Below are positions 1 to 64,000 of a DNA stretch of 64,000 nt, piece by piece. Position numbers and translations under genes: made by a program. Numbering within the stretch: the stretch's first letter is position 1; each line of letters opens with the position of its first letter. The notes under the pieces are model-generated. The model was given only the letters and a program-made list of their open reading frames with translations, had not been told where the DNA came from and did not search any database. The DNA is from Branchiostoma floridae. Its lineage: Eukaryota; Chordata; Leptocardii; Amphioxiformes; Branchiostomatidae. Where the stretch lies: the NCBI RefSeq assembly GCF_000003815.2, contig NC_049992.1, forward strand, positions 10,045,407 to 10,109,406. Direction: 5' to 3'.

Positions 1-592
1 CGGTGTAGACTGTGTCTTCTGAAGCATTGAGGTCATCAGACGAGATGAGTGCGATGAGCTGATCCTTTGTCAGATATAGAAACTCAGGTGTTTTGCTGAC
101 TGATGCAAACTCCTTCATGGCGTACAACTTGGCTTCCTTCTCCAGGTCAGGACAGGATAGCACTCCTCCAAGATGTAACAGTTTAAGACAATTTTTAGCA
201 CTCAGATTGTTGCACGTGAAAGACATGCATGCGCGATACACGGGTTCAATTTGTAGAAAGTTAGCTCCTGCAAGCAGTTTCACAACATTGTCCTCTGTGA
301 TGGTGATTTTGGACGTGTACGCGTAGTCAACAAGGAGCTGCATGGCACCGGCGCTAACCTCGCGAATGGTTATCTTGTTCTCATTGCTCTCACGAAGTCC
401 GTTGCAGAACATGGCGCGAAAGTATCCACTGCAGGCAGCCAGAACATTCCTGTGGCACGGAATCTCTTTCCCGGAGACACAAAGTGTGACATCTATCAGG
501 AGATTGTCAGATCGCAGTTCCTGTAAGCCCTGTAAGAGGGAGCCTGCGTGTTTGTTGTGGCAGAATTCTGACGATCTCTGACCTCCTGCCAT
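1..592 (-). CDS. Kelch-like (BTB/BACK) protein, N-terminal coding exon, cut by window edge
   Basis: Read on the minus strand, an open frame runs from an ATG at 592-590 to the window edge, giving 197 residues with no stop. Residues about 30-130 are a BTB/POZ domain (DVTLCVSGKEIPCHRNVLAA, then SGYFRAMF), and from about 131 the sequence continues as the 3-box/BACK helices (CLKLLHLGG, CPDLEKEAKLY, FLYLTKDQLIALISSD). In this family BTB dimerises and binds cullin-3, BACK positions the complex, and C-terminal kelch repeats, which would lie before position 1, recruit substrates for ubiquitination. The ATG is the first after a good splice acceptor (AG at 606-605, exon from 604). KLHL24/35-type proteins are the closest by memory, but the subfamily cannot be fixed without the kelch part. 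Confidence 0.88.
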   Translation of the reverse strand, partial: MAGGQRSSEFCHNKHAGSLLQGLQELRSDNLLIDVTLCVSGKEIPCHRNVLAACSGYFRAMFCNGLRESNENKITIREVSAGAMQLLVDYAYTSKITITEDNVVKLLAGANFLQIEPVYRACMSFTCNNLSAKNCLKLLHLGGVLSCPDLEKEAKLYAMKEFASVSKTPEFLYLTKDQLIALISSDDLNASEDTVYT

Positions 593-604
593 CGTACTGT
601 TGTC

Positions 605-1840
605 CTGCAATATAAATATGATATTTCATAAATCAGCTGTACTGCTACATACCAGACAACTTAGTATACATGGATACACTACATGTACTTAATTGCATTT
701 CACAAAGACTGGCTTATTAACTCTTTCAAACATCTGAATAATGTCCAGAAACATAGGGGTCTGAAATCTATTACATGTACTACAAACACTTCAGGTTATT
801 TGTGTCACAAATTTGAATGCCTTCAAAGCCCCAAATCACCCCCCCCCCCCCTCTGCACCTTAAGTACCAGTCGCTCGAAATGTAACATAATTTTGTAGAC
901 ACAATTCCATCTTTGCTGACTTGGTAAATTGTTGGATATCAGAAAAGGAGAACAAAGGACATAAATTGGTACTTACTATGCGTATTCTTATAAATGTTAC
1001 CAGACATTACAGAATGATATGCAAATTGAAAAGTGAGGTATCAAGCAGAACACATTAGCATGACAATCTGTACACACAATTCACATGTAAGTCAACAATG
1101 GAGATCCGAAAACAATTTACATAATGACAACTCACAAATACGACAAGATGGCCACAAGAACAACATTATGCAAATTTTACCTCTCACCTGCAACTCAACA
1201 ATAAGGAACTAATAGAAAATATACATAACAATTAAAAACTGGACAGAATAGAGCACCAAGGAGGTTAAAAAGGATAGCACAGAAACAACATGTAACATTT
1301 CAACGTGTTCAACGTGTTGACAAAGTTGAAACTGTCCACACCCAACCCTTGACTTCGGAAGGAGGATTAATGGTGTGCGCGCGTGTGTGTGCGTGCGTAT
1401 GATCAACGTTATAAAAAACTACCAAAGAGCAACCTCCTTGCAAAGAGGTTTAAAAACTAAATAGGAGCACATGGAACCAAGGAGCTTTTATCAGTATAAA
1501 AGCTCCTTGGTGGAACCCACAGAAATAATTTGACTTCTGTCCTCCATCTTGGTCAAAACGTTTGTCAGATTCGACAGTGAATTAACGTTGTATTAGTACA
1601 AATGATCTAACGTTAATCCAAATAATTAGGAGGAATTATTTTGCCCAACGAGGCCTCAACAATCAAAGAGGTTATAAAGAGCTTCTATAAAACCTTGCAA
1701 AAACTAAAGGAACTTTCAAAATATGGACCTGCATTTGAAAAAATCGCAAGACGTTTAGCCATTTCTCTTTCTTGTTCAACCATTCAATGGCTATGGCAAC
1801 TTTGACATGGTATATTAGATCAAACAGCAAGTTCTGTTAC
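605..1840 (-). other. Intron between the 5' UTR exon and coding exon of the kelch-like gene
   Basis: No coding signal is seen. It contains a C-run of about 13 at 839-852, a GTGTGC-type purine/pyrimidine run around 1377-1400 and a perfect 16-bp hairpin at 1476-1511. Confidence 0.4.
1476..1511. repeat. Perfect 16-bp hairpin
   Basis: ACCAAGGAGCTTTTAT at 1476-1491 is followed by the loop CAGT and its exact reverse complement at 1496-1511. The core AAGGAGCTTTTAT recurs around 27608, so this is probably part of a dispersed element. Confidence 0.75.
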
Positions 1841-1916
1841 CTGCAGCAGTTGTTGGCCGATGCACCTAGACTCTCGACCGTCCGCCTCTGGGTCTTCTTC
1901 TGAATGCGTTCCGGCG
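1841..1916 (-). other. Putative 5' UTR exon of the kelch-like gene
   Basis: On the minus strand the sequence ending CTGCAG at 1841 is followed by GTAACAG, a good donor. The matching acceptor lies at 606-605, 12 bp before the start codon. The upstream edge is uncertain and is drawn where the long inverted repeat begins (1917). Inference from splice signals only. Confidence 0.4.
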
Positions 1917-2444
1917 CAGTGACACTGGGAACAAGAAGTGCGGGAAACATCAAAGGGATGTGCCAAATCACCAGCGAAGGGGGTGTAGAATATAAACACC
2001 TGTCACTTGTATTTTTCTACACCAGAAAACCTTGATAAAATGGAAAAAAATGTGAATTAAAAAATAAGCACGAAATGTCTTCCACGATTTTTTTGCGCTT
2101 GTTCTGGTTTTATTGATTATCAAACGTAAGAGTAGAATGTTAATACATTATATGGTTTTGAAATACCCCTTTGAGCGTAAGTGTGGGTCGACCTTGACGG
2201 CGCTGATCACTATTCAGTGCAATGAGGTTATCAATAAAATCAGAAGAAGCGCGTTCGCAGAAGACATTTAGAGCTTCATTCTTTTAATACACCTTTTTTT
2301 TCGTTTTATCAAGATTTTCTGGTGTAGAAAAACACATGTAACGTTACAGTTGAAACTGTTAACAGGTGTTTAACAATCTACAACCCCCTTCGCTGGTGAT
2401 TTGGCACATCCCTTTGAAGTTTCTTTTTGTTTCCAGTGTCACTG
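1917..2444. mobile_element. Long inverted-repeat (foldback/MITE-like) element
   Basis: Two arms of about 210 bp (1917 to about 2130, and about 2226-2444) are diverged reverse complements around a centre of about 95 bp. The ends read CAGTGACACTGG and CCAGTGTCACTG. Inside, blocks such as GGGATGTGCCAAATCACC and TTTTTCTACACCAGAAAA match between arms. No protein is encoded. I see no clear target-site duplication. It begins next to the putative 5' UTR exon of the kelch-like gene. Confidence 0.75.
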
Positions 2445-3360
2445 TATTGGAGAGGACAAGGTCCTTTTTAACCTCCTTGGAGAGGACGATAACTGAACCA
2501 CAAAAGAAAGCATTCAGCGTTTTTACTTAAATACTGATGTGGTCCGTTTGCCTGTGCTTGTTTGTGCAGTTTGGTATATTTCCGCTAGATGGCGTCCTTG
2601 TACCATAAATGAGAATTCACGATGAAGTTGATCAAGGTGGTTATATGAGTTGATGGACAAGTGGAATAGCGCGACTTATGTGTTATCATTTTCAGATCAC
2701 TTATAATTCTGACATAATACAGAAGACTTATAATACATAACGTTCATAAAACAGCGTCTGCTTTCTTATGACTTAATTTTGACACCCATGCCCACTTCGA
2801 TTTTTGTTAACGTACTAGTAACATCATTTTCTATAATTTGACAACATAAGTCATAACGAAGTTACCTCCAGAAGTAAAAGATATAGAATTCGCTTTGCTA
2901 CACTGTTTTCTGACAACACAATGCACCAAATCTTCAAGCAGATGTCCTTACATCTACTTGGAGACTACAAATAAAACACTAGACAGTTTGTACAGAAAAT
3001 GTTGACTTTATTCCTGACAGCAGCAGACTGTGACATCACCACAGTAGTGACAGTTGGGTCATCTGAGACAACTGTCATCAGTTAACCTTTGACCCCTAGT
3101 AATAATGTCTTACCAACAAAATCACACCTTAGTCTACATAAAACTACAATTTTCAACAAAGTCATAAACAGTTTAGCTTTCTTTCTAATACATGATGCAA
3201 AAACCAATCCCTTGTTTACTTACTTAAACCTAATCTTTTAATGTATGGGTGGGTGACATGTGTTTCTCAGTTTCTAAGCTATCATAGAATTCAAGATGAA
3301 TGCAGAATTTTCTTTTCTTTGTATCTTCTGTACATAAAGTTCAGTCCCTGGCAGAAATCC
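2445..3360. other. Spacer between the kelch-like gene and M6PR
   Basis: AT-rich with no coding signal. TTTATT at 3007-3012 (AATAAA on the minus strand) is the nearest canonical poly(A) signal found downstream of the M6PR stop, which would give a long 3' UTR; this is inference. Confidence 0.35.
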
Positions 3361-3526
3361 TAGTCTCCAAGCAGACCCTACGGTGCCTTAGAAATAGTAT
3401 AAAAGCTGGCGAGGGACTTAGTATAGCGGCACCCTCCGGTGCCCGTTTGACTCCCTTTGGCCGGCTATACTCCTTGGCCAGCTTTGATACTATCTCTAAG
3501 GCACCGTGGGGTCTGCTTGGAGACTA
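3361..3526. mobile_element. Inverted-repeat DNA element with 9-bp target-site duplication
   Basis: The ends TAGTCTCCAAGCAGACC and GGTCTGCTTGGAGACTA are exact inverted repeats, and the arms extend inwards for about 50 bp (GGTGCCTTAGA / TCTAAGGCACC, AGCTGGC / GCCAGCT). The element is flanked on both sides by CAGAAATCC (3352-3360 and 3527-3535), a 9-bp duplication. At 166 bp it is non-autonomous. A 9-bp duplication is typical of Mutator-like elements, but superfamily assignment is inference. Confidence 0.85.
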
Positions 3527-4904
3527 CAGAAATCCATGGTGGGTTACAAGATAATGTTAACAACCTACTCTGTCTCGCAACTTCCCTGAAAATTCTCTCC
3601 AAGAAAGTCAAGTTTGTGCACACAGATTAAATAGCAATGACCCTGATCTTTTCTTAAGGTCTTAATGACCTTGCTACTATAGAGACAGGCATGTTAGTAT
3701 AACGTACCAGGATGTGTAGTACACAAAGGTACTTAGACACTTGCATTGTACAAGAAAATGATGGCTGTGGAATAAATACATTCAAAGTCAAACTGCATTT
3801 TAAGGAAACACCATAATCATTATACAGTGTACTATTTCAAAATGATATGATGATAACTTTAGGGCTAGTCAGTAAGAGGAGAGACCACAAGGACATACAA
3901 ATATAATATGATAAGTGAATTACTCTGTATACAGAGATTGTCCAAGTTATTCATATTCTAAACACAACATTTGATAACTGACGATTTTGGCCTACTAGCA
4001 TTACAGATTACCTGGGTCCCATTCTTTTTAGTTTACCAGGTTTCCCATTCTCATTCCCACACAAAATAAACTAGGATGACACCCAGGCTATATTACAGAT
4101 CTTTTCTGTATACGTGTACAAGTATACAAAGCATATAGATTTTCAGCTTGGAGAAAGAGAAATTCCTCCTAAACAGATGCTCTTATGTTAAAGCATTGGT
4201 TTTCTAAGTTGGTACTTTGCACAATTTTTGCTGATGCCAAAGGCAGGACATGTACTTATTTACTGTTATTGTAAATGTCACTGGATAGAGAAAAAATCTA
4301 GTGTATGGTTGGGTATCAAGAACTATATGGAATTCAGGTACGATCATTATCACTCAGAAATATAGACAACTTCTCAAGTATCTATGGAATAAGCAACCAC
4401 CTAGTACCAACATCAGATGCTAACTGTACAAATATATGATCACATATCTGTAACAATTATTGTGGAATGATCAAGATTTATCAATTCAACTAAAATTTAC
4501 ATCCAGTATTTGCCTTGGTTTACATAACACAACACAGAATACTATGTGTCCATACAAATTTGATCAACCTTATATAGTTGGAAATTTATAACATCAATAA
4601 TATGTACACATAAGAGCCTGCTATGAAGCTATATGCCTAAATTTCTTTTCATTTTTTTCCTTTGTTTTACTGTGAAAAAAAAATTGCAAATGTGTATATT
4701 TGTTTACATGTGAATCACAAAATATTCCACAAAACATAACACCAACCTGGACAAAGAAATCCAGGAAAGAAATATCATCATAATTTCTTGAGCAACGTCT
4801 ATTCTAAAAGTAAAACAAAACTGATAACAAAACCACCAATGCATCAACCGTTATGCATGGGTGTTTACAATCTAGAATGTTTACATCTTGTCACCGTGGC
4901 AACC
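3527..4904 (-). other. Putative M6PR 3' UTR
   Basis: About 1.4 kb of AT-rich sequence follows the M6PR stop on the minus strand with no competing gene. If AATAAA at 3012-3007 is the poly(A) signal, the 3' UTR is about 1.9 kb and contains the 9-bp-TSD element. Extent is inferred. Confidence 0.35.
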
Positions 4905-5030
4905 CTACATGGGTAGTAAATGGTCGTCTCTTTCATCATCATCGTCCAGTCCTAGCTGGTCGTCCCCGATGCCCTTGTACGTCCTGGGAGGGCCTGCCTC
5001 CTGGGTTCGACACACCAACTCACAACCGTC
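4905..5030 (-). CDS. M6PR: M6PR coding exon 6 (cytoplasmic tail)
   Basis: Acceptor TCTCCCAG before 5030; TAG at 4907-4905. Encodes [23 protein letters not shown], an acidic run and the sorting signal DDHLLPM. Confidence 0.96.
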   Translation of the reverse strand, partial: DGCELVCRTQEAGPPRTYKGIGDDQLGLDDDDERDDHLLPM

Positions 5031-8000
5031 CTGGGAGAGAGAACAACAAACGGTCAATAAGTACACTAACTTTTATGATTGGACACGTTAACTATCATTT
5101 ATGACCCACAACAGCAAAGTACCAGTTTTTAAAAGTTATTTTAAACTTTTGACATAAAGTCGAACAAGGCAGTAATAAAAAATGCAATATATTTATAAGG
5201 CCAGATGTTTTCCAGCATTTTGCAAATCAAGATTGACTTGGGCTTAGCAACAAAACTAGACAAATACGTAATATCAATATGATCCATCCAGGTGTTCTCT
5301 AGTTATGCCGGTCTTCTAAACACAAACACACAAGTCATACAAACGCTACCCAAGATATAACCTTCACAGCAAAGGTAACAATGTTCTTACAGCCTGCAAG
5401 TTGCCGAAGTCTTTCCAAAAGCTGAAGTGAGGAATCTGCTCCATGCCTTTGGCGCCCACCACAAAGCGCTGGTACAGGAACCCAAACAGGAAGTAGCAGC
5501 CGACAACAACCACAAATCTGGGAACAAAACATTCATCTGTTTACATATCATCATCGTCTCTCTTCTTCTTATCATTCTTAATAGAGGTGAAGTATTTACC
5601 TCTTTACAATGTCAACATCTTAGCATTGAAATACAAGAACAGTGAATAGAACAGTTTTTAGAAAGGAGTTCAGAAGTCTGTCTAACTAACTTTTATCAAG
5701 AATTTTGAATACAATCTCTATACTGTAGTATACACCGAAAAAAGACCACTCAGGATTGTGGTCTCTTGGGGTTCAGAATTGTGATTTTTCAACACATTTT
5801 TCATCTGAGTAATGTATTTTAGAATCCAGAGGCCTATCCTAAAATCCAATTTACAACTATAGATATGATCTAAAACATCAAGGTTTGCAAATGCAATAAT
5901 GTTGAGTACTCACATAAGAACCAGTACGGAGCCCACACTGAGACCACCGGGTATGGAAGACTTGGCAGAACAGACCACATTGCTATACAGTTCAAACAAG
6001 TAGTAACAATCCTCTTCATTGCTCCTTGTGTGTTCTTCAATAATACTCATGGTTCCCTGTAGAAAGAAAGAAAGAAAAATGGGTAAGCCCTAAAGCATGT
6101 GTATTAAATGTATATGAAATAGCATATTCTAACAAGATGCACATTACAAAAGATAGTGCTTGTTGTTTCTAGCAAACAGCAATGAATTATTTCTCGCATA
6201 CATTTTCAATTTGGACCTTTCCCTTCAAACTCAGTTTGAATTCAACTAAAATGTAAAATGGACAAGTCTGAGGCATTATATACAGTCAAACCTGTCTATA
6301 GCGGCCTCTCAAGGGACTGGCGAAATATGGCCACTAAAATCTTGATCAATTGACCACGAGCAAGTTACATATAATTTCAGTTCCCACTAATCTTTCTCAC
6401 CAAGTAACATTGTCTTGATCGGTAAATTCGCCGACAAAGACTTGCACTTTAAGTTTTTAACGCTCAAGGCATGCATACCTTCCGCTACTGCCAAAATGAC
6501 CCTGTCGTGCACTCCAAGTTCTCACAAACTACAATTTCAAACTCGGTGCAGGGTGACATAAGGCCAACGTATGGTTGCAATAGGCAGTGTTTCTGTATCT
6601 ACGGGACCGGAAATTGTGTGGCCGCGGCCGCGTTGGACAGGTGGCTGCTATAGACTATGCTTAGGTCAATGGGAAAAATCCAAGGGACCGACAAAAAGTG
6701 GCCACTATGGCCAGGTGGCCGCTATGCAAAGGTGGCCACTAATACAGGTTTGACTGTATAACCAAAGTACCGGTAACGCTTTGACGACCACTTACCTCTA
6801 CTGTAGATGAGTCACATAATATCATGATGATAGACGTCCTCTCCAGGCCATTACAGTGACTGTGGTACTTGTCCCCTCCTCGATACTCCAACATCATCCA
6901 GTTGTCTGATAAAGAGGAGACAAACTTATCAGCAGTATTCACATGATGACAAAATCACATGGCAAAAAGATGTTTCAAACATTCAAAGGTTAATGCTAGC
7001 TGACCATATGTGGTGATACAAATAAGGGAACAGTGACTCTGCAATAAAGTCTATCATATACATGGAGAAACGTTACAAAAAGCATGGCCATGAGTCCTTC
7101 TAATAGAATTCATGGTCCAACCCTGATTCTAGACTGGAAGGTCAAGACCCAAGCACTCAGCTAACTAGCAAGTTACTGAAATGGGTTGCAGTCAGAACAA
7201 GATGTTGTCATATGTGGTCTAGTGATCATTTGTTCTTGCTCTTTCGTAATTTTCAAACCTGTGTGTAGGAATGGTAAGAAACAGAAACATGTACTTATTG
7301 TAGAATCGTGGTGCCACAAGATGCATGGTAATTCTTTTGCTTTTTGCATCTCCCTTGTTTGTTGTACCCACACTCAAATTATCGCAAGGTGCCCTGCCGT
7401 ACTTCATAACAAGGCTAAAATGTATTTTGTCTAAGGAGAGCGTCTGCTATTGTTGTGTGATTAGTGACAATGAGGTGTTACCTTTTGTTCTATCCTTTGA
7501 AGTAATGAGCATCAAACAAACTACAAGGCGGTGACATGTACCTGTCACAATTATTGCCATGCATAGCTCGTTCAGTTGTAGACAATGTCTGGATATGTGT
7601 CTGGGATTTTGAAATAAAGAGCAGTGAGTTGTTTAGTTGGGACACAGTCTGAGTGAGGTGACAGACAGAGAAGGCAGCAGAGAGAGTGTCCAACTCACAG
7701 GTCCCGTGCGTGTCAACGGCATGACTGTGTCCTGTGTGTGCTTTCTGATCCTGTAGTCTAAACGTTCCTCGTGCAGCATTCAAAAGAACCTGGGGCCACA
7801 ACATCGGCCCCCTTACATGTGCATTAGGGCTGGGTACCGATACAGAAAATTCAGGTCCAGGTCCGGTTCAGGTCCAAAGGATCAGGTCCAGGTCCGGACC
7901 TGAACCTGGACCTGATTCAGTATGACTCAAACCAATTGTCCATTTCACTACAAAGAAATCTGTTTGGTGGAGTATTAGACTTACACTGGCGTTTTAAAAT

Positions 8001-9832
8001 CCTACAACGCTAACTGCACCTGTACGATTGACTGTAAACCTTGGTAGAAATTACTATAAACTCTACTCTACTTCACTCTTGTCATTTTCTTCCAACTGCA
8101 AGCGCCAAAACGTGTGAATGCCTGATAAAATAATATGTTAATTTTCTAATCGGTCCAACATCCGGTTCACCTAATTTTTTCAGGTCCGGTTTTTCTGGAC
8201 CGGTCCAATAAGAAAAACCGGTTTTGTACTGGTACGCTGTACCGATACCCAGCCCTAATGTGCATACCATACATATAGCACCTTCACTTTTTGTTGGACC
8301 AGTTGGAGAATAGCCTTCTAGAACTTGAACTGGATTTTCAAGACCATTTACTACTACAGAATGAAAAAGAAGTGTACACTTACTGCCTGCCTTGATGTTG
8401 ACTTTACTGATCATACCCAGAGAGTGTTCAGCGCTGCCATTCCTGTCCACCTGTATGATGCCTGCATCTGGCTTACTGGACTCTACAGGGTTACAGATCC
8501 TGGCTTTGTATTCATAGTTGTAGGGATTATCTCTGAACTTGAACCTGTGTGAGTAAAGATTATCATCACTGATGAAAAATGTTTGTTCTTTTGAAATAGT
8601 AATATGAAGTGATGTGTGTCAATATGAAAGACGAAAACCTGCATAAGTTAGAAATCCACTATTCCAATTGATAATGGCTGCCAGCCATGTTCTTGGCAGA
8701 ACCATGATCTTTACAAGAACATGGCAGGCAGTGATTATTCTCCTTCTCTGTTATGCCAATGCTTTTCATGATCAGTGTTTTGTCTCAATTAGGTCACCTT
8801 ATTATATAATAAATGATACTGCAAAATGGTTGCAATAATTTTCTTCTTTACAAATAAAACACAAGAAGAGAGAACAAACAGTCTACTGTTGCCCAGGATT
8901 CGAAACCAGGCCTGCCAGCAAAACAAACACCATAAAGGCTAGGTCAAAAACTCCAGACCCATTGGTGGCACTTAAACTTAAAGTTAAACCCCACTGTTAG
9001 TGTTACACAGATGCACAAAAAAGGGCCTTCCTTGACGACAAAAGGTACTCATGAGTCTTTTTTTCAGTGTGTCTACAATACATTAACCAACAGTACACAG
9101 GAGGTACAATATCTCATCAAACTGCACCTGTGTGACCAACTGGGATTTGTTGACTTAACTTGAGTAATCAGCTAACACCAGACCAGGTTAAATTAGTGCA
9201 AGAAACTTCTACCATTTGTGTTAAACTCCTAATTTACACCTAATTATTTTAGCTGGCCAGAGGCTGAAAAAACTTTGAAACCTTGCTTTTGGTTTAATAC
9301 TAAAAATACTAGGCTTTAATATGTTCTCATCTGAACACATTTACTGTTACTGTTACATTGTTTGTGATCCTATGTTGTGATTTGCAGCAAGATAAATGCA
9401 CGTGGCAAGGGGCGTGTCACATGTGTAAGATTTCAGTATGTACCAGTACATATATGCAGTACATAACTACATTAATAATACACTGGTCTTTTTTTACTAT
9501 CGATTAAAAATGTAACGTTACCACGTTTTTACCACGTAGTTTTCACCACTCTTGCGTTTAATTTTTTTCAAACTTTTAGTTTTACATTATCATGATTGAA
9601 ATAATGAAAAAAAAGAGCTACTCAACTTCCCTCATATAAAAAGGAAGAGTTTCGAAGCAAACTGCTTGAGAAAAGAAGTCACTTACAACTGATTTGCTTT
9701 CGTAAGTGGGGCAAGTCTCTCCAACAATTTCTTCTCCTTGTCCTGCAGTCCTTCTGCCGTGTCAATAACACAGTCCCCTGCTATTCTGGCCACCAAACTG
9801 GCCGCTGCGAAAAGCGCTAGCATATACTGCAT
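4905..9832 (-). CDS. M6PR: Cation-dependent mannose-6-phosphate receptor, complete six-exon gene
   Basis: Six minus-strand exons (9687-9832, 8384-8544, 6796-6905, 5914-6056, 5391-5517, 4905-5030) join in frame into 270 aa; the mammalian protein is about 277. Seen: a signal peptide ([15 protein letters not shown]); six lumenal cysteines (21, 66, 120, 133, 156, 168), matching the family's three disulphides; an NGS glycosylation site at 84; a membrane span at about 178-202; then [20 protein letters not shown] and a tail ending DDHLLPM. That tail carries the acidic dileucine (DXXLL) signal bound by GGA adaptors. The Gln of IIQVD, Arg of LERTS and Tyr of YYLFE align, by memory, with ligand-binding residues. 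The family carries phosphomannosyl hydrolases from the Golgi to endosomes. Introns hold several transposon copies. It is head to head with KIF17. Confidence 0.95.
5391..5517 (-). CDS. M6PR: M6PR coding exon 5 (membrane span and juxtamembrane tail)
   Basis: Acceptor TTCCCAG before 5517, donor GTAAGAA after 5391. Encodes [18 protein letters not shown] then [20 protein letters not shown], a family hallmark. Confidence 0.95.
5914..6056 (-). CDS. M6PR: M6PR coding exon 4
   Basis: Acceptor TCTACAG before 6056, donor GTGAGT after 5914. Encodes [16 protein letters not shown], the end of the lumenal domain, and enters the membrane span ([11 protein letters not shown]). Confidence 0.93.
6279..6760. 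mobile_element. MITE with 17-bp perfect terminal inverted repeats
   Basis: TATACAGTCAAACCTGT (6279-6295) and ACAGGTTTGACTGTATA (6744-6760) are exact inverted repeats, each starting or ending in TA, which suits a Tc1/mariner-type insertion. Subterminal sequence repeats GGCCACTA / TAGCGGCC motifs. About 480 bp, no protein. Lies in the M6PR exon 3-4 intron. Confidence 0.85.
6796..6905 (-). CDS. M6PR: M6PR coding exon 3
   Basis: Acceptor TATCAG before 6905, donor GTAAGTG after 6796. Encodes [17 protein letters not shown] and [13 protein letters not shown], matching the family's WIMLIYKGGDEY core. Confidence 0.93.
7825..8257. mobile_element. Non-autonomous hAT-type element with 8-bp target-site duplication
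   Basis: Ends TAGGGCTGGGTA and TACCCAGCCCTA are inverted repeats, flanked by ATGTGCAT on both sides (7817-7824 and 8258-8265). An 8-bp duplication and this kind of end are typical of hAT elements. The interior is rich in GGTCCAGGTCC / GGACCTGAACC repeats. About 433 bp, no transposase. Lies in the M6PR exon 2-3 intron. Confidence 0.88.
8384..8544 (-). CDS. M6PR: M6PR coding exon 2
   Basis: Acceptor CACAG before 8544, donor GTAAGTG after 8384. Encodes [13 protein letters not shown] and [11 protein letters not shown], the start of the ligand-binding fold with a glycosylation site. Confidence 0.93.
8671..8738. repeat. Imperfect 25-bp hairpin
   Basis: Arms 8671-8695 and 8714-8738 pair with few mismatches (CCATGTTCTTG / CAAGAACATGG) across an 18-bp loop. 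Probably a small mobile-element remnant. Confidence 0.6.
8885..8965 (-). repeat. Possible tRNA-derived SINE head
   Basis: On the minus strand GGTTTCGAATCC resembles a Pol III B box, with a loose A-box-like TAGCCTTTATGGTG upstream. No full cloverleaf is seen. Weak. Confidence 0.3.
9687..9832 (-). CDS. M6PR: M6PR coding exon 1 (signal peptide)
   Basis: ATG at 9832-9830, with a second in-frame ATG three codons on. Encodes [15 protein letters not shown], the first lumenal cysteine and a helix-prone ERLAPLT segment. Donor GTAAGT follows 9687; ends in phase 2. Confidence 0.9.
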
Positions 9833-10641
9833 ATTTGGTCCTGAATAAATACGAATCTATGTTTTAAAAGCTAAGTTGTGAGCGAAAACACGAGCGAAGT
9901 TGTGCCCATGTGGATCACTGACCAAGGCGGAAGTACCTCAACATCACGGAAGAGTCATGTGATTGATGCATCAAAAGAGCCAGACATCTTGTCTCTGATT
10001 GGTCCGTGTATACCTGCACAGGTGACAGAAATATGCTTTCAAAATCACAAATATTCCATACTTGGACAATTTTGTATAATTTTCTGGTCATAAATGATAA
10101 AGTTGACTGATTGAAATATAATGATATGCTCGTGTCTGATAAACCATGCTCAAGTGTAGATTAAAAGTGAAACGGTTTAAAAACTCTTGTAACCAATGAA
10201 GGCCCATGTTACATCTTGCCACAGGAATATTTCCCGTCATGCACAGCGACACATTGATATTTCCTCTCGTTGAAGTCTCGCGAGAGTTGCGGCGAGAGTC
10301 TGGCATACTTTCCGAATCACTGAGCGGAGGCGTCAAAATAATGACGGGCTCCATGGAGAAGCAAACATTCGCTTGAAACTCACCAAAAATTCACCGGCTG
10401 TTCGTAATTTCTCGAAGATTTGGTGAGATAAGACATCATAGATGACCGGGAAACTGTTTTGAGGCTGCATCTCGGGTCGGATCGGACAAAAATGGTTTGA
10501 CAACAAGGAGCAACGTTACGGAAAAGTTTGCCGGTGAGCGATCGATTTGACATTTACAGGTGGTTCAAAACCGAAGAAGTTTGCAACTTTTAGCTCGAAC
10601 TCATCATTTCAGTGACAGCCTGAAACTGTAACAAGAACACG
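9833..10641. promoter_or_regulatory. Head-to-head intergenic promoter region, M6PR / KIF17
   Basis: The 809 bp between the M6PR and KIF17 start codons contain both 5' UTRs and promoters. Visible motifs: CGGAAGT (ETS-like, 9928-9934), TCATGTGA (E/M-box-like, 9955-9962), ATTGG (inverted CCAAT, 9998-10002), CCAAT near 10193 and the palindrome TCTCGCGAGA (10276-10285). CpG-rich patches surround the palindrome. Sharing of elements between the two genes is inferred. Confidence 0.7.
10276..10285. promoter_or_regulatory. TCTCGCGAGA palindromic core-promoter element
   Basis: Exact 10-bp match to the CGCG element bound by BANP in vertebrates and common at housekeeping and bidirectional promoters. Its place in a head-to-head spacer fits that role. 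Confidence 0.65.
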
Positions 10642-11767
10642 ATGGCGTCAGAAGCAGTAAAGGTAATTGTTCGGTGTCGGCCGCTTAACGAACGAGAGAA
10701 GAACTTGAACTGCGGCGTTGTGATCAAGATGGATGGAGGGATCCAGTGCGGCATCATCAAGCCTGACAGGCAGGACGAACCGCCAAAACTCTTCACCTTC
10801 GACGGTTCCTACGACATGGTGTCAACAACCGAGAAAATCTACGACGATGTGGCTTATCCTTTGGTTGAGAGTGTGGTGGAGGGATACAACGGAACGGTGT
10901 TTGCATATGGCCAAACGGGATGTGGCAAATCCTTCACTATGCAAGGTATTGAGGAGCCACCCACTCAAAGGGGCATCATCCCCAGAGCATTTGAACACAT
11001 CTTTGAAAGCATCGCTGTAGCAGAGGACACGAAATATCTCGTACATGCCTCATACTTGGAAATTTACAACGAGGAAATCCGCGATTTGCTCGGAAAGGAC
11101 CACAAGCAGAAGCTGGAGTTAAAAGAGCACCCGGATCGCGGAGTGTATGTTAAGGAGTTGTCGAAGCACTCTGTTCATAACGTTCCAGAGTGCGAAAGGA
11201 TCATGGAGATGGGGTGGAAGAATCGATCGGTCGGCGCGACCCTCATGAACGCTGACTCCTCGCGCTCCCACTCTATCTTCACGATCTTTCTTGAGATGTG
11301 TTCTACGGACAAGGAAGGTGAGACGCATTTGCGTGCGGGGAAACTGAATCTCGTGGACTTGGCGGGAAGTGAGCGACAGGCAAAAACGGGTGCAACGGGT
11401 GATCGACTGAAGGAAGCTACCAAAATCAACCTCTCGCTTTCTGCACTCGGTAACGTCATATCAGCGCTCGTAGACGGAAAATCCAAACACATTCCGTACC
11501 GTGACTCCAAACTCACGCGACTGCTGCAGGATTCCCTTGGCGGGAATACCAAGACGCTTATGATAGCATGTCTGTCTCCTGCGGACAATAACTACGACGA
11601 AACCTTGAGTACGCTAAGATACGCAAACCGTGCAAAGAACATCAAGAATAAGCCGAGAATCAATGAAGATCCCAAAGATGCTCTTCTCAGAGAATACCAA
11701 GAGGAGATTCAGCGGCTGAAGGCCATGTTGGCAGCCAAAGGTATCACAGCTGGCCAGCCAGGACCAG
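10642..11767 (+). CDS. KIF17: KIF17 exon 1 (motor domain and neck)
   Basis: Starts at ATG 10642 ([14 protein letters not shown], the usual KIF17 start) and carries the whole motor domain in one 1126-bp exon, ending CCAG before GTAACT; phase 1. Confidence 0.96.
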
Positions 11768-14700
11768 GTAACTATATACATAGCTAGATTACCAACTTCA
11801 TTCTTTATTCTTTATAAAATCCATCAGTGGTGTGCCCATAGACATACTACTTATCTTCCTGAACTTCATGACGAAATACAATGACCAAGCTTTGACAGAT
11901 TAGCATACTTTTTAGCCTCTGCTCCTGACAGACATTAATATTTCGGTAGTACAAGGAGTTTAGTGACACTTAAACTATAAACTCTTAAGTCTTATTCTTC
12001 ATTTGCATGTCTACATGTACATCAACACAATGACTCTTTTGAATCTGTAGAACTTCAAAGGAACCAGAATAGGTCATGAATGTTTCCAAATGTCACAGCA
12101 CAAAAAAACCTACATCACTTCTCAACACCAATGTCATTCATAAAAAAATAAACTGGGTGATATTCGTTTTTGTTAGGAAGATCAGTTGCCACGAAATTCT
12201 TTAAGCTGTGACAGAAACATGGAAACGCATTGAATTTCTTAGTCTTAGTCTTAGTCTTAGGTTACAAGTTTCCCTTTCTGTTTGCCAAAACTCCCATGGT
12301 TTGTCTGGTTTTAGTTTTGGGTGGTCGCTAAAGCAGGATTACTAAGCTAATGATTGTGTATATTTCAGGTGACCTAGATCATTAGCTGCACAATACTTCA
12401 GGATTTTAAACCTGTAAAAATAGTTCCCAGCAAACCGTTTTAAAACTGTGAATTCTTTATTAAGGTAAAGAGTGCTTTCTGTAGGTGCCAAAGTCTGAGG
12501 ATCAATTTCTGCGGTTTTTCCTCCTTAATTATGCATGAGCTGCCTTCGTGACAACCTTGTTTGCACGAGTAAGTTATGTCCCTGCCCCTTTTCACCTGAA
12601 GAGCCCATGGTTGTCACTGGTTGCCATGACAACCATTGATCTGTCCAGTCAGGCAGAAGTGGCCTCAGTGGACCGTACCAATATGTGCCTGTGGTGGGTA
12701 GGGTTGCCACCCAGTTCCCTAGATTCAAAACCATAACTTACTGAGATAAAAAGATGCTAGCATTAGATGCCCCTTTTTACAGCTACTTCTACATTCAGTA
12801 CATGTATTTCCACAATTTTTTTCATCCATGAAATACTTTTTTAGTCGTACAAATTAGAATTTTCAAGTGTCCTTGACTGAGGATCTAAGCATGCACTTCA
12901 GTAGCAAAAGAATTTTGTACTTCGCACTTTGAAGCATAGTCCAGTGGTTAAAAGACATGTGATTATATGTGCCTTTCCAGTTTTATATTTATAGAAAAAA
13001 CGATTTTCCAAGTGATCAATACATCAAGGATAAAGGCCACAGGATGTCGTGTAGTAAAATTGTTGCATGTACTATACAGTGTATTTAAATCCCTCCACAC
13101 AGTCCCCAGATATAAAATCTTTGAAACCAGTACAGATATAAATAGGTTCAATCTTGGTTCAATCCACGTTTGCAAATATGGAGGGAGAACATCTTTTTTG
13201 TTTCTACTTTCTATTGCAGATTAATGAGTCTACATCATTTTTTCTGCAAAGATCACCAAAGAATCAGTGCTGCACTTTATGCTAAATTTAACAGAATTTT
13301 GCCTGCAAGGAAATGTGCGTAACACATTTTTACCTTTTCTTCTCTAGTGAGGTTGTGGGAAAAATATTCAGACCCCTACCATACTAGTAGAGGAAGGAAT
13401 GTCTCAATCCAAGTGTTATAATTTGTAAACATTGTCCTTCATGTCAAGTCAATTCTATAAGAGGAAACCACACTTAGCATCATGAATCTTTGATGAGCCT
13501 TTTCTCCCAGCAAACTAAGGATGGTCAAATTGTCACTGACAATTACATGTAATATGCATCCTCTGGCAATAAAATGGAACTAAGCTAAGTAAGTGTAAAT
13601 AAGATGTTGATCATGCTCCTTAGTTACACTTACAGTGGTAAACAAAAGAGTTTGCAAACAAAACCCAGTAAAATAGTAAATTGCAATGTAGTTAAGAAAA
13701 TAGAAAGTTTCTTAATTTTTTTATTCATTTATTAAAAAGACAAGTCACAACTGAATACAATAAAGATGAAAAAAATCTATGGAATCCATGAAATCTTTAA
13801 AGGATAAAAGAAACACACTTAAGACTGCAACAGAGAGGGGCAAAACATTATGTTCTCCCAAGCTAGTAAATACTAACATCATTTTTTGGTAATGCCCTGG
13901 AGGTAGAGACATTTCTCATTGCCTCTAGGGTCTTGTTCCCCATGTATCGAGACCATAAACCTTAATATGTAAAGTTGTCATGATGCTAGGCTCTTGGAGT
14001 GGTTGAAAGACCAGAAAAATTTAAGAAAAATTTGATTTTTCTGTAATGCAGCACCCGCCCCTGGCAAGGGCCCACCTCCCCGGCGTCGCACCACCTCTGA
14101 AGACCTGCAGAAAGCGATTGAGAAAGAGAAGGAGCGCATCAAACAGGAATATGAGCAGGAGCTACAGGAGATGAAGCTACGCTATGAAAAGGTAATGACT
14201 AGTGGTTTTAATTGTTCCCAAGGTCATTCAAGTTCTACAGGCAAACATCCCAGATTCCTTTGTAGCGAAATGAACCATTGCTTTGATTATTCCCCATTCA
14301 CAGAGTTAGGTCCAGGTTCAAGTCTGGTCCTGGACCTGGTCTTCTGGACCTGGACCTGATCTTCTGGACCGTACCTGTACCTGGATTTTCTACTCCAGTA
14401 CCCACCCCTAGTAATGACAGGTGGTTTTAGATTCCCAAAGTTTACACCAAACAGGAACATCATCATCTAGAAGATCTATTGTGTTTTATTGTATTCAAAG
14501 GCTTTTTAGATTCATCATCATCTAAAAGCAACTCTATTTTTTTAAGCAACCAAAGACACAGGAACATCATCATATCTAGCATATCTATTGCGATTTAGAT
14601 GAACTAAAGTCTCTTAGATTTTGTCATCATTCAAAGCTACTACATTTTGCCCCTCCACCAGGAACAAGAAAGCAATGTGAAGCTCCAGGAAGACATGCAG

Positions 14701-17700
14701 CGGTTACGGGAGTTCTACGACTCCCAGCTCACCAACGTGGAGCAGAACTTTGAGGAGGTCCCCCCTGGGGAGCAGAACGGAGAGGTGGAGGAGAGGCCCA
14801 TGACTGCCGCTCCTCGGAGCCCCCCCACACCCCTGGAGGGGGAGGACCTGCCTGATGGACCCAACCTGGACCAGACAAGTCTGCGCAGTATGGACGACTC
14901 TCCCGCTTCTGAGGTGAGAAATGTTAAATTACTGTAAATGCATTTAAATTGACGGGGATTTAATTTCGCAGTAGCTGCAAAAGGGACTTTTCGCGGACAC
15001 TCGTCTTAAGTTCATAGTAGCAACATGCACTGTAGTCTCTTACTGCCATGGAAAAATGTTGCGGTGGCGAAAGCCGTGAACATTAAACCACTGCGAAAGT
15101 TTCTGTATTTACAGTATATCCCTGTAACAGCCTCATCTTTGTCACTTAGAACAATTACTAAAGGAAATAAGTGTAATAATTGGTTTACATGATAAACTCA
15201 GCACTGTATAATACATCATGTATCATACATCATATACTTAAGTAAAGATTTCCTCATGACATAAGTTGCTCACAAAATAACATCCTTGCCAAACCACCTT
15301 TGACAAGATTTTCAGATGAGTATTTGTTAACGTAATATAAGCTACCAGTCACTACTAATGATAAGGGTACCATACTGACCGCCCACTATTGCAGGCCCAG
15401 ATAGCCCAGCAGCCGGAGATGGCCCAGGCTCTAGGGCTGATAGAACAGCCAAAGGTAGCTAAGGTCAGGTGTTCTGATGAATGTTATGGTTTACATTTAC
15501 CAAATATGGTGCTGGTGACCAAGGTGATACATATGCTGAGCTGTCTTGTCTTTCAGCAAGTCTACATTACACTCTTTGGTGTAGATGTGGTGTTTCTTAT
15601 CTTTAAACTCGTCTCCTAAACTACACTAACACACAAAGGCAGAGCAAACAGTATGGTGAAGTGTTACAGACTTTCTGGTTTTCAAGTTATTAAAGGTAGT
15701 GTCTTGGTGGCTTGGAAATGCTGGTGATCTTTTCATGGTGTACGTAGATTGTCTTGTTGTCTTATCAATGTGTACAGGCTGCCAATGCTACTTGGTTGAG
15801 GTGGCCAAGTTAAATCTATGAATCATATTTTGTAGAAAGAATATCTCATTTCCATAGATATTTGCACTTGTCAAACATTTGCCTTCCATTGCACTGTGTA
15901 AAATAATAAACTTACTTTGATCACAACTCCTTGTCACATTTAACTAAGGTCATCCTGTTTTTTTGTTTTTTTCTTGCCATGTTCTCGGGATTAATACAGC
16001 TTTCCCCTCTTTTCCCAAAAAATATTAAAAGCCTGGGTACCTTCCTATTTCTACCGAGAATTCTTACACTTGCTACTCTCATCCGATTTCTACCGGGGCT
16101 CCTTACACTCGCTACCCTAAAAAAATCGGATGGTACCTTATCTAGTTGCACAAGCTGCACAACACTGAAATTATATATCAAATGTATCACTGATATCATG
16201 ATACTGAAGTGTAACATTGTTTTCGCAGAAGCAGCAGCCGCAGGTGGCGAAACATCTTGGATCTAAGCAGAAGACAGAGTTAGAAGAGCAGGACAGCCCG
16301 CGTGAACCCTCCTCACCGAGGGGCAACATGGAGATGGCACAGAGTGTACTGGCACAGGAGGAGGCTCTGCATAGGTTACAGGAACTACAAGTAAGAAATA
16401 ACAGATGGAGTATCACAGCCAGGGCATTATATATATATGGGTGTCGTTTCAATTTCCTTTTTCTTACTGTGGAGCAGAAAGTTTTAACAAAATTCCAAAG
16501 ATTTTGATTTTTGAACACAACAAAACTATTGAGTATCAGTAATGATGATGATTAGTAAAACTAAGAATCTAGAAATAAAAATGAACTTTAATTAAGATCT
16601 TCCTGCCAATATTCTATTCATTCTTATTCACATTTTGTTTTAGCCCAATATGTAAAGAATACTTCACACATATCCTTGTGTTTGTTTTGTTTAAACTTTT
16701 CCTTTGTTTTCAAAGTTTTGCTACTTCTGTTACTGACTTTACTCTGATCACCCCCACTCCTCACCGAGGATAAAATGTTCCATGCACAGGAGCAGATGGT
16801 AGGTGGAGAGAAGGCCCACGATGAGGTGGCGCTAGAGAAGAAAAAACGCAAGAGAACACACGCCGAGAAACGGAAGGAAAAGCTTGCAAAGGTGATCTCA
16901 CAGTTGGACGATGGAGGAAACATCATGCTGAACGTGTACGACAACATCCAGGACAAGCTGAAGGCTGCCAATCAGCAGCTGGAGAAGGAAAAAGAAAAGG
17001 TAAGACTAAGAGTTGTATCTGTCTGTGGACATGATGTAGGAATGGTACAAGTATGTTCTTAGATTGCGATCGTTTGACGTCCGTACCTGCGGACGAGCGT
17101 GGGGTTTCAACATTGAATAGCGATGTTTGCGTTTGTTCGTAGGTGCGGTCTTTAACCCATTCTAAAATTTCAAATAAAACAGAGTTGAGACTGAGCATCC
17201 AAAGTGTCTAGTTGTGTTTCTACATTTGAGAAAGCCTGAAGAAAGTCAGTAGTGTTCAAGTATTGCTGTTTATGACGTTTGCCATATATATATACATGTA
17301 TGACAATACAGTGTACTTTATGTTTGAAAATGCATTGTGATACCTAGCTCTGGTATTAAATAGAAGCATCTAGTGTAGTCCAGAGGAAGGTGACAGACGG
17401 TCATCGAAATGATGGCCGTGATGATTGCATGATATCTTGATTTTGAATAAAGAGCCTTGTTATCCAAAGAGGGGTTGTTTCTCATTTTAGACAGAAAACG
17501 GGGAAGTGGAAAAAAGGGAACAGTCAACGTCATGTACATGTAGTCCAGATGGAAACAACAATGTGAGCCTTCTAGACTTATACAAATAAAGGGGTGATAA
17601 TAACAGTAGGATGCTGTTGTACAGCCTATCATGCATTAATTAGCATGAGGTGGCACAAATAACTGCATTTCAGTGCTTATCCTTATGCTTTAACAGGATA

Positions 17701-20700
17701 CCCACATGCTTTGCTTAATGTGAAGGAATGGCATGCGTATATGTTCAGCCATTGTATGATAAACCTGGCTGCATGAAATTCAAACATTTCCTGCGCATGA
17801 TCTTTACATGCTACGACTACCAGATTTGAAGCAGTTTCTTAAAATGTCTTACCTTCCAACGCAATGCATGTGGGTATGAAGTCTTCTTAAATCTTCTCTC
17901 TCAATGAAATAATTATAGCAGGATTTTTTTCAGGTTCATGATTTTATTCCTGACCTTTCTTCCCTGCCCAGACCAGAGCAGCTGAGATAGACATCATTGA
18001 CCTGCAGAGTGAGTTTGAGTTTGAGCGGATCGACTATCTCTCCACCATCCGAGAACAGGAGAAACAACTCAAGCTGCTACATTCCCTCATCGACAAGATC
18101 CACCCACTCTTACGCAGGGACAGTAACTACTCCAACTTGGACAGGTTAGTATGCTCTTGCTAGTAAGACTGAAAATTTGACACTGAAGAAGAATGTTTGT
18201 TTGTTTATTTAGACCCTTGTAGTGCTTAGTGGTATGATGTATGGCAGCAAGTTTCCTAGGTGCTTCAGTAGGAGGATATACTGTAAATGCAGAAATGTTC
18301 GCGGTGGATTAATGTTCGCGGTTTTTGCGGTGACCACTTTACCACAAATTTAAAACCACCGGGGACATTTTTCTATTATGGTATTAGACTGCAGTCTATG
18401 GTGTTACCGCGAACTTAAATCCACCACGAAAAGTGCCTTTTCCCGCTACCGCGAAATTAAATCCCCGCAAACTTAACTACATTTACAGTATACAGGCTTT
18501 GCTAGGTCTTTGCCTTTTATGGGCATCTCAAGGCACCTCCTCATATTATCAATTTATGCCCCTTCCTTAAGACGGATGTAGCCCCAAACAAGGTGTCCTG
18601 ACCCAGGATTGAAGCAGGGTCTGAGTGACCAATGAATGAAGTGCTTTTAAGCAGAAGACACTTTGCAAAGAGTAGAAAGTCTTGTTGGGATAAAACTGTT
18701 GTGCAACAGTGGTGATGACAGTTGTACCTGTTGTACCCTAGGGTGAAGGCACAGTGTAAATGGGATGAAGAGAACCAGAAGTGGACCCTGCCAGATGTTA
18801 AAGTGGAGACTACATCGTTACCTCCCAATCCTGGAGGTATGTGCACATTGTCCTCCTGTAAGTCATAATTGCAGTTTGGAAACAAGCTGCAAGGTGGCAG
18901 TTTTGCAAGAACTATACAGACAGATGACAGCAAAACCATAGGATGCATTAGTACATGTTGGTGTGAGATGTATCTCTTTTCAATTCTTATTTGCAAACAT
19001 ACGACGCTCTATAAATTAATACAGATTTGTCAGTTTTAAGAATCTAGGTATAGATTTTAGTTTGTTTCTCTATCAGTGTAGAGCATGTTCTTACTGCCTT
19101 GTCATATTTTGTCCGCAGGTATCATGCCAGGAGGCAGAGCAGCCCCGGGCAGAGGGCCTCCCCCAGGTCACAGGGATCGGTCACCTGGCAACCAGGTCAG
19201 CCCCACCCTTCAACTATTACTAACACTCCAATGAAATGATTACCTATTGTATCGCACAAAATTTGGCAACAGATACATCATGTCCGAAAAAAAGGTGATG
19301 ATAGACATAAATGTTACTTTTCCCTAAACTGCCCTTCCTGTCATGTGTTCTCACCCCAAGGAAGTGAAATATTGTTTTTGGCTTGTCTGTCTGTGTTTTT
19401 TTATAATTCCTAGCATACACAATCCATTGTCACCATACATCCTCAGTGCTGATATTTTTGTCTGTGATTGTTTGTGAGAGTGGAAGTGTTAAAATGTATG
19501 GATAAGGGGTGAAGCCATCTCTGATCACCTTGTTTTTGCAGTATGGAGGTGCCAACTACCCACCCCCTGAGGAAGACAGGCTGCTGCAGAGGTTGAACAG
19601 AAGATCCAACGAGAACATCGCAGACAGCTATTTCAAACCTAAACGAGCAAATCAGCTCCTGAATTCCTCCAGCGACCGCCATTTTGGGCAGACGTTGGAG
19701 AGGAATTTTGATCGGAATCCTGAGAGGACCCTTGGAAGTTTGGGTCAGAAATCTGGTGAGCATCAAAAGCTTATTGGTTGTCATATTTGTCATGTTTTTT
19801 ACAACTTGTTATTCTATTTATGTATGAGTACACAAGCCATTGATCTGTGCTATTTAATAGGGAAAAAAAGGAAACTATAGACAAACTATAGACAGACCAA
19901 ACAAATGGTCTGTCAAACTATCTCTTTTGCATTTCATGATTTCTAATGATAATTCTAGTGAAGGACATTGATATACATTCTTGTATTTCTATCGATGTGT
20001 CTGTAATAAAAAAAAAAGTTATGGATAACACCAGCTTGATATAAATAGAAAGATAATGCATGTTGTTGAATGTGCTTATTTTGCTTCCAATGCAGGCACT
20101 ACATTCACACATGCATCAGCAGCTCAGGACCCTCCCAGCTCTAGTCAGTTCCTCTCCCATTGCCTGTCCTAACTAACACTAACAGCTTGCATCCCTTTGT
20201 GACTTGTTTTCAACTAACTGCACATCAATTTTGATTGTCTTGTTCATTAAGGTTTTTGTAATCTACATTTATAAGGTTTAACTTTTAAAAAATCATTTCA
20301 CTATCATCTGAAAGCCTCCCACTTGCATTTTGCTTTCAATATTTATCAGCCAACTTTCTCCTTTTTTCATTGGTGTCAAAATACAACACCTATTAGTATT
20401 ACCACTGTACTAACATTTTATTACTTATGCATCATCATAAAAATGTCACATCTTTATTTTAATAACACTGAATGTTTGACACGTGGTGCATTATGACTCA
20501 TACAACAGAGTGCACTCAGTGATAATAAAATTAACAGTGCCTCACACGCTAATAACGGTAATGTGTGGTTTTGTAGGTCAGCTATTATGACTAACATAAC
20601 ATTGTTGGGTTCATACCTAGTTTAGAGAGTTAGAAAATGTTTTTGTTTGACCTGATTTCTTTAGACCTCACTAAGAAACATGCTTGTTATTTTGTTTTGT

Positions 20701-20878
20701 TTTTGCAGTGTCTTCTTTGGGATATAACAGTTCCATGACAAATGGTGAGTTCAGCCAGGTACCAGACCCGATGGATATGCCCATGCGCCGCCCTGTACGC
20801 TTAGAGCGAATGTCGCCGTCATCGGCCAAGGACAAGAAAAAGAAGAAAAAGAAACCAGGAATGCTGGAACCATTGTAG
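10642..20878 (+). CDS. KIF17: Kinesin-like protein KIF17 (kinesin-2, OSM-3 family), complete gene
   Basis: Eleven plus-strand exons join in frame: 10642-11767, 14052-14191, 14662-14913, 15395-15463, 16229-16390, 16790-16999, 17972-18144, 18742-18836, 19119-19195, 19542-19755, 20709-20878; about 895 aa (human about 1029). The motor domain fills exon 1: P-loop GQTGCGKS at 90-97 (the usual middle residue is Ser), switch [10 protein letters not shown] at 203, switch II VDLAGSE at 238, then [19 protein letters not shown]. Coiled coil follows, including [10 protein letters not shown] and [19 protein letters not shown]. The tail has a lysine run like the mammalian ciliary/nuclear signal and ends EPL like mammalian KIF17. 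Family role: homodimeric plus-end motor in cilia and dendrites. Exon 4 has two possible donors. Confidence 0.96.
12237..12261. repeat. Short TTAGTC hexamer array
   Basis: Four tandem TTAGTC-type units. It resembles but is not the TTAGGG telomere repeat. Confidence 0.7.
12607..12636. promoter_or_regulatory. RFX X-box-like site in KIF17 intron 1
   Basis: GTTGCCATGACAAC (12620-12633) differs at one position from the palindromic X-box GTTGCCATGGCAAC. It sits inside a wider inverted repeat (ATGGTTGTCA / TGACAACCAT). RFX factors control ciliary genes and KIF17 is a ciliary motor, so an enhancer role is plausible but unproven. Confidence 0.55.
14052..14191 (+). CDS. KIF17: KIF17 exon 2
   Basis: Acceptor AATGCAG, donor GTAATG. 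Encodes a Pro/Gly linker ([13 protein letters not shown]) and the coiled coil [20 protein letters not shown]. Confidence 0.93.
14307..14410. mobile_element. Truncated copy of the hAT-type element at 7825
   Basis: Runs of GGTCCAGG and GGACCTGGACCTGATC end in ACTCCAGTACCCACCCCTA, like the right half of the 7825-8257 element. The left half is missing. In KIF17 intron 2. Confidence 0.6.
14450..14661. repeat. Tandem duplication abutting the KIF17 exon 3 acceptor
   Basis: Two diverged units of about 105 bp begin CAGGAACATCATCAT (14452 and 14559) and carry AGATCTATTG / ATATCTATTG and a TTAGAT..CATCAT block. The next CAGGAACA, at 14659, is the exon 3 acceptor itself. Confidence 0.55.
14662..14913 (+). 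CDS. KIF17: KIF17 exon 3
   Basis: Acceptor CCACCAG, donor GTGAGA; 84 codons, phase 0 at both ends. Encodes coiled coil ([18 protein letters not shown]) then a Pro/acidic stretch. Tandem duplicates in the upstream intron reach its acceptor. Confidence 0.93.
14930..15116. mobile_element. TACTGTAAATGCA MITE, copy A
   Basis: Starts TACTGTAAATGCA and ends with the near-inverse (one mismatch) at 15104-15116. Interior has GATTTAATTTCGCAGTAG and ACTGTAGTCTCTTACTGCC, shared with copy C. It starts 17 bp after the exon 3 donor of KIF17. Confidence 0.82.
15395..15463 (+). CDS. KIF17: KIF17 exon 4
   Basis: Acceptor TTGCAG; donor either AAG/GTCAGG after 15463 (23 codons) or AAG/GTAGCT after 15454 (20 codons). 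Both keep frame, so VAK may be optional. Encodes [15 protein letters not shown]. Confidence 0.82.
16015..16137. repeat. Short duplicated motif in KIF17 intron 4
   Basis: ATTTCTACCG..CTTACACTTGCTACTCT is followed by ATTTCTACCG..CTTACACTCGCTACCCT, an imperfect tandem pair of about 45 bp. No function suggested. Confidence 0.5.
16229..16390 (+). CDS. KIF17: KIF17 exon 5
   Basis: Acceptor TTCGCAG, donor GTAAGA; 54 codons. Encodes [15 protein letters not shown] and coiled coil [13 protein letters not shown]. Confidence 0.9.
16790..16999 (+). CDS. KIF17: KIF17 exon 6
   Basis: Acceptor TGCACAG, donor GTAAGA; 70 codons. [10 protein letters not shown], a basic [13 protein letters not shown] run and [15 protein letters not shown] match the KIF17-specific coiled coil. 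Confidence 0.94.
17972..18144 (+). CDS. KIF17: KIF17 exon 7
   Basis: Acceptor TGCCCAG, donor GTTAGT. Encodes [19 protein letters not shown] and [11 protein letters not shown], strongly conserved in KIF17. Confidence 0.95.
18279..18490. mobile_element. TACTGTAAATGCA MITE, copy B
   Basis: Ends TACTGTAAATGCA and ATTTACAGTA, interior rich in TTCGCGGT and ACCGCGAA motifs, with ACTGCAGTCTATGGTGTTAC near the middle. About 212 bp in KIF17 intron 7. Confidence 0.82.
18742..18836 (+). CDS. KIF17: KIF17 exon 8
   Basis: Acceptor CCCTAG, donor GTATGT. Encodes [15 protein letters not shown], matching the family's CWDEDNGFWKIP segment. Confidence 0.92.
19119..19195 (+). CDS. KIF17: KIF17 exon 9
   Basis: Acceptor TCCGCAG, donor GTCAGC. 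Encodes a Gly/Pro/Arg-rich linker ([17 protein letters not shown]). Confidence 0.85.
19542..19755 (+). CDS. KIF17: KIF17 exon 10
   Basis: Acceptor TTTGCAG, donor GTGAGC. Encodes [19 protein letters not shown] and [10 protein letters not shown], aligned with the SENIASNYFRSKRASQIL tail segment. Confidence 0.94.
20096..20172 (+). CDS. KIF17: KIF17 optional exon (cassette or alternative last exon)
   Basis: After acceptor AATGCAG at 20095 an open frame continues in the phase left by exon 10 ([19 protein letters not shown]) to TAA at 20170-20172. A weaker donor GTCAGT after 20143 would make it a 48-bp, frame-keeping cassette. Skipping it joins exon 10 to the conserved tail exon, so it is not needed. 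Inference. Confidence 0.4.
20709..20878 (+). CDS. KIF17: KIF17 exon 11 (tail)
   Basis: Acceptor TTTTGCAG before 20709; TAG at 20876-20878. Encodes [19 protein letters not shown], a run of lysines and the terminal MLEPL, lining up with the mammalian tail. Confidence 0.95.
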
Positions 20879-21483
20879 TGAAGGGATGAAGCGAGGGTTC
20901 TGCAACAACTCTGAGGAACAAGTAGCAGTTACTGTTCATTTGATAAAGGGTGACTTTGCTACATTTTGATGGACATGACATGGTTCCTAGAAGCTAGGAC
21001 ATTTTCTGCAATATTCAAAGGGTGTTGAATACAATTTGTCAACTTTATTTTCTGAAAATGTTGTGAAACAACTCTACATCCCTTATACAAGCTGCAAGAG
21101 AAAGCAGTTCTTGCCTACATGTAACTGTCATTTGCAGCAGAATGTAGGTCAATAGATTCAAGATCAAATGAAAGTTTTTAAAGCAAGTGGGGGCACACTG
21201 ATCTCAAATTTTACACAGAAAACTATTACATTTTTAATATCTTGCTTGTCCAAAATGATGTCCTTTGTTGTGAGCATCTAAATTCTTGTGAATGAACATC
21301 CAAGGCAGTGTGTTCTGTTTGGTTCAAGTGTGATGATTGCTGCATAGTGAGTGATAAATACATTAGGGTGTTGTGCAAATTGTACTGGGTAAAATGGTTC
21401 TGTCTTCTGTGAATCTAGTTTTTGCATGTGTATGTGTAACAGTGGTGTTCAAGGACTGCTAAACCGAAGACGCCTAACGGCTT

Positions 21484-21700
21484 AAGCCTTTTGGCCGAAC
21501 TGTTTGCACGTTCGATTTGTGATCCGGCTGCCCGGGTTCGGCGCGGGTTCGAATCCCGGGAGTCGGGGTGTTGTTTCTTTCTGTTCTTACTCGCCCCTCG
21601 GATTTCTACATATGGTTTGGGATGTAAGGGTCAAAGAACTAACAGAAGTGGTGCTTGCTGCTGTCTATCGTTTGTTTCTGTGTTTCTTTAGTTTATGGTA
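21484..21700 (+). mobile_element. tRNA-derived SINE
   Basis: An A-box-like TGGCCGAACTGTTTGCACG (21492-21510) and an exact B box GGTTCGAATCC (21546-21556) sit in tRNA order. The T arm follows a duplicated CGGGTTCG, and no matching 5' acceptor strand is seen, so this is not a working tRNA gene. The following about 130 bp to a T-rich stretch is taken as the SINE body; its 3' end is uncertain. Confidence 0.6.
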
Positions 21701-22865
21701 AAGGCGTGATTGTACAGAACTTAATGCTTTTCTAGCACGTAAGAACATAAGTGTTAACAGCAGTGGATGGCAGACAATTATGCCAAGTCAAAATCAGGCG
21801 TGAGTACATAAAGGTAACATGTCTAAATTTGGATACAAATATTTGCATATCTTTGATCAAGTACAGGGTAATGTGTACAGTAAGAAGGTGTATACTGTAT
21901 GGTAATCTAATTAGTTTCAAATATGTGTAGATTGTCACTTGTGTGATGTGTGGCCTTGAAATGTACACCTCAGAGTTGATATGTAGTATATTATGGTGAC
22001 AACACTTCATTCACACTTCTAGAGCTTTTTCCACACTGTACATCAAAATACTAAGTTATTGATGCTAGAAATTAGTTGGTTCCCTAAACTAAACTTGACT
22101 GCCAGGAATAAGAAACTTCCTATATTATTGAACATTGAAAATTCAATATGATAATATAGTTCACTACTTGTCATGGACACGAAAAAGGGTTGCAGTTAAA
22201 TCTATAATGAAAAAAAGAAGCATTGTTCTGAAGATTTGAAACCGGACTGTACGCTGCTGCATTTCATTTTAGAAGGCACTTGTATTTTATGCATTGATTG
22301 TAAACACATGATATTCTCAAAGTTGTCATATTATTCTTGTAACAGACTAAGCTGCACTGTATGTGTATATATTTTGTAATGTCAGAGTTAATAGTTATAA
22401 TAGTACACTGAGTTGTATTTGACCAAGCTGTGTAGTTTGTATATGTTGCAATACTCAGGAGAATTTGTTTCTGAATCTGATATAGTCTTACCTGTGTTGG
22501 CTATAAATTGAACTAAGAAGACAAGAGTGGTATTGTACTGCTTTTCTTTCTTGTCTCCAATGACCTTTCTCAAGGTGTTGTTTATGAATTACTTCTTAGT
22601 ACTAAATATTTTCAAAATGTTGTCAGGGATTATCTATTTTCTGATTCATACAGTGATTAACACTATTCCCATGCTAAAACAAGTCATGCAATTATACCTT
22701 TGTAAAGTGATGACTGGACACCCATTTAGGTCAACAACCAGCTGTTTTCTGAAAGATATCAAATTAGATGTAATAGACAACATAACCAAGTTTATTTCAT
22801 GAGAGGTGATAGGCCAGCTCATAATGACACTGTGAATCATAGAATGCAGAGTGATGTGATACCTG

Positions 22866-22960
22866 AAGCAGGGTTCTAGCCAGCATCTGTCCTTTGACAG
22901 AATTATAATGCTGGGGACAGACAAAAGTTTCGCACATTCCATCCTCTGATACGGACAAAG
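22866..22960. mobile_element. Remnant related to the hAT-type element at 52288
   Basis: CAGGGTTCTAGCCAGC and GGGGACAGACAAAA match the end and interior of the 52288-52442 element. Only one end is preserved. Confidence 0.5.
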
Positions 22961-23449
22961 ATCGGCATGCAAAGATATTGAAACAGATTGTAAGTTGCCA
23001 AAAAGTCTATAATGAACTTTTTTATGACACTTTTCATTCACACACATCAGTTTTGGGGTTTTCAGTTGATGTCATCATATTATCAAATCAACATGGCCTA
23101 ACAGCAGTAAAATAATTAATCCAAGGAAAACACTTTAGGGTGGACTCCGGTGGCTTTGGACCAAGGAAACAGCCTTTGGTCTTGGTACAGGCTGGTGACC
23201 AGGTTTAGCAAGAATGCTTGAATCTTACAATATTTCCCACCCAAACATGTGATATGATGTATATGAAATGTCCATAGGCCATGTAACCCTGCAGCTGCTA
23301 CCCATAAAATCAATAGAAATGTTTTGAAATACTGCAGCTCTATTGTTAAGACATTAGGTGATCCCTGCATGAGTAACAACAGAAAGCCCCAGGGTTGGGG
23401 AGTCATCTGTCCCTTTTGTGGCTAAATGTGCTACAGGACAGTTTAACAT

Positions 23450-23640
23450 CAATTCTCCTTTATCCACAGGGTAACCTATATCTGTTGTTTTCAAAAGGGA
23501 GGTATTCGGGGATAACAAGTTTCACTACATGAGTTTGACGAACAGTGGCTTCAATTTGCAATGCATTCAACAGTTTGTGCATCTGTTAGCTACCGTCCAT
23601 CGACAACGGATATAGGTTACCCCGCAGATAAAAGTGAACT
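23450..23640. mobile_element. GGGTAACCTATATC inverted-repeat element, diverged copy
   Basis: CTTTATCCACAGGGTAACC..ATATCTGTTG near the left end mirrors CAACGGATATAGGTTACCCC..GATAAAAG at the right. The same family is at 46094-46286 in better condition. Confidence 0.7.
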
Positions 23641-23752
23641 GGCATTACTATTTGTATTTATTGAAGATTGGCTGTTTTCCATTTAATAGAAGATGGGTAA
23701 TAGAAATTTTAAGTTGAGAGAAAATAATTCCCTGATAGCAAAAGTTAATAAA

Positions 23753-24560
23753 TTTGAATGATCAAGGATCAATCAATTATACAAAAAATGCTACGATAAT
23801 AAAAATTTATAAGTTACAAGCAAGTTTTTGTGGATGATTTGTAACAAGCACATATTGCACTCAAAAGATGCTATAAATGTTGGTAGCAAACACCTACAAT
23901 GTATGAAGGAAACTATATTGACCTTTGAATGTATTAATTTCAAAGGTAGTGGGACAACGTTTACTTTGTAAAAATGCGTTTCAATGAAGAAGGTGGATTG
24001 TAACTAAAACATACATGTATCAGAAAAATATGAATTATCATAAAGAATTATATCATAATTATGAATTTTCGATTTATCAATAATTCCATTTAGAAAACAA
24101 CTCTTACAATACAATATTTTGTTCTTTCCCCGCTTCTTGCAGTATGTTAAGTCTGTTATGAGTCATGCTCCACCTGTTACCACAACAGGGTTATATACAG
24201 ACCACAAAAATAGCTCCTGATCTCATGCACTTCAACCTGTTTGTCCTTGGACTGTACCAAGTGACAGCACCTGTAAGAGGGAATAGCATTAACAAGTGCT
24301 GAACCTTGGTTTTCCTACTACGCGCTAGTGTCATTTTTACAAAGCATTCCTACTCGTGTGATATCATATTAATGATTTGCTTGGGGATTATGCTCAATTC
24401 CCAATGGTGGTAGTTTTTTGTCGTCAGGACCTAAAATCAAATGCCATGACCACACCTTGTCTTCAAGCATTTGTAGAACGTCTCCTCTTTAAGCTCTGGT
24501 TCGAATTCTTTAATTAAGTGCAGTTTGGGAAAAAATTCAATAATGATATATTACCCCATG
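23753..24560. other. Intergenic spacer
   Basis: AT-rich; nothing recognisable as a gene, RNA or element. Confidence 0.5.
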
Positions 24561-24831
24561 CTGGGTTTCCACATGGTACGGTCGCAGTGTGTCATTTTCG
24601 GTGCTGACCAATCAGCGCGCTCCATTGCCGGCACGTCGGATCTCATGGCAACAAATGTTTTGGGACCAAAACATGGAGACGTGACCCAGCGCCCGAGCAA
24701 CGGGGCCGGATAGGAAAACCTATCGTCTGCAGCACGGAAATGCAAGAAAAACATGGGATTTTTGCTCAGAATTTAAAAACCGAGCTCATGGGAACTGAGC
24801 TTGACATATAACCTGAGGAATTCAGAGGAAG
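24561..24831 (+). promoter_or_regulatory. Putative promoter and noncoding first exon of the unknown gene
   Basis: GC content rises and a canonical CCAAT box (ACCAATCAGCG, CCAAT at 24608-24612) is followed by a stretch ending GAGGAAG before GTATGT, a good donor at 24832. An acceptor TACTCAG ending at 25114 could join it to the coding exon. Inferred from signals. Confidence 0.45.
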
Positions 24832-25047
24832 GTATGTCGCGAAGGCACCGTTTTACAACGTATTATAGGTCATTTATCGTCCAACATTTGCGGTTGGTCG
24901 GACGATAAGTCGCTTGATTTTCCATGAACTGTTTAGTTGCATTGCATGACGCATGTTAACTGATGAATTTTAAATCAAACCACCACATCTCTTGAGGAGG
25001 GACAAGTATTTCTGAGCGTCCTGTCAGGATATATATCTGTCGACATT

Positions 25048-25055
25048 TCACGTGA
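25048..25055. promoter_or_regulatory. CACGTG E-box upstream of the unknown gene
   Basis: TCACGTGA at 25048-25055, and a second CACGTG at 25148-25153, lie within 145 bp of the start codon; possible bHLH sites. Confidence 0.4.
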
Positions 25056-25188
25056 CGCACGGGCGAAAGGACCTTACGACTCCGCCTTTCGCGCCAAAAC
25101 AATTTGATACTCAGGTGGGTAACGGGACCCGCTCCGAGGGAAAAGCTCACGTGCCTCGGTCATTGTTGGAGGTCCGTGCCGAGCCGGT

Positions 25189-25582
25189 ATGGCGGGGAAA
25201 ACCGGTGGGAAGGTTGGCTTTCCTAGCGGCGGGAAAGTGGGCTTCTCCAGCGGCAAGAGAGGCGCATCTGCCCCCGTGTCGTCCTCGGACGAGGAAGAAA
25301 TCGAGAAGGAAGTTCAGGAGCCGAAGGAGGACTATGAAAACATCGCCTCTCCCTGTAGCAGTACGTCAAGCGGACCGGTGTACGAGAGACAACCGGGCTT
25401 TGAGAAACACGGACACGAAGTGGTCGTCCCGAGAAGACCCAAGATCAAACACAAGATCAAGCGGAAGAAGATGGCAAACTTTATGCTGGGCGGAGACCAT
25501 GATTTCTACACAGCGAGTCGGGGGAGGAGGAAGGATGGCACCATGGTACCCACGCCCCCCAGCAAGGGCAAGCCCAAAAGGG
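25189..25582 (+). CDS. Unknown gene, coding exon 1
   Basis: ATG at 25189 in context GCCGGTATGG; donor AAAAGGG/GTAAGT; phase 1. Contains SSSDEEEIEKEVQEPKEDYE and the basic KIKHKIKRKK block. Confidence 0.8.
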
Positions 25583-28500
25583 GTAAGTCACAGACAGGTG
25601 TAACGTCCACAGGTGCGACACACATGTGTCTGCAGGTGTGGCAACTCCCTGTACTGTCAGATGCACTAACCTGGTATAAAATGACCAGCTCATGCAATCA
25701 TTGCTGGTGATATCTATTTTAATGACCTTTAAAACATCACAAACATACTTATGATACGCTTCCCATCTCAAACATGAATAGTCTTAGACTTGTGGCTTCA
25801 GAAACGTGGCAACACCAATAATGTATACGAAATACTAGTACATGAAATGATATAAAATGACCTGCTCATCCAATTGCTGGTGATATATCTAAACATTACA
25901 AACACGTTTATGATACGCTTCCCACCTACATCTCAAACATGAATAGTCTAACTTAGACTTATGGCATCAGAAATGCTGCACACCAATTATGTAGAGGAAA
26001 TACATGAAATGAGATAAATTTGCTATTTTTTACATATTTTCACAATTTCAAATTTTGACCTTTGACCTCCCAACATCCTGTTATAAGTTTTTTTCATCAT
26101 AAATTCATGGTCTTATAATATCACTATCATCTAACTTATCTATACATGTAACGTTATGTGTGTGCGTATGTCGTGTTCCTTGAAAATACATGTAGCTGTA
26201 CGCCTTTGACAGTAACAGTATTGTCAATAATGGCAGATAAACGAAAAAAAATTTATAAATGCTATCATTTAATTGTAAAACAGAGGTTGACCAGAAGACA
26301 AGACCAAAAATTCTCCTGCATATGCCAATACCTTTTTGGGCCTGAGGTGTATCTGATGGTATTTCAGGTGCTAATTACCTCACCAGAAGTGTCAGGTGCA
26401 ACCACCTGTTTGCGGTTAGCTGCTAATTCATGCAGGTGCAAAGAAGGTGTGGCTGTTAATGGTTCATTGCCGCATAAGTCAACAAAAGTGCCTCTTGATA
26501 AACCTCCGTATCAAAGATCACAGAAAAAAATCTGTTCCCAAAAGTTGTGAACAGTAACATTACTCCTACTTTTCCGTCAGCTTTTCCCCATACAACCTTT
26601 TAAAGGGACTGTGTAACGGTACACAGCACACCTTTGCGCTCCATATACCACCAAACAAAATTAGCCCACCCTCGCAACCGTACATGGGCAGCGATGCAAA
26701 ACACAACTTAGTTATGCATTTGGATTGACCTGTATACGTGTACCTTAGAAACCTGCCAATGCCTTATTTGTTGTGAATTTAGATCAGCTTGAAGCAAGTT
26801 CAGTCTTCAGTATCAAAGTCATCTTAATCTTGCTGATGATTTGCACATCATATCAGCAAAAACATGGTTATCCTTCATGAGATATCTGGGCCACAAGTAC
26901 ATGCTGATTTGCTGGAGCCATATGGAATCGTTGTACCAAAGTTCATAATTTTGATCATTGTAAACATATTATTAAACATTGGTTCCTCACACTTTTTCTT
27001 ACTGATCAGACCATTTTAATGAATTTTGCAATAGGAGGCAAGGTCTATGGTATCATTTATTACATAATTTTTTTTTTCAAAATGTGTGTCAAGGTTGGCA
27101 TGGCTTAAAAACCTGTACATTGTTTCCGCTCTATCACCTATGTGGTTCTTTTCTCGCTCAGTCTGAATTCATGCTTTCAACCAGAGAATACCCTTCTTTT
27201 GGCCCACAAAACCTTTCTTCTTGGAGCAGGTAGATTTTTTAATGGAACTCAAAGGTGGAAAGGGAAAAAGATAATGGCATTGGTGGCTGCAGCATATTTG
27301 GCAACATGCCTGGAGTACAGTATGTCCTAGAATATTTGTGGTTTGTTGGCCGGCTGTTAATAATAATAGTATCAGTATGGAAATAGTAGGATTGCCAAGT
27401 ATGTCAAATATCTCTTTTTGAGTAATGGTTTGTAGAAACCATACTTGAAAGGAAATGTTTTAGAAACAGGTGGGTCCCTTGCTCAGGTTGCTTTTAATGC
27501 CAATGCAGATCTTAGATTCTGATAACTAAAGGTGAATAGATGTCACTTCAAAGGGCAAGTCCTTTTCAGCAATTAAATTCCTTGAAGAAAACGATACGAG
27601 AAATCAAGGAGCTTTTATCTTGTTGCCTAGTTTTTGGATAAATGGTACCAAAGAAGATTGGAATATTGTGGCCAGGCTCATCACTAAGTTGTCTGCATCT
27701 TCACCGGTACTGTATTCAAGTTGTTGTGATGACAATTAAGAAAAAACAGCTGTTAGTAAGCACAATTACAATGCTTATGTTAGCAGTGGTTCCCAAGAGA
27801 AGTCAGCCTAGTGCATGTACATGTATCATTTGGTATGGATAAGGAGGGTATATGTAGAAAGGGGATGTGGAAGTGATGGTGATGAGATGTCAGTAAATTT
27901 TTCTCTAAAGGTTAACAGGTGGGTGTATTTTTCTTCCTTTTCTGTTACCAGTATTTTACATTTGAATTCTGTCAACTTGCTTGAATTTGGGTAATTTTTT
28001 TCCTTAATTTTCTGCATCTACACACATACACAGAGAGAGTGAGAGAGAGTGTCAGAAACATTTGCCATATTATTATACCATATGTAATCAGGCTTAACAG
28101 ATCAGGGTCTTACTCTTCTCATACAGGGTATTTAAGTCTAAGGAGCTTGGTTCTTTTGGAGGAGAACCCTTCATATCATAAGCTGCATCTATGACCAACA
28201 CCTGCAGAAAAAAAACAATGGATTCAAAGCAGATGAACATTAATGTTAAGGTTATTCTCAAAAATTCATTTTGCAAGATAGACACCTTAAAACAATAATT
28301 GCAACTAAGAGAGAGCAAAAAGACCAGATCTAGTCAACAAATATCAGAATATTGTAGCTAACCAAGCACCAATAAAAATGGAGTCTAGTGGATGATATCA
28401 TTATTCACAGTTGATGTTGATGGGAGGCAGCAATTCAAGCAGCTGTTCTATAAAGTATTATGCTTGTTATGCAGGCGTAACAATCTGCACATTACTGTGT

Positions 28501-31500
28501 AATAATTGAGCAATCTCCAGAGGCCTTTTACATCCTGAGTGCAGATGTGTTTCCAGAAGCTTCTTGTACCTTGTTGAAGAGGTCATGTCAAGGGGAATGA
28601 GATGTTGTTATGCACCAACAGGCCTTAAGCTGGAAGGATACAGGGCTAATCCTCCCTGAGGAAAGGCACGGATGTTGGGAGGTTTAATTAGGCAATCTTG
28701 AAAGGGGATAAACACATGTATCTGCTCCTACAGCAGTATCTGCTCCTAAAACTTGAATCTCAAGTAAAACTGAGTCTAATATCTGAGTAAGAATATCTAA
28801 AAAAAACTCAGAGAAGCCAAATTGATGATTTTATCTGAGGGCGATGAAATATAAAACTGATCATCATGGTCTCCTTCCTGTACTAATCTCCAACCAGATC
28901 CTACGGTACCATAAGATAGTATCAAAAGCTGGCAGAGGAGTGAAGCCGGCTTAGGAGTGTGTTTCGCTACATTGACAAATGCACACAGACATTTATAGAC
29001 TTGGAGAGCCCGGCATATGGGTTGACGAACTAGATGTTGAGAAGCACAGTTTTCCATGGTCGGTCACTGGAGTGTTGTTTTTTCCTCTGAACGCTTCAAG
29101 TGCTCATTATCGTCCAGTCAGATAACAATAGTTGCCTGGATACCCAGCTATGGTGAAGAGGCAAATTGTATCAAATCTCCTCTCACACTAACGTCACACA
29201 GAGTTCACTACAACAATAAGGGAAAGAAAAGCAGGCTTTCAGCTTCCTTTGACCACTCATGAAAACAAGAATTATTCCGTTCTTTCCATATCAGCCATGT
29301 AGAAATGTCCATTGAATATTTACTATGCAACTTCCCAAGATTAGGCCGTAACCACCACCGAAAAAAGGTTCCTACCAGTGATTTAATTACTGAAGTACCC
29401 CCCAGGTCCTCAAAGGAAATAAGGCATGACCATTGTTATGTTCTTCCTTATTTGCTGAATAGTAGGTAAAATAGACGTCCTTGATCAAAACACAGGTTTC
29501 CTGGATACTGTTGGAGGAGTCCCAAACTACTTATAAAATCATTACCTGACCCATTTGGGAGGTGTACCTACAGCTTATAAAGGGCTGTGGTAATTCAATA
29601 AAAGTTGTGAGTTTGGAGTAGACGAGGAGGCAACTGTTTTTAGAAATGGGAAATTCATCTTAAGTGGAAGAATATGTAATTAAAATTTCCAAAATGGAAT
29701 GGTATGACAAAGATGAAGAAAGTTAGCTCTTTTTTTAACAGGATGGTAGTGAAGAAAATTAAGTGTCAACAAAACAAGTGGCAGAACAAGTGAGAATTAC
29801 AATTAGATGAACATCTGTAAATTATAGGGGATGAGGTACTAGGTACATGTATTCAGCTAAAAAATGTAAATGAAAAGAAGACTGACACCCTGACAAAAAA
29901 AAGACTTTTGTGTGTAGAAAAGTGATGGACAATATCCCTCTCATATTTAGAGCACAGGTTCCACCCATGCAGCATATTGGTTACTCAGCTATGGCCACAC
30001 CAGTTTGTTACCCACTTACCTCAGACTGTAACCACACAAATCCTCTCAATCATGTGCCATAATTGAATAGCCTTCAGGGATATCTTAGAATTAATGTCTT
30101 GGAACTTTCTCCTATGACAAAACATTGAATGTTACCATGATTCTTTGCATGCAAGAGCTCTAGTAGTAGAGATTTTGACAAGGTATTAGAATTGAGATCC
30201 TAATACTGTTGGCAGTGACATTACAAGTCTTCCTGAAAGGTTGTGGTTTCCTACAACTTACAAGCCTACAACTTTCACCTCTTTTGAGAAATAGGTCAGA
30301 ATGGTGTCGGGCCCTATTATGATTGGTCACCAAGTAACAGAGTGGGTGTGGCAGGGGCTTATCTTTGTAATGGGCAGGGTGGTATTTGTTGTGACAACAA
30401 ATTGGTGCTATGTCAATAAGGAAGTCTTTGTGAAAAAGGCTACTACAAACTAGGAAAAGATAAGTGACAGGCTTAGAGGATTAGAAATACTTTTTACCCT
30501 TTTTGACAAACCTTGCCTTTTAAATGATTATATGAAGTTCAAAAGTTACAGCATTGAACTGAAATGTTGTATTTTCCTTTCCTGTGAAATACAGCATGGA
30601 TAGATTGCCCTTATAGTGAATCAAATGAAAACAAGCACATGCCTTAAAGAAACAAAACAGTTGGCAAAGTTGCTGACAATTTTCTCATTTTTCTTTTTTT
30701 TTAATTACAAAAAAAGACAAGAAAAGATATGATCTTTGAGATCTATTTTTAGCTAATACCGATACAGGAAAATTCTTGACTAAACCATTTCCCCAACCTT
30801 GCTGCAGATTGTACCCTAAATGCTATTTGACATGTTTTAGACTTTGTCCCTCACCAATGCTATGTGATATCCTACAATGACAAATAGAATTGAAAATGTT
30901 GCAGCATTTGACATCATAATTATTTTGGAGGCAAGGACAAGATATTCTTATATTTGCCTCATGACATCTGCTTGCATTCGGACTTGGCTCCAGAAAACTG
31001 TACCCTACAACACCCTTTACTGATGTCTACAATACAATCAAATCCATGGCCATTAGTAAGTGCAAGTATTCCAGCGTTGCCACGTCAACACAACAATCAA
31101 CCAATCAGAGCTTAGGGTACCAGTTCATTACACAATGCCAAGTGCTTTGTAAACATGCCAACATGGATAAGGAAGTTTGCAATTGCTACATATTTTTCCA
31201 ATGACAGTTGAACAATCATATGTACATGACACTTTGGTTTTCATCCTTTGAAATAGAATTCCTTAGCTTTGAATAATGGACAAGATGTTCCTCCCCTTTG
31301 CTACTGTGTATCTCAGTCAGCTGGAAGCATTTAGATTGCTCAGTCCACCTGAAATCCCAAACTCCCCTGGCTGTCTTCCTATTTCAGGCTTCAGTCATAG
31401 ATGCACAGCAGGGATGCTGACAGGAGCCTAACTACTAATAAAACTGTATGGCAGCATAATGAGGGTCTGCATGCTCTTTTCCGTAAGGCGTAGGCAGCCT

Positions 31501-34500
31501 ATTTTTTTTCCCATAACTCGTAGGGAAAACCATCTTATCTACGTAATTCGTAGCGAGGCAACCAAATTTTGCATGATTGCCTTCCTTGATTTAGCATAAT
31601 ATGTAGGGGGTTCTCTGTATTCAGCGTAAATCGTTGTCAGGTTGAACCCCCATGCAGACCCTCCATAATGAAACTGTAGGGCAGCAAGAAGCTTCTTGCA
31701 GTGTCAATGTTGTACATTTCAGCACAAACCATTGCCAAGACAGCACATAATGTATCTTTCCATTTTTGTCTGACTGTAACTAGTGTAAGATTTACAGTGA
31801 TCCTTATGTAGTCTTCACTTTATGGAGGTTGAAAAGAAGCGCCCGAAAGGTTAAACTTAAGACTTTACCTTGAGGCTAAAGCCTAAATATAAACATGGCT
31901 AACAAATCATCCTGCTTTGTAGAAACCCACAACAGGTGATCATCCCTCAGGTGTGGCAGGTTACTATGGTAACCAAACAACAAACACTTCGCTTTTCTGG
32001 TTGCCAATTCAGCAAAATAACTTTATGTGTGAGGCTTGTATTGTGAGAAATGTATCTGTTACCATGGGAATTTTCCCCTTCACGGTCTAATTAATTAGTC
32101 ATACTAATTTGTTGTATCACATTTTGAGAGCTGTCTCTACATCTAAACATCTGCATGGTAATTAAGGCTGCCAATCTTCATCCATAATGTGTTACTTTCA
32201 TGTAAACCAGTACACCTCAATATCAACTCACACAAGTCACACGTTCCTTCCACTGGTTACAGAGGCAAAACCTTGCAGAGTGACCATCATAGCATTGTTG
32301 ATAATGAAAATATTACCATGTTATATGTTTTATTGTCCTTTTGGACCTTTCTGTACAATGGTGCCCTGGACATTAACATAGAGGACCATTGTTCATATCC
32401 AGTCATTATTGTGTAGTCAGACAGGCCTGTTGATGTCCCAAATTTTGCCAGTGTGACAGGTAATGAAAAATTCATATCCTAACCATCTCAAATTGATACG
32501 TCGATATGATGCCACAGAAATCAGGTCCCCAGGGGGCTGTTATCCCCCACCTCCAGTCACGTAAGGTTATGAAATGCACAAAATGGTCTTAATTGTTGGC
32601 TATGAAATATTACTTTCTGAAGTCTAGCAGCAAAATGTGTAAAATAGTTTTGCAATGCTAAAAAGATAGACACAATCACTGTGTCAGGGATCAAGGTTTT
32701 AAACACTTGGGTATTTTGTCAATTTGTCTGGTAAATATAATTTTCATCATCCTATCTTTTGTCTAGAGTGCATTGCAGAAATTCTGCCAATTATGAAAGG
32801 ATTTATGCAGGTGCTTGGATAAAAGCATATAAAGGATCTGGTCCAGTCTGACAGTGACCTGTGAACGTGGGGTCAGAGTGCCCATTCTTCTCGGTCCCCC
32901 ATGTGACTGCGGTTACCCTGTGCGTGACTTGTTTAGGCCGTGTTATTGTTGTTGTTGTCATGACGAGGGGCGGGGTCACTGGGGACTGATTACAAGGTAA
33001 ACGCCCGTGCCAGGTAGCGAACCCTGCGGACAACACGCCCGAGAGATCCCCTATTGTGGTACCTTTGAAAGGAAGAGAGTCTNNNNNNNNNNNNNNNNNN
33101 NNNNNNNNNNNNNNNNNNNNNNNNNNNNNNNNNNNNNNNNNNNNNNNNNNNNNNNNNNNNNNNNNNNNNNNNNNNNNNNNNNGCAGGAAGGTATAAACTA
33201 AGGATGTTGTTTGGCATCTGTCAGTGGTGTGATCCTAAACCCTACCTGTGTGGCAGGTCAATTATAGAGCCTTAGGTGCTTTCACTGGGAAGGTTAAACC
33301 TTACTTCAAACAGATACAGGGCAGGCATGAACAGACCAGACAGATGACATTTTATTCTGGATCTGGAACAAACAAAAAAAGACCAAAATAAAACAATTGG
33401 AGATTGGCAATTGTTTTCTGATTAAAATTCTCAGTGTGTTTCTAAACCCATCATTTATCGTAAAGTCTTTGTAATATTTACTGGTCAAGATATTACAGCA
33501 CATTTACTCAATACTACACTCATGCACAGAACATTGTAACCTGCAGTACAATAAACACTATAAACCAAGCTGATACCAAATTATTATTGTGATCTGTTGA
33601 ACAAAGAAAAGCACAACTAGTACTGTAAATGCTAGTCAGAATAGGGAAACCCACTTGCAACTGAGAATCAAGATATCCCACTCATGTGGCCTTATGATGG
33701 TGATAAACAGTGTTTGATATGGAAACCACATCAGGCAAATCAACCTTTTTAAATATTTGCAGTGATCTTGATACGGTATGTAGAACTGATGATAACGCTG
33801 CCTGTGTTGTTAGTTACCTAGCCATCTCCATAATAGAGCGTGATCCAAGTGATCATGGACTCTGCATTGTGTATGGAGTAATATTCCACCAAATCATTGC
33901 AGGGTGGATGATAAGCATAATTGTTCCAAATGCAACAAAATCCCCACCCCCATTTGTTAATGTAACTCCAACTTAACAATTTTTGCAAATCCAGCATTTA
34001 AGATCAAGCAACTTTTGATGAACATTGCTATTTTACCTCTAAATTGTAAATGATCTGGAAAAAATGCTTCCTTCAAGTCCAAAGTCAAATTTCAGCTGAT
34101 TGGCAAACAGGTGGTTTCTGCTATCATGATTGACAGGTGGTTGCTTAGTAACAGGTGGGCAATGATAAGAAATGGCTAAAGTGCAGGAGTCTTAACCTTG
34201 AACTAGGGATTCTTACTTTGTAAAGGATGGATGGAATTAAGAATATCAATTGTGAATACCAGTAGTAGGAAAATGGCTGTGTGGTATGGTTAATTTCATA
34301 CAAATGCTCTTACTGATATGCAACTGCAAACACCAGCCTATGTTGAGCAAATTTTCCATCTCTGTCTATTTGATTTTGAGGAACAGTTGTTTTCAAAGGA
34401 TTTTCAGGATACCCATCTAGTTTGTAGATATGAAGTATGATGGCTGGATAACTGGCTTATTGATTTTTTTTCTGGTTGATTATTTTCCACAGACACTGTG

Positions 34501-36261
34501 CCCATGCGACTACGTGCCCTGCCCCAGTCCTTCTGGCAGCAGCCCAACAACATGAACAACAATTCACCTGGTAGTTTGTACCCTGTTCTGCCTCCAGTCG
34601 TCAACAAGGAAGTATCCGGTATGTTAGATTCTCTCTTGTTCATGTCATAGGGGGTTGATTATTACTTTGCCTTTTTATGTAGTATATGTGACGAAGCTGT
34701 AAAGAGAGCAATGATGGCATACTTGACGTTTGAAGTTTCTACAGTTTTTATAAAGAGTTGACTACAGAGCACTGTATCAGTGAGACACAATAATGTTGTT
34801 GTTTGTAAAGGGAAAAGACTTAGTTAAGAATCCAGTGCCATACACCTTTTGTGAATGTTCTGATGTGCTAATTGAATGGAGAAACATTCCACCAAATTAT
34901 TGCAGGGAGGAAGTTAAGCATACTTGTTCCAAATTTAACATTCCTGCCAACCCGTAACTCCAACTTTACAAGTTATCCAAATCAGGCAATTAAGATCAAG
35001 CAACTTTTGATCAACATTGCTACCTTTCCTCTAAGTTGTAAATGGTCTGAAAAAAAAATACTTCCTTCAAAGTCAAGTTCCAGCTGATTGGCAAACAGGT
35101 GGTTTCTACTAACATGATTGACAGGTGGTTGCTTAGTAACAGATGGTTAATGACACCAATGTTGTAATGACTGTATATGTGGTAAAATGGCACATTTAGG
35201 CACATAGTTATGAGTTTGTTTGGCCACAGATGAAGATCTAGGCCAGGTTGTGTCTGTCCCTACAGAGATCCGGCCAGTCACCCCTCCAGAGGAGCGCACT
35301 GAGACAGACGTACAGGAAAAGGAAAGGACTGTCAGAAAGGACGAGGAAATCGTACCAACAAAACCAGAAAAGACTGTGGAGAAGGTCACCATTAAGGATG
35401 ACAAAGAAAAAACTGAGAAAGAAGTAAAGAAGGAAAAGATAGATCTTGTTGAGGAGGTTGTGTCGGGTGCAACAGTGACTGTGACAACAACGGCACCTCC
35501 CAGAACAAGGACTGTCAGAACTGTCACATCAACTGTCCCAAACACAGACCTGCTCTTCAGTTTGTTCGATGGAGTGGACCCGGAAACCAAGAGACAAACA
35601 GTCAAGTTGAAAAGGGGAAGGTGAGGGAACATTTGCGACTTCCTGAAAATAGACACAGATAAGGACTGACATTCCATCTGATTTTAGTCTGTTCATTGAC
35701 AGGTTTGTGCAAGGGTGACAGATGTTTTGAAATTACAACCATAACAAAAGACCCCCCCAAAATGCTGTGAAACATGTAAAACAATTTAATAACATCTTGT
35801 CTGTAATCTTTGTGTGGCATAATCTTCAAATGTAATGGGGGAAACTATACAACTAGCTCAAATTTTATAGAAGACATGTTTAAGTACCTGCAGAAGAAGA
35901 GATATTTCTTAAAAGCTTAATAATTGTCCTTGCCTTTTGTGGTGTCATATTTGTAACATTTGTCCCCTTCCTCCAATTTGTTAGACCAAAAAGAATACAC
36001 CTGGAGGGAATGAATGCACCGCGACCTCGTTCCCAGGACAACGACCCTTACATGGTGGACAACATTGCGGAGAGACTTTTTCCCGTGCTGTCGTTAGAGA
36101 ACCGCAAACAGAACACCAACCCTGCCAACCCTAACGTCACGACCACGCTGCACTACATCACGCTAAACGGGGAGGATGAGAAGTCATCTGTGTCGCTCCC
36201 AGCAGTGAGAGTAGAGACCAACTACTCACAGATGTTGTCAGAACTTGTCATGCACATATAG
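25189..36261 (+). CDS. Unrecognised charged protein, four coding exons, complete frame
   Basis: Exons 25189-25582, 34493-34618, 35230-35620 and 35985-36261 have consensus splice sites and matching phases, giving 395 aa. I do not recognise the family. Seen: a Gly/Lys start (MAGKTGGKVGF), a Ser/acidic stretch, a basic block (KIKHKIKRKKM), RLRALPQSFWQQPN, a highly charged Lys/Glu middle, a Thr/Val run, TDLLFSLFDGVDPETKR and a C-terminal part with DPYMVDNIAERLFPVLSLEN. No signal peptide or membrane span. The basic blocks would suit a nuclear or cytoskeletal protein, which is only inference. Intron 1 is 8.9 kb and contains an assembly gap, so an exon could be missing, though phases already join. 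It faces kazrin tail to tail. Confidence 0.78.
25675..26015. repeat. Tandem duplication, unit about 176 bp
   Basis: TATAAAATGACC..GCTCAT starts both units (25675 and 25851). Both then carry TTGCTGGTGATAT, TTATGATACGCTTCCCA and CTCAAACATGAATAGTC in the same order. Confidence 0.85.
28885..28950. mobile_element. Truncated copy of the 3361-3526 element
   Basis: ATCTCCAACCAGATCCTACGG..ATAGTATCAAAAGCTGGC follows the arm of the 9-bp-TSD element; the rest is missing. Confidence 0.65.
31462..31662. mobile_element. Inverted-repeat DNA element with 7-bp flanking repeat
   Basis: Ends AGGGTCTGCATG and CATGCAGACCCT are exact inverses. CATAATG flanks both sides (7 matching bases; an eighth differs), suggesting a hAT-type insertion. 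The interior repeats CGTAG motifs. AAACTGTA(T/G)GGCAGCA also occurs once on each side just outside. Confidence 0.75.
31960..31973. promoter_or_regulatory. X-box-like palindrome
   Basis: GTTACTATGGTAAC is within one base of the RFX palindrome GTTACCATGGTAAC. Intronic; function unproven. Confidence 0.4.
33083..33182. other. Assembly gap (100 N)
   Basis: Exactly 100 N, the usual placeholder for unknown length. It follows a GC-richer stretch. Confidence 0.99.
33875..34168. repeat. Direct repeat, copy 1
   Basis: Matches 34877-35152 over almost 300 bp, including AAGATCAAGCAACTTTTGAT and TTGACAGGTGGTTGCTTAGT. The offset is about 1 kb. Confidence 0.88.
34493..34618 (+). CDS. Unknown gene, coding exon 2
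   Basis: Acceptor TTTTCCACAG, donor GTATGT; phase 1 at both ends. Encodes RLRALPQSFWQQPNN and SLYPVLPPVVNKE. It lies between two copies of a roughly 280-bp direct repeat. Confidence 0.82.
34877..35152. repeat. Direct repeat, copy 2
   Basis: Second copy, in the intron after coding exon 2. The exon between the copies is not itself duplicated. Confidence 0.88.
35230..35620 (+). CDS. Unknown gene, coding exon 3
   Basis: Acceptor GGCCACAG, donor GTGAGG. Very Lys/Glu-rich with TPPEERTETD, VEKVTIKDDKEKTEKEVKKE and TDLLFSLFDGVDPETKR. Confidence 0.82.
35985..36261 (+). CDS. Unknown gene, last coding exon
   Basis: Acceptor TTTGTTAG; TAG at 36259-36261. Encodes DPYMVDNIAERLFPVLSLEN, TTTLHYITLNG and the terminal LSELVMHI. 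Confidence 0.82.
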
Positions 36262-37581
36262 TGCTGCGACAGCATTGGACGTTTGTTTCACTGGAGCATG
36301 CTGCACAGTTGTGTTCTGTTAGAGATGTCAGATTTGACAGTGGTTGCAAGTGTGATGATTAGTAGTTCATTATTTCTATTGTTCTGTAGAATTTCTACCA
36401 TTCTACTACTATCTCCCTCCTCTGAACAAGTGTAACTAGTAAGAGTAAAACTCTGAGGGACCAACATTTTCTATGGTCTATTTTCTATGGAACCTGCAGT
36501 TCCATCTGTGGATGCTAGATGACACTTTTTCACAACATACAATTTCAGNNNNNNNNNNNNNNNNNNNNNNNNNNNNNNNNNNNNNNNNNNNNNNNNNNNN
36601 NNNNNNNNNNNNNNNNNNNNNNNNNNNNNNNNNNNNNNNNNNNNNNNNGTTTTTTCAGTAAGAAATCTAGAATCTTTGTGTGTAATGTTATCAAGTGTAA
36701 GCCCAAGATTGTAGTATTTTCCACTAGAAAGTTTGTTGCTGTGCAAGATGTATAAAATTTGTACTTAAATGTTTGTTATGTCTGATAGGAATTAATGTGC
36801 AATATTCCTCTGGGAGGAAAATGCGCACTTGTTCCTAAAAAAAAGAATGAAAGTATTATTGATTTAAAGTTTTCATCAACGATTTGAATGTATGGAATTG
36901 TATAGAATGTACAGTATATTCATGATGTTAAAAGTATTGTTTATGTAGATATTGAGATATTTTGCTGTGATTGTCTCTTGTGTACACAATGGAGATGTAT
37001 GTATATAGTATGCTAAAATGAATGCTTTACATATTTTAAAGATAATCTCTAAACATGAATTTTCTGGAGAGCTTTCGAGATGATAATTTTGATTGAAATA
37101 TCTGTCCAAACTAAAGAATTTAAAGTTTTACATATGTCAAGAACAGAACTTACCTTCAAAAGAAGAGATTTTATTGAGAATGCTATTAGGCTTTTTTAAA
37201 TCTGCGTGTACCAATTTGAATCTTGTGGCAATTCAGGAATGTCATACAGCATAAAAGATTAGCATTACGAACATTGGAAGAAAAAGTACTTACTCGAAAT
37301 GCGTAAAGAACATTTCTATCTGTTTGGATACCAAAACTCAAATGAAATCATGCAGCTTAAGTCTACATGTACATTATGCATGTATTGTGAAGAATGGAAA
37401 GTGTAATTCCTAAAGCTAACAATACATGTATATAACTTCACATTCCAACTTCAGATGGAACCTTATAAAAAAAAAACATATTGTCAGTGTGTGACAAATC
37501 TTTGTGGAAAGCTATATTCTTTACATGTCAGACTTATTTTCACAGTAAGATGCATGTCAGGCAACCTTAACCTGAAATAAA
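36262..37581 (+). other. Putative 3' UTR of the unknown gene
   Basis: AT-rich, no coding signal; ends at a canonical AATAAA (37576-37581). Contains the second 100-N gap. Confidence 0.45.
36549..36648. other. Assembly gap (100 N)
   Basis: Exactly 100 N inside the putative 3' UTR of the unknown gene. Confidence 0.99.
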
Positions 37582-37677
37582 CTCTTCAGATAGTTAATAA
37601 CTATCCTGTTGGTTCTTATCATTTGATAGACTTTACAGTAGATAGATCAGTCGCTTCTAGATTTTAAATCGTCAAAA

Positions 37678-37683
37678 TTTATT
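37678..37683 (-). terminator. Candidate kazrin poly(A) signal
   Basis: TTTATT on the plus strand is AATAAA on the minus strand, about 2.6 kb past the kazrin stop and 97 bp beyond the opposing gene's AATAAA at 37576-37581. Other candidates lie near 37971 and 39509. Confidence 0.35.
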
Positions 37684-40247
37684 AGCCATCAATTTTTACA
37701 TCTCATGGGAACAGACATGAACAATTCGGGCAAAAAACAACATTAGCGGTAGAAACAGCAGTAAAACTTCCACACAGTGCAACTACCAAAGACATAATCT
37801 CTATAATCGGCAAGATTAACGTCAAACCAGCACGTCTGATTCCCTGTAATTATGGTACAAAAATATGAAAATTTGCAGAAATATGCAAAACAATTAATAT
37901 CATACTTCACACACAATTCATTTGCAAATCAATTCTGTACAGCAATGCTTTTCTGACCTTAGTTTGATCCCTTTATTTCCTTACTTTGACAAGTCCTGTT
38001 AGTAGTGGTTTGCCATAAAAATAGATCCTATAGATAGAGCATATCATATGCTTGTCATTCTTTCCACATAGAGCTCCCTATATTTGTTTTGCAACTGGGG
38101 ACAAGTCTAAAAACTTCCTATGCTCTGGTCACTGTAACTTGCTGTATCATGATCTTCCATACATCTACATTTGTAGTACACAGATCTGGTGCAGATTAAC
38201 ACATTAATTAACAACACTTTAATTCCATCAAGATAATATCATAACAAGGTATGTATGGTTACAGTTGTGGTACTTTTACAAAGCAGTGGAAGTGGGCTGT
38301 AGCTTGTACAGGAAACTTGTGTGTCCTCATTCTTTCCATACAATGTGCTTTACAAATGCTTGCAGCCAGAAACACGTGAAGGAAATCTTGATACTGGACA
38401 TCAGCTATATGACATCCTACTTACCAAATGCAGGTACAATGTAAAAACATCAGTGGTAAATCTATCACAATCATATCTGAAGCAGAATATTTGTCACACA
38501 CATTTGACAAGTCCAACTTGGGTAGACACAATACTGTGGTGTGTGTGGCAGACACAACTCCAGTGATGAACACTTGCTCTTTTCAAAGCACAAGTACATT
38601 TTGTAGTAGTACATGTTATGCTTCATTTTGGGGCTTCAGGAGATGCTATTTTACTTCTGACACTTTCGTAGTGTAATAATTTTTGACAAGATTGCTGTAA
38701 TTACATTAATGTACTTCTCCCAAAGGATAAGTGTACTAGCAGAGATACCAGTCTTAATGTCAAGTTCAAAATATCATGAATTTAGCTATGGTTTCATAAA
38801 CAGCATTGTCTGCCTCTGAAATGCATGAACACATTGCAGCGCCAGCATAAAGACATAACACTGCTGAACAGAAATACTGCATGGAATTCTGGAAATAGGG
38901 CTTTCCTACATGGTAGTTACAGAGGAAGAGGGTGGTAAAGCAACTAACATGGAATCATGCACTGTAGTGTTGTGAAGGTGCCCCCCCCCCCCAGCCACAG
39001 GTTAAAATGACAATTTTCTAATACCTATACATGCAATACTGCATGATTTTTAAAATCAACTGACATGATAGTTCATTTCTTTTCCTACTATAAAAATGTG
39101 CAATGATGCATGGTGCGTCAGCATAGTTTTAACTGCATTTTTTGCAGCTACAAGCTCTTTGGATGCACATGATTCTTAGTAACCTTGCTAAGGCACTTGG
39201 ACTTAGGGTTTAGAACTCTAAATATCTTTGTGTTGATTAACACTATGAAAGCATGCCAGTGTGAATCCTGTAACTTACTTTTGCTTCAAACTTCCTACAG
39301 CTACAGCCTCTCCAGAAAGGACATAAGAGACTCGGCATCTTTAATAGGTCCAGGCTATACCAAATGTCCCTAAATCAAACTATTTTGGAATTATATTGAC
39401 ATGTGCATATTGTGCCTTTTTTTAAAAACCAAATTGGTATTTTGTCACTCTTTCACCAGACTTGGGGAGACTAGATGATGACATCACCTTTCTGAGGCCT
39501 TTCTAGTTGTTTATTGCATCTGATGCAAATGTATCTGTGTAAAATTTTGCTTACATGTGGGCATGCATCATAAACATCCGTCTTAAAATCTACATCTACG
39601 TCTGCATACGTTCTGCCACAGTAAAACTCTTATCATTTGTCATGAGCTAAAACCACTTGGAAAATTTTACAGTTTAAAAACAGCAAGTCTTACACCTAGC
39701 AAAGGTGGTGGAACTATGAAATACAGACTGATATCCTTCCCATTTTGCAGCTGCAAAGAATGTCCCCATTTCAACTTTTAAAAGAAACGTGCTTGGAAGT
39801 AACACTTTTGAGAACTTACAGTCATGACAAAGTAAAAGCCATGTTTGCTTAGTGATGTGTACCAAATGTACACATCACTAAGCAATAGATTTAAAGTTGC
39901 CAGCATCACTACATTGTAGGTAACACAATTGAAGACCAAAAACTTTCTTTCTCCACCTGACAAAATTAGGACACAATCAGTGCTGACAACATGAAATGAT
40001 GGTGGTAAGTGACCAAACTTTAGTTCTGACATAAAATAGATTTGGAATTTTCCAATTCTTCTCAAAATGAATGACTCATTAACACACTTCCAAGGATACT
40101 TGACTAGCAAATCTGTCAAGGTCTAAATCTGAAGTACACTCATGTTGAGAAAAACTGAAAAATACAGCCAAAGTTTCAGTATAGTCACCTACCAACAGAG
40201 TTCAGTTTCTGGCTAACATAACCTACTCACTCCTACAGTTCCCTGCA
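37684..40247 (-). other. Putative kazrin 3' UTR
   Basis: No coding signal. Holds a perfect 18-bp hairpin (39845-39885) and a C-run near 38984. Extent depends on which poly(A) signal is used. Confidence 0.4.
39845..39885. repeat. Perfect 18-bp hairpin
   Basis: TTGCTTAGTGATGTGTAC, loop CAAAT, then its exact reverse complement. It lies in the presumed kazrin 3' UTR. Confidence 0.85.
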
Positions 40248-40403
40248 CTATACAGTGGTTGTCTCGAGCTCCTGGCTGCGTGAACGTTTGGGCGTGGCTG
40301 CCGGGGGCGTGGCCTCCTCCTGCCGCTCAGGTGTTCTCTCGATAACCGCTGATCTGGAGTGCTGCTCACGGTACTTCTTACCAAACGCTCTACCCAGCGA
40401 GCC
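40248..40403 (-). CDS. KAZN: Kazrin last coding exon
   Basis: Acceptor TCTGTAG before 40403; TAG at 40250-40248. Encodes GSLGRAFGKKYREQHSRSAV and a Pro/Arg-rich end (QELETTTV). Confidence 0.9.
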   Translation of the reverse strand, partial: GSLGRAFGKKYREQHSRSAVIERTPERQEEATPPAATPKRSRSQELETTTV

Positions 40404-43400
40404 CTACAGAGGAACACAGTGGGTTCACGTCATCAATCTGTACTGGCTTTTATATCATACCCGGGCCGTATTTTACCTTTCGATATCAGTGTTCTGACTG
40501 GTCCGTATTTTACAATACAGCCCGGGCTCCATACTTCAATAGCATGCACCATTGTAAGAAATTTGAACAGTTCAACTGTTTGCCAAGTTCTTTTGTTCAG
40601 ATTGAGGAATAAAGTTGTTGACGTCTTTTGGTCTTTTTGCGATAAACTTGAGTTTGCTTGGGTTGGCATGATTAAAATAGAATACAACACAAGGTATTCT
40701 GTATCGCCCTTGGTTCCGGACCACCAGCGGGTTGGATCACCCTCCGTCTTTCAGGCGATCCAACCTACGGTCGGGACGTACCTCAGGCAATACGGAATAC
40801 CCCGTGTTGTATTCTAAATGTACTAGCTGTATATGAGGAGAAATAGAATTCTATAGTGACAAGAAGGATGAATGTGGATGGAAATAAAATCTAGTAGCTG
40901 TTTTACAAGTTCAAGACGTAACCCCTACCCTGAAGCTCCTCCTGAAGCTGCCCTTTTTCTCCTCGTCTGAAGCTGCCTGATGGTTGGACCTGCCGAACCC
41001 TGACCTCCCCACCGACCCTGCGGAGCTCGGTCTGGATGACAGCACAGAGGCTGACTTCGGTCGCGTGCCGCTATCACCACCACCAGACGCTGCCGCCAAG
41101 GCCGCCCTAAAACACAGACTTAGCGTCAACTCTCCAGTCTTGCCCCGTTGATGAAAACATAAACATTTATATCTGAACATTACCTATGTAGTAGGGGTTG
41201 ATTAAAATGGTGATATTAGCAGCTTAAGGGTTAAGAATATTTTCAATGTACTTAGTATAGTGAAGGGATGCTCTTGATATTATCAGTTCAGTTGTTAGGG
41301 ATAGGACAGTATGGGAGCTATCAATTATCAGTTAAAGAGGTGTTATTTCAAGGATGTTATATTTTGGTTATCTTAAAAAGAGTTTTTTGATGTTAGATAG
41401 TCCCAAGGGATGTGATTAAATGTTAGTAATTAGTATCATAACCCCATCAGGGTTAGACTTAAAGGAACTTTGGGTTATGACCCAGGAAAGTTTTTGTTTA
41501 ATCCACTAGACACAATATATAACTTAGCCACTATCAACATTTTGATGGTGTCATGAGTGAGTTGTCTCCCATTTTAACACAGTCCAGCTTACCCGCACAC
41601 CAAAGCATTGCCACCGGCGATACAACAAACCTTATTTTCCCAAGCCCTGTATGCCAGCACACCGCAGCTAGTCATAAAACATGCCGTGTGCTCACCATAT
41701 GGACTGCAGTGAGCTACTAATGGTTACCCTGCTGTCCACCTCACTCGACTCCCGTTTCACTTTTGTCCTACAGTGTCAATTCAGACGTTTAGGTAACCAG
41801 GTTGTACATGTTATATTATTTGTTTAAGTCACTGGTTAGTTGTTTGGTCACTTTGTTATAAAGGGCTGTTTGTGGGAAGACAGGGATCTTCTAGTTTTAA
41901 TTTATCATCTGAGTGATACAGGAGGTTGCACAAATCAGGTTAAGATAAAATCACAACATTTGAACATTTAAGATCTTAGGACATAAGAGTTTTCTTTTAC
42001 ACAACCAGCTTTTCTCACCTCACTGATGTAGCGGCAAGAAGCAGAACTCCCGTTTACAGCTCTGAGGAAGATGTCTGACAGACATCGAAACTGTCACAGT
42101 TGACAAAAACTGGTTGTGTAAAAGAAAACTCTTATGTCNNNNNNNNNNNNNNNNNNNNNNNNNNNNNNNNNNNNNNNNNNNNNNNNNNNNNNNNNNNNNN
42201 NNNNNNNNNNNNNNNNNNNNNNNNNNNNNNNNNNNNNNACCAACCTGATGAAATTGTTTTTTGATTTAAGGTCTTGGCCAATAGAAATATTACAGCCATT
42301 ATCATGACAATGGACTATGAACTTACATGTACATGAAATGTGAGAGATTAAGATTTTTTAATGTTGAATATTTTTCTTCAACGGTTAATGTGGATGATAA
42401 ACATAAGGCCCTTCCACCAATGAAAGACTAGTCCAAGAGAAAATCCTCCACCAATCACCACAGAGCTTACCGCAAGCGCAGTCTCCAGGTTGTCCTACTG
42501 TGCCCCTGATTCCCTGCCATCACTGTCAGTGTGGCTCTACTCGTGTGCAACCACAAACCACAACCACAGCAAAAAACAAACAAGCCATATCCGGTCAACA
42601 ACTGAAACTTAACAGCAACATAAAACAGATCCACCTTACCCAACAAAATCTGCCCCACCACTAGTAAGAGTCTGTTTGGACTCCATCAGATATCATCTCT
42701 AGTACACTATGTTTGTCTGATACCTTAGGCCAGTTATCAAGTCTTGTAAGGGTAGCATCCACCATCATGTAAGCAGTGTGATTGTGTGTTATGTTCCATG
42801 TACAGGAGAAGGCTTGGAGGAGAGAGATGAATACATTTTGCATTTCTTTGCTTTTTGTTTAGTCTGTTTGAAAGCAGTTGACTCCAGAAGCAAGAGGAAA
42901 AAACGTATGTACTTTTGCACTTGTTGTGTGAATGCTCTGGCAGTGAGAACAGTTTTGTCAGTATGATTATTATCCAGACAGAATATTTCATCTCTTCCCC
43001 TCCTTCTCTCTACACATGTACATCAGGTCCATACAGTGTAGTGTACTCCATTCCTCACCTTGCAGGCATGACCAGTGAGTTTAACTCCGTGGTCAGGTGT
43101 CTCCTGATGATAGTCTTGGTGGGCGGGATCCCCAGAGCCGTTGCCATGGCGTCAGCATTGAATGACGGCTCCAGCACCAGCAGCGCACCGTGCACCCCAC
43201 TCTCCGCAAGGTTGTTGGAATACTCCTGGAAAACAAATTAGAAATAAGGTTTTGGTATAATTTCATAGATGTAGAGTTTCCATGATGATTTGCTGAACAT
43301 TTGCTGCTCACTGTAACCCAACTCTACTAAGTACTCAAATAACTTGAAGGTTTATGTATCTTCATGGCCAGAGTGCAGAAAGCTTGCTGCCCAGTGTGCC

Positions 43401-46400
43401 AACTGGCATGGGAGGATCTACATCTAAGTAAGAAAGTATGGCCCAAAACACCTGTCTTCTAGCACTTTTTTGCATCAGTCCTACATGACACATTTTGCAT
43501 GAGAAACCAGGACTCTACTACCAGCAGGTAGATGAATTGGCAACAAAGAATACATAAAGACTGTATCACCTAGCCTAGGTACATTTGCCAAGCAACCATG
43601 GTCCACTGTAATATACCATCAAAGACATACTTTTGTGTTGAAAGTCAAGAGTTTGGGACCTGTTTCATGGAAACATTTTGTTTTCTGGTAATACTAGTAA
43701 TAATAAAAAACTTACTATGCAATGTACATGTAGATGAGTAATGCACAATGTTTCAGACTAGGTCCTTTTGGGCTTGAATAACATCACAGTCTTTTTTCTT
43801 TCACTGTCTCTGCCTGTCTGATGGTTGCTACATGTACATAAGTTGTTGTTCAAAAACTGCTACTGGTACTTTGTAATGATTTAAGTTTTTTTTTTTCTTT
43901 GAAATGGTTTTAGTTCAGCCAGTATGAGATATCTTGAGATGGCACTCAACAATTATGTTAGTCAAGGTGCTTCCAAATGTTCTGCTTTTTGGTGTCAACA
44001 AAAAGAAGCTATTGTAAGGTTGACTTTGTTTCCACCACCCACCCAGAGCAGTGCCCTACTCTATCTGTTAACACCATGAGCTGTCACCAGGGTGGAATGG
44101 GAGCAATGATCAGTTATAAGGCACACTAACCCACAGGAAGGGGACTCCCCTAGGATACATCTGGAAAATGGAGAACATTTTTGTTAGCCCAACTTTTCAG
44201 CATGCAGGTGTCTTGGATGTAAACCTTGGACTCTCTTGGAACAAGAATTCTGTTATTTGGAGAGGTACCACCTCAAGATATACATTTTGGCAGGCAACAG
44301 TGATGGGGACTGCAAACAACTTCACCACTATTGTGTCCACTGATATCAAATATCACCCAAGGCATACATTTAACAGTACTAGACACTGTTACTTCCTGTG
44401 ATCAACATGATGTAAGGCTAACTCCACCAGATATTCCGTAATATTCCCATCAATCATACTCATACTAGAAAATATACTGATACAGGCGTACAGGAAAAAT
44501 ATGAAAAATTATACGCACCACTGTGTTGCTAAAGTCTGAACTACGCTATGTGTTTATATGTACCACCCACCTTCAGGTCTATGTTCTGTGCCCATTTGAT
44601 GAGCCTCTGATTGGTCCATACCAGAGGGTCACAGTCAATGTCTTCACACTGCAACCGCCTTTCATGAAGAGCCTGCATTTACAGGAAAAAAAACCAACAG
44701 TTAGAGCTATCTGTTGCCACTTTAACTACATGTAATTATGCAACAATGGTTTGGGACTAAATTCATGAGTCATTGACAGAAAAATGCAACTGTTAAGAGC
44801 TATCTGTTGCCACATCAACTACATGTAACTTTGCATCATGGCTTTGGACTAAATTCACTGACACTTTTTCTTAACACTTTTGTCATTTCACAACTCAATA
44901 ATGTAGTCAATCATACAAGTTTCATGAAGAGCCTACATTTAAAGAAAAGAACTGTAAAGAGCTATCTGTTGCCACTTCAACTACATGTAACTAAGTTTGT
45001 AACACTAACACTAAATGTACTAAGACTTATTGAACTACTTAAACTGTAATATCCAACACAAAAAATGAACTCACCCAAATTTTCATTGAGACTTGTCCTT
45101 GAGTACTGACACTTGTTCTTTACACTTTTGCCATTGCAAAACTCTACATAGTTACACAAGTCACAGTCCAGGAATCTGCTGAGCTTACCTCCTTGTCAAA
45201 CTTGACCCTCCGCAGGAAGTCGATGCCGTGCAGCAGCGACACCTGGTGGATTTTCCTGGAAATGCTCAGGTACTTCTCCAGGTCCTTGCGGGTCAGTGTG
45301 GCCAGCACACGCCCGTCCACCAGGAGAGACTCGACGCCGGGCGGTACTGAGGGAGGCCCAGGTCCGTGAGCCAGGTCCGCGACACCCAGCGGTGGTCCAT
45401 CTGTGAGGCTTTACTGTACTTACTGTAACACAGGGTGAAGCACAAGATACATCAATGTAGGTTAGACATCAAGGTAATAAGATACGCCAAAAAGTAGTTA
45501 CTCAAGCAACTGGATATGGTTTGGAAACGGTCAGGCGTTTCAACTACTATCCAGTAGTGACACTGACAAAAACTACTGGATAGTAGTTGAAACGTCTGAC
45601 CGTTTCCAAAACCATATCCAGATGCTTGTCATAATGAGTAATTACTTTTTGCCATAAAGCACACATGATATTAACAGAACAAGTAGTCAGCTTTGATAGT
45701 TGTCATGCACCTGTTGCAACCTATGGGACATGCAATATGGCTGAACTAGCTTTCCTAACATAAGTTAGGCCCATCCTTTAAAAATCCTCCTCTGTAGTTA
45801 CCATTATAACAGAGTGTACACAAACCAGCAAGCAACAAGTTAAATGTCAAAGTTTGAGCCCTGTTGTACAACCTAAGCTTTAAAAACAATGACATGATTA
45901 TAAATGAAGCAACTACACAATGACAGACAGTCATAATCAACATAAAGCATGATACATGTCATTATGAATCTGCTGCAGATGACTTCATCCTGGCAAGAAA
46001 ATGGTTAATGGGTGTGACAAAGATGTGCGTCATGCTAAGTTAGATATGCAGGGCATAGCTGTGAGTCTGTGACAAGTCATTTGATGTAACGCTAGTTCAC
46101 CTTTATCCATTGGGTAACCTATATCCATTGCTTTTAAAAACAGGGTATTCGGAGATATATCTTATATAATTTGCGATATTTTCAGGATGTTGCAGTTTAA
46201 AACTACCACCCTTTGACCTGATGTGCCTAAGTACCCTGTTTTTGATAAGCAATGGATATAGGTTACCCAACGGATAAAGGTGAACTACCCCCGGTAGCAT
46301 TACATGTACAGAATGTATATACACGTAACAAGCAATTGTTGTATGCCTGAAATGCTGAGGTGTTATGCAGAAGGGTAATTGTACCAGTGTTTACCAATAC

Positions 46401-49400
46401 AGAAATGATAAATCAGTTCTGATTATCTTACATGACACATAGTTCAACTGGGAGAGAGAGCAGAGTGATAACTGCTATATAGTATAAAGAAATCGGTTCA
46501 AACAACAGTCATGGATGCACAACAAAGTTATCAATACGAAGATTGGAACATGAAGATGTTCTTAAGTGGTCTTGCATGATATTCTGGAGCTGAATGGAAG
46601 ACAAGGCACACATATATACATGTACACACACTGGTTCACAACAGAGCTGACCAAACAGTATTAACTAGTAGGTGCACTTACTCCAGAACATGCCTCCCTA
46701 TGCAAGCCTCTCTAAGGTAAGCAGTAAGTAGTGAAGACAGACAAAAGTAAGCATTGTGATTAGGAAATGGAAACACAGATTAGACATACCTAGTTAGCAC
46801 ACCATGAAGACATACACATTCTACTATATATATTAACAGCTTTCAATAGTATATGCCATGCACATTTGCCATACACAGGTAAAAAAGAGTACAATCTAAA
46901 GAGGATTGTACCTTTGGCAATAAAAGTAGTCAAATTGATGATATCAGATCATACTTGAAATATCAATACAAGTGAAAAGTCACATGTAGTAATGATAAGA
47001 TAAAGCAGAGTACTACAGCGTGGCTGATGGATTTCTTTCAACATAAGATGTACATTGTATAATCATATGAAATATATATATATGCCCTTTTAATAGCTGC
47101 ATAGCTGTAATAAAAAGCATGCATTATAGAAGGTAGACATACTGTCTTCTAACTGAGTAAAGTCTTGGTGCAGAATGTCTGAAGAGGTTAACACATGGGA
47201 TGAGGACAGGCCTGAGATATCCTGTTGTCTGCAGGTTGGACCAACCTTTCCCTTTGAACTACTCCAAGGTACCAGACCACTCACAGAACAGTGTAGATCA
47301 AATAGTAGTCAGTGACACTAAAAGAATCACATTCAGATTTGTCCAGGAATTTACAGATCAGGTCTATCAAATTATTCTTTGTTTGTTTGTTTGTTTGTTT
47401 GTTTGTTTTCAAACAACTTCCTACAGGGCAACCAGTACCGAAGATACAATGTAATATGAACTTTCAGCACTAAAATACTTTGAAAAATAGCAAGTTTCCT
47501 TTAAGTTAGCAAATCTGATAAGTTTGAGACAGGGTCTAGTTAGAACTTTTTTCATCATCTTTTTAAAACCATTAATACCAGTGACATGCCAAAAAATCTG
47601 AAAACAAAGAAAAAGATTGCAGAGCTCTTTCAGTATTCAAAGTTTGTATCCTAAAGACTGTGGTCCGGTGTATGGAGACAGTTGAAAAGGCAAGGTTACA
47701 CGTAGTTGACTTACTGCTGGATCTCGGGTTGCCTGTGAAACATGCGATACAGGAGACCCCTCCTCATCGGCACAGTAGCGTACCTTAACCACACAGGTGT
47801 CAGCAGGAGAGAGAAAGTGATACAACCAAAATCAAACTTGTCAACAAAGAAATTACATAGAGGAAAGCCAGTAAAGTCTGACATATCTAAGTGCATCTGT
47901 GCTCAGCATAGACCTGGAGACAAAAGGGTATTCTGGGCTGACATGGGTACAACATAGTTTGTAAACAAGGCAAGGGAAATGAGTTACAGCATTTCATGCA
48001 AGTACTTGACCAAGCTCCAACTGAAAGAGAATGACCACCAATGAATAAGGCAAATAGCTCCAATATGTATAGAGCAAGGAAAAGTCATAAGCAATTTAAT
48101 TTGAGTGCTGATAGGACAGACAATAAGAAAAGCACATGGAGACTAAATGTACAGTTGACCTCAATTCTAACCACTTCAACTGGGTATTCAGACTTAATAC
48201 ATTTGTAGTACTGGTATGTATTTCATTATCATATGACTCAGCAATCATGTTCTAGTGCCTGAGATAAACTAGGTTTAAACAAATTAAAGGACAAGAGACT
48301 AACGTTCATTCTATATAATAGTGAAGCAATGGTGGGCCTTACCTAGCTTCGGGTGTCCTATGTTCCTCTATAGCTAGCCTGAGTTTCCTGCGATGAAGAT
48401 TGTTGTTGATTCCCAGCCCTGACTCAAGTTCATGGTCACTTAGGCCAAGTAGTACCTAATCATTGGAAACAAACATAACAGTTTCAATTAACGTTTGTAA
48501 AGGGGATTTGTGAATAGTACTAAAAATTAAATAAGAAATCGAAGGGACTTTAGACTATTGAGGCATACAAGATGACCACAATGTAACATGCATATCATGC
48601 ACAATGCTCAACTTCTACTTATTTGTTTGCTTCAATTTTCACAGGAATGTCACTAGAATTAGAAGTAATCCAATAAGCCGAATTACAGAGCATACATTTT
48701 GCTTGCATCTGTTAACTGCACAGTGTGACAAAAATGTGCAATAAAGGTCTTCATTCATTCAATAATATTTAGTCATATTAAAGTGCCTGATACATGTAAT
48801 TAAGAGCACACACAACAAAGTGATGTTCCACCATACCTTGCCACTTTTGATGTTCTCTGTACAGTGTTTAGAATACATGGGCATACACATGGTGTACTCC
48901 AGCCAGGCCAGCACGTGGTCGGCCTTCCACTGGGTCATGGGCAGCCTGCGGGTCTCCTCCAGCACCTGCAGCCGGTCTGCAGCCTCCTCCTGGTGCAGAC
49001 TGTGGTGCAGGGTGCCGCGGGTCGGCAGGGTGTAACTACCACTCTGGGTCTCTACTTCTGTGGGGACGGTACATGTACAATGTTATACTATCAATCAACT
49101 GTCTGGTACACAAATCTATATATGATTTCCTAATATACAGGGTGCTGCGTGTGGGCAGGGTGTAACTACCACTCTGGGTCTCTACTTCTGTGGGGACGGC
49201 ACATGAAAGATGGGCATCAGTCTACTGAGTACTGCCAAGCAACTGGTATACACATCTACATGTATGCACAATTTCCTAATATACAGGGTGCCGTGCATGG
49301 GCAGGGTGTAGCTACCACTCTGGGTCTCTACTTCAGTGGGGAGGGTACATGTATAATGGTTATACAGGGTCCCAAGGGTGGGCAGGGTGTAGCTACCACT

Positions 49401-52400
49401 CTGGGTCTCTACTTCTGTGGGGACAGTACATGTACAATGGTTATACAGGGTCCCACGCATGGGCAGGGTGTAGCTACCACTCTGGGTCTCTACTTCTGTG
49501 GGGAGGGTACATGTACAATGGTTATACAGGGTCCCAAGGGTGGGCAGGGTGTAACTACCACTCTGGGTCTCTACTTCTGTGGGGACAGTACATGTACAAT
49601 GGTTATACAGGGTCCCACGCATGGGCAGGGTGTAGCTACCACTCTGGGTCTCTACTTCTGTGGGGAGGGTACATGTACAATGGTTATACAGGGTCCCAAG
49701 GGTGGGCAGGGTGTAACTACCACTCTGGGTCTATACTTCTGTGGGGATAGTATGTGAACAATTTTTCAAACCAAGAACAGTACTTTCAAGAAGTCTTCAT
49801 CTGGTCATTTTGACATGTAAGGGTCTCAGAATGAACCAAGAAAGTTTAAGACAATTATGTATACAACTTATATACATATACCTGCGCATGTACATGTACT
49901 AACCTTCTAACAAGCTTGGGTCTAAAGACTTGCGGTGCTTGTTTCTACCAAACACCTTGGACAGGGACCCAAACTTTTTGGTGCTCTTCTTCTTCTTGGC
50001 TCCCCCTAGGCCACTATCTCTACTGGAGTTGTAGCCGTCTGACTTGGAGTCATCAGGTATATGGACAGGGGAGTATCTCGAGGTGCTGGCAACACTGGGG
50101 GGGTTGGAGGAGATTCCCTCCTCAGACACGGGAGTTTCCTGGAGGTTACACGATGAAGGTGCAGATTCTGAAAAAGAAATGGGATAAGATGTTCAAATTT
50201 CAAAAGAAGGGCCTAGATCATAGTAGATGTTACTAAGTGAAATAAGTGCAATCTTATATGAAATAACTGAGACCAAGTTGAAGATGTCACTTTTAAAGTG
50301 TCAAGGTAAGTGGTAAGTGATGTATAGATTATTTGTCTTCATGTGCATGCTCAGTAAAGTGTACTGGATGTTGCCTCAAAACAATAACCTTGCTCATGCT
50401 TAAATAGCTGTTTGGCTTCCAATTCTCTATCAGTTATAATTTTGGCCTTAGGCCAAGGCCACAGGGAGGATGTAATGTATATCAGCACTAAGACTGAATG
50501 AAGTACCTGATATCGGGGTAGAATGTTGTTGGATGGGTGATTGCGTCACATCCTGGACACTGTCTGACAACGATACTTCTGGTGTGTAGAACTCCACTGA
50601 GGTTGATTGGTGTGATTCGTCCACGCTCTGAGGACTCTGGATCTCTACTGACCCCCTAGGGGTGGCTTCTGCAGGGGTTGGGGTATGCAGCTCCATGGAT
50701 CCCCGGGGGGTGGGGAATTCACCATCCGAGGCGTGTAACTGCAGGTCCATGGAACCTCTTGGCGTCTATCAAAAAGAGAGTTCCGTCATTTCTTAACTAA
50801 GCTGAAAACAGACTAGCAAAATCAGCAAGATCAAGTAGTCTAAGTTTTGTATTTTGTTCTGCATTCAAATGTATAACAAAAGTAAATGTTGCTGTTACAA
50901 TCGCTGATTTATAATTGCGTGAGGTTGGTCAGAGTTATATGAACTATAACATGAGCGGTACTGCATATGCCTGAAGGATTTAGGTCATTCACTTTATACG
51001 TGTACATCAGATTCTGATAAGTTGGTAAACAAGGTACAAGTAAATGCATGCAAATACCATTTACAGCTTTTATGTATAAAGAAATGAAAAACAAATGAAA
51101 AGGAAATGAGCCCATAATTACCAGTGATTCACCAACATGGAGAGATAACTGCACATCCTCAGAGAGGTGGCTGTCTTCAGCAGGGAGTGGACTGGCCTCT
51201 CCCAATGTCTCAGGTCGAGGGGAGGACTCTGCAATACTCAGTCTCTGGTGCTGATGGTTCTGCTCAAGCTGTAATCTGGTCTGGAGAAACAACAAACACA
51301 AAACTCTTAACGTTAGGCAAAATACATATCTACATGTTGTTGCTTTTGACGTACACAAATCACTACTGATTATTTTATCTTTCCATATTCTTTGGTGGTA
51401 ATGGTATACTTCTAGCCAAAATGAGGAATGCTTGACTGTTAAAGATAACTAAAAGTAAGCTGTAAGCAAACATACATGTAAGATATGCTTCCACTGTATT
51501 GTTAAAACCACTGTTTTGAAACTGCTGTTACAATATTTCTTGTAATAAAGGACACACTTCTTTGTCTTTAAAGTTGGTGCAAGAAATGTTTGAAAGCAAT
51601 ACAATGCTATAGCCAATCTAGTTTCTGAATAACTTTTGGATCAATATTAAAGAATTCCTACTTGTGAGAGTTCTGTCTCTAGTTTCTTGATGAGTCCTTC
51701 CTTCTGGTCCAGCTGCTGCCGGAGAAAGACTGACCGCTCTGCGGAGTCCCTGGCCTTCTTAAGGATCTCCCACTTCTCCTTCTCCGAGCCTTCCTTCTCC
51801 AGGATCAGCTGCTTAATACTTTCATCACTTTCCTGGAGGACAGGTGGGTAAAGCAATGTTTTGTTAGTTGTACAGAGATATGCTGATGATCATGCCTGGT
51901 ACCATCACATAAACCAGGGTTACATTTTCAAACAGGCGCCTGGCTAGGAAGCTTGTGGGAACACGAAGTATGATATAAATGATTATTAAACATAAAAAGA
52001 TAAGTCACAAGCATATTTCTTCATATACACTTCTGCTCTATCTTTCCACAAAAAGCCTGGCCAGGCCCTGGTTTGGAATTGTGATACTTGTACAATCTAC
52101 ACCAATGTCCAACTGTTCCACTGATAGTAGCCACGACACATCAGCGTCAAGTTATTCTTGTCAGAAAGAAAGGCATCATAAATTCACGTATTTCCATGAG
52201 AAAAACATCCCACCACCTTTTCTCCACAGGTAATACTGTAAGGTATATAGTAAATATTAAATATACACTCAGGTACATGCTATAAAGCAGTGTTCTAGCC
52301 AGCTTGCATTTTTTTTCTGTCCCCTGGATTTGGAATGGAAATCCTGTCGATCCCCAGAGTACAGAATAGCCAAAATTTTTGTCTGTCCCCAGCTGCAAAA

Positions 52401-55400
52401 TTCTGTTAAAGGATGAATGGACGGAAGCTGGCTAGAATTCTGCTATAAAGTAAATACCAGACATGCATTGTAAAAAGCGGTTGAGATAAACCTCCAGTCA
52501 CCAGCATTGCATGTATGCAAAAGCAACTTGCCACAGATACTGACTGACACCAGCTGATATACATGAAGCTACTTACTACAACTGACTCAGGCCGTCTTAT
52601 AATCGGAAGCGTCGAGTGGCTTGGAAGAGGAGAATTTTGCTAAAATAGAATAATGGCGCAATGATGTATAAGAGGTGCAGTCCTCTACTATAATTACTGT
52701 TACCATTACTTGTATACTTGTAGCTTTATTGCACATAAACCTAAGTTGAATTTGCATAATGCAGGTGGTGTTTTGTTAAACCTCTTCAGTTTCTGAGCAA
52801 ATTCATACTTTAATTTAGATGGCAACACTCTGTATACTATACAAAACACGTACACCACATGCAATACTGTATGACTTCTCTATCTTACTAGCATACTGCT
52901 TCAGTGAATCTATTGCAACTGCAGATTCACATGAATGTTAGCTTGACTTGTGTGTTGTTGCCTAGCAGTGCCATTTATTTTTGAGGAACAGGACTTTCTC
53001 TTTTAGCCATTCGTACTTTTGAAAGGATGCAAATATACCGGTATTGATGACACAAAAATATGCATACACATGTAGCTGTGAAGAAGAGTCTTACCCTCAT
53101 CCTCATCTCATAGTTGCGGATGAACTCCCTCAGTTCATCTTCTTTGTCCTCCAGAGTTCCGTACAGCTGTTTCATCTGGTTTAACAGGTCCACCTTCTCT
53201 GCCTTCAATCTCTTCCTGTCTGCCTTCATTGCTGGGAGACAAAGAAAAGAAAGAGCAAGGTTCATTTTGATATCTCACTCCAATTTTCTGCTCCACTGCT
53301 TTCAGTGCTGGCTCAAATACATAACACTGCTGCCCTCCCATTCTCTATTTTGTTTGGTTTAGTATTTGTTGCCCTAGATGTGATAGAAAAGGATGAGAAT
53401 AAATGTGGTAGATAACTGAAAGTCTCAAATTTCACTCTGATTTTGGTCTTATGGCTACATTTTATCAAGTTCGTCTGTATTGATTTGGTAGAAGTCATAC
53501 TGGAACAAGTTGAACTGTAATTTCCAACCCAAAAATTGGACTTACACAAATCTTCACTGTTCAGCTCCAGTCATATCAAGTTGACATAAAAATAAGTCCT
53601 ATGATTAGACAACGCCATGTACCTGCAAGAGCTTCCTTAGCCCTGGCCAGCTCGTGTTCTGTCTGTGTCAGCTGTACTTTGAGTTCGGACACGGCAGGCC
53701 CAGACTGACTCTCGATAGTTTTCTGTGACCTCAGCTCCTCCAGCTCTTTCAACAGGCTGCGGTTGTCTTCTTCCAGACGGAGTTTTGCCTCCCTCAAGTT
53801 GGACACTTCCTGTTCCTTCTGCCGCAGGCTTTGTTCTGTTGAGAGACAACACAAGGTTGAGTTCCATTCCTGAGTTAAACTTAACAATCCTTGACAGTAT
53901 GTGTTGTTACAGCAGCTTCTGGTTCCGACTAGCTTGTTTCGGCTAGAAACAATACATGTAAAAGGTGAGGTGTTTTACCCAGCTGCATGACCTGTTTACT
54001 GAAAGAATCTGCTGCAAAGTGAAAAAACTATACCTCCTGCAACAGGTTTTGTTCAGTTGTAGCACATCTCTCTAGCTGAAATTCTGCTATCCTTCTAATC
54101 ACATTAGGCAACACAAGTGGCAGCAAGATACAACATACAACTGTAAGTTCATCAGGTTGAGAGTAAACTTAATATGGTGCATTCTGGAGAACACTTTTGA
54201 AAGATGGTGAGGGAAACATTCTGCATTTGCTTTCAAATATCTAATCCCCATCTCTCTACATGATGTAGATGTCACCCTAGACCAAAAATAGCCTTTAGAT
54301 GTAAAGCACAGCAGTCAGGGTAGCTTCTAATTTCAAGGTTCATAGGTACTGAAAATCAAAATCTGATACCCACACTCCATGAACTGGTGATAAACCCATT
54401 TTACCACAGGTTTTGAGTGGGTACTCCAACTAAAAGCTGATTATTTTTCATCAAGTGAGTCAGGGCAAAGCACTCATCAGTGTAATGCACACTGACAAAA
54501 ACCCATTCACTATAAACTTAAAGTAGAACAGCAGCAGAAAATAGAATTTCATCAAATATACCAGATGTAGCCAGAACAATGTGAATAGCCAAAATATTGT
54601 GCTTTTGTGTGAATAAAAAACAAGTGCTTGATGTAGTATTACACTAATATCACTCTTCACTGTTTACATCCACTTCTTTGGTAGATTTGGTAAATGTTTT
54701 TCCAGCAGGTGTGAGGTTAATACATAGTGCTTCATGATTTCCAACTCCAGTACATCATGAGATTATAGGATAGTGCCCTTTATTGACTAGTCCTCTGGGA
54801 AGAGGAGGAAATGGACCACCAGACTTATAGAAATGTTGAGATGAAGTACCATCCATAACATTTCATGCAGTCCTAAGCTTTGGTCAAGTGAATGGCAAGC
54901 ACTTGAGTTGAGCACTTGCATAAAAGAAGGCAAAAGCTTTTGTGTGTATGTGTATGTGGAGGCTGGTTCATATAGCTCCTGCACTGGATTGTTGTTCTAA
55001 ATCTGAGAGAAAACTACAAAAAATGGAAGATACTGTAGTTAGTATAACTAATAATTTAACAAACAAATGCACTGCCAAAAACAAGAAAAACAAGAGAATT
55101 ATTCTTTTCAGGAAATGGTATTGTAAGAATTTGATGTATCTCTTCTTGATTAGCCTATGGTACAGACACAGAAAAGTAACTAAATGTTCACATTGAATTA
55201 AGGAAGATTACAACAGAAACATAATAATTCATAGACTTAGATTCAGTCTCAATTAGTGGTTACATATAACAACATACAAATCAGAAACAACAACATGCAG
55301 AAATAGAAATGCATGCGAGTAGCTTACACACAGTATGACAGTCTGTCATGCAAGAACACACAAACCGAAAAGTCAAGCAAATGTCATGCAAAACAACTAT

Positions 55401-58400
55401 GTAAGAACTAAACTAGTCAGACAATTAACCTTCCATGTAATGTTTGATTTTAAGATCAAGGCATTTTATTGAGTTCAAGAAACAAGTCATAAAACTGTAA
55501 AGGGTATTGTTCTTTATATGTCTCTTAAAAATACTGCAGTTTGGATTTCGGATTTTCACATATTATTAAAGATTTTCTTTTAAAAAAGATAAGAAGATCA
55601 AGTATTTGCAACCATCTGAAAGATATTTTTGGAACACTTAAATGAATTTGATAAAGCACAAAACATGTGTTTTAAAAAGAACAGTGCTCTTTCTCTATAA
55701 TGTAAGAGATGTAAGTTTGTGTTAGAGAGGTCTACATGGTATTCTAGACTACATGGTGTTATAAAAGACATGTCTACTGCTACGATACACAGAGCTAGTG
55801 GAAGAAATGATTATTTCTGATTATTCTAACCTGAAGGATCATCTTTCTTTGTATCCCAAGATCTCCAGTCTGAAAGAGGATTCAAACAGTTGTCAAATTC
55901 TAAAACACAACTTGGTGATATCTCAATTCTGTGGCACAACTCAAAGCAAATATCCAGTTGAGTACAACTGGAACAAAGCAAGACTTGGTGATAAATTATT
56001 CAATTACACAAGTTATAGATGATCATCCTCTTCTAACTACTCCATGGGGGAATCAGCAATACAGTGACCTATAACATAGTTTATATGTTCATTTGTCAAA
56101 CCTTCACGAATGGCCACATGGTACAATCAGCAATACATCAACTCATCTGGTATAATTACTTTCATACATTAGATTTTGTAAGTCCATTTTTTCAAGATAT
56201 CCAGGGATCCGGGGTTAGATCTGACATCCAGAAGTCAAGATGTCAAATTCAAATCGCAGTATACTGGTGGGTGACTTTTCATGTATCAATTACATTAACA
56301 TAAACAAAGGCCACTGACTATCAAGGTCTGGTTCTACTCTAACCCTTTCCCTGCCTGCTTACCAAATAATCAATAGAAATATGGCATCTAGTGCCAAAAG
56401 TTACCATGTAACCAGCAGGCAGAAAGGTAAGCAGAAACGTCAAGTAACCTGTCACAGAAATGCATCTCTTGTGATCAATCTTCAGCTGACTACTTTTTGG
56501 TTCCTCTTTCCACGTAATAATGCAGTATAATACTGTTTTTACTTTTTTTTTTCATTGTCTTTTACCTAACAAAGACAGAAGGCTTTTCTTCTTTTATGCA
56601 TCAACTTGCTAAAACTTTTGTTGGATCCTTATTGTTATATCTTAACAAATCTATTCCTTAAAGACGCTGACTAAAATTTTGCTTTTCTGGTGGGATGAAT
56701 ATTGATGATTTATACATGGCTGAAACCCTTTGCAATCTAAGTTACTTCAAGATTGAAGCAGCACTTAATGACCCCTTGGCAAGTTTCCCAGATCCTGTGA
56801 GAACGTCTTCCTTCTTCAGCATTTTTGAAGAGCGCTTCATTAAACCGCCTGTCCCTCAATAGCACTCATTAGGAACAGTCTACCTTATTCATACCGAACA
56901 GCTGTCGGAGATCTGGAGAGATTTGTCCAACATTTAAACTGTCCTGCCATGATGAAGTGTCTGGAAACTTGATAGATCAATGAGAGACAGTGATGAGGGA
57001 AGACTCAGGGTGTCTGAGTGATGGTGGTTGTACAGGGACATGGCCGTGGTGCTGATGAAGTCATCCATCTAACACCTCCAGATACGGTGAAAAAAGTAAA
57101 GGTAGCAAAAAACTACAGTAAATGCATTTTAAGTTTGCGGAGATTTAATTTCGCAGTAGCCGGAAAAAGGACTTTTCGCGGTTTGCGGTAGCACCATGCA
57201 CTGTAGTCTCTTACTGCCATGGAAAATGTTTGCGGTGGTTTTAAGTTCACGGTGAAGCGGCCACCATGAAAACCACAAACATCAAACCTCCACAAAAGTT
57301 TCTGCATTTACAGTATAACATAATTTTCTTCCTTCAACTTAAACTCCTTGATACAATCTATAGATATAAGGTATGCATCGTTTTGAGAGAGCAGCGAGGA
57401 CATTGATAATGATAAATTGAGACTACAAAATGTATAATTTGAAATGAAAATTGCAAGAAAACAATGAGTGTCTTTTTATAGGCGAGGATCTGTTGCTACT
57501 GAAAGTGGAATGATAAAAAGAAAATCCTTTCCATCCCTCTACATTATATAACGGCAGGATGTCCATGTAATTATGCACACTTAAGCCAACTTTAAGCACC
57601 ATATGTTGCACTGACTGGCATACATTAAGCAGCTATTAAGTACTAAGAAGTCTGTTATTTCCGGTCATAAGCTGGCAGCATCATGAGAACAAATGATCAT
57701 TTCACTCAAGACAATAACTAGGGACAAGATAAAGGAATATGCAACCCTTCAAGATTCTGTAACTATACCCACAGTCCAAGATAGCAGAAAACATCTAGTG
57801 CTTTGACAACGTAGCAAGTTTTCTTCTGATGTGGCAACAGCTGAATCAAACAAAAATCCAAACCATCTCATGTTCACGAACTCCCAAAGGACAATCCACC
57901 AGCCCAAATTGACCAGCCTGACACCAAGTCATAAAAAATGTGCCTAAAAATGTGACACGTAAACAACATTTGCACACAAACATACCTCGCCTGCGTTTGC
58001 GGCCGAAACGGACTCGGAAGGAGACGCTGCCTCTCATGTCTAGCTGCTTCCTACAACAAGCTACCACCAATGACTGATATGCGGGCTGGGACTTGCAAAA
58101 CCACGCTCCTGTGCAACATGTTCAGGTGTTCCCATGATTCAGATCTGCTCCTGTGATTGGGAGGTCTGATGAAGGTTGAATTCCCCGAGCAGTGTTCCTT
58201 TGAACCTACTGATCTGAAGTGGGGCAGAGGAGTATTTTGGGCGCTGTCTTACGTCTCGGGGGAGTACGTCGCTATCAATTTTCTACAAGCAGCTGAGCTT
58301 TGATTCGAACTGCTAAGCACCATCCGTTCACTCCCCAGAGGCTTTGAAGCACTTCCGTGGTCTGCTTCATAATCTTGTCAGTGTAGAATGGATGGATGCA

Positions 58401-61400
58401 TCACGAAGGCCATACAATCATGTGTCATACACTTCATGCTTCATTACGAACACTCTCAGACTGATGTAAGGATCAGGTCTTAATTGTTCCATCCATGTGT
58501 GTAAGCTATCATGAAATTTTGATTTGTGTATTCATAGACGAAGACTTGAATAACTCAAAGTTAACACAGAAGGCAATCTGTGAATAATTTGATGGGGTCA
58601 TCTAAGTTTCTGGTAGCAATTTCCTTTCTTCCATACTAGGCTTGCCAAAAGTCTTGGAACCCTTTGAATATTTCACAACCCACTTGGTTGCAGATGGGAG
58701 ACCTCTTCCTCAATGTAGCCAGGGGTCATGAGGTCATGACAATGTCAGAGTTATAGCCAAGGTCATCTTCGGAGGGAACCCTCCACACATAGACAGGATT
58801 TCTTAGGAATGACTACATACACTGCACTTGCACCATTAACTCTATCTCCTGGATTAGAGACTTTTATGTACTACAGACACGGCTTGCGTTTGGCTGTACA
58901 TGTGATAGACTATAATGTTGGGCAGCCAAAATAATCATTCTCCATCATGTATCCCTACAGAGAGAAAACGGTGGAGGAAGTTTCATGGGGGATTATACTG
59001 TTGTTAGTGATCAATGTTACTGCAAACTTTCTTCTCAATTAAGACATACATATTTGTATAAGTACATGATCAGACTACACTAACTGCCGAAACTCTAAGC
59101 CACTGGCTCACACAAACAACAGTACAGAGAGATAAAGAGAGAGGAAAAAAATCTGTAACGTCAATGTCAATGTGGTTATTTTCCGTCCTGCAGCTAAGTT
59201 CAGTTATAAGACCATACTACACTAACTGCCAAGACTGTAAGCCACTGGCTCACACAAACAACAGTACAGAGAGATAAAGAGAGAGGAAAAAAATCTGTAA
59301 CGTAAATGTCAATGTGGTTATTTTCCTTCCTGCAGCTAAGTTCAGTTATATGACACATAAGTACATGATCAGACTACACTAACTGCTAAAACTCTAAGCC
59401 ACTGGCTCACACAAACAACAGCACAGAGAGATAAAGAGAGAGGAAAAAAATCTGTAACGTCATTGCCAATGTAGTTATTTTCCGTCCTGCAGCTAAGTTC
59501 AGTTATAAGACCAGACTACACTAACTGCCGAAACTCTAAGCCACTGGCTCACACAAACAACAGCACAGAGAGATAAAAGGAGAGGGAAAAAGTCTGTAAC
59601 GTCATTGCCAATGTTGTTATTTTCCGTCCTGCAGCTAAGTTTAGTTATAAGTACATGATGAGACTACACTAACTGCCAAAACTCTAAGCTGGCTCACACA
59701 GAGTGATATTCAAGGAAAAGTCTGTACCGTCATTGTCGATGTGGTTATTTTCCGTCCTGCAGCTAAGTTCAGTGAGCCTCTTGTTGGTGTCAGCCAGCTC
59801 TGCACGGAGGGCGTTGACCTCCTGATTGGCTGACTGGATGGACCCGTCAATCCTGGATGCAAGCTGCTTGTTGTCATCAACCATTTTTCTAAACTTCGCC
59901 TTGAAAGGAGAGAAAGATTTCTTCTTGAGAACTGCTGAACTTTCTGAGAAGCTGCAAACAGTCCTCATTAAAAAGTCTGCTATGCAAGTTATCACATGTG
60001 CTTAAGTATTTTAACTTCAGAGGCATCCTCCTCTTAAGGGGGGAAGCTACAAATGTATGTAGTACTATGTAGCCATTTCTGGAGACAAATGGAAATCATT
60101 TTCTGCAACTTCTGGTTTATTTCTTGTTTACAATCCCTACAACTGTATTTCATTACTGTATGCATTTTCAAAAACATAATGCAGTGACGCACAAACCTGA
60201 CTTAAAGTTTGAACAGCTTCTTCAATTAGAATCAACTCTCTTTTGGATGAACACATTAAAAATGATCTGAAACCTTTTTTTTGCAATTCTCCATCAAATA
60301 GAATTAGAAGCTCTGGAAGTTCCTTACCTGTGCATCCACCAGTAATCGGCGCATGAGCGCCATGGAGGCCTTGAGCGTGTCGCGCTCCTTCGGTGACATG
60401 GCGTCCCCCTCTCCATCGCACTCCGAGGACTTGGGGGTGAAGATGAACTGGACAATCTGGTCATTCAGGGTATCAAGTGACTGGATTGCTGTAGGAAAGC
60501 AGAGACCACATATTGTAAGTTCGTGAACATGCATTGATGAACATCTGTGACTGATTTTAACATTAATTGTACTCCTGTAAACTCCTGCAAAAAGAACACC
60601 TCCTTTCACCAACTGCTCTTAACTCAACTGCAGTCACAATATCATCATCATCCACTGTAACAAGTATTCATGTCACCAAATACAACCTTAGATTTACAGT
60701 CAACAATTCATTATGGCTTTATGTAGAGTTTAAGTTCTAACTCACTACCAAGGTCAATTGTACAAATACACACGAATATTACTGGCTTAAGGAGGAAGTG
60801 TTTCCAATGAAACCTGACTATTGGCCTTAAATATATCATTCATAAATCCACGAGGACTGTCGCATGCAAGAGCTCTTGAAGCAATTTAAACCAGGATGTT
60901 TACCTCTCTTAACACTGTAAATGGCATACAAAAGTCAAGATCATGCACTTGGTACAAAACCTACAGAACCTTTACATACCTGTAACCACAACAAACACCA
61001 ATCATCTACATCATTATGGGGCCAATTTAGAAAGGGCTTTGTACATGTATGTTTAAACAATACAAAGCCGTAGAACGTAATAGCTATGCACAATGAAGCA
61101 AAGTCGTGAAGCTTGACAAGGCAAACAGACTTAAAATGAACACTAACCATCTTCATCGTGCTTTAAATCCTTCCTTTTTCCACTCATCTTTCACCAGAAG
61201 CAATATTCACACTTGTTCAGCAAGCAGCATGTTTTACACCACAAGAAACAAACTAGTAAGGACTCTTGTTGGACCACAAAAACCTCAGACACAGTTCGCA
61301 CAGAGGCAGGCTGCACAGCGCTAGTTGGTTCCCACCAGTTATAACTGGCTGTGTACAAATGCAGATGGTGACAATTGCACTGCCTATTTTCTATAATGTC

Positions 61401-62493
61401 AAAGTCCTCCCACCATGCCAGAGTTGCTAGGATATTGCATGCACGTGTTGTACGAGTGAAGCATTTTAATCCATTATTTCTAACACCTGACAGCAACTGC
61501 AAGGTTCTGGCAGATGAATCATCTTGTTTATAACTGATCACACACATCTATAAAACACTTCTGACAGTAGAATGAAATATATCTTCCATATCATATGTAT
61601 TTCCTCCTTAATCTTTCCTTTATGACCTATTATGCAAAGCAGGATATACATATAACGAGGGGACGACTATACTAACATAGGAATTTTAAAACAGTACCTG
61701 TTATATTATCCATATACCGCTGTGTATATATTCACTCTATATACATGTACGGAATATGGACATGTTGTCTCTTACTGTATAAAAAATCTGTTTTCAGTGA
61801 GATTTTTAATCCAACAAGACCTGTACACCATTCTAATGCAGGCATGTGCAAACAATACAGTAATGAACCATGTAATAGTAATAAATCATGCTGTTTGGTA
61901 ACTACAAGTTCATCAGTGTTGAGCACAAGGCAGCTGAGAATGCTTTGGGGAATTTGCTATATGCTTTGTGTAATTCTAGTCTCATGTGTATGCATAACTT
62001 GGTAACATATTAGATGCTCAAGTACACTATTGTTGAAAACTTTGTACCATGACCTTCGGACAAAATAACCTTGACTAACCTGTACATTTTTTAACCATAT
62101 AATTTCCTTTCACTGAACAAGATGTAACAAATACCAGACTTATGAGTGCAAGACTTGCACAAATTTTACCTTGTCCCTAAAATACATCCATAGACACCAT
62201 GAGTAACACACAAAAAAGCCACACAATATCATATAAATATACGTTCATTTTGTCGTGGTTGGAATAGCTAACGTTACGACTGAAGTACTGCAGAACTTAC
62301 TACATGCTTCAATAATGTAGAACAATTTAAGAAGAAATTGTTGATGTACCTACAAGTCTCAAAAATCAGATTTCCCTTCCATATGGTACAGACTAAGTCA
62401 CTACAATTAGTATACATCTACAGCACATTAGCCATTGATGATTGCACATAAGTACAAGGACAAACCTTGATCTTGCTCACAACAAGAATCCAT
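40248..62493 (-). CDS. KAZN: Kazrin (liprin-homology scaffold), essentially complete gene
   Basis: Minus-strand exons from 62466-62493 (possible first exon) and 60328-60488 down to 40248-40403 join in phase, about 950 aa. N-terminal coiled coil: MVDDNKQLASRIDGSIQSAN, ELARAKEALA, MKADRKRLKAEKVDLLNQMK, EKWEILKKARDSAE. Then a Ser/Pro-rich part, a basic block (KKFGSLSKVFGRNKHRKSL) and three SAM domains (QWKADHVLAWLEYTM; DHRWVSRTWLTDLGLPQY; DPLVWTNQRLIKWAQNIDLK with SGVHGALLVLEPSFNADAMA). The order and sequence match vertebrate kazrin, which binds periplakin and catenin-family junction proteins and acts in endosome transport. Two frame-keeping cassette exons and an internal alternative first exon are possible. 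The SAM2 exon has a one-base frameshift. Three exons have edge sequences duplicated in introns. Confidence 0.94.
40461..40529. repeat. Short palindromic element with CCCGGGC ends
   Basis: CCCGGGCCGTATTTTAC at the left and TACAATACAGCCCGGG at the right are imperfect inverses; CCGTATTTTAC also recurs as a direct repeat inside. It lies just 5' of the last kazrin exon's acceptor, in the intron. Confidence 0.6.
40678..40816. mobile_element. MITE with TAGAATACAACAC ends
   Basis: TAGAATACAACACAAGGTATTC on the left mirrors GAATACCCCGTGTTGTATTCTA on the right. A second inner pair is GGTTGGATC / GATCCAACC. 139 bp, ends in TA. In the kazrin last intron. Confidence 0.82.
40929..41106 (-). CDS. KAZN: Kazrin coding exon (Ser/Arg-rich tail)
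   Basis: Acceptor TTTTAG before 41106, donor GTAGGG after 40929. Encodes AALAAASGGGDSGTRPKSAS and KKGSFRRSFR. Confidence 0.88.
41980..42138. mobile_element. Element with perfect 29-bp terminal inverted repeats, next to gap
   Basis: GACATAAGAGTTTTC.. (41980-42008) and its exact inverse (42110-42138) bound a 159-bp segment. The right end abuts the N run exactly, so the assembly probably broke in a larger repeat. Confidence 0.8.
42139..42238. other. Assembly gap (100 N)
   Basis: Exactly 100 N in the kazrin intron between 41106 and 43059. Confidence 0.99.
42471..42536 (-). CDS. KAZN: Kazrin possible 66-bp cassette exon
   Basis: Acceptor CGAGTAG and donor GTAAGC flank an open frame in phase 2-2 (GNQGHSRTTWRLRLR). 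Neighbouring exons also join without it. Just inside the third assembly gap. Inference. Confidence 0.4.
43059..43225 (-). CDS. KAZN: Kazrin coding exon (SAM3)
   Basis: Acceptor TTTCCAG before 43225, donor GTGAGG after 43059; ends phase 2. Encodes SGVHGALLVLEPSFNADAMA and IIRRHLTTELNSL. Confidence 0.95.
44571..44672 (-). CDS. KAZN: Kazrin coding exon (start of SAM3)
   Basis: Acceptor AATGCAG before 44672, donor GTGGGT after 44571; 34 codons. Encodes ALHERRLQCE and DPLVWTNQRLIKWAQNIDLK. Confidence 0.94.
44661..44998. repeat. Imperfect tandem repeats overlapping a kazrin acceptor
   Basis: AGAGCTATCTGTTGCCAC occurs at about 44703, 44796 and 44958. TTCATGAAGAGCCT(G/A)CATTTA, which spans the start of the 44571-44672 exon and its acceptor, occurs at 44661 and again at 44921. 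Confidence 0.8.
45189..45422 (-). CDS. KAZN: Kazrin coding exon (SAM2) with a one-base frameshift
   Basis: Acceptor TTACAG before 45422, donor GTAAGC after 45189. The first part encodes DHRWVSRTWLTDLGLPQY; after GCG at about 45333 the reading frame shifts by one, then ESLLVDGRVLATLTRKDLEK continues in the other frame to a phase-0 end. One missing base explains this. The rest of the exon looks intact, so an assembly error or a strain polymorphism is more likely than a dead gene. Confidence 0.92.
45487..45651. mobile_element. Long near-perfect inverted repeat
   Basis: Arms of about 48 bp (ACGGTCAG(G/A)CGTTTCAAC.., TACTATCCAGTAG) meet at a TGACACTGACAAAAA loop and extend outwards less perfectly to CCAAAAAGT / ACTTTTTG. 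In the kazrin SAM1-SAM2 intron. Confidence 0.85.
46094..46286. mobile_element. GGGTAACCTATATC inverted-repeat element, intact copy
   Basis: AGTTCACCTTTATCC..GGGTAACCTATATCCATTGC is mirrored by GCAATGGATATAGGTTACCC..GGATAAAGGTGAACT. Flanked by TA on both sides, so a Tc1/mariner-type insertion is likely. Confidence 0.88.
46287..48342 (-). other. Kazrin intronic sequence
   Basis: Part of the SAM1-SAM2 intron. Apart from a (TTTG)n run at 47377-47409 I see no element or exon. Confidence 0.5.
47377..47409. repeat. (TTTG)n microsatellite
   Basis: About eight tandem TTTG units. Confidence 0.95.
48343..48455 (-). CDS. KAZN: Kazrin coding exon (end of SAM1)
   Basis: Acceptor GATTAG before 48455, donor GTAAGG after 48343. 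Encodes VLLGLSDHELESGLGINN and LHRRKLRLAIEEHR. Confidence 0.95.
48837..49057 (-). CDS. KAZN: Kazrin coding exon (start of SAM1)
   Basis: Acceptor CCCACAG before 49057, donor GTATGG after 48837; 73 codons. Encodes EVETQSGSYTLP, LPMTQWKADHVLAWLEYTMC and HCTENIKSGK. Its first ~60 bp and acceptor are repeated seven more times upstream. Confidence 0.95.
49025..49750. repeat. Minisatellite built from the 5' edge of a kazrin exon
   Basis: GCAGGGTGTA(A/G)CTACC starts eight copies at 49025 (the real exon), 49155, 49301, 49382, 49463, 49544, 49625 and 49706. The last five steps are exactly 81 bp, and alternate copies share variants (GGGGAGGG vs GGGGACAG), giving a 162-bp dimer. On the minus strand each copy keeps CCCACAG followed by the exon's first codons (EVETQSGSYTLP); in the farthest copy a change makes TAG at the third position. 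Confidence 0.95.
49904..50167 (-). CDS. KAZN: Kazrin coding exon (basic block)
   Basis: Acceptor TTTTCAG before 50167, donor GTTAGT after 49904. Encodes SRDSGLGGAKKKKSTKKFGS and VFGRNKHRKSLDPSLLE, matching kazrin's SISRVFARGKQRKSLDP. Confidence 0.93.
50507..50765 (-). CDS. KAZN: Kazrin coding exon with TPRGS repeats
   Basis: Acceptor TTGATAG before 50765, donor GTACTT after 50507. Contains three spaced copies of TPRGS(M/V)(D/E)(L/I), then STSVEFYTPEVSLSDSVQ. Low complexity, likely disordered. Confidence 0.85.
51122..51280 (-). CDS. KAZN: Kazrin coding exon (linker)
   Basis: Acceptor TCTCCAG before 51280, donor GTAATT after 51122; 53 codons, phase 0. Ser/Pro/Glu-rich (LSIAESSPRPETLGEASPLP). 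Confidence 0.85.
51662..51832 (-). CDS. KAZN: Kazrin coding exon (coiled coil)
   Basis: Acceptor CTCCAG before 51832, donor GTAGGA after 51662; 57 codons. Encodes ESDESIKQLILEKEGSEKEK and FLRQQLDQKEGLIKKLETEL. Confidence 0.93.
52288..52442. mobile_element. Non-autonomous hAT-type element with 8-bp target-site duplication
   Basis: Ends CAGTGTTCTAGCCAGCTT and AAGCTGGCTAGAATTCTG are near-inverses, flanked by CTATAAAG at 52280-52287 and 52443-52450. 155 bp. In a kazrin intron; a relative lies near 22866. Confidence 0.85.
52577..52639 (-). CDS. KAZN: Kazrin possible 63-bp cassette exon
   Basis: Acceptor TATTTTAG and donor GTAAGT flank 21 open codons in phase 0 (QNSPLPSHSTLPIIRRPESV). The flanking exons also join directly in frame, so it would be optional. 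No mammalian match recalled. Confidence 0.5.
53095..53231 (-). CDS. KAZN: Kazrin coding exon (coiled coil)
   Basis: Acceptor TCCCAG before 53231, donor GTAAGA after 53095. Encodes MKADRKRLKAEKVDLLNQMK and ELREFIRNYEMRMR, near identical to kazrin. Confidence 0.95.
53623..53835 (-). CDS. KAZN: Kazrin coding exon (coiled coil)
   Basis: Acceptor CAACAG before 53835, donor GTACAT after 53623. Encodes RQKEQEVSNLREAKLRLEED and TEHELARAKEALA. Confidence 0.93.
53836..57113 (-). other. Kazrin large intron, proximal part
   Basis: AT-rich, no exon or element recognised before the MITE at 57114. Confidence 0.5.
57114..57315. mobile_element. TACTGTAAATGCA MITE, copy C
   Basis: TACAGTAAATGCA and TGCATTTACAGTA bound about 200 bp; interior AGATTTAATTTCGCAGTAG and CACTGTAGTCTCTTACTGCC match copy A. 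Confidence 0.83.
57986..58037 (-). CDS. KAZN: Kazrin possible alternative first exon
   Basis: ATG at 58037-58035 encodes MRGSVSFRVRFGRKRRR and ends CGAG before GTATGT in phase 1, the same phase as the 59728 donor, so it can splice to the exon at 53835. Local sequence is CpG-richer. Would give a shorter protein with a very basic start, in keeping with the multiple kazrin N-termini known in mammals. Inference. Confidence 0.45.
58038..59060 (-). other. Kazrin large intron, distal part
   Basis: Sequence just above 58037 may be the 5' UTR and promoter of the alternative first exon. Otherwise nothing recognised. Confidence 0.4.
59064..59775. repeat. Tandem repeats built from the 3' edge of a kazrin exon
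   Basis: TCTGTAACGT..GGTTATTTTCCGTCCTGCAG recurs at 59152, 59294, 59451, 59593 and, as the real exon end, 59721; steps 142, 157, 142 and 128 bp. Units also share ACTACACTAACTGCC and CACTGGCTCACACAAACAAC. On the minus strand the exon has ACG/GTACAG at its donor, while the four intronic copies read ACGTTACAG. Confidence 0.93.
59728..59899 (-). CDS. KAZN: Kazrin coding exon (start of conserved coiled coil)
   Basis: Acceptor TTTCAAG before 59899, donor GTACAG after 59728; ends in phase 1. Encodes KFRKMVDDNKQLASRIDG and ALRAELADTNKRLTELS. Its last ~55 bp plus donor region recur four times downstream in the intron. Confidence 0.93.
60328..60488 (-). CDS. KAZN: Kazrin coding exon (N-terminal)
   Basis: Acceptor CTGTAG..CTACAG before 60488, donor GTAAGG after 60328. 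Encodes IQSLDTLNDQIVQFIF, ERDTLKASMALMRRLLVDAQ. Confidence 0.88.
60489..62465 (-). other. Kazrin first intron (if 62466-62493 is exon 1)
   Basis: AT-rich; no exon or element recognised. Confidence 0.4.
62466..62493 (-). CDS. KAZN: Kazrin possible first coding exon
   Basis: ATG at 62493-62491 (context TTACAATGG) encodes MDSCCEQDQ and ends CAAG before GTTTGT in phase 1, exactly what the 60488 acceptor needs. The donor is only moderate. GC is higher just upstream (62494-62720), suiting a 5' UTR. Confidence 0.45.
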
Positions 62494-64000
62494 TGTAACT
62501 GCCCAGTGTACAGCTCAGCTCTAGCACCCTCTCTAGATATGCTCTCACTCCCACCAACAGAGGAAACTTCAAGCTGTCACCCCACCCATTGAAATAAAAT
62601 CCACCAGTAACCCTCCCAGCGCTGCCACAAATGTGAAAGTTGTCCTGAAATCCCAGCCACCGGCACAACCTTTACTGTGAGAGCTTTAGGGATGAGGAAA
62701 CGCATCTGGCCCAGCGGCCCCAGCTACAAACACCATTAAGCAGTATTATGGGATGTGAAGAAACTATCGAGTTTCTGGGTATACAGAGAGCCACTTGTTT
62801 AATGTACTTTGGCCCTCTTGCAGCAATACAGCATTTGCACAGCAGGGGACCTCCTGTTACCCTTTACAATGTGGACATTTGACTCTACAAGAGAGTATAA
62901 ATAACAAATTTGTGTTTTGTTAGTACTTTCTCTTTTTCTACCAGCTCAAATTGCCCGGAAGACATGATGAACCCATCAAGCTCTTCCAAAATGTTCTCCT
63001 GCAAGCTCAAAATTTTCATACCTGTAGAAAACTCAATGCTATGTTTTTTATTCTTTTGCATCTAAGAAAAATCATCTCTGCACCTTGTGTGCAAAATGTT
63101 TCAAGAAATTTTAGCAAATCATAGTAGCCACTAAAGCACCTTATCATCTCATATGATATTCATAGTTATAAAATCTATAAATCATCCTCAGGTATCCTCA
63201 GGTAAAAACAATTCTATTGCATAAACATTATGAAATATTGAACAGAAGTAGAAATTGCTTCAGTATAACCATTACAAAGTAAGGTGTACGATGTTGAGAA
63301 TGGAAACAAAACATACTACCATGACTCCTGGTGAAGGTAGGAGAAAGCAGACCTTGTTTCATCAGACAACACTTCCTTTGTTCAACAAGCAGGAAGGAAT
63401 CTATACTTTAGTCTACTCTCCCTGGACCAAGTCAAAACACTGGGGCATGTCCTCATTTCCTACAGGTTTGAAAGACAAGCTGCACGCTGCAAGTAAAACA
63501 CCTGCTGTACATCTTCATTATTCTACAAGAAGTCTAAGAACTAAGACTTTTCTTAGCATGATGTCTGAGACAAACTTTAACAGTATGTCTAACCAAAAGT
63601 GTATGTGTATATCTTACAGTGAACACAATTAAATATACAGTTTTCAGATGCTTTTCATTCCCTTGCACACAGATACACTGGGAATGTGTCTGATAACTAA
63701 CAGTAATTGTACCAACATGACACATGATTTATAAGTCTTTCGTTGTATTGACTGACAATATAACTTACATGTATATGCAACAATGCCAGAATACATATAT
63801 AAGAAGCTCCCCCTATCAACTTTTCTAAGATCTGCAGTGCCTATGTTATTGCAGGATACATATCTTCGTACATGTACTATGTTAAGTATATTTTCCTATA
63901 TACGATATTGCCCACCCACATTGGGCATACAGACTACGAACACAAAGCCAATGTTAGCATGTACATGTACTAAACGTACTTAGTGTGTAGTGTTAAAGAA
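62494..64000. other. Upstream region of kazrin
   Basis: 62494-62720 is GC-richer and may be 5' UTR or promoter. Beyond that AT-rich with no recognised gene. Confidence 0.35.

Follow-up and report, generated by a model that had tools for sequence, protein, structure and literature searches.

The kazrin-like gene and its arrays

The window, a stretch of 64,000 nucleotides of Branchiostoma floridae DNA, carries on its minus strand a gene of which a part was assembled from ten exons; their positions were set by splice sites and reading frame, and joined together they give a single open frame of 622 residues. The protein read from the joined frame matches the Pfam families SAM_1 (E 4.1e-6) and SAM_2 (E 1.3e-4), and the best solved-structure match of its SAM1 part is liprin-alpha-2 (3tad, E 4.4e-18). 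The gene encodes a coiled-coil-and-SAM protein that we take to be the orthologue of kazrin, a name borrowed from the vertebrate protein. Three adjoining minus-strand features concern us most, namely an exon that ends in ...SLDPSLLE in phase 1 (49904..50167; supported by its splice sites and the open joined frame), an intron of 846 bp (49058..49903) and the SAM1 exon with which the SAM domain starts (48837..49057). In the next SAM-like exon, near window position 45320 (about 45425-45188, minus), the frame seems to switch midway, for which an allele, an assembly error or a wrong exon model are options.

Within the 846-bp intron the edge of the SAM1 exon is repeated in seven additional copies, the number given in a preliminary description of this DNA. 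Numbered outwards from the real exon, which starts at 49057, their exon-like parts lie on the minus strand at 49138..49187 (copy 1), 49284..49333 (copy 2), 49365..49414 (copy 3), 49446..49495 (copy 4), 49527..49576 (copy 5), 49608..49657 (copy 6) and 49689..49738 (copy 7), the higher coordinate being in each case the first exon-like base. From the farthest copy inwards, the five successive steps of 81 bp described earlier are indeed present, followed by one of 146 bp and a last one of 130 bp to the real exon, and the likeness to the real edge extends in each copy over 50 exon bases, shorter than the roughly 60 bp first reported, and 18-31 intron bases. It had also been stated that every copy keeps both the acceptor CCCACAG and the codons for EVETQSGSYTLP, which proved too sweeping on both counts. 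The acceptor is kept in copy 1 and in copies 3 to 7 and is lost in copy 2, since its CCCACTG has no AG, while EVETQSGSYTLP is likewise kept in six of the seven, being cut short in copy 7 by the stop at its third codon (EV-stop) that had been correctly read there.

Tandem Repeats Finder (TRF) fits the array better with a unit of 162 bp than with one of 81 bp (97% matches and a score of 890, against 91% and 796), and alternate copies have variants in common (CACCCTTGG vs CATGCGTGG), both of which support the growth as a 162-bp dimer that had been proposed. These TRF scores also establish that the array is not of chance origin, and a DNA search of the assembly placed it at a single site, the one candidate that the first look of that search gave. 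The description of an exon edge amplified together with its acceptor into a minisatellite holds. The remark that 81 bp make 27 codons carries no weight: by our arithmetic, a random unit of that length would lack a stop in any one frame in roughly one case out of four, and on the plus strand, too, the array can be read through in two frames.

The same gene contains a second array of this kind, at a donor. A scan of 28 provisional edges, from 14 putative exons, along the window's minus strand brought up copies of two, the SAM1 acceptor and the donor of the coding exon at 59728..59899 (minus strand). The 3′ edge of the latter seeds four donor-edge copies (59645-59520, 59503-59378, 59346-59221 and 59204-59079) within 59057..59700 on the same strand, with a unit that comprises the last 46 nt of the exon, the donor position and the following intron. 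At the position of the donor GT all four copies read TT, and a GT overlaps it one base upstream.

Amphioxus mirages in print and elsewhere in the genome

In those parts of the literature available to us, amphioxus mirages are minisatellite-like tandem duplications of exon/intron boundaries (PMC3087553, PMC3902484). The globin gene BflGb6 has units of 150-160 bp that span an intron end and the start of exon 2, six in one haplotype and three in another, and BflGb9 has a 157 bp unit at the 3′ boundary of exon 2; the same source recounts earlier Adh3 mirages with somatic instability (excerpts of PMC3087553), and mirages in PGBD5 and troponin C are given in the accessible text of PMC3902484. The kazrin-like array belongs to this already described class: TRF recovers a minisatellite-like tandem repeat (81/162-bp), the repeat unit crosses the exon/intron boundary of an adjoining coding exon that is backed by the ten-exon frame and the SAM domain, and AG is present in many copies (6/7), not all, as AG/GT is in the published cases. 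It shares with BflGb6 the layout of 3′ intron end plus 5′ exon. Unlike the mirages in the portions of print just cited, it lies in another gene, has an 81-bp unit arranged as a 162-bp dimer in seven extra copies, and is accompanied by a second mirage, at a donor.

Among the known systems that resemble the array, the intron gain in the potato RdRp gene, in so far as the consulted part of its report describes it, is also a tandem duplication that copied splice signals (PMC4974935), whereas the kazrin-like intron pre-existed and no new intron is seen. Accessible text on amphioxus minisatellites, mirages and kazrin yielded no mention of a kazrin mirage, and paper searches on kazrin and splicing and on acceptors in minisatellites brought up nothing relevant.

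Further mirages were found outside the kazrin-like gene. Its neighbour, an Exo84 gene (Exo84_C E 3e-50), has two, an acceptor mirage (~100 bp) with four extra copies and a donor edge duplicated in a single copy (L005:5312-5804 and 3947-4173), and a GOST-family gene (E 4.7e-7), presumably GPR107-like, has an acceptor mirage with two extra copies of an 86-bp unit (L021:4113-4358). Three edges are thus copied among the ten coding pieces scanned in these two genes, which were noticed because TRF showed arrays in them, the GOST gene within a set of 20 evenly spaced stretches. Pfam found no family in single pieces (three, then two) and a search of two neighbour exons against PDB sequences gave no match, while Pfam on joined pieces returned SAM, Exo84_C and GOST. 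Among the TRF arrays of the 20 stretches one, that at L021:4113, was judged a mirage. An open-frame look at nine others (L009:1817, four in L022, and those in L023, L017:6100, L011 and L019) gave nothing clear, nor did one at L002:1253, outside the 20-stretch set; the remaining arrays were viewed in the TRF table only.

A sample of exons chosen blind to arrays comprised nine globin matches and, out of 21 AAA matches, the eight best, each with 1.5 kb on either side. A copied edge was present in five of these 17 exons (L030, L034, L036, L037 and L042) and 12 were without; L033, a globin whose donor region is partly repeated, is doubtful and is not among the five. With the globins set aside, the count is three of these eight best AAA matches. 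The globin locus L034 has three acceptor copies about 151-158 bp apart and the globin locus L030 one donor copy 157 bp on, which serve as a positive control because side and unit length agree with those published for BflGb6 and BflGb9, the genes that these loci probably represent. In L037 (1762-1988), an AAA gene that we assume to be proteasome ATPase-like, three extra donor copies follow in a 55-56-bp unit with GTAAGG in each. Small as the sample is, its 5/17 exons suggest that the copying of exon edges may be frequent in the genome.

Splice dinucleotides and the background of tandem copies

The splice dinucleotides of the copies were tallied at eight edges, scoring covered positions only, with L030 and L034 outside the count. 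AG survives in 13 of the 14 acceptor copies (kazrin 6/7, Exo84 4/4, GOST 2/2, L036 1/1) and GT in four of nine donor copies (kazrin 0/4, Exo84 0/1, L037 3/3, L042 1/1), to which the donor copy of L030, judged by eye, adds another with GT kept. Such retention needs no selection, because copies at the scored edges are about 75-96% alike and many descend from one ancestor per array, and there is no sign of special preservation of AG/GT in the copies.

Attraction of duplications to splice sites was viewed against the genome at large. Of 3499 windows in 20 evenly spaced 10-kb stretches, 311 are copied locally in tandem (a count in which L014 gave no usable window and L019, being masked, only 20); beside the 17 matches the corresponding figure is 41 of 794 flank windows, and many of these 41 belong to mirage-holding loci. 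On the side of the edges, five of 34 are copied, these being nominal edges (17 matches, two sides each) at which true exon ends are not individually fixed and some of which perhaps have no nearby intron, as in L035 with its 500 aa frame. Set beside each other, figures that differ in measure and are clustered would allow at most a modest excess of copied edges, and since local tandem repeats are common in the genome, no particular preference for splice sites is demonstrated. It may be that mirages are no more than the form which widespread local tandem duplication takes at exon ends.

Origin of the array and fate of its copies

With a probability of roughly 0.9, the array is a mirage, a neutral or nearly neutral minisatellite that arose by local duplication, shortening and dimer growth and whose copies are mostly ignored in splicing. 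The process would have started with a single local tandem duplication of ~130 bp that took in the intron's 3′ end together with the 5′ edge of the SAM1 exon. A deletion between GTATA repeats probably later reduced the unit to 81 bp; in our own comparison of units the 81-bp form resembles the 130-bp form minus the segment between two GTATA stretches. Further growth may have proceeded mainly as the 162-bp dimer, by slippage or unequal exchange, and the copies would have been tolerated as intron sequence since one end still carried the real exon edge undamaged. Splicing most likely still takes place at the real acceptor, which has a donor 221 nt downstream, an arrangement that under exon definition would leave the copies mostly ignored; occasional use of a copy acceptor would lead to a message with a premature stop.

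That last step follows from the frames. Joined in frame to the upstream exon, all seven copies meet a premature stop: copy 7 at its third codon, the five copies after it (among them copy 2, which has no AG) after 50 to 158 residues at 49182 in the intron, and copy 1 after 50 residues at 49036. The earlier statement that reading on from the copies meets a stop is borne out, for copy 1 with a stop that falls within the real exon. All seven are thus predicted to be unproductive unless spliced again.

The rival with most to be said for it takes these stops as the point of the array. On this account, intact copy acceptors would vie with the real site, and the number of copies would set the share of messages that end early, whether these undergo nonsense-mediated decay or yield a SAM-less kazrin. 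Six of the seven copies keep AG, the pyrimidine share before the AG is 0.65-0.75 in the copies against 0.65 at the real site, and the stop in each copy would supply the early end; human kazrin is moreover described, in the part of the paper at hand, as having at least seven isoforms, with kazrin C the shortest core and others bearing N- or C-terminal extensions (PMC10181827). Several points tell against it. One acceptor in seven is dead and the others keep AG about as often as divergence alone would leave. The intron also lacks poly(A) signals, with AATAAA, ATTAAA, AGTAAA and TATAAA all absent from its 846 bp, and a SAM-less isoform made by intronic polyadenylation was rejected on this finding (0/4 hexamers). 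Two branch-point-like yTnAy motifs precede the real site (-34 and -38), two precede copy 1 (CTGAT at -30, and one at -17) and one precedes copy 7 (-17), with none within 70 nt upstream of the five other copies, which are of the 81-bp type; this difference is a hint only, since the motif is short and the relaxed form TNAY occurs upstream of all eight sites. For published mirages, RT-PCR results suggest that regular splicing is left undisturbed (as given in the excerpted PMC3087553), and undisturbed splicing with this kind of array is likewise reported in PMC3902484 (in part). Taken together, decoy splicing by the copy acceptors is unlikely, and on what the DNA predicts we regard a tunable switch as very improbable. 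It would surprise us equally if the wider form of the idea were right, in which mirages touch a sizeable share of exon edges and the six intact acceptors of the kazrin-like array act as a copy-number-dependent sink into SAM-less or decayed messages; were it so, individuals of different copy number would differ in full-length kazrin.

A reading of the copies as small alternative or mutually exclusive exons is scarcely credible. Tandem exon duplication and mutually exclusive exons do place repeated exon sequence within an intron, as is seen here, and the copies begin like exons (AG in 6/7) and are followed directly by GTATAA or GTATAT. Unlike those exons, however, they end after 50 bp with no frame-keeping donor: the following GT gives a 49-nt exon that is out of frame, its context is by eye far from the donor consensus, and the remainder of the exon is missing, so that a 50-bp exon-like part is all that is found in place of a whole exon with both splice sites in compatible phase. 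The mini-exon reading was rejected because the frame is not kept. An assembly artefact, to which one globin mirage that appeared aberrantly assembled in an earlier genome draft might point (PMC3087553, in part), is just as hard to believe, given that the copies have distinct variants and differing spacings and that the assembly contains globin loci whose copied edges match the published unit lengths.

The neutral mirage also has to accommodate an uneven spread of variation. Across the eight sequences, three of the first 36 exon bases are variable columns against nine of the last 24 intron bases (Fisher p 0.009), and against 15 of 37 when exon bases 37-49 are added to the latter (p 0.002). The lower variation might point to constraint acting on the exon-like part. 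We do not take it as selection, because the copies are non-independent, because five of the nine variable intron columns differ only in copies 7 and 1 (our count) and because exon bases 37-49 contain most of the CpGs (our reading); constraint, which would rest on the comparison of 3/36 with 9/24 in non-independent copies, is therefore not claimed.

Two mirages in one gene add to the few that we found in the accessible print, those of Adh3, two globins, troponin C and PGBD5. Should mirages be common, lancelets would provide a wealth of natural experiments on spliceosomal choice of the true site among near-identical neighbours, and on whether duplicated boundaries give rise to new introns, a proposal made by the globin paper in the part we draw on (PMC3087553). 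Their possible prevalence is the more useful lead, rather than the decoy idea, which is unsupported.

Two minor observations concern kinesin sequences. On the plus strand of the window, positions 10672-11643 hold a full-length kinesin motor domain match in a single open frame (E 2.9e-121, 387-aa frame), perhaps an intronless copy. At G000:C2:31967610-31968130, three kinesin matches stand in a row about 150 bp apart, and the two short ones start at the family position of the longer one, which is perhaps a further acceptor mirage.
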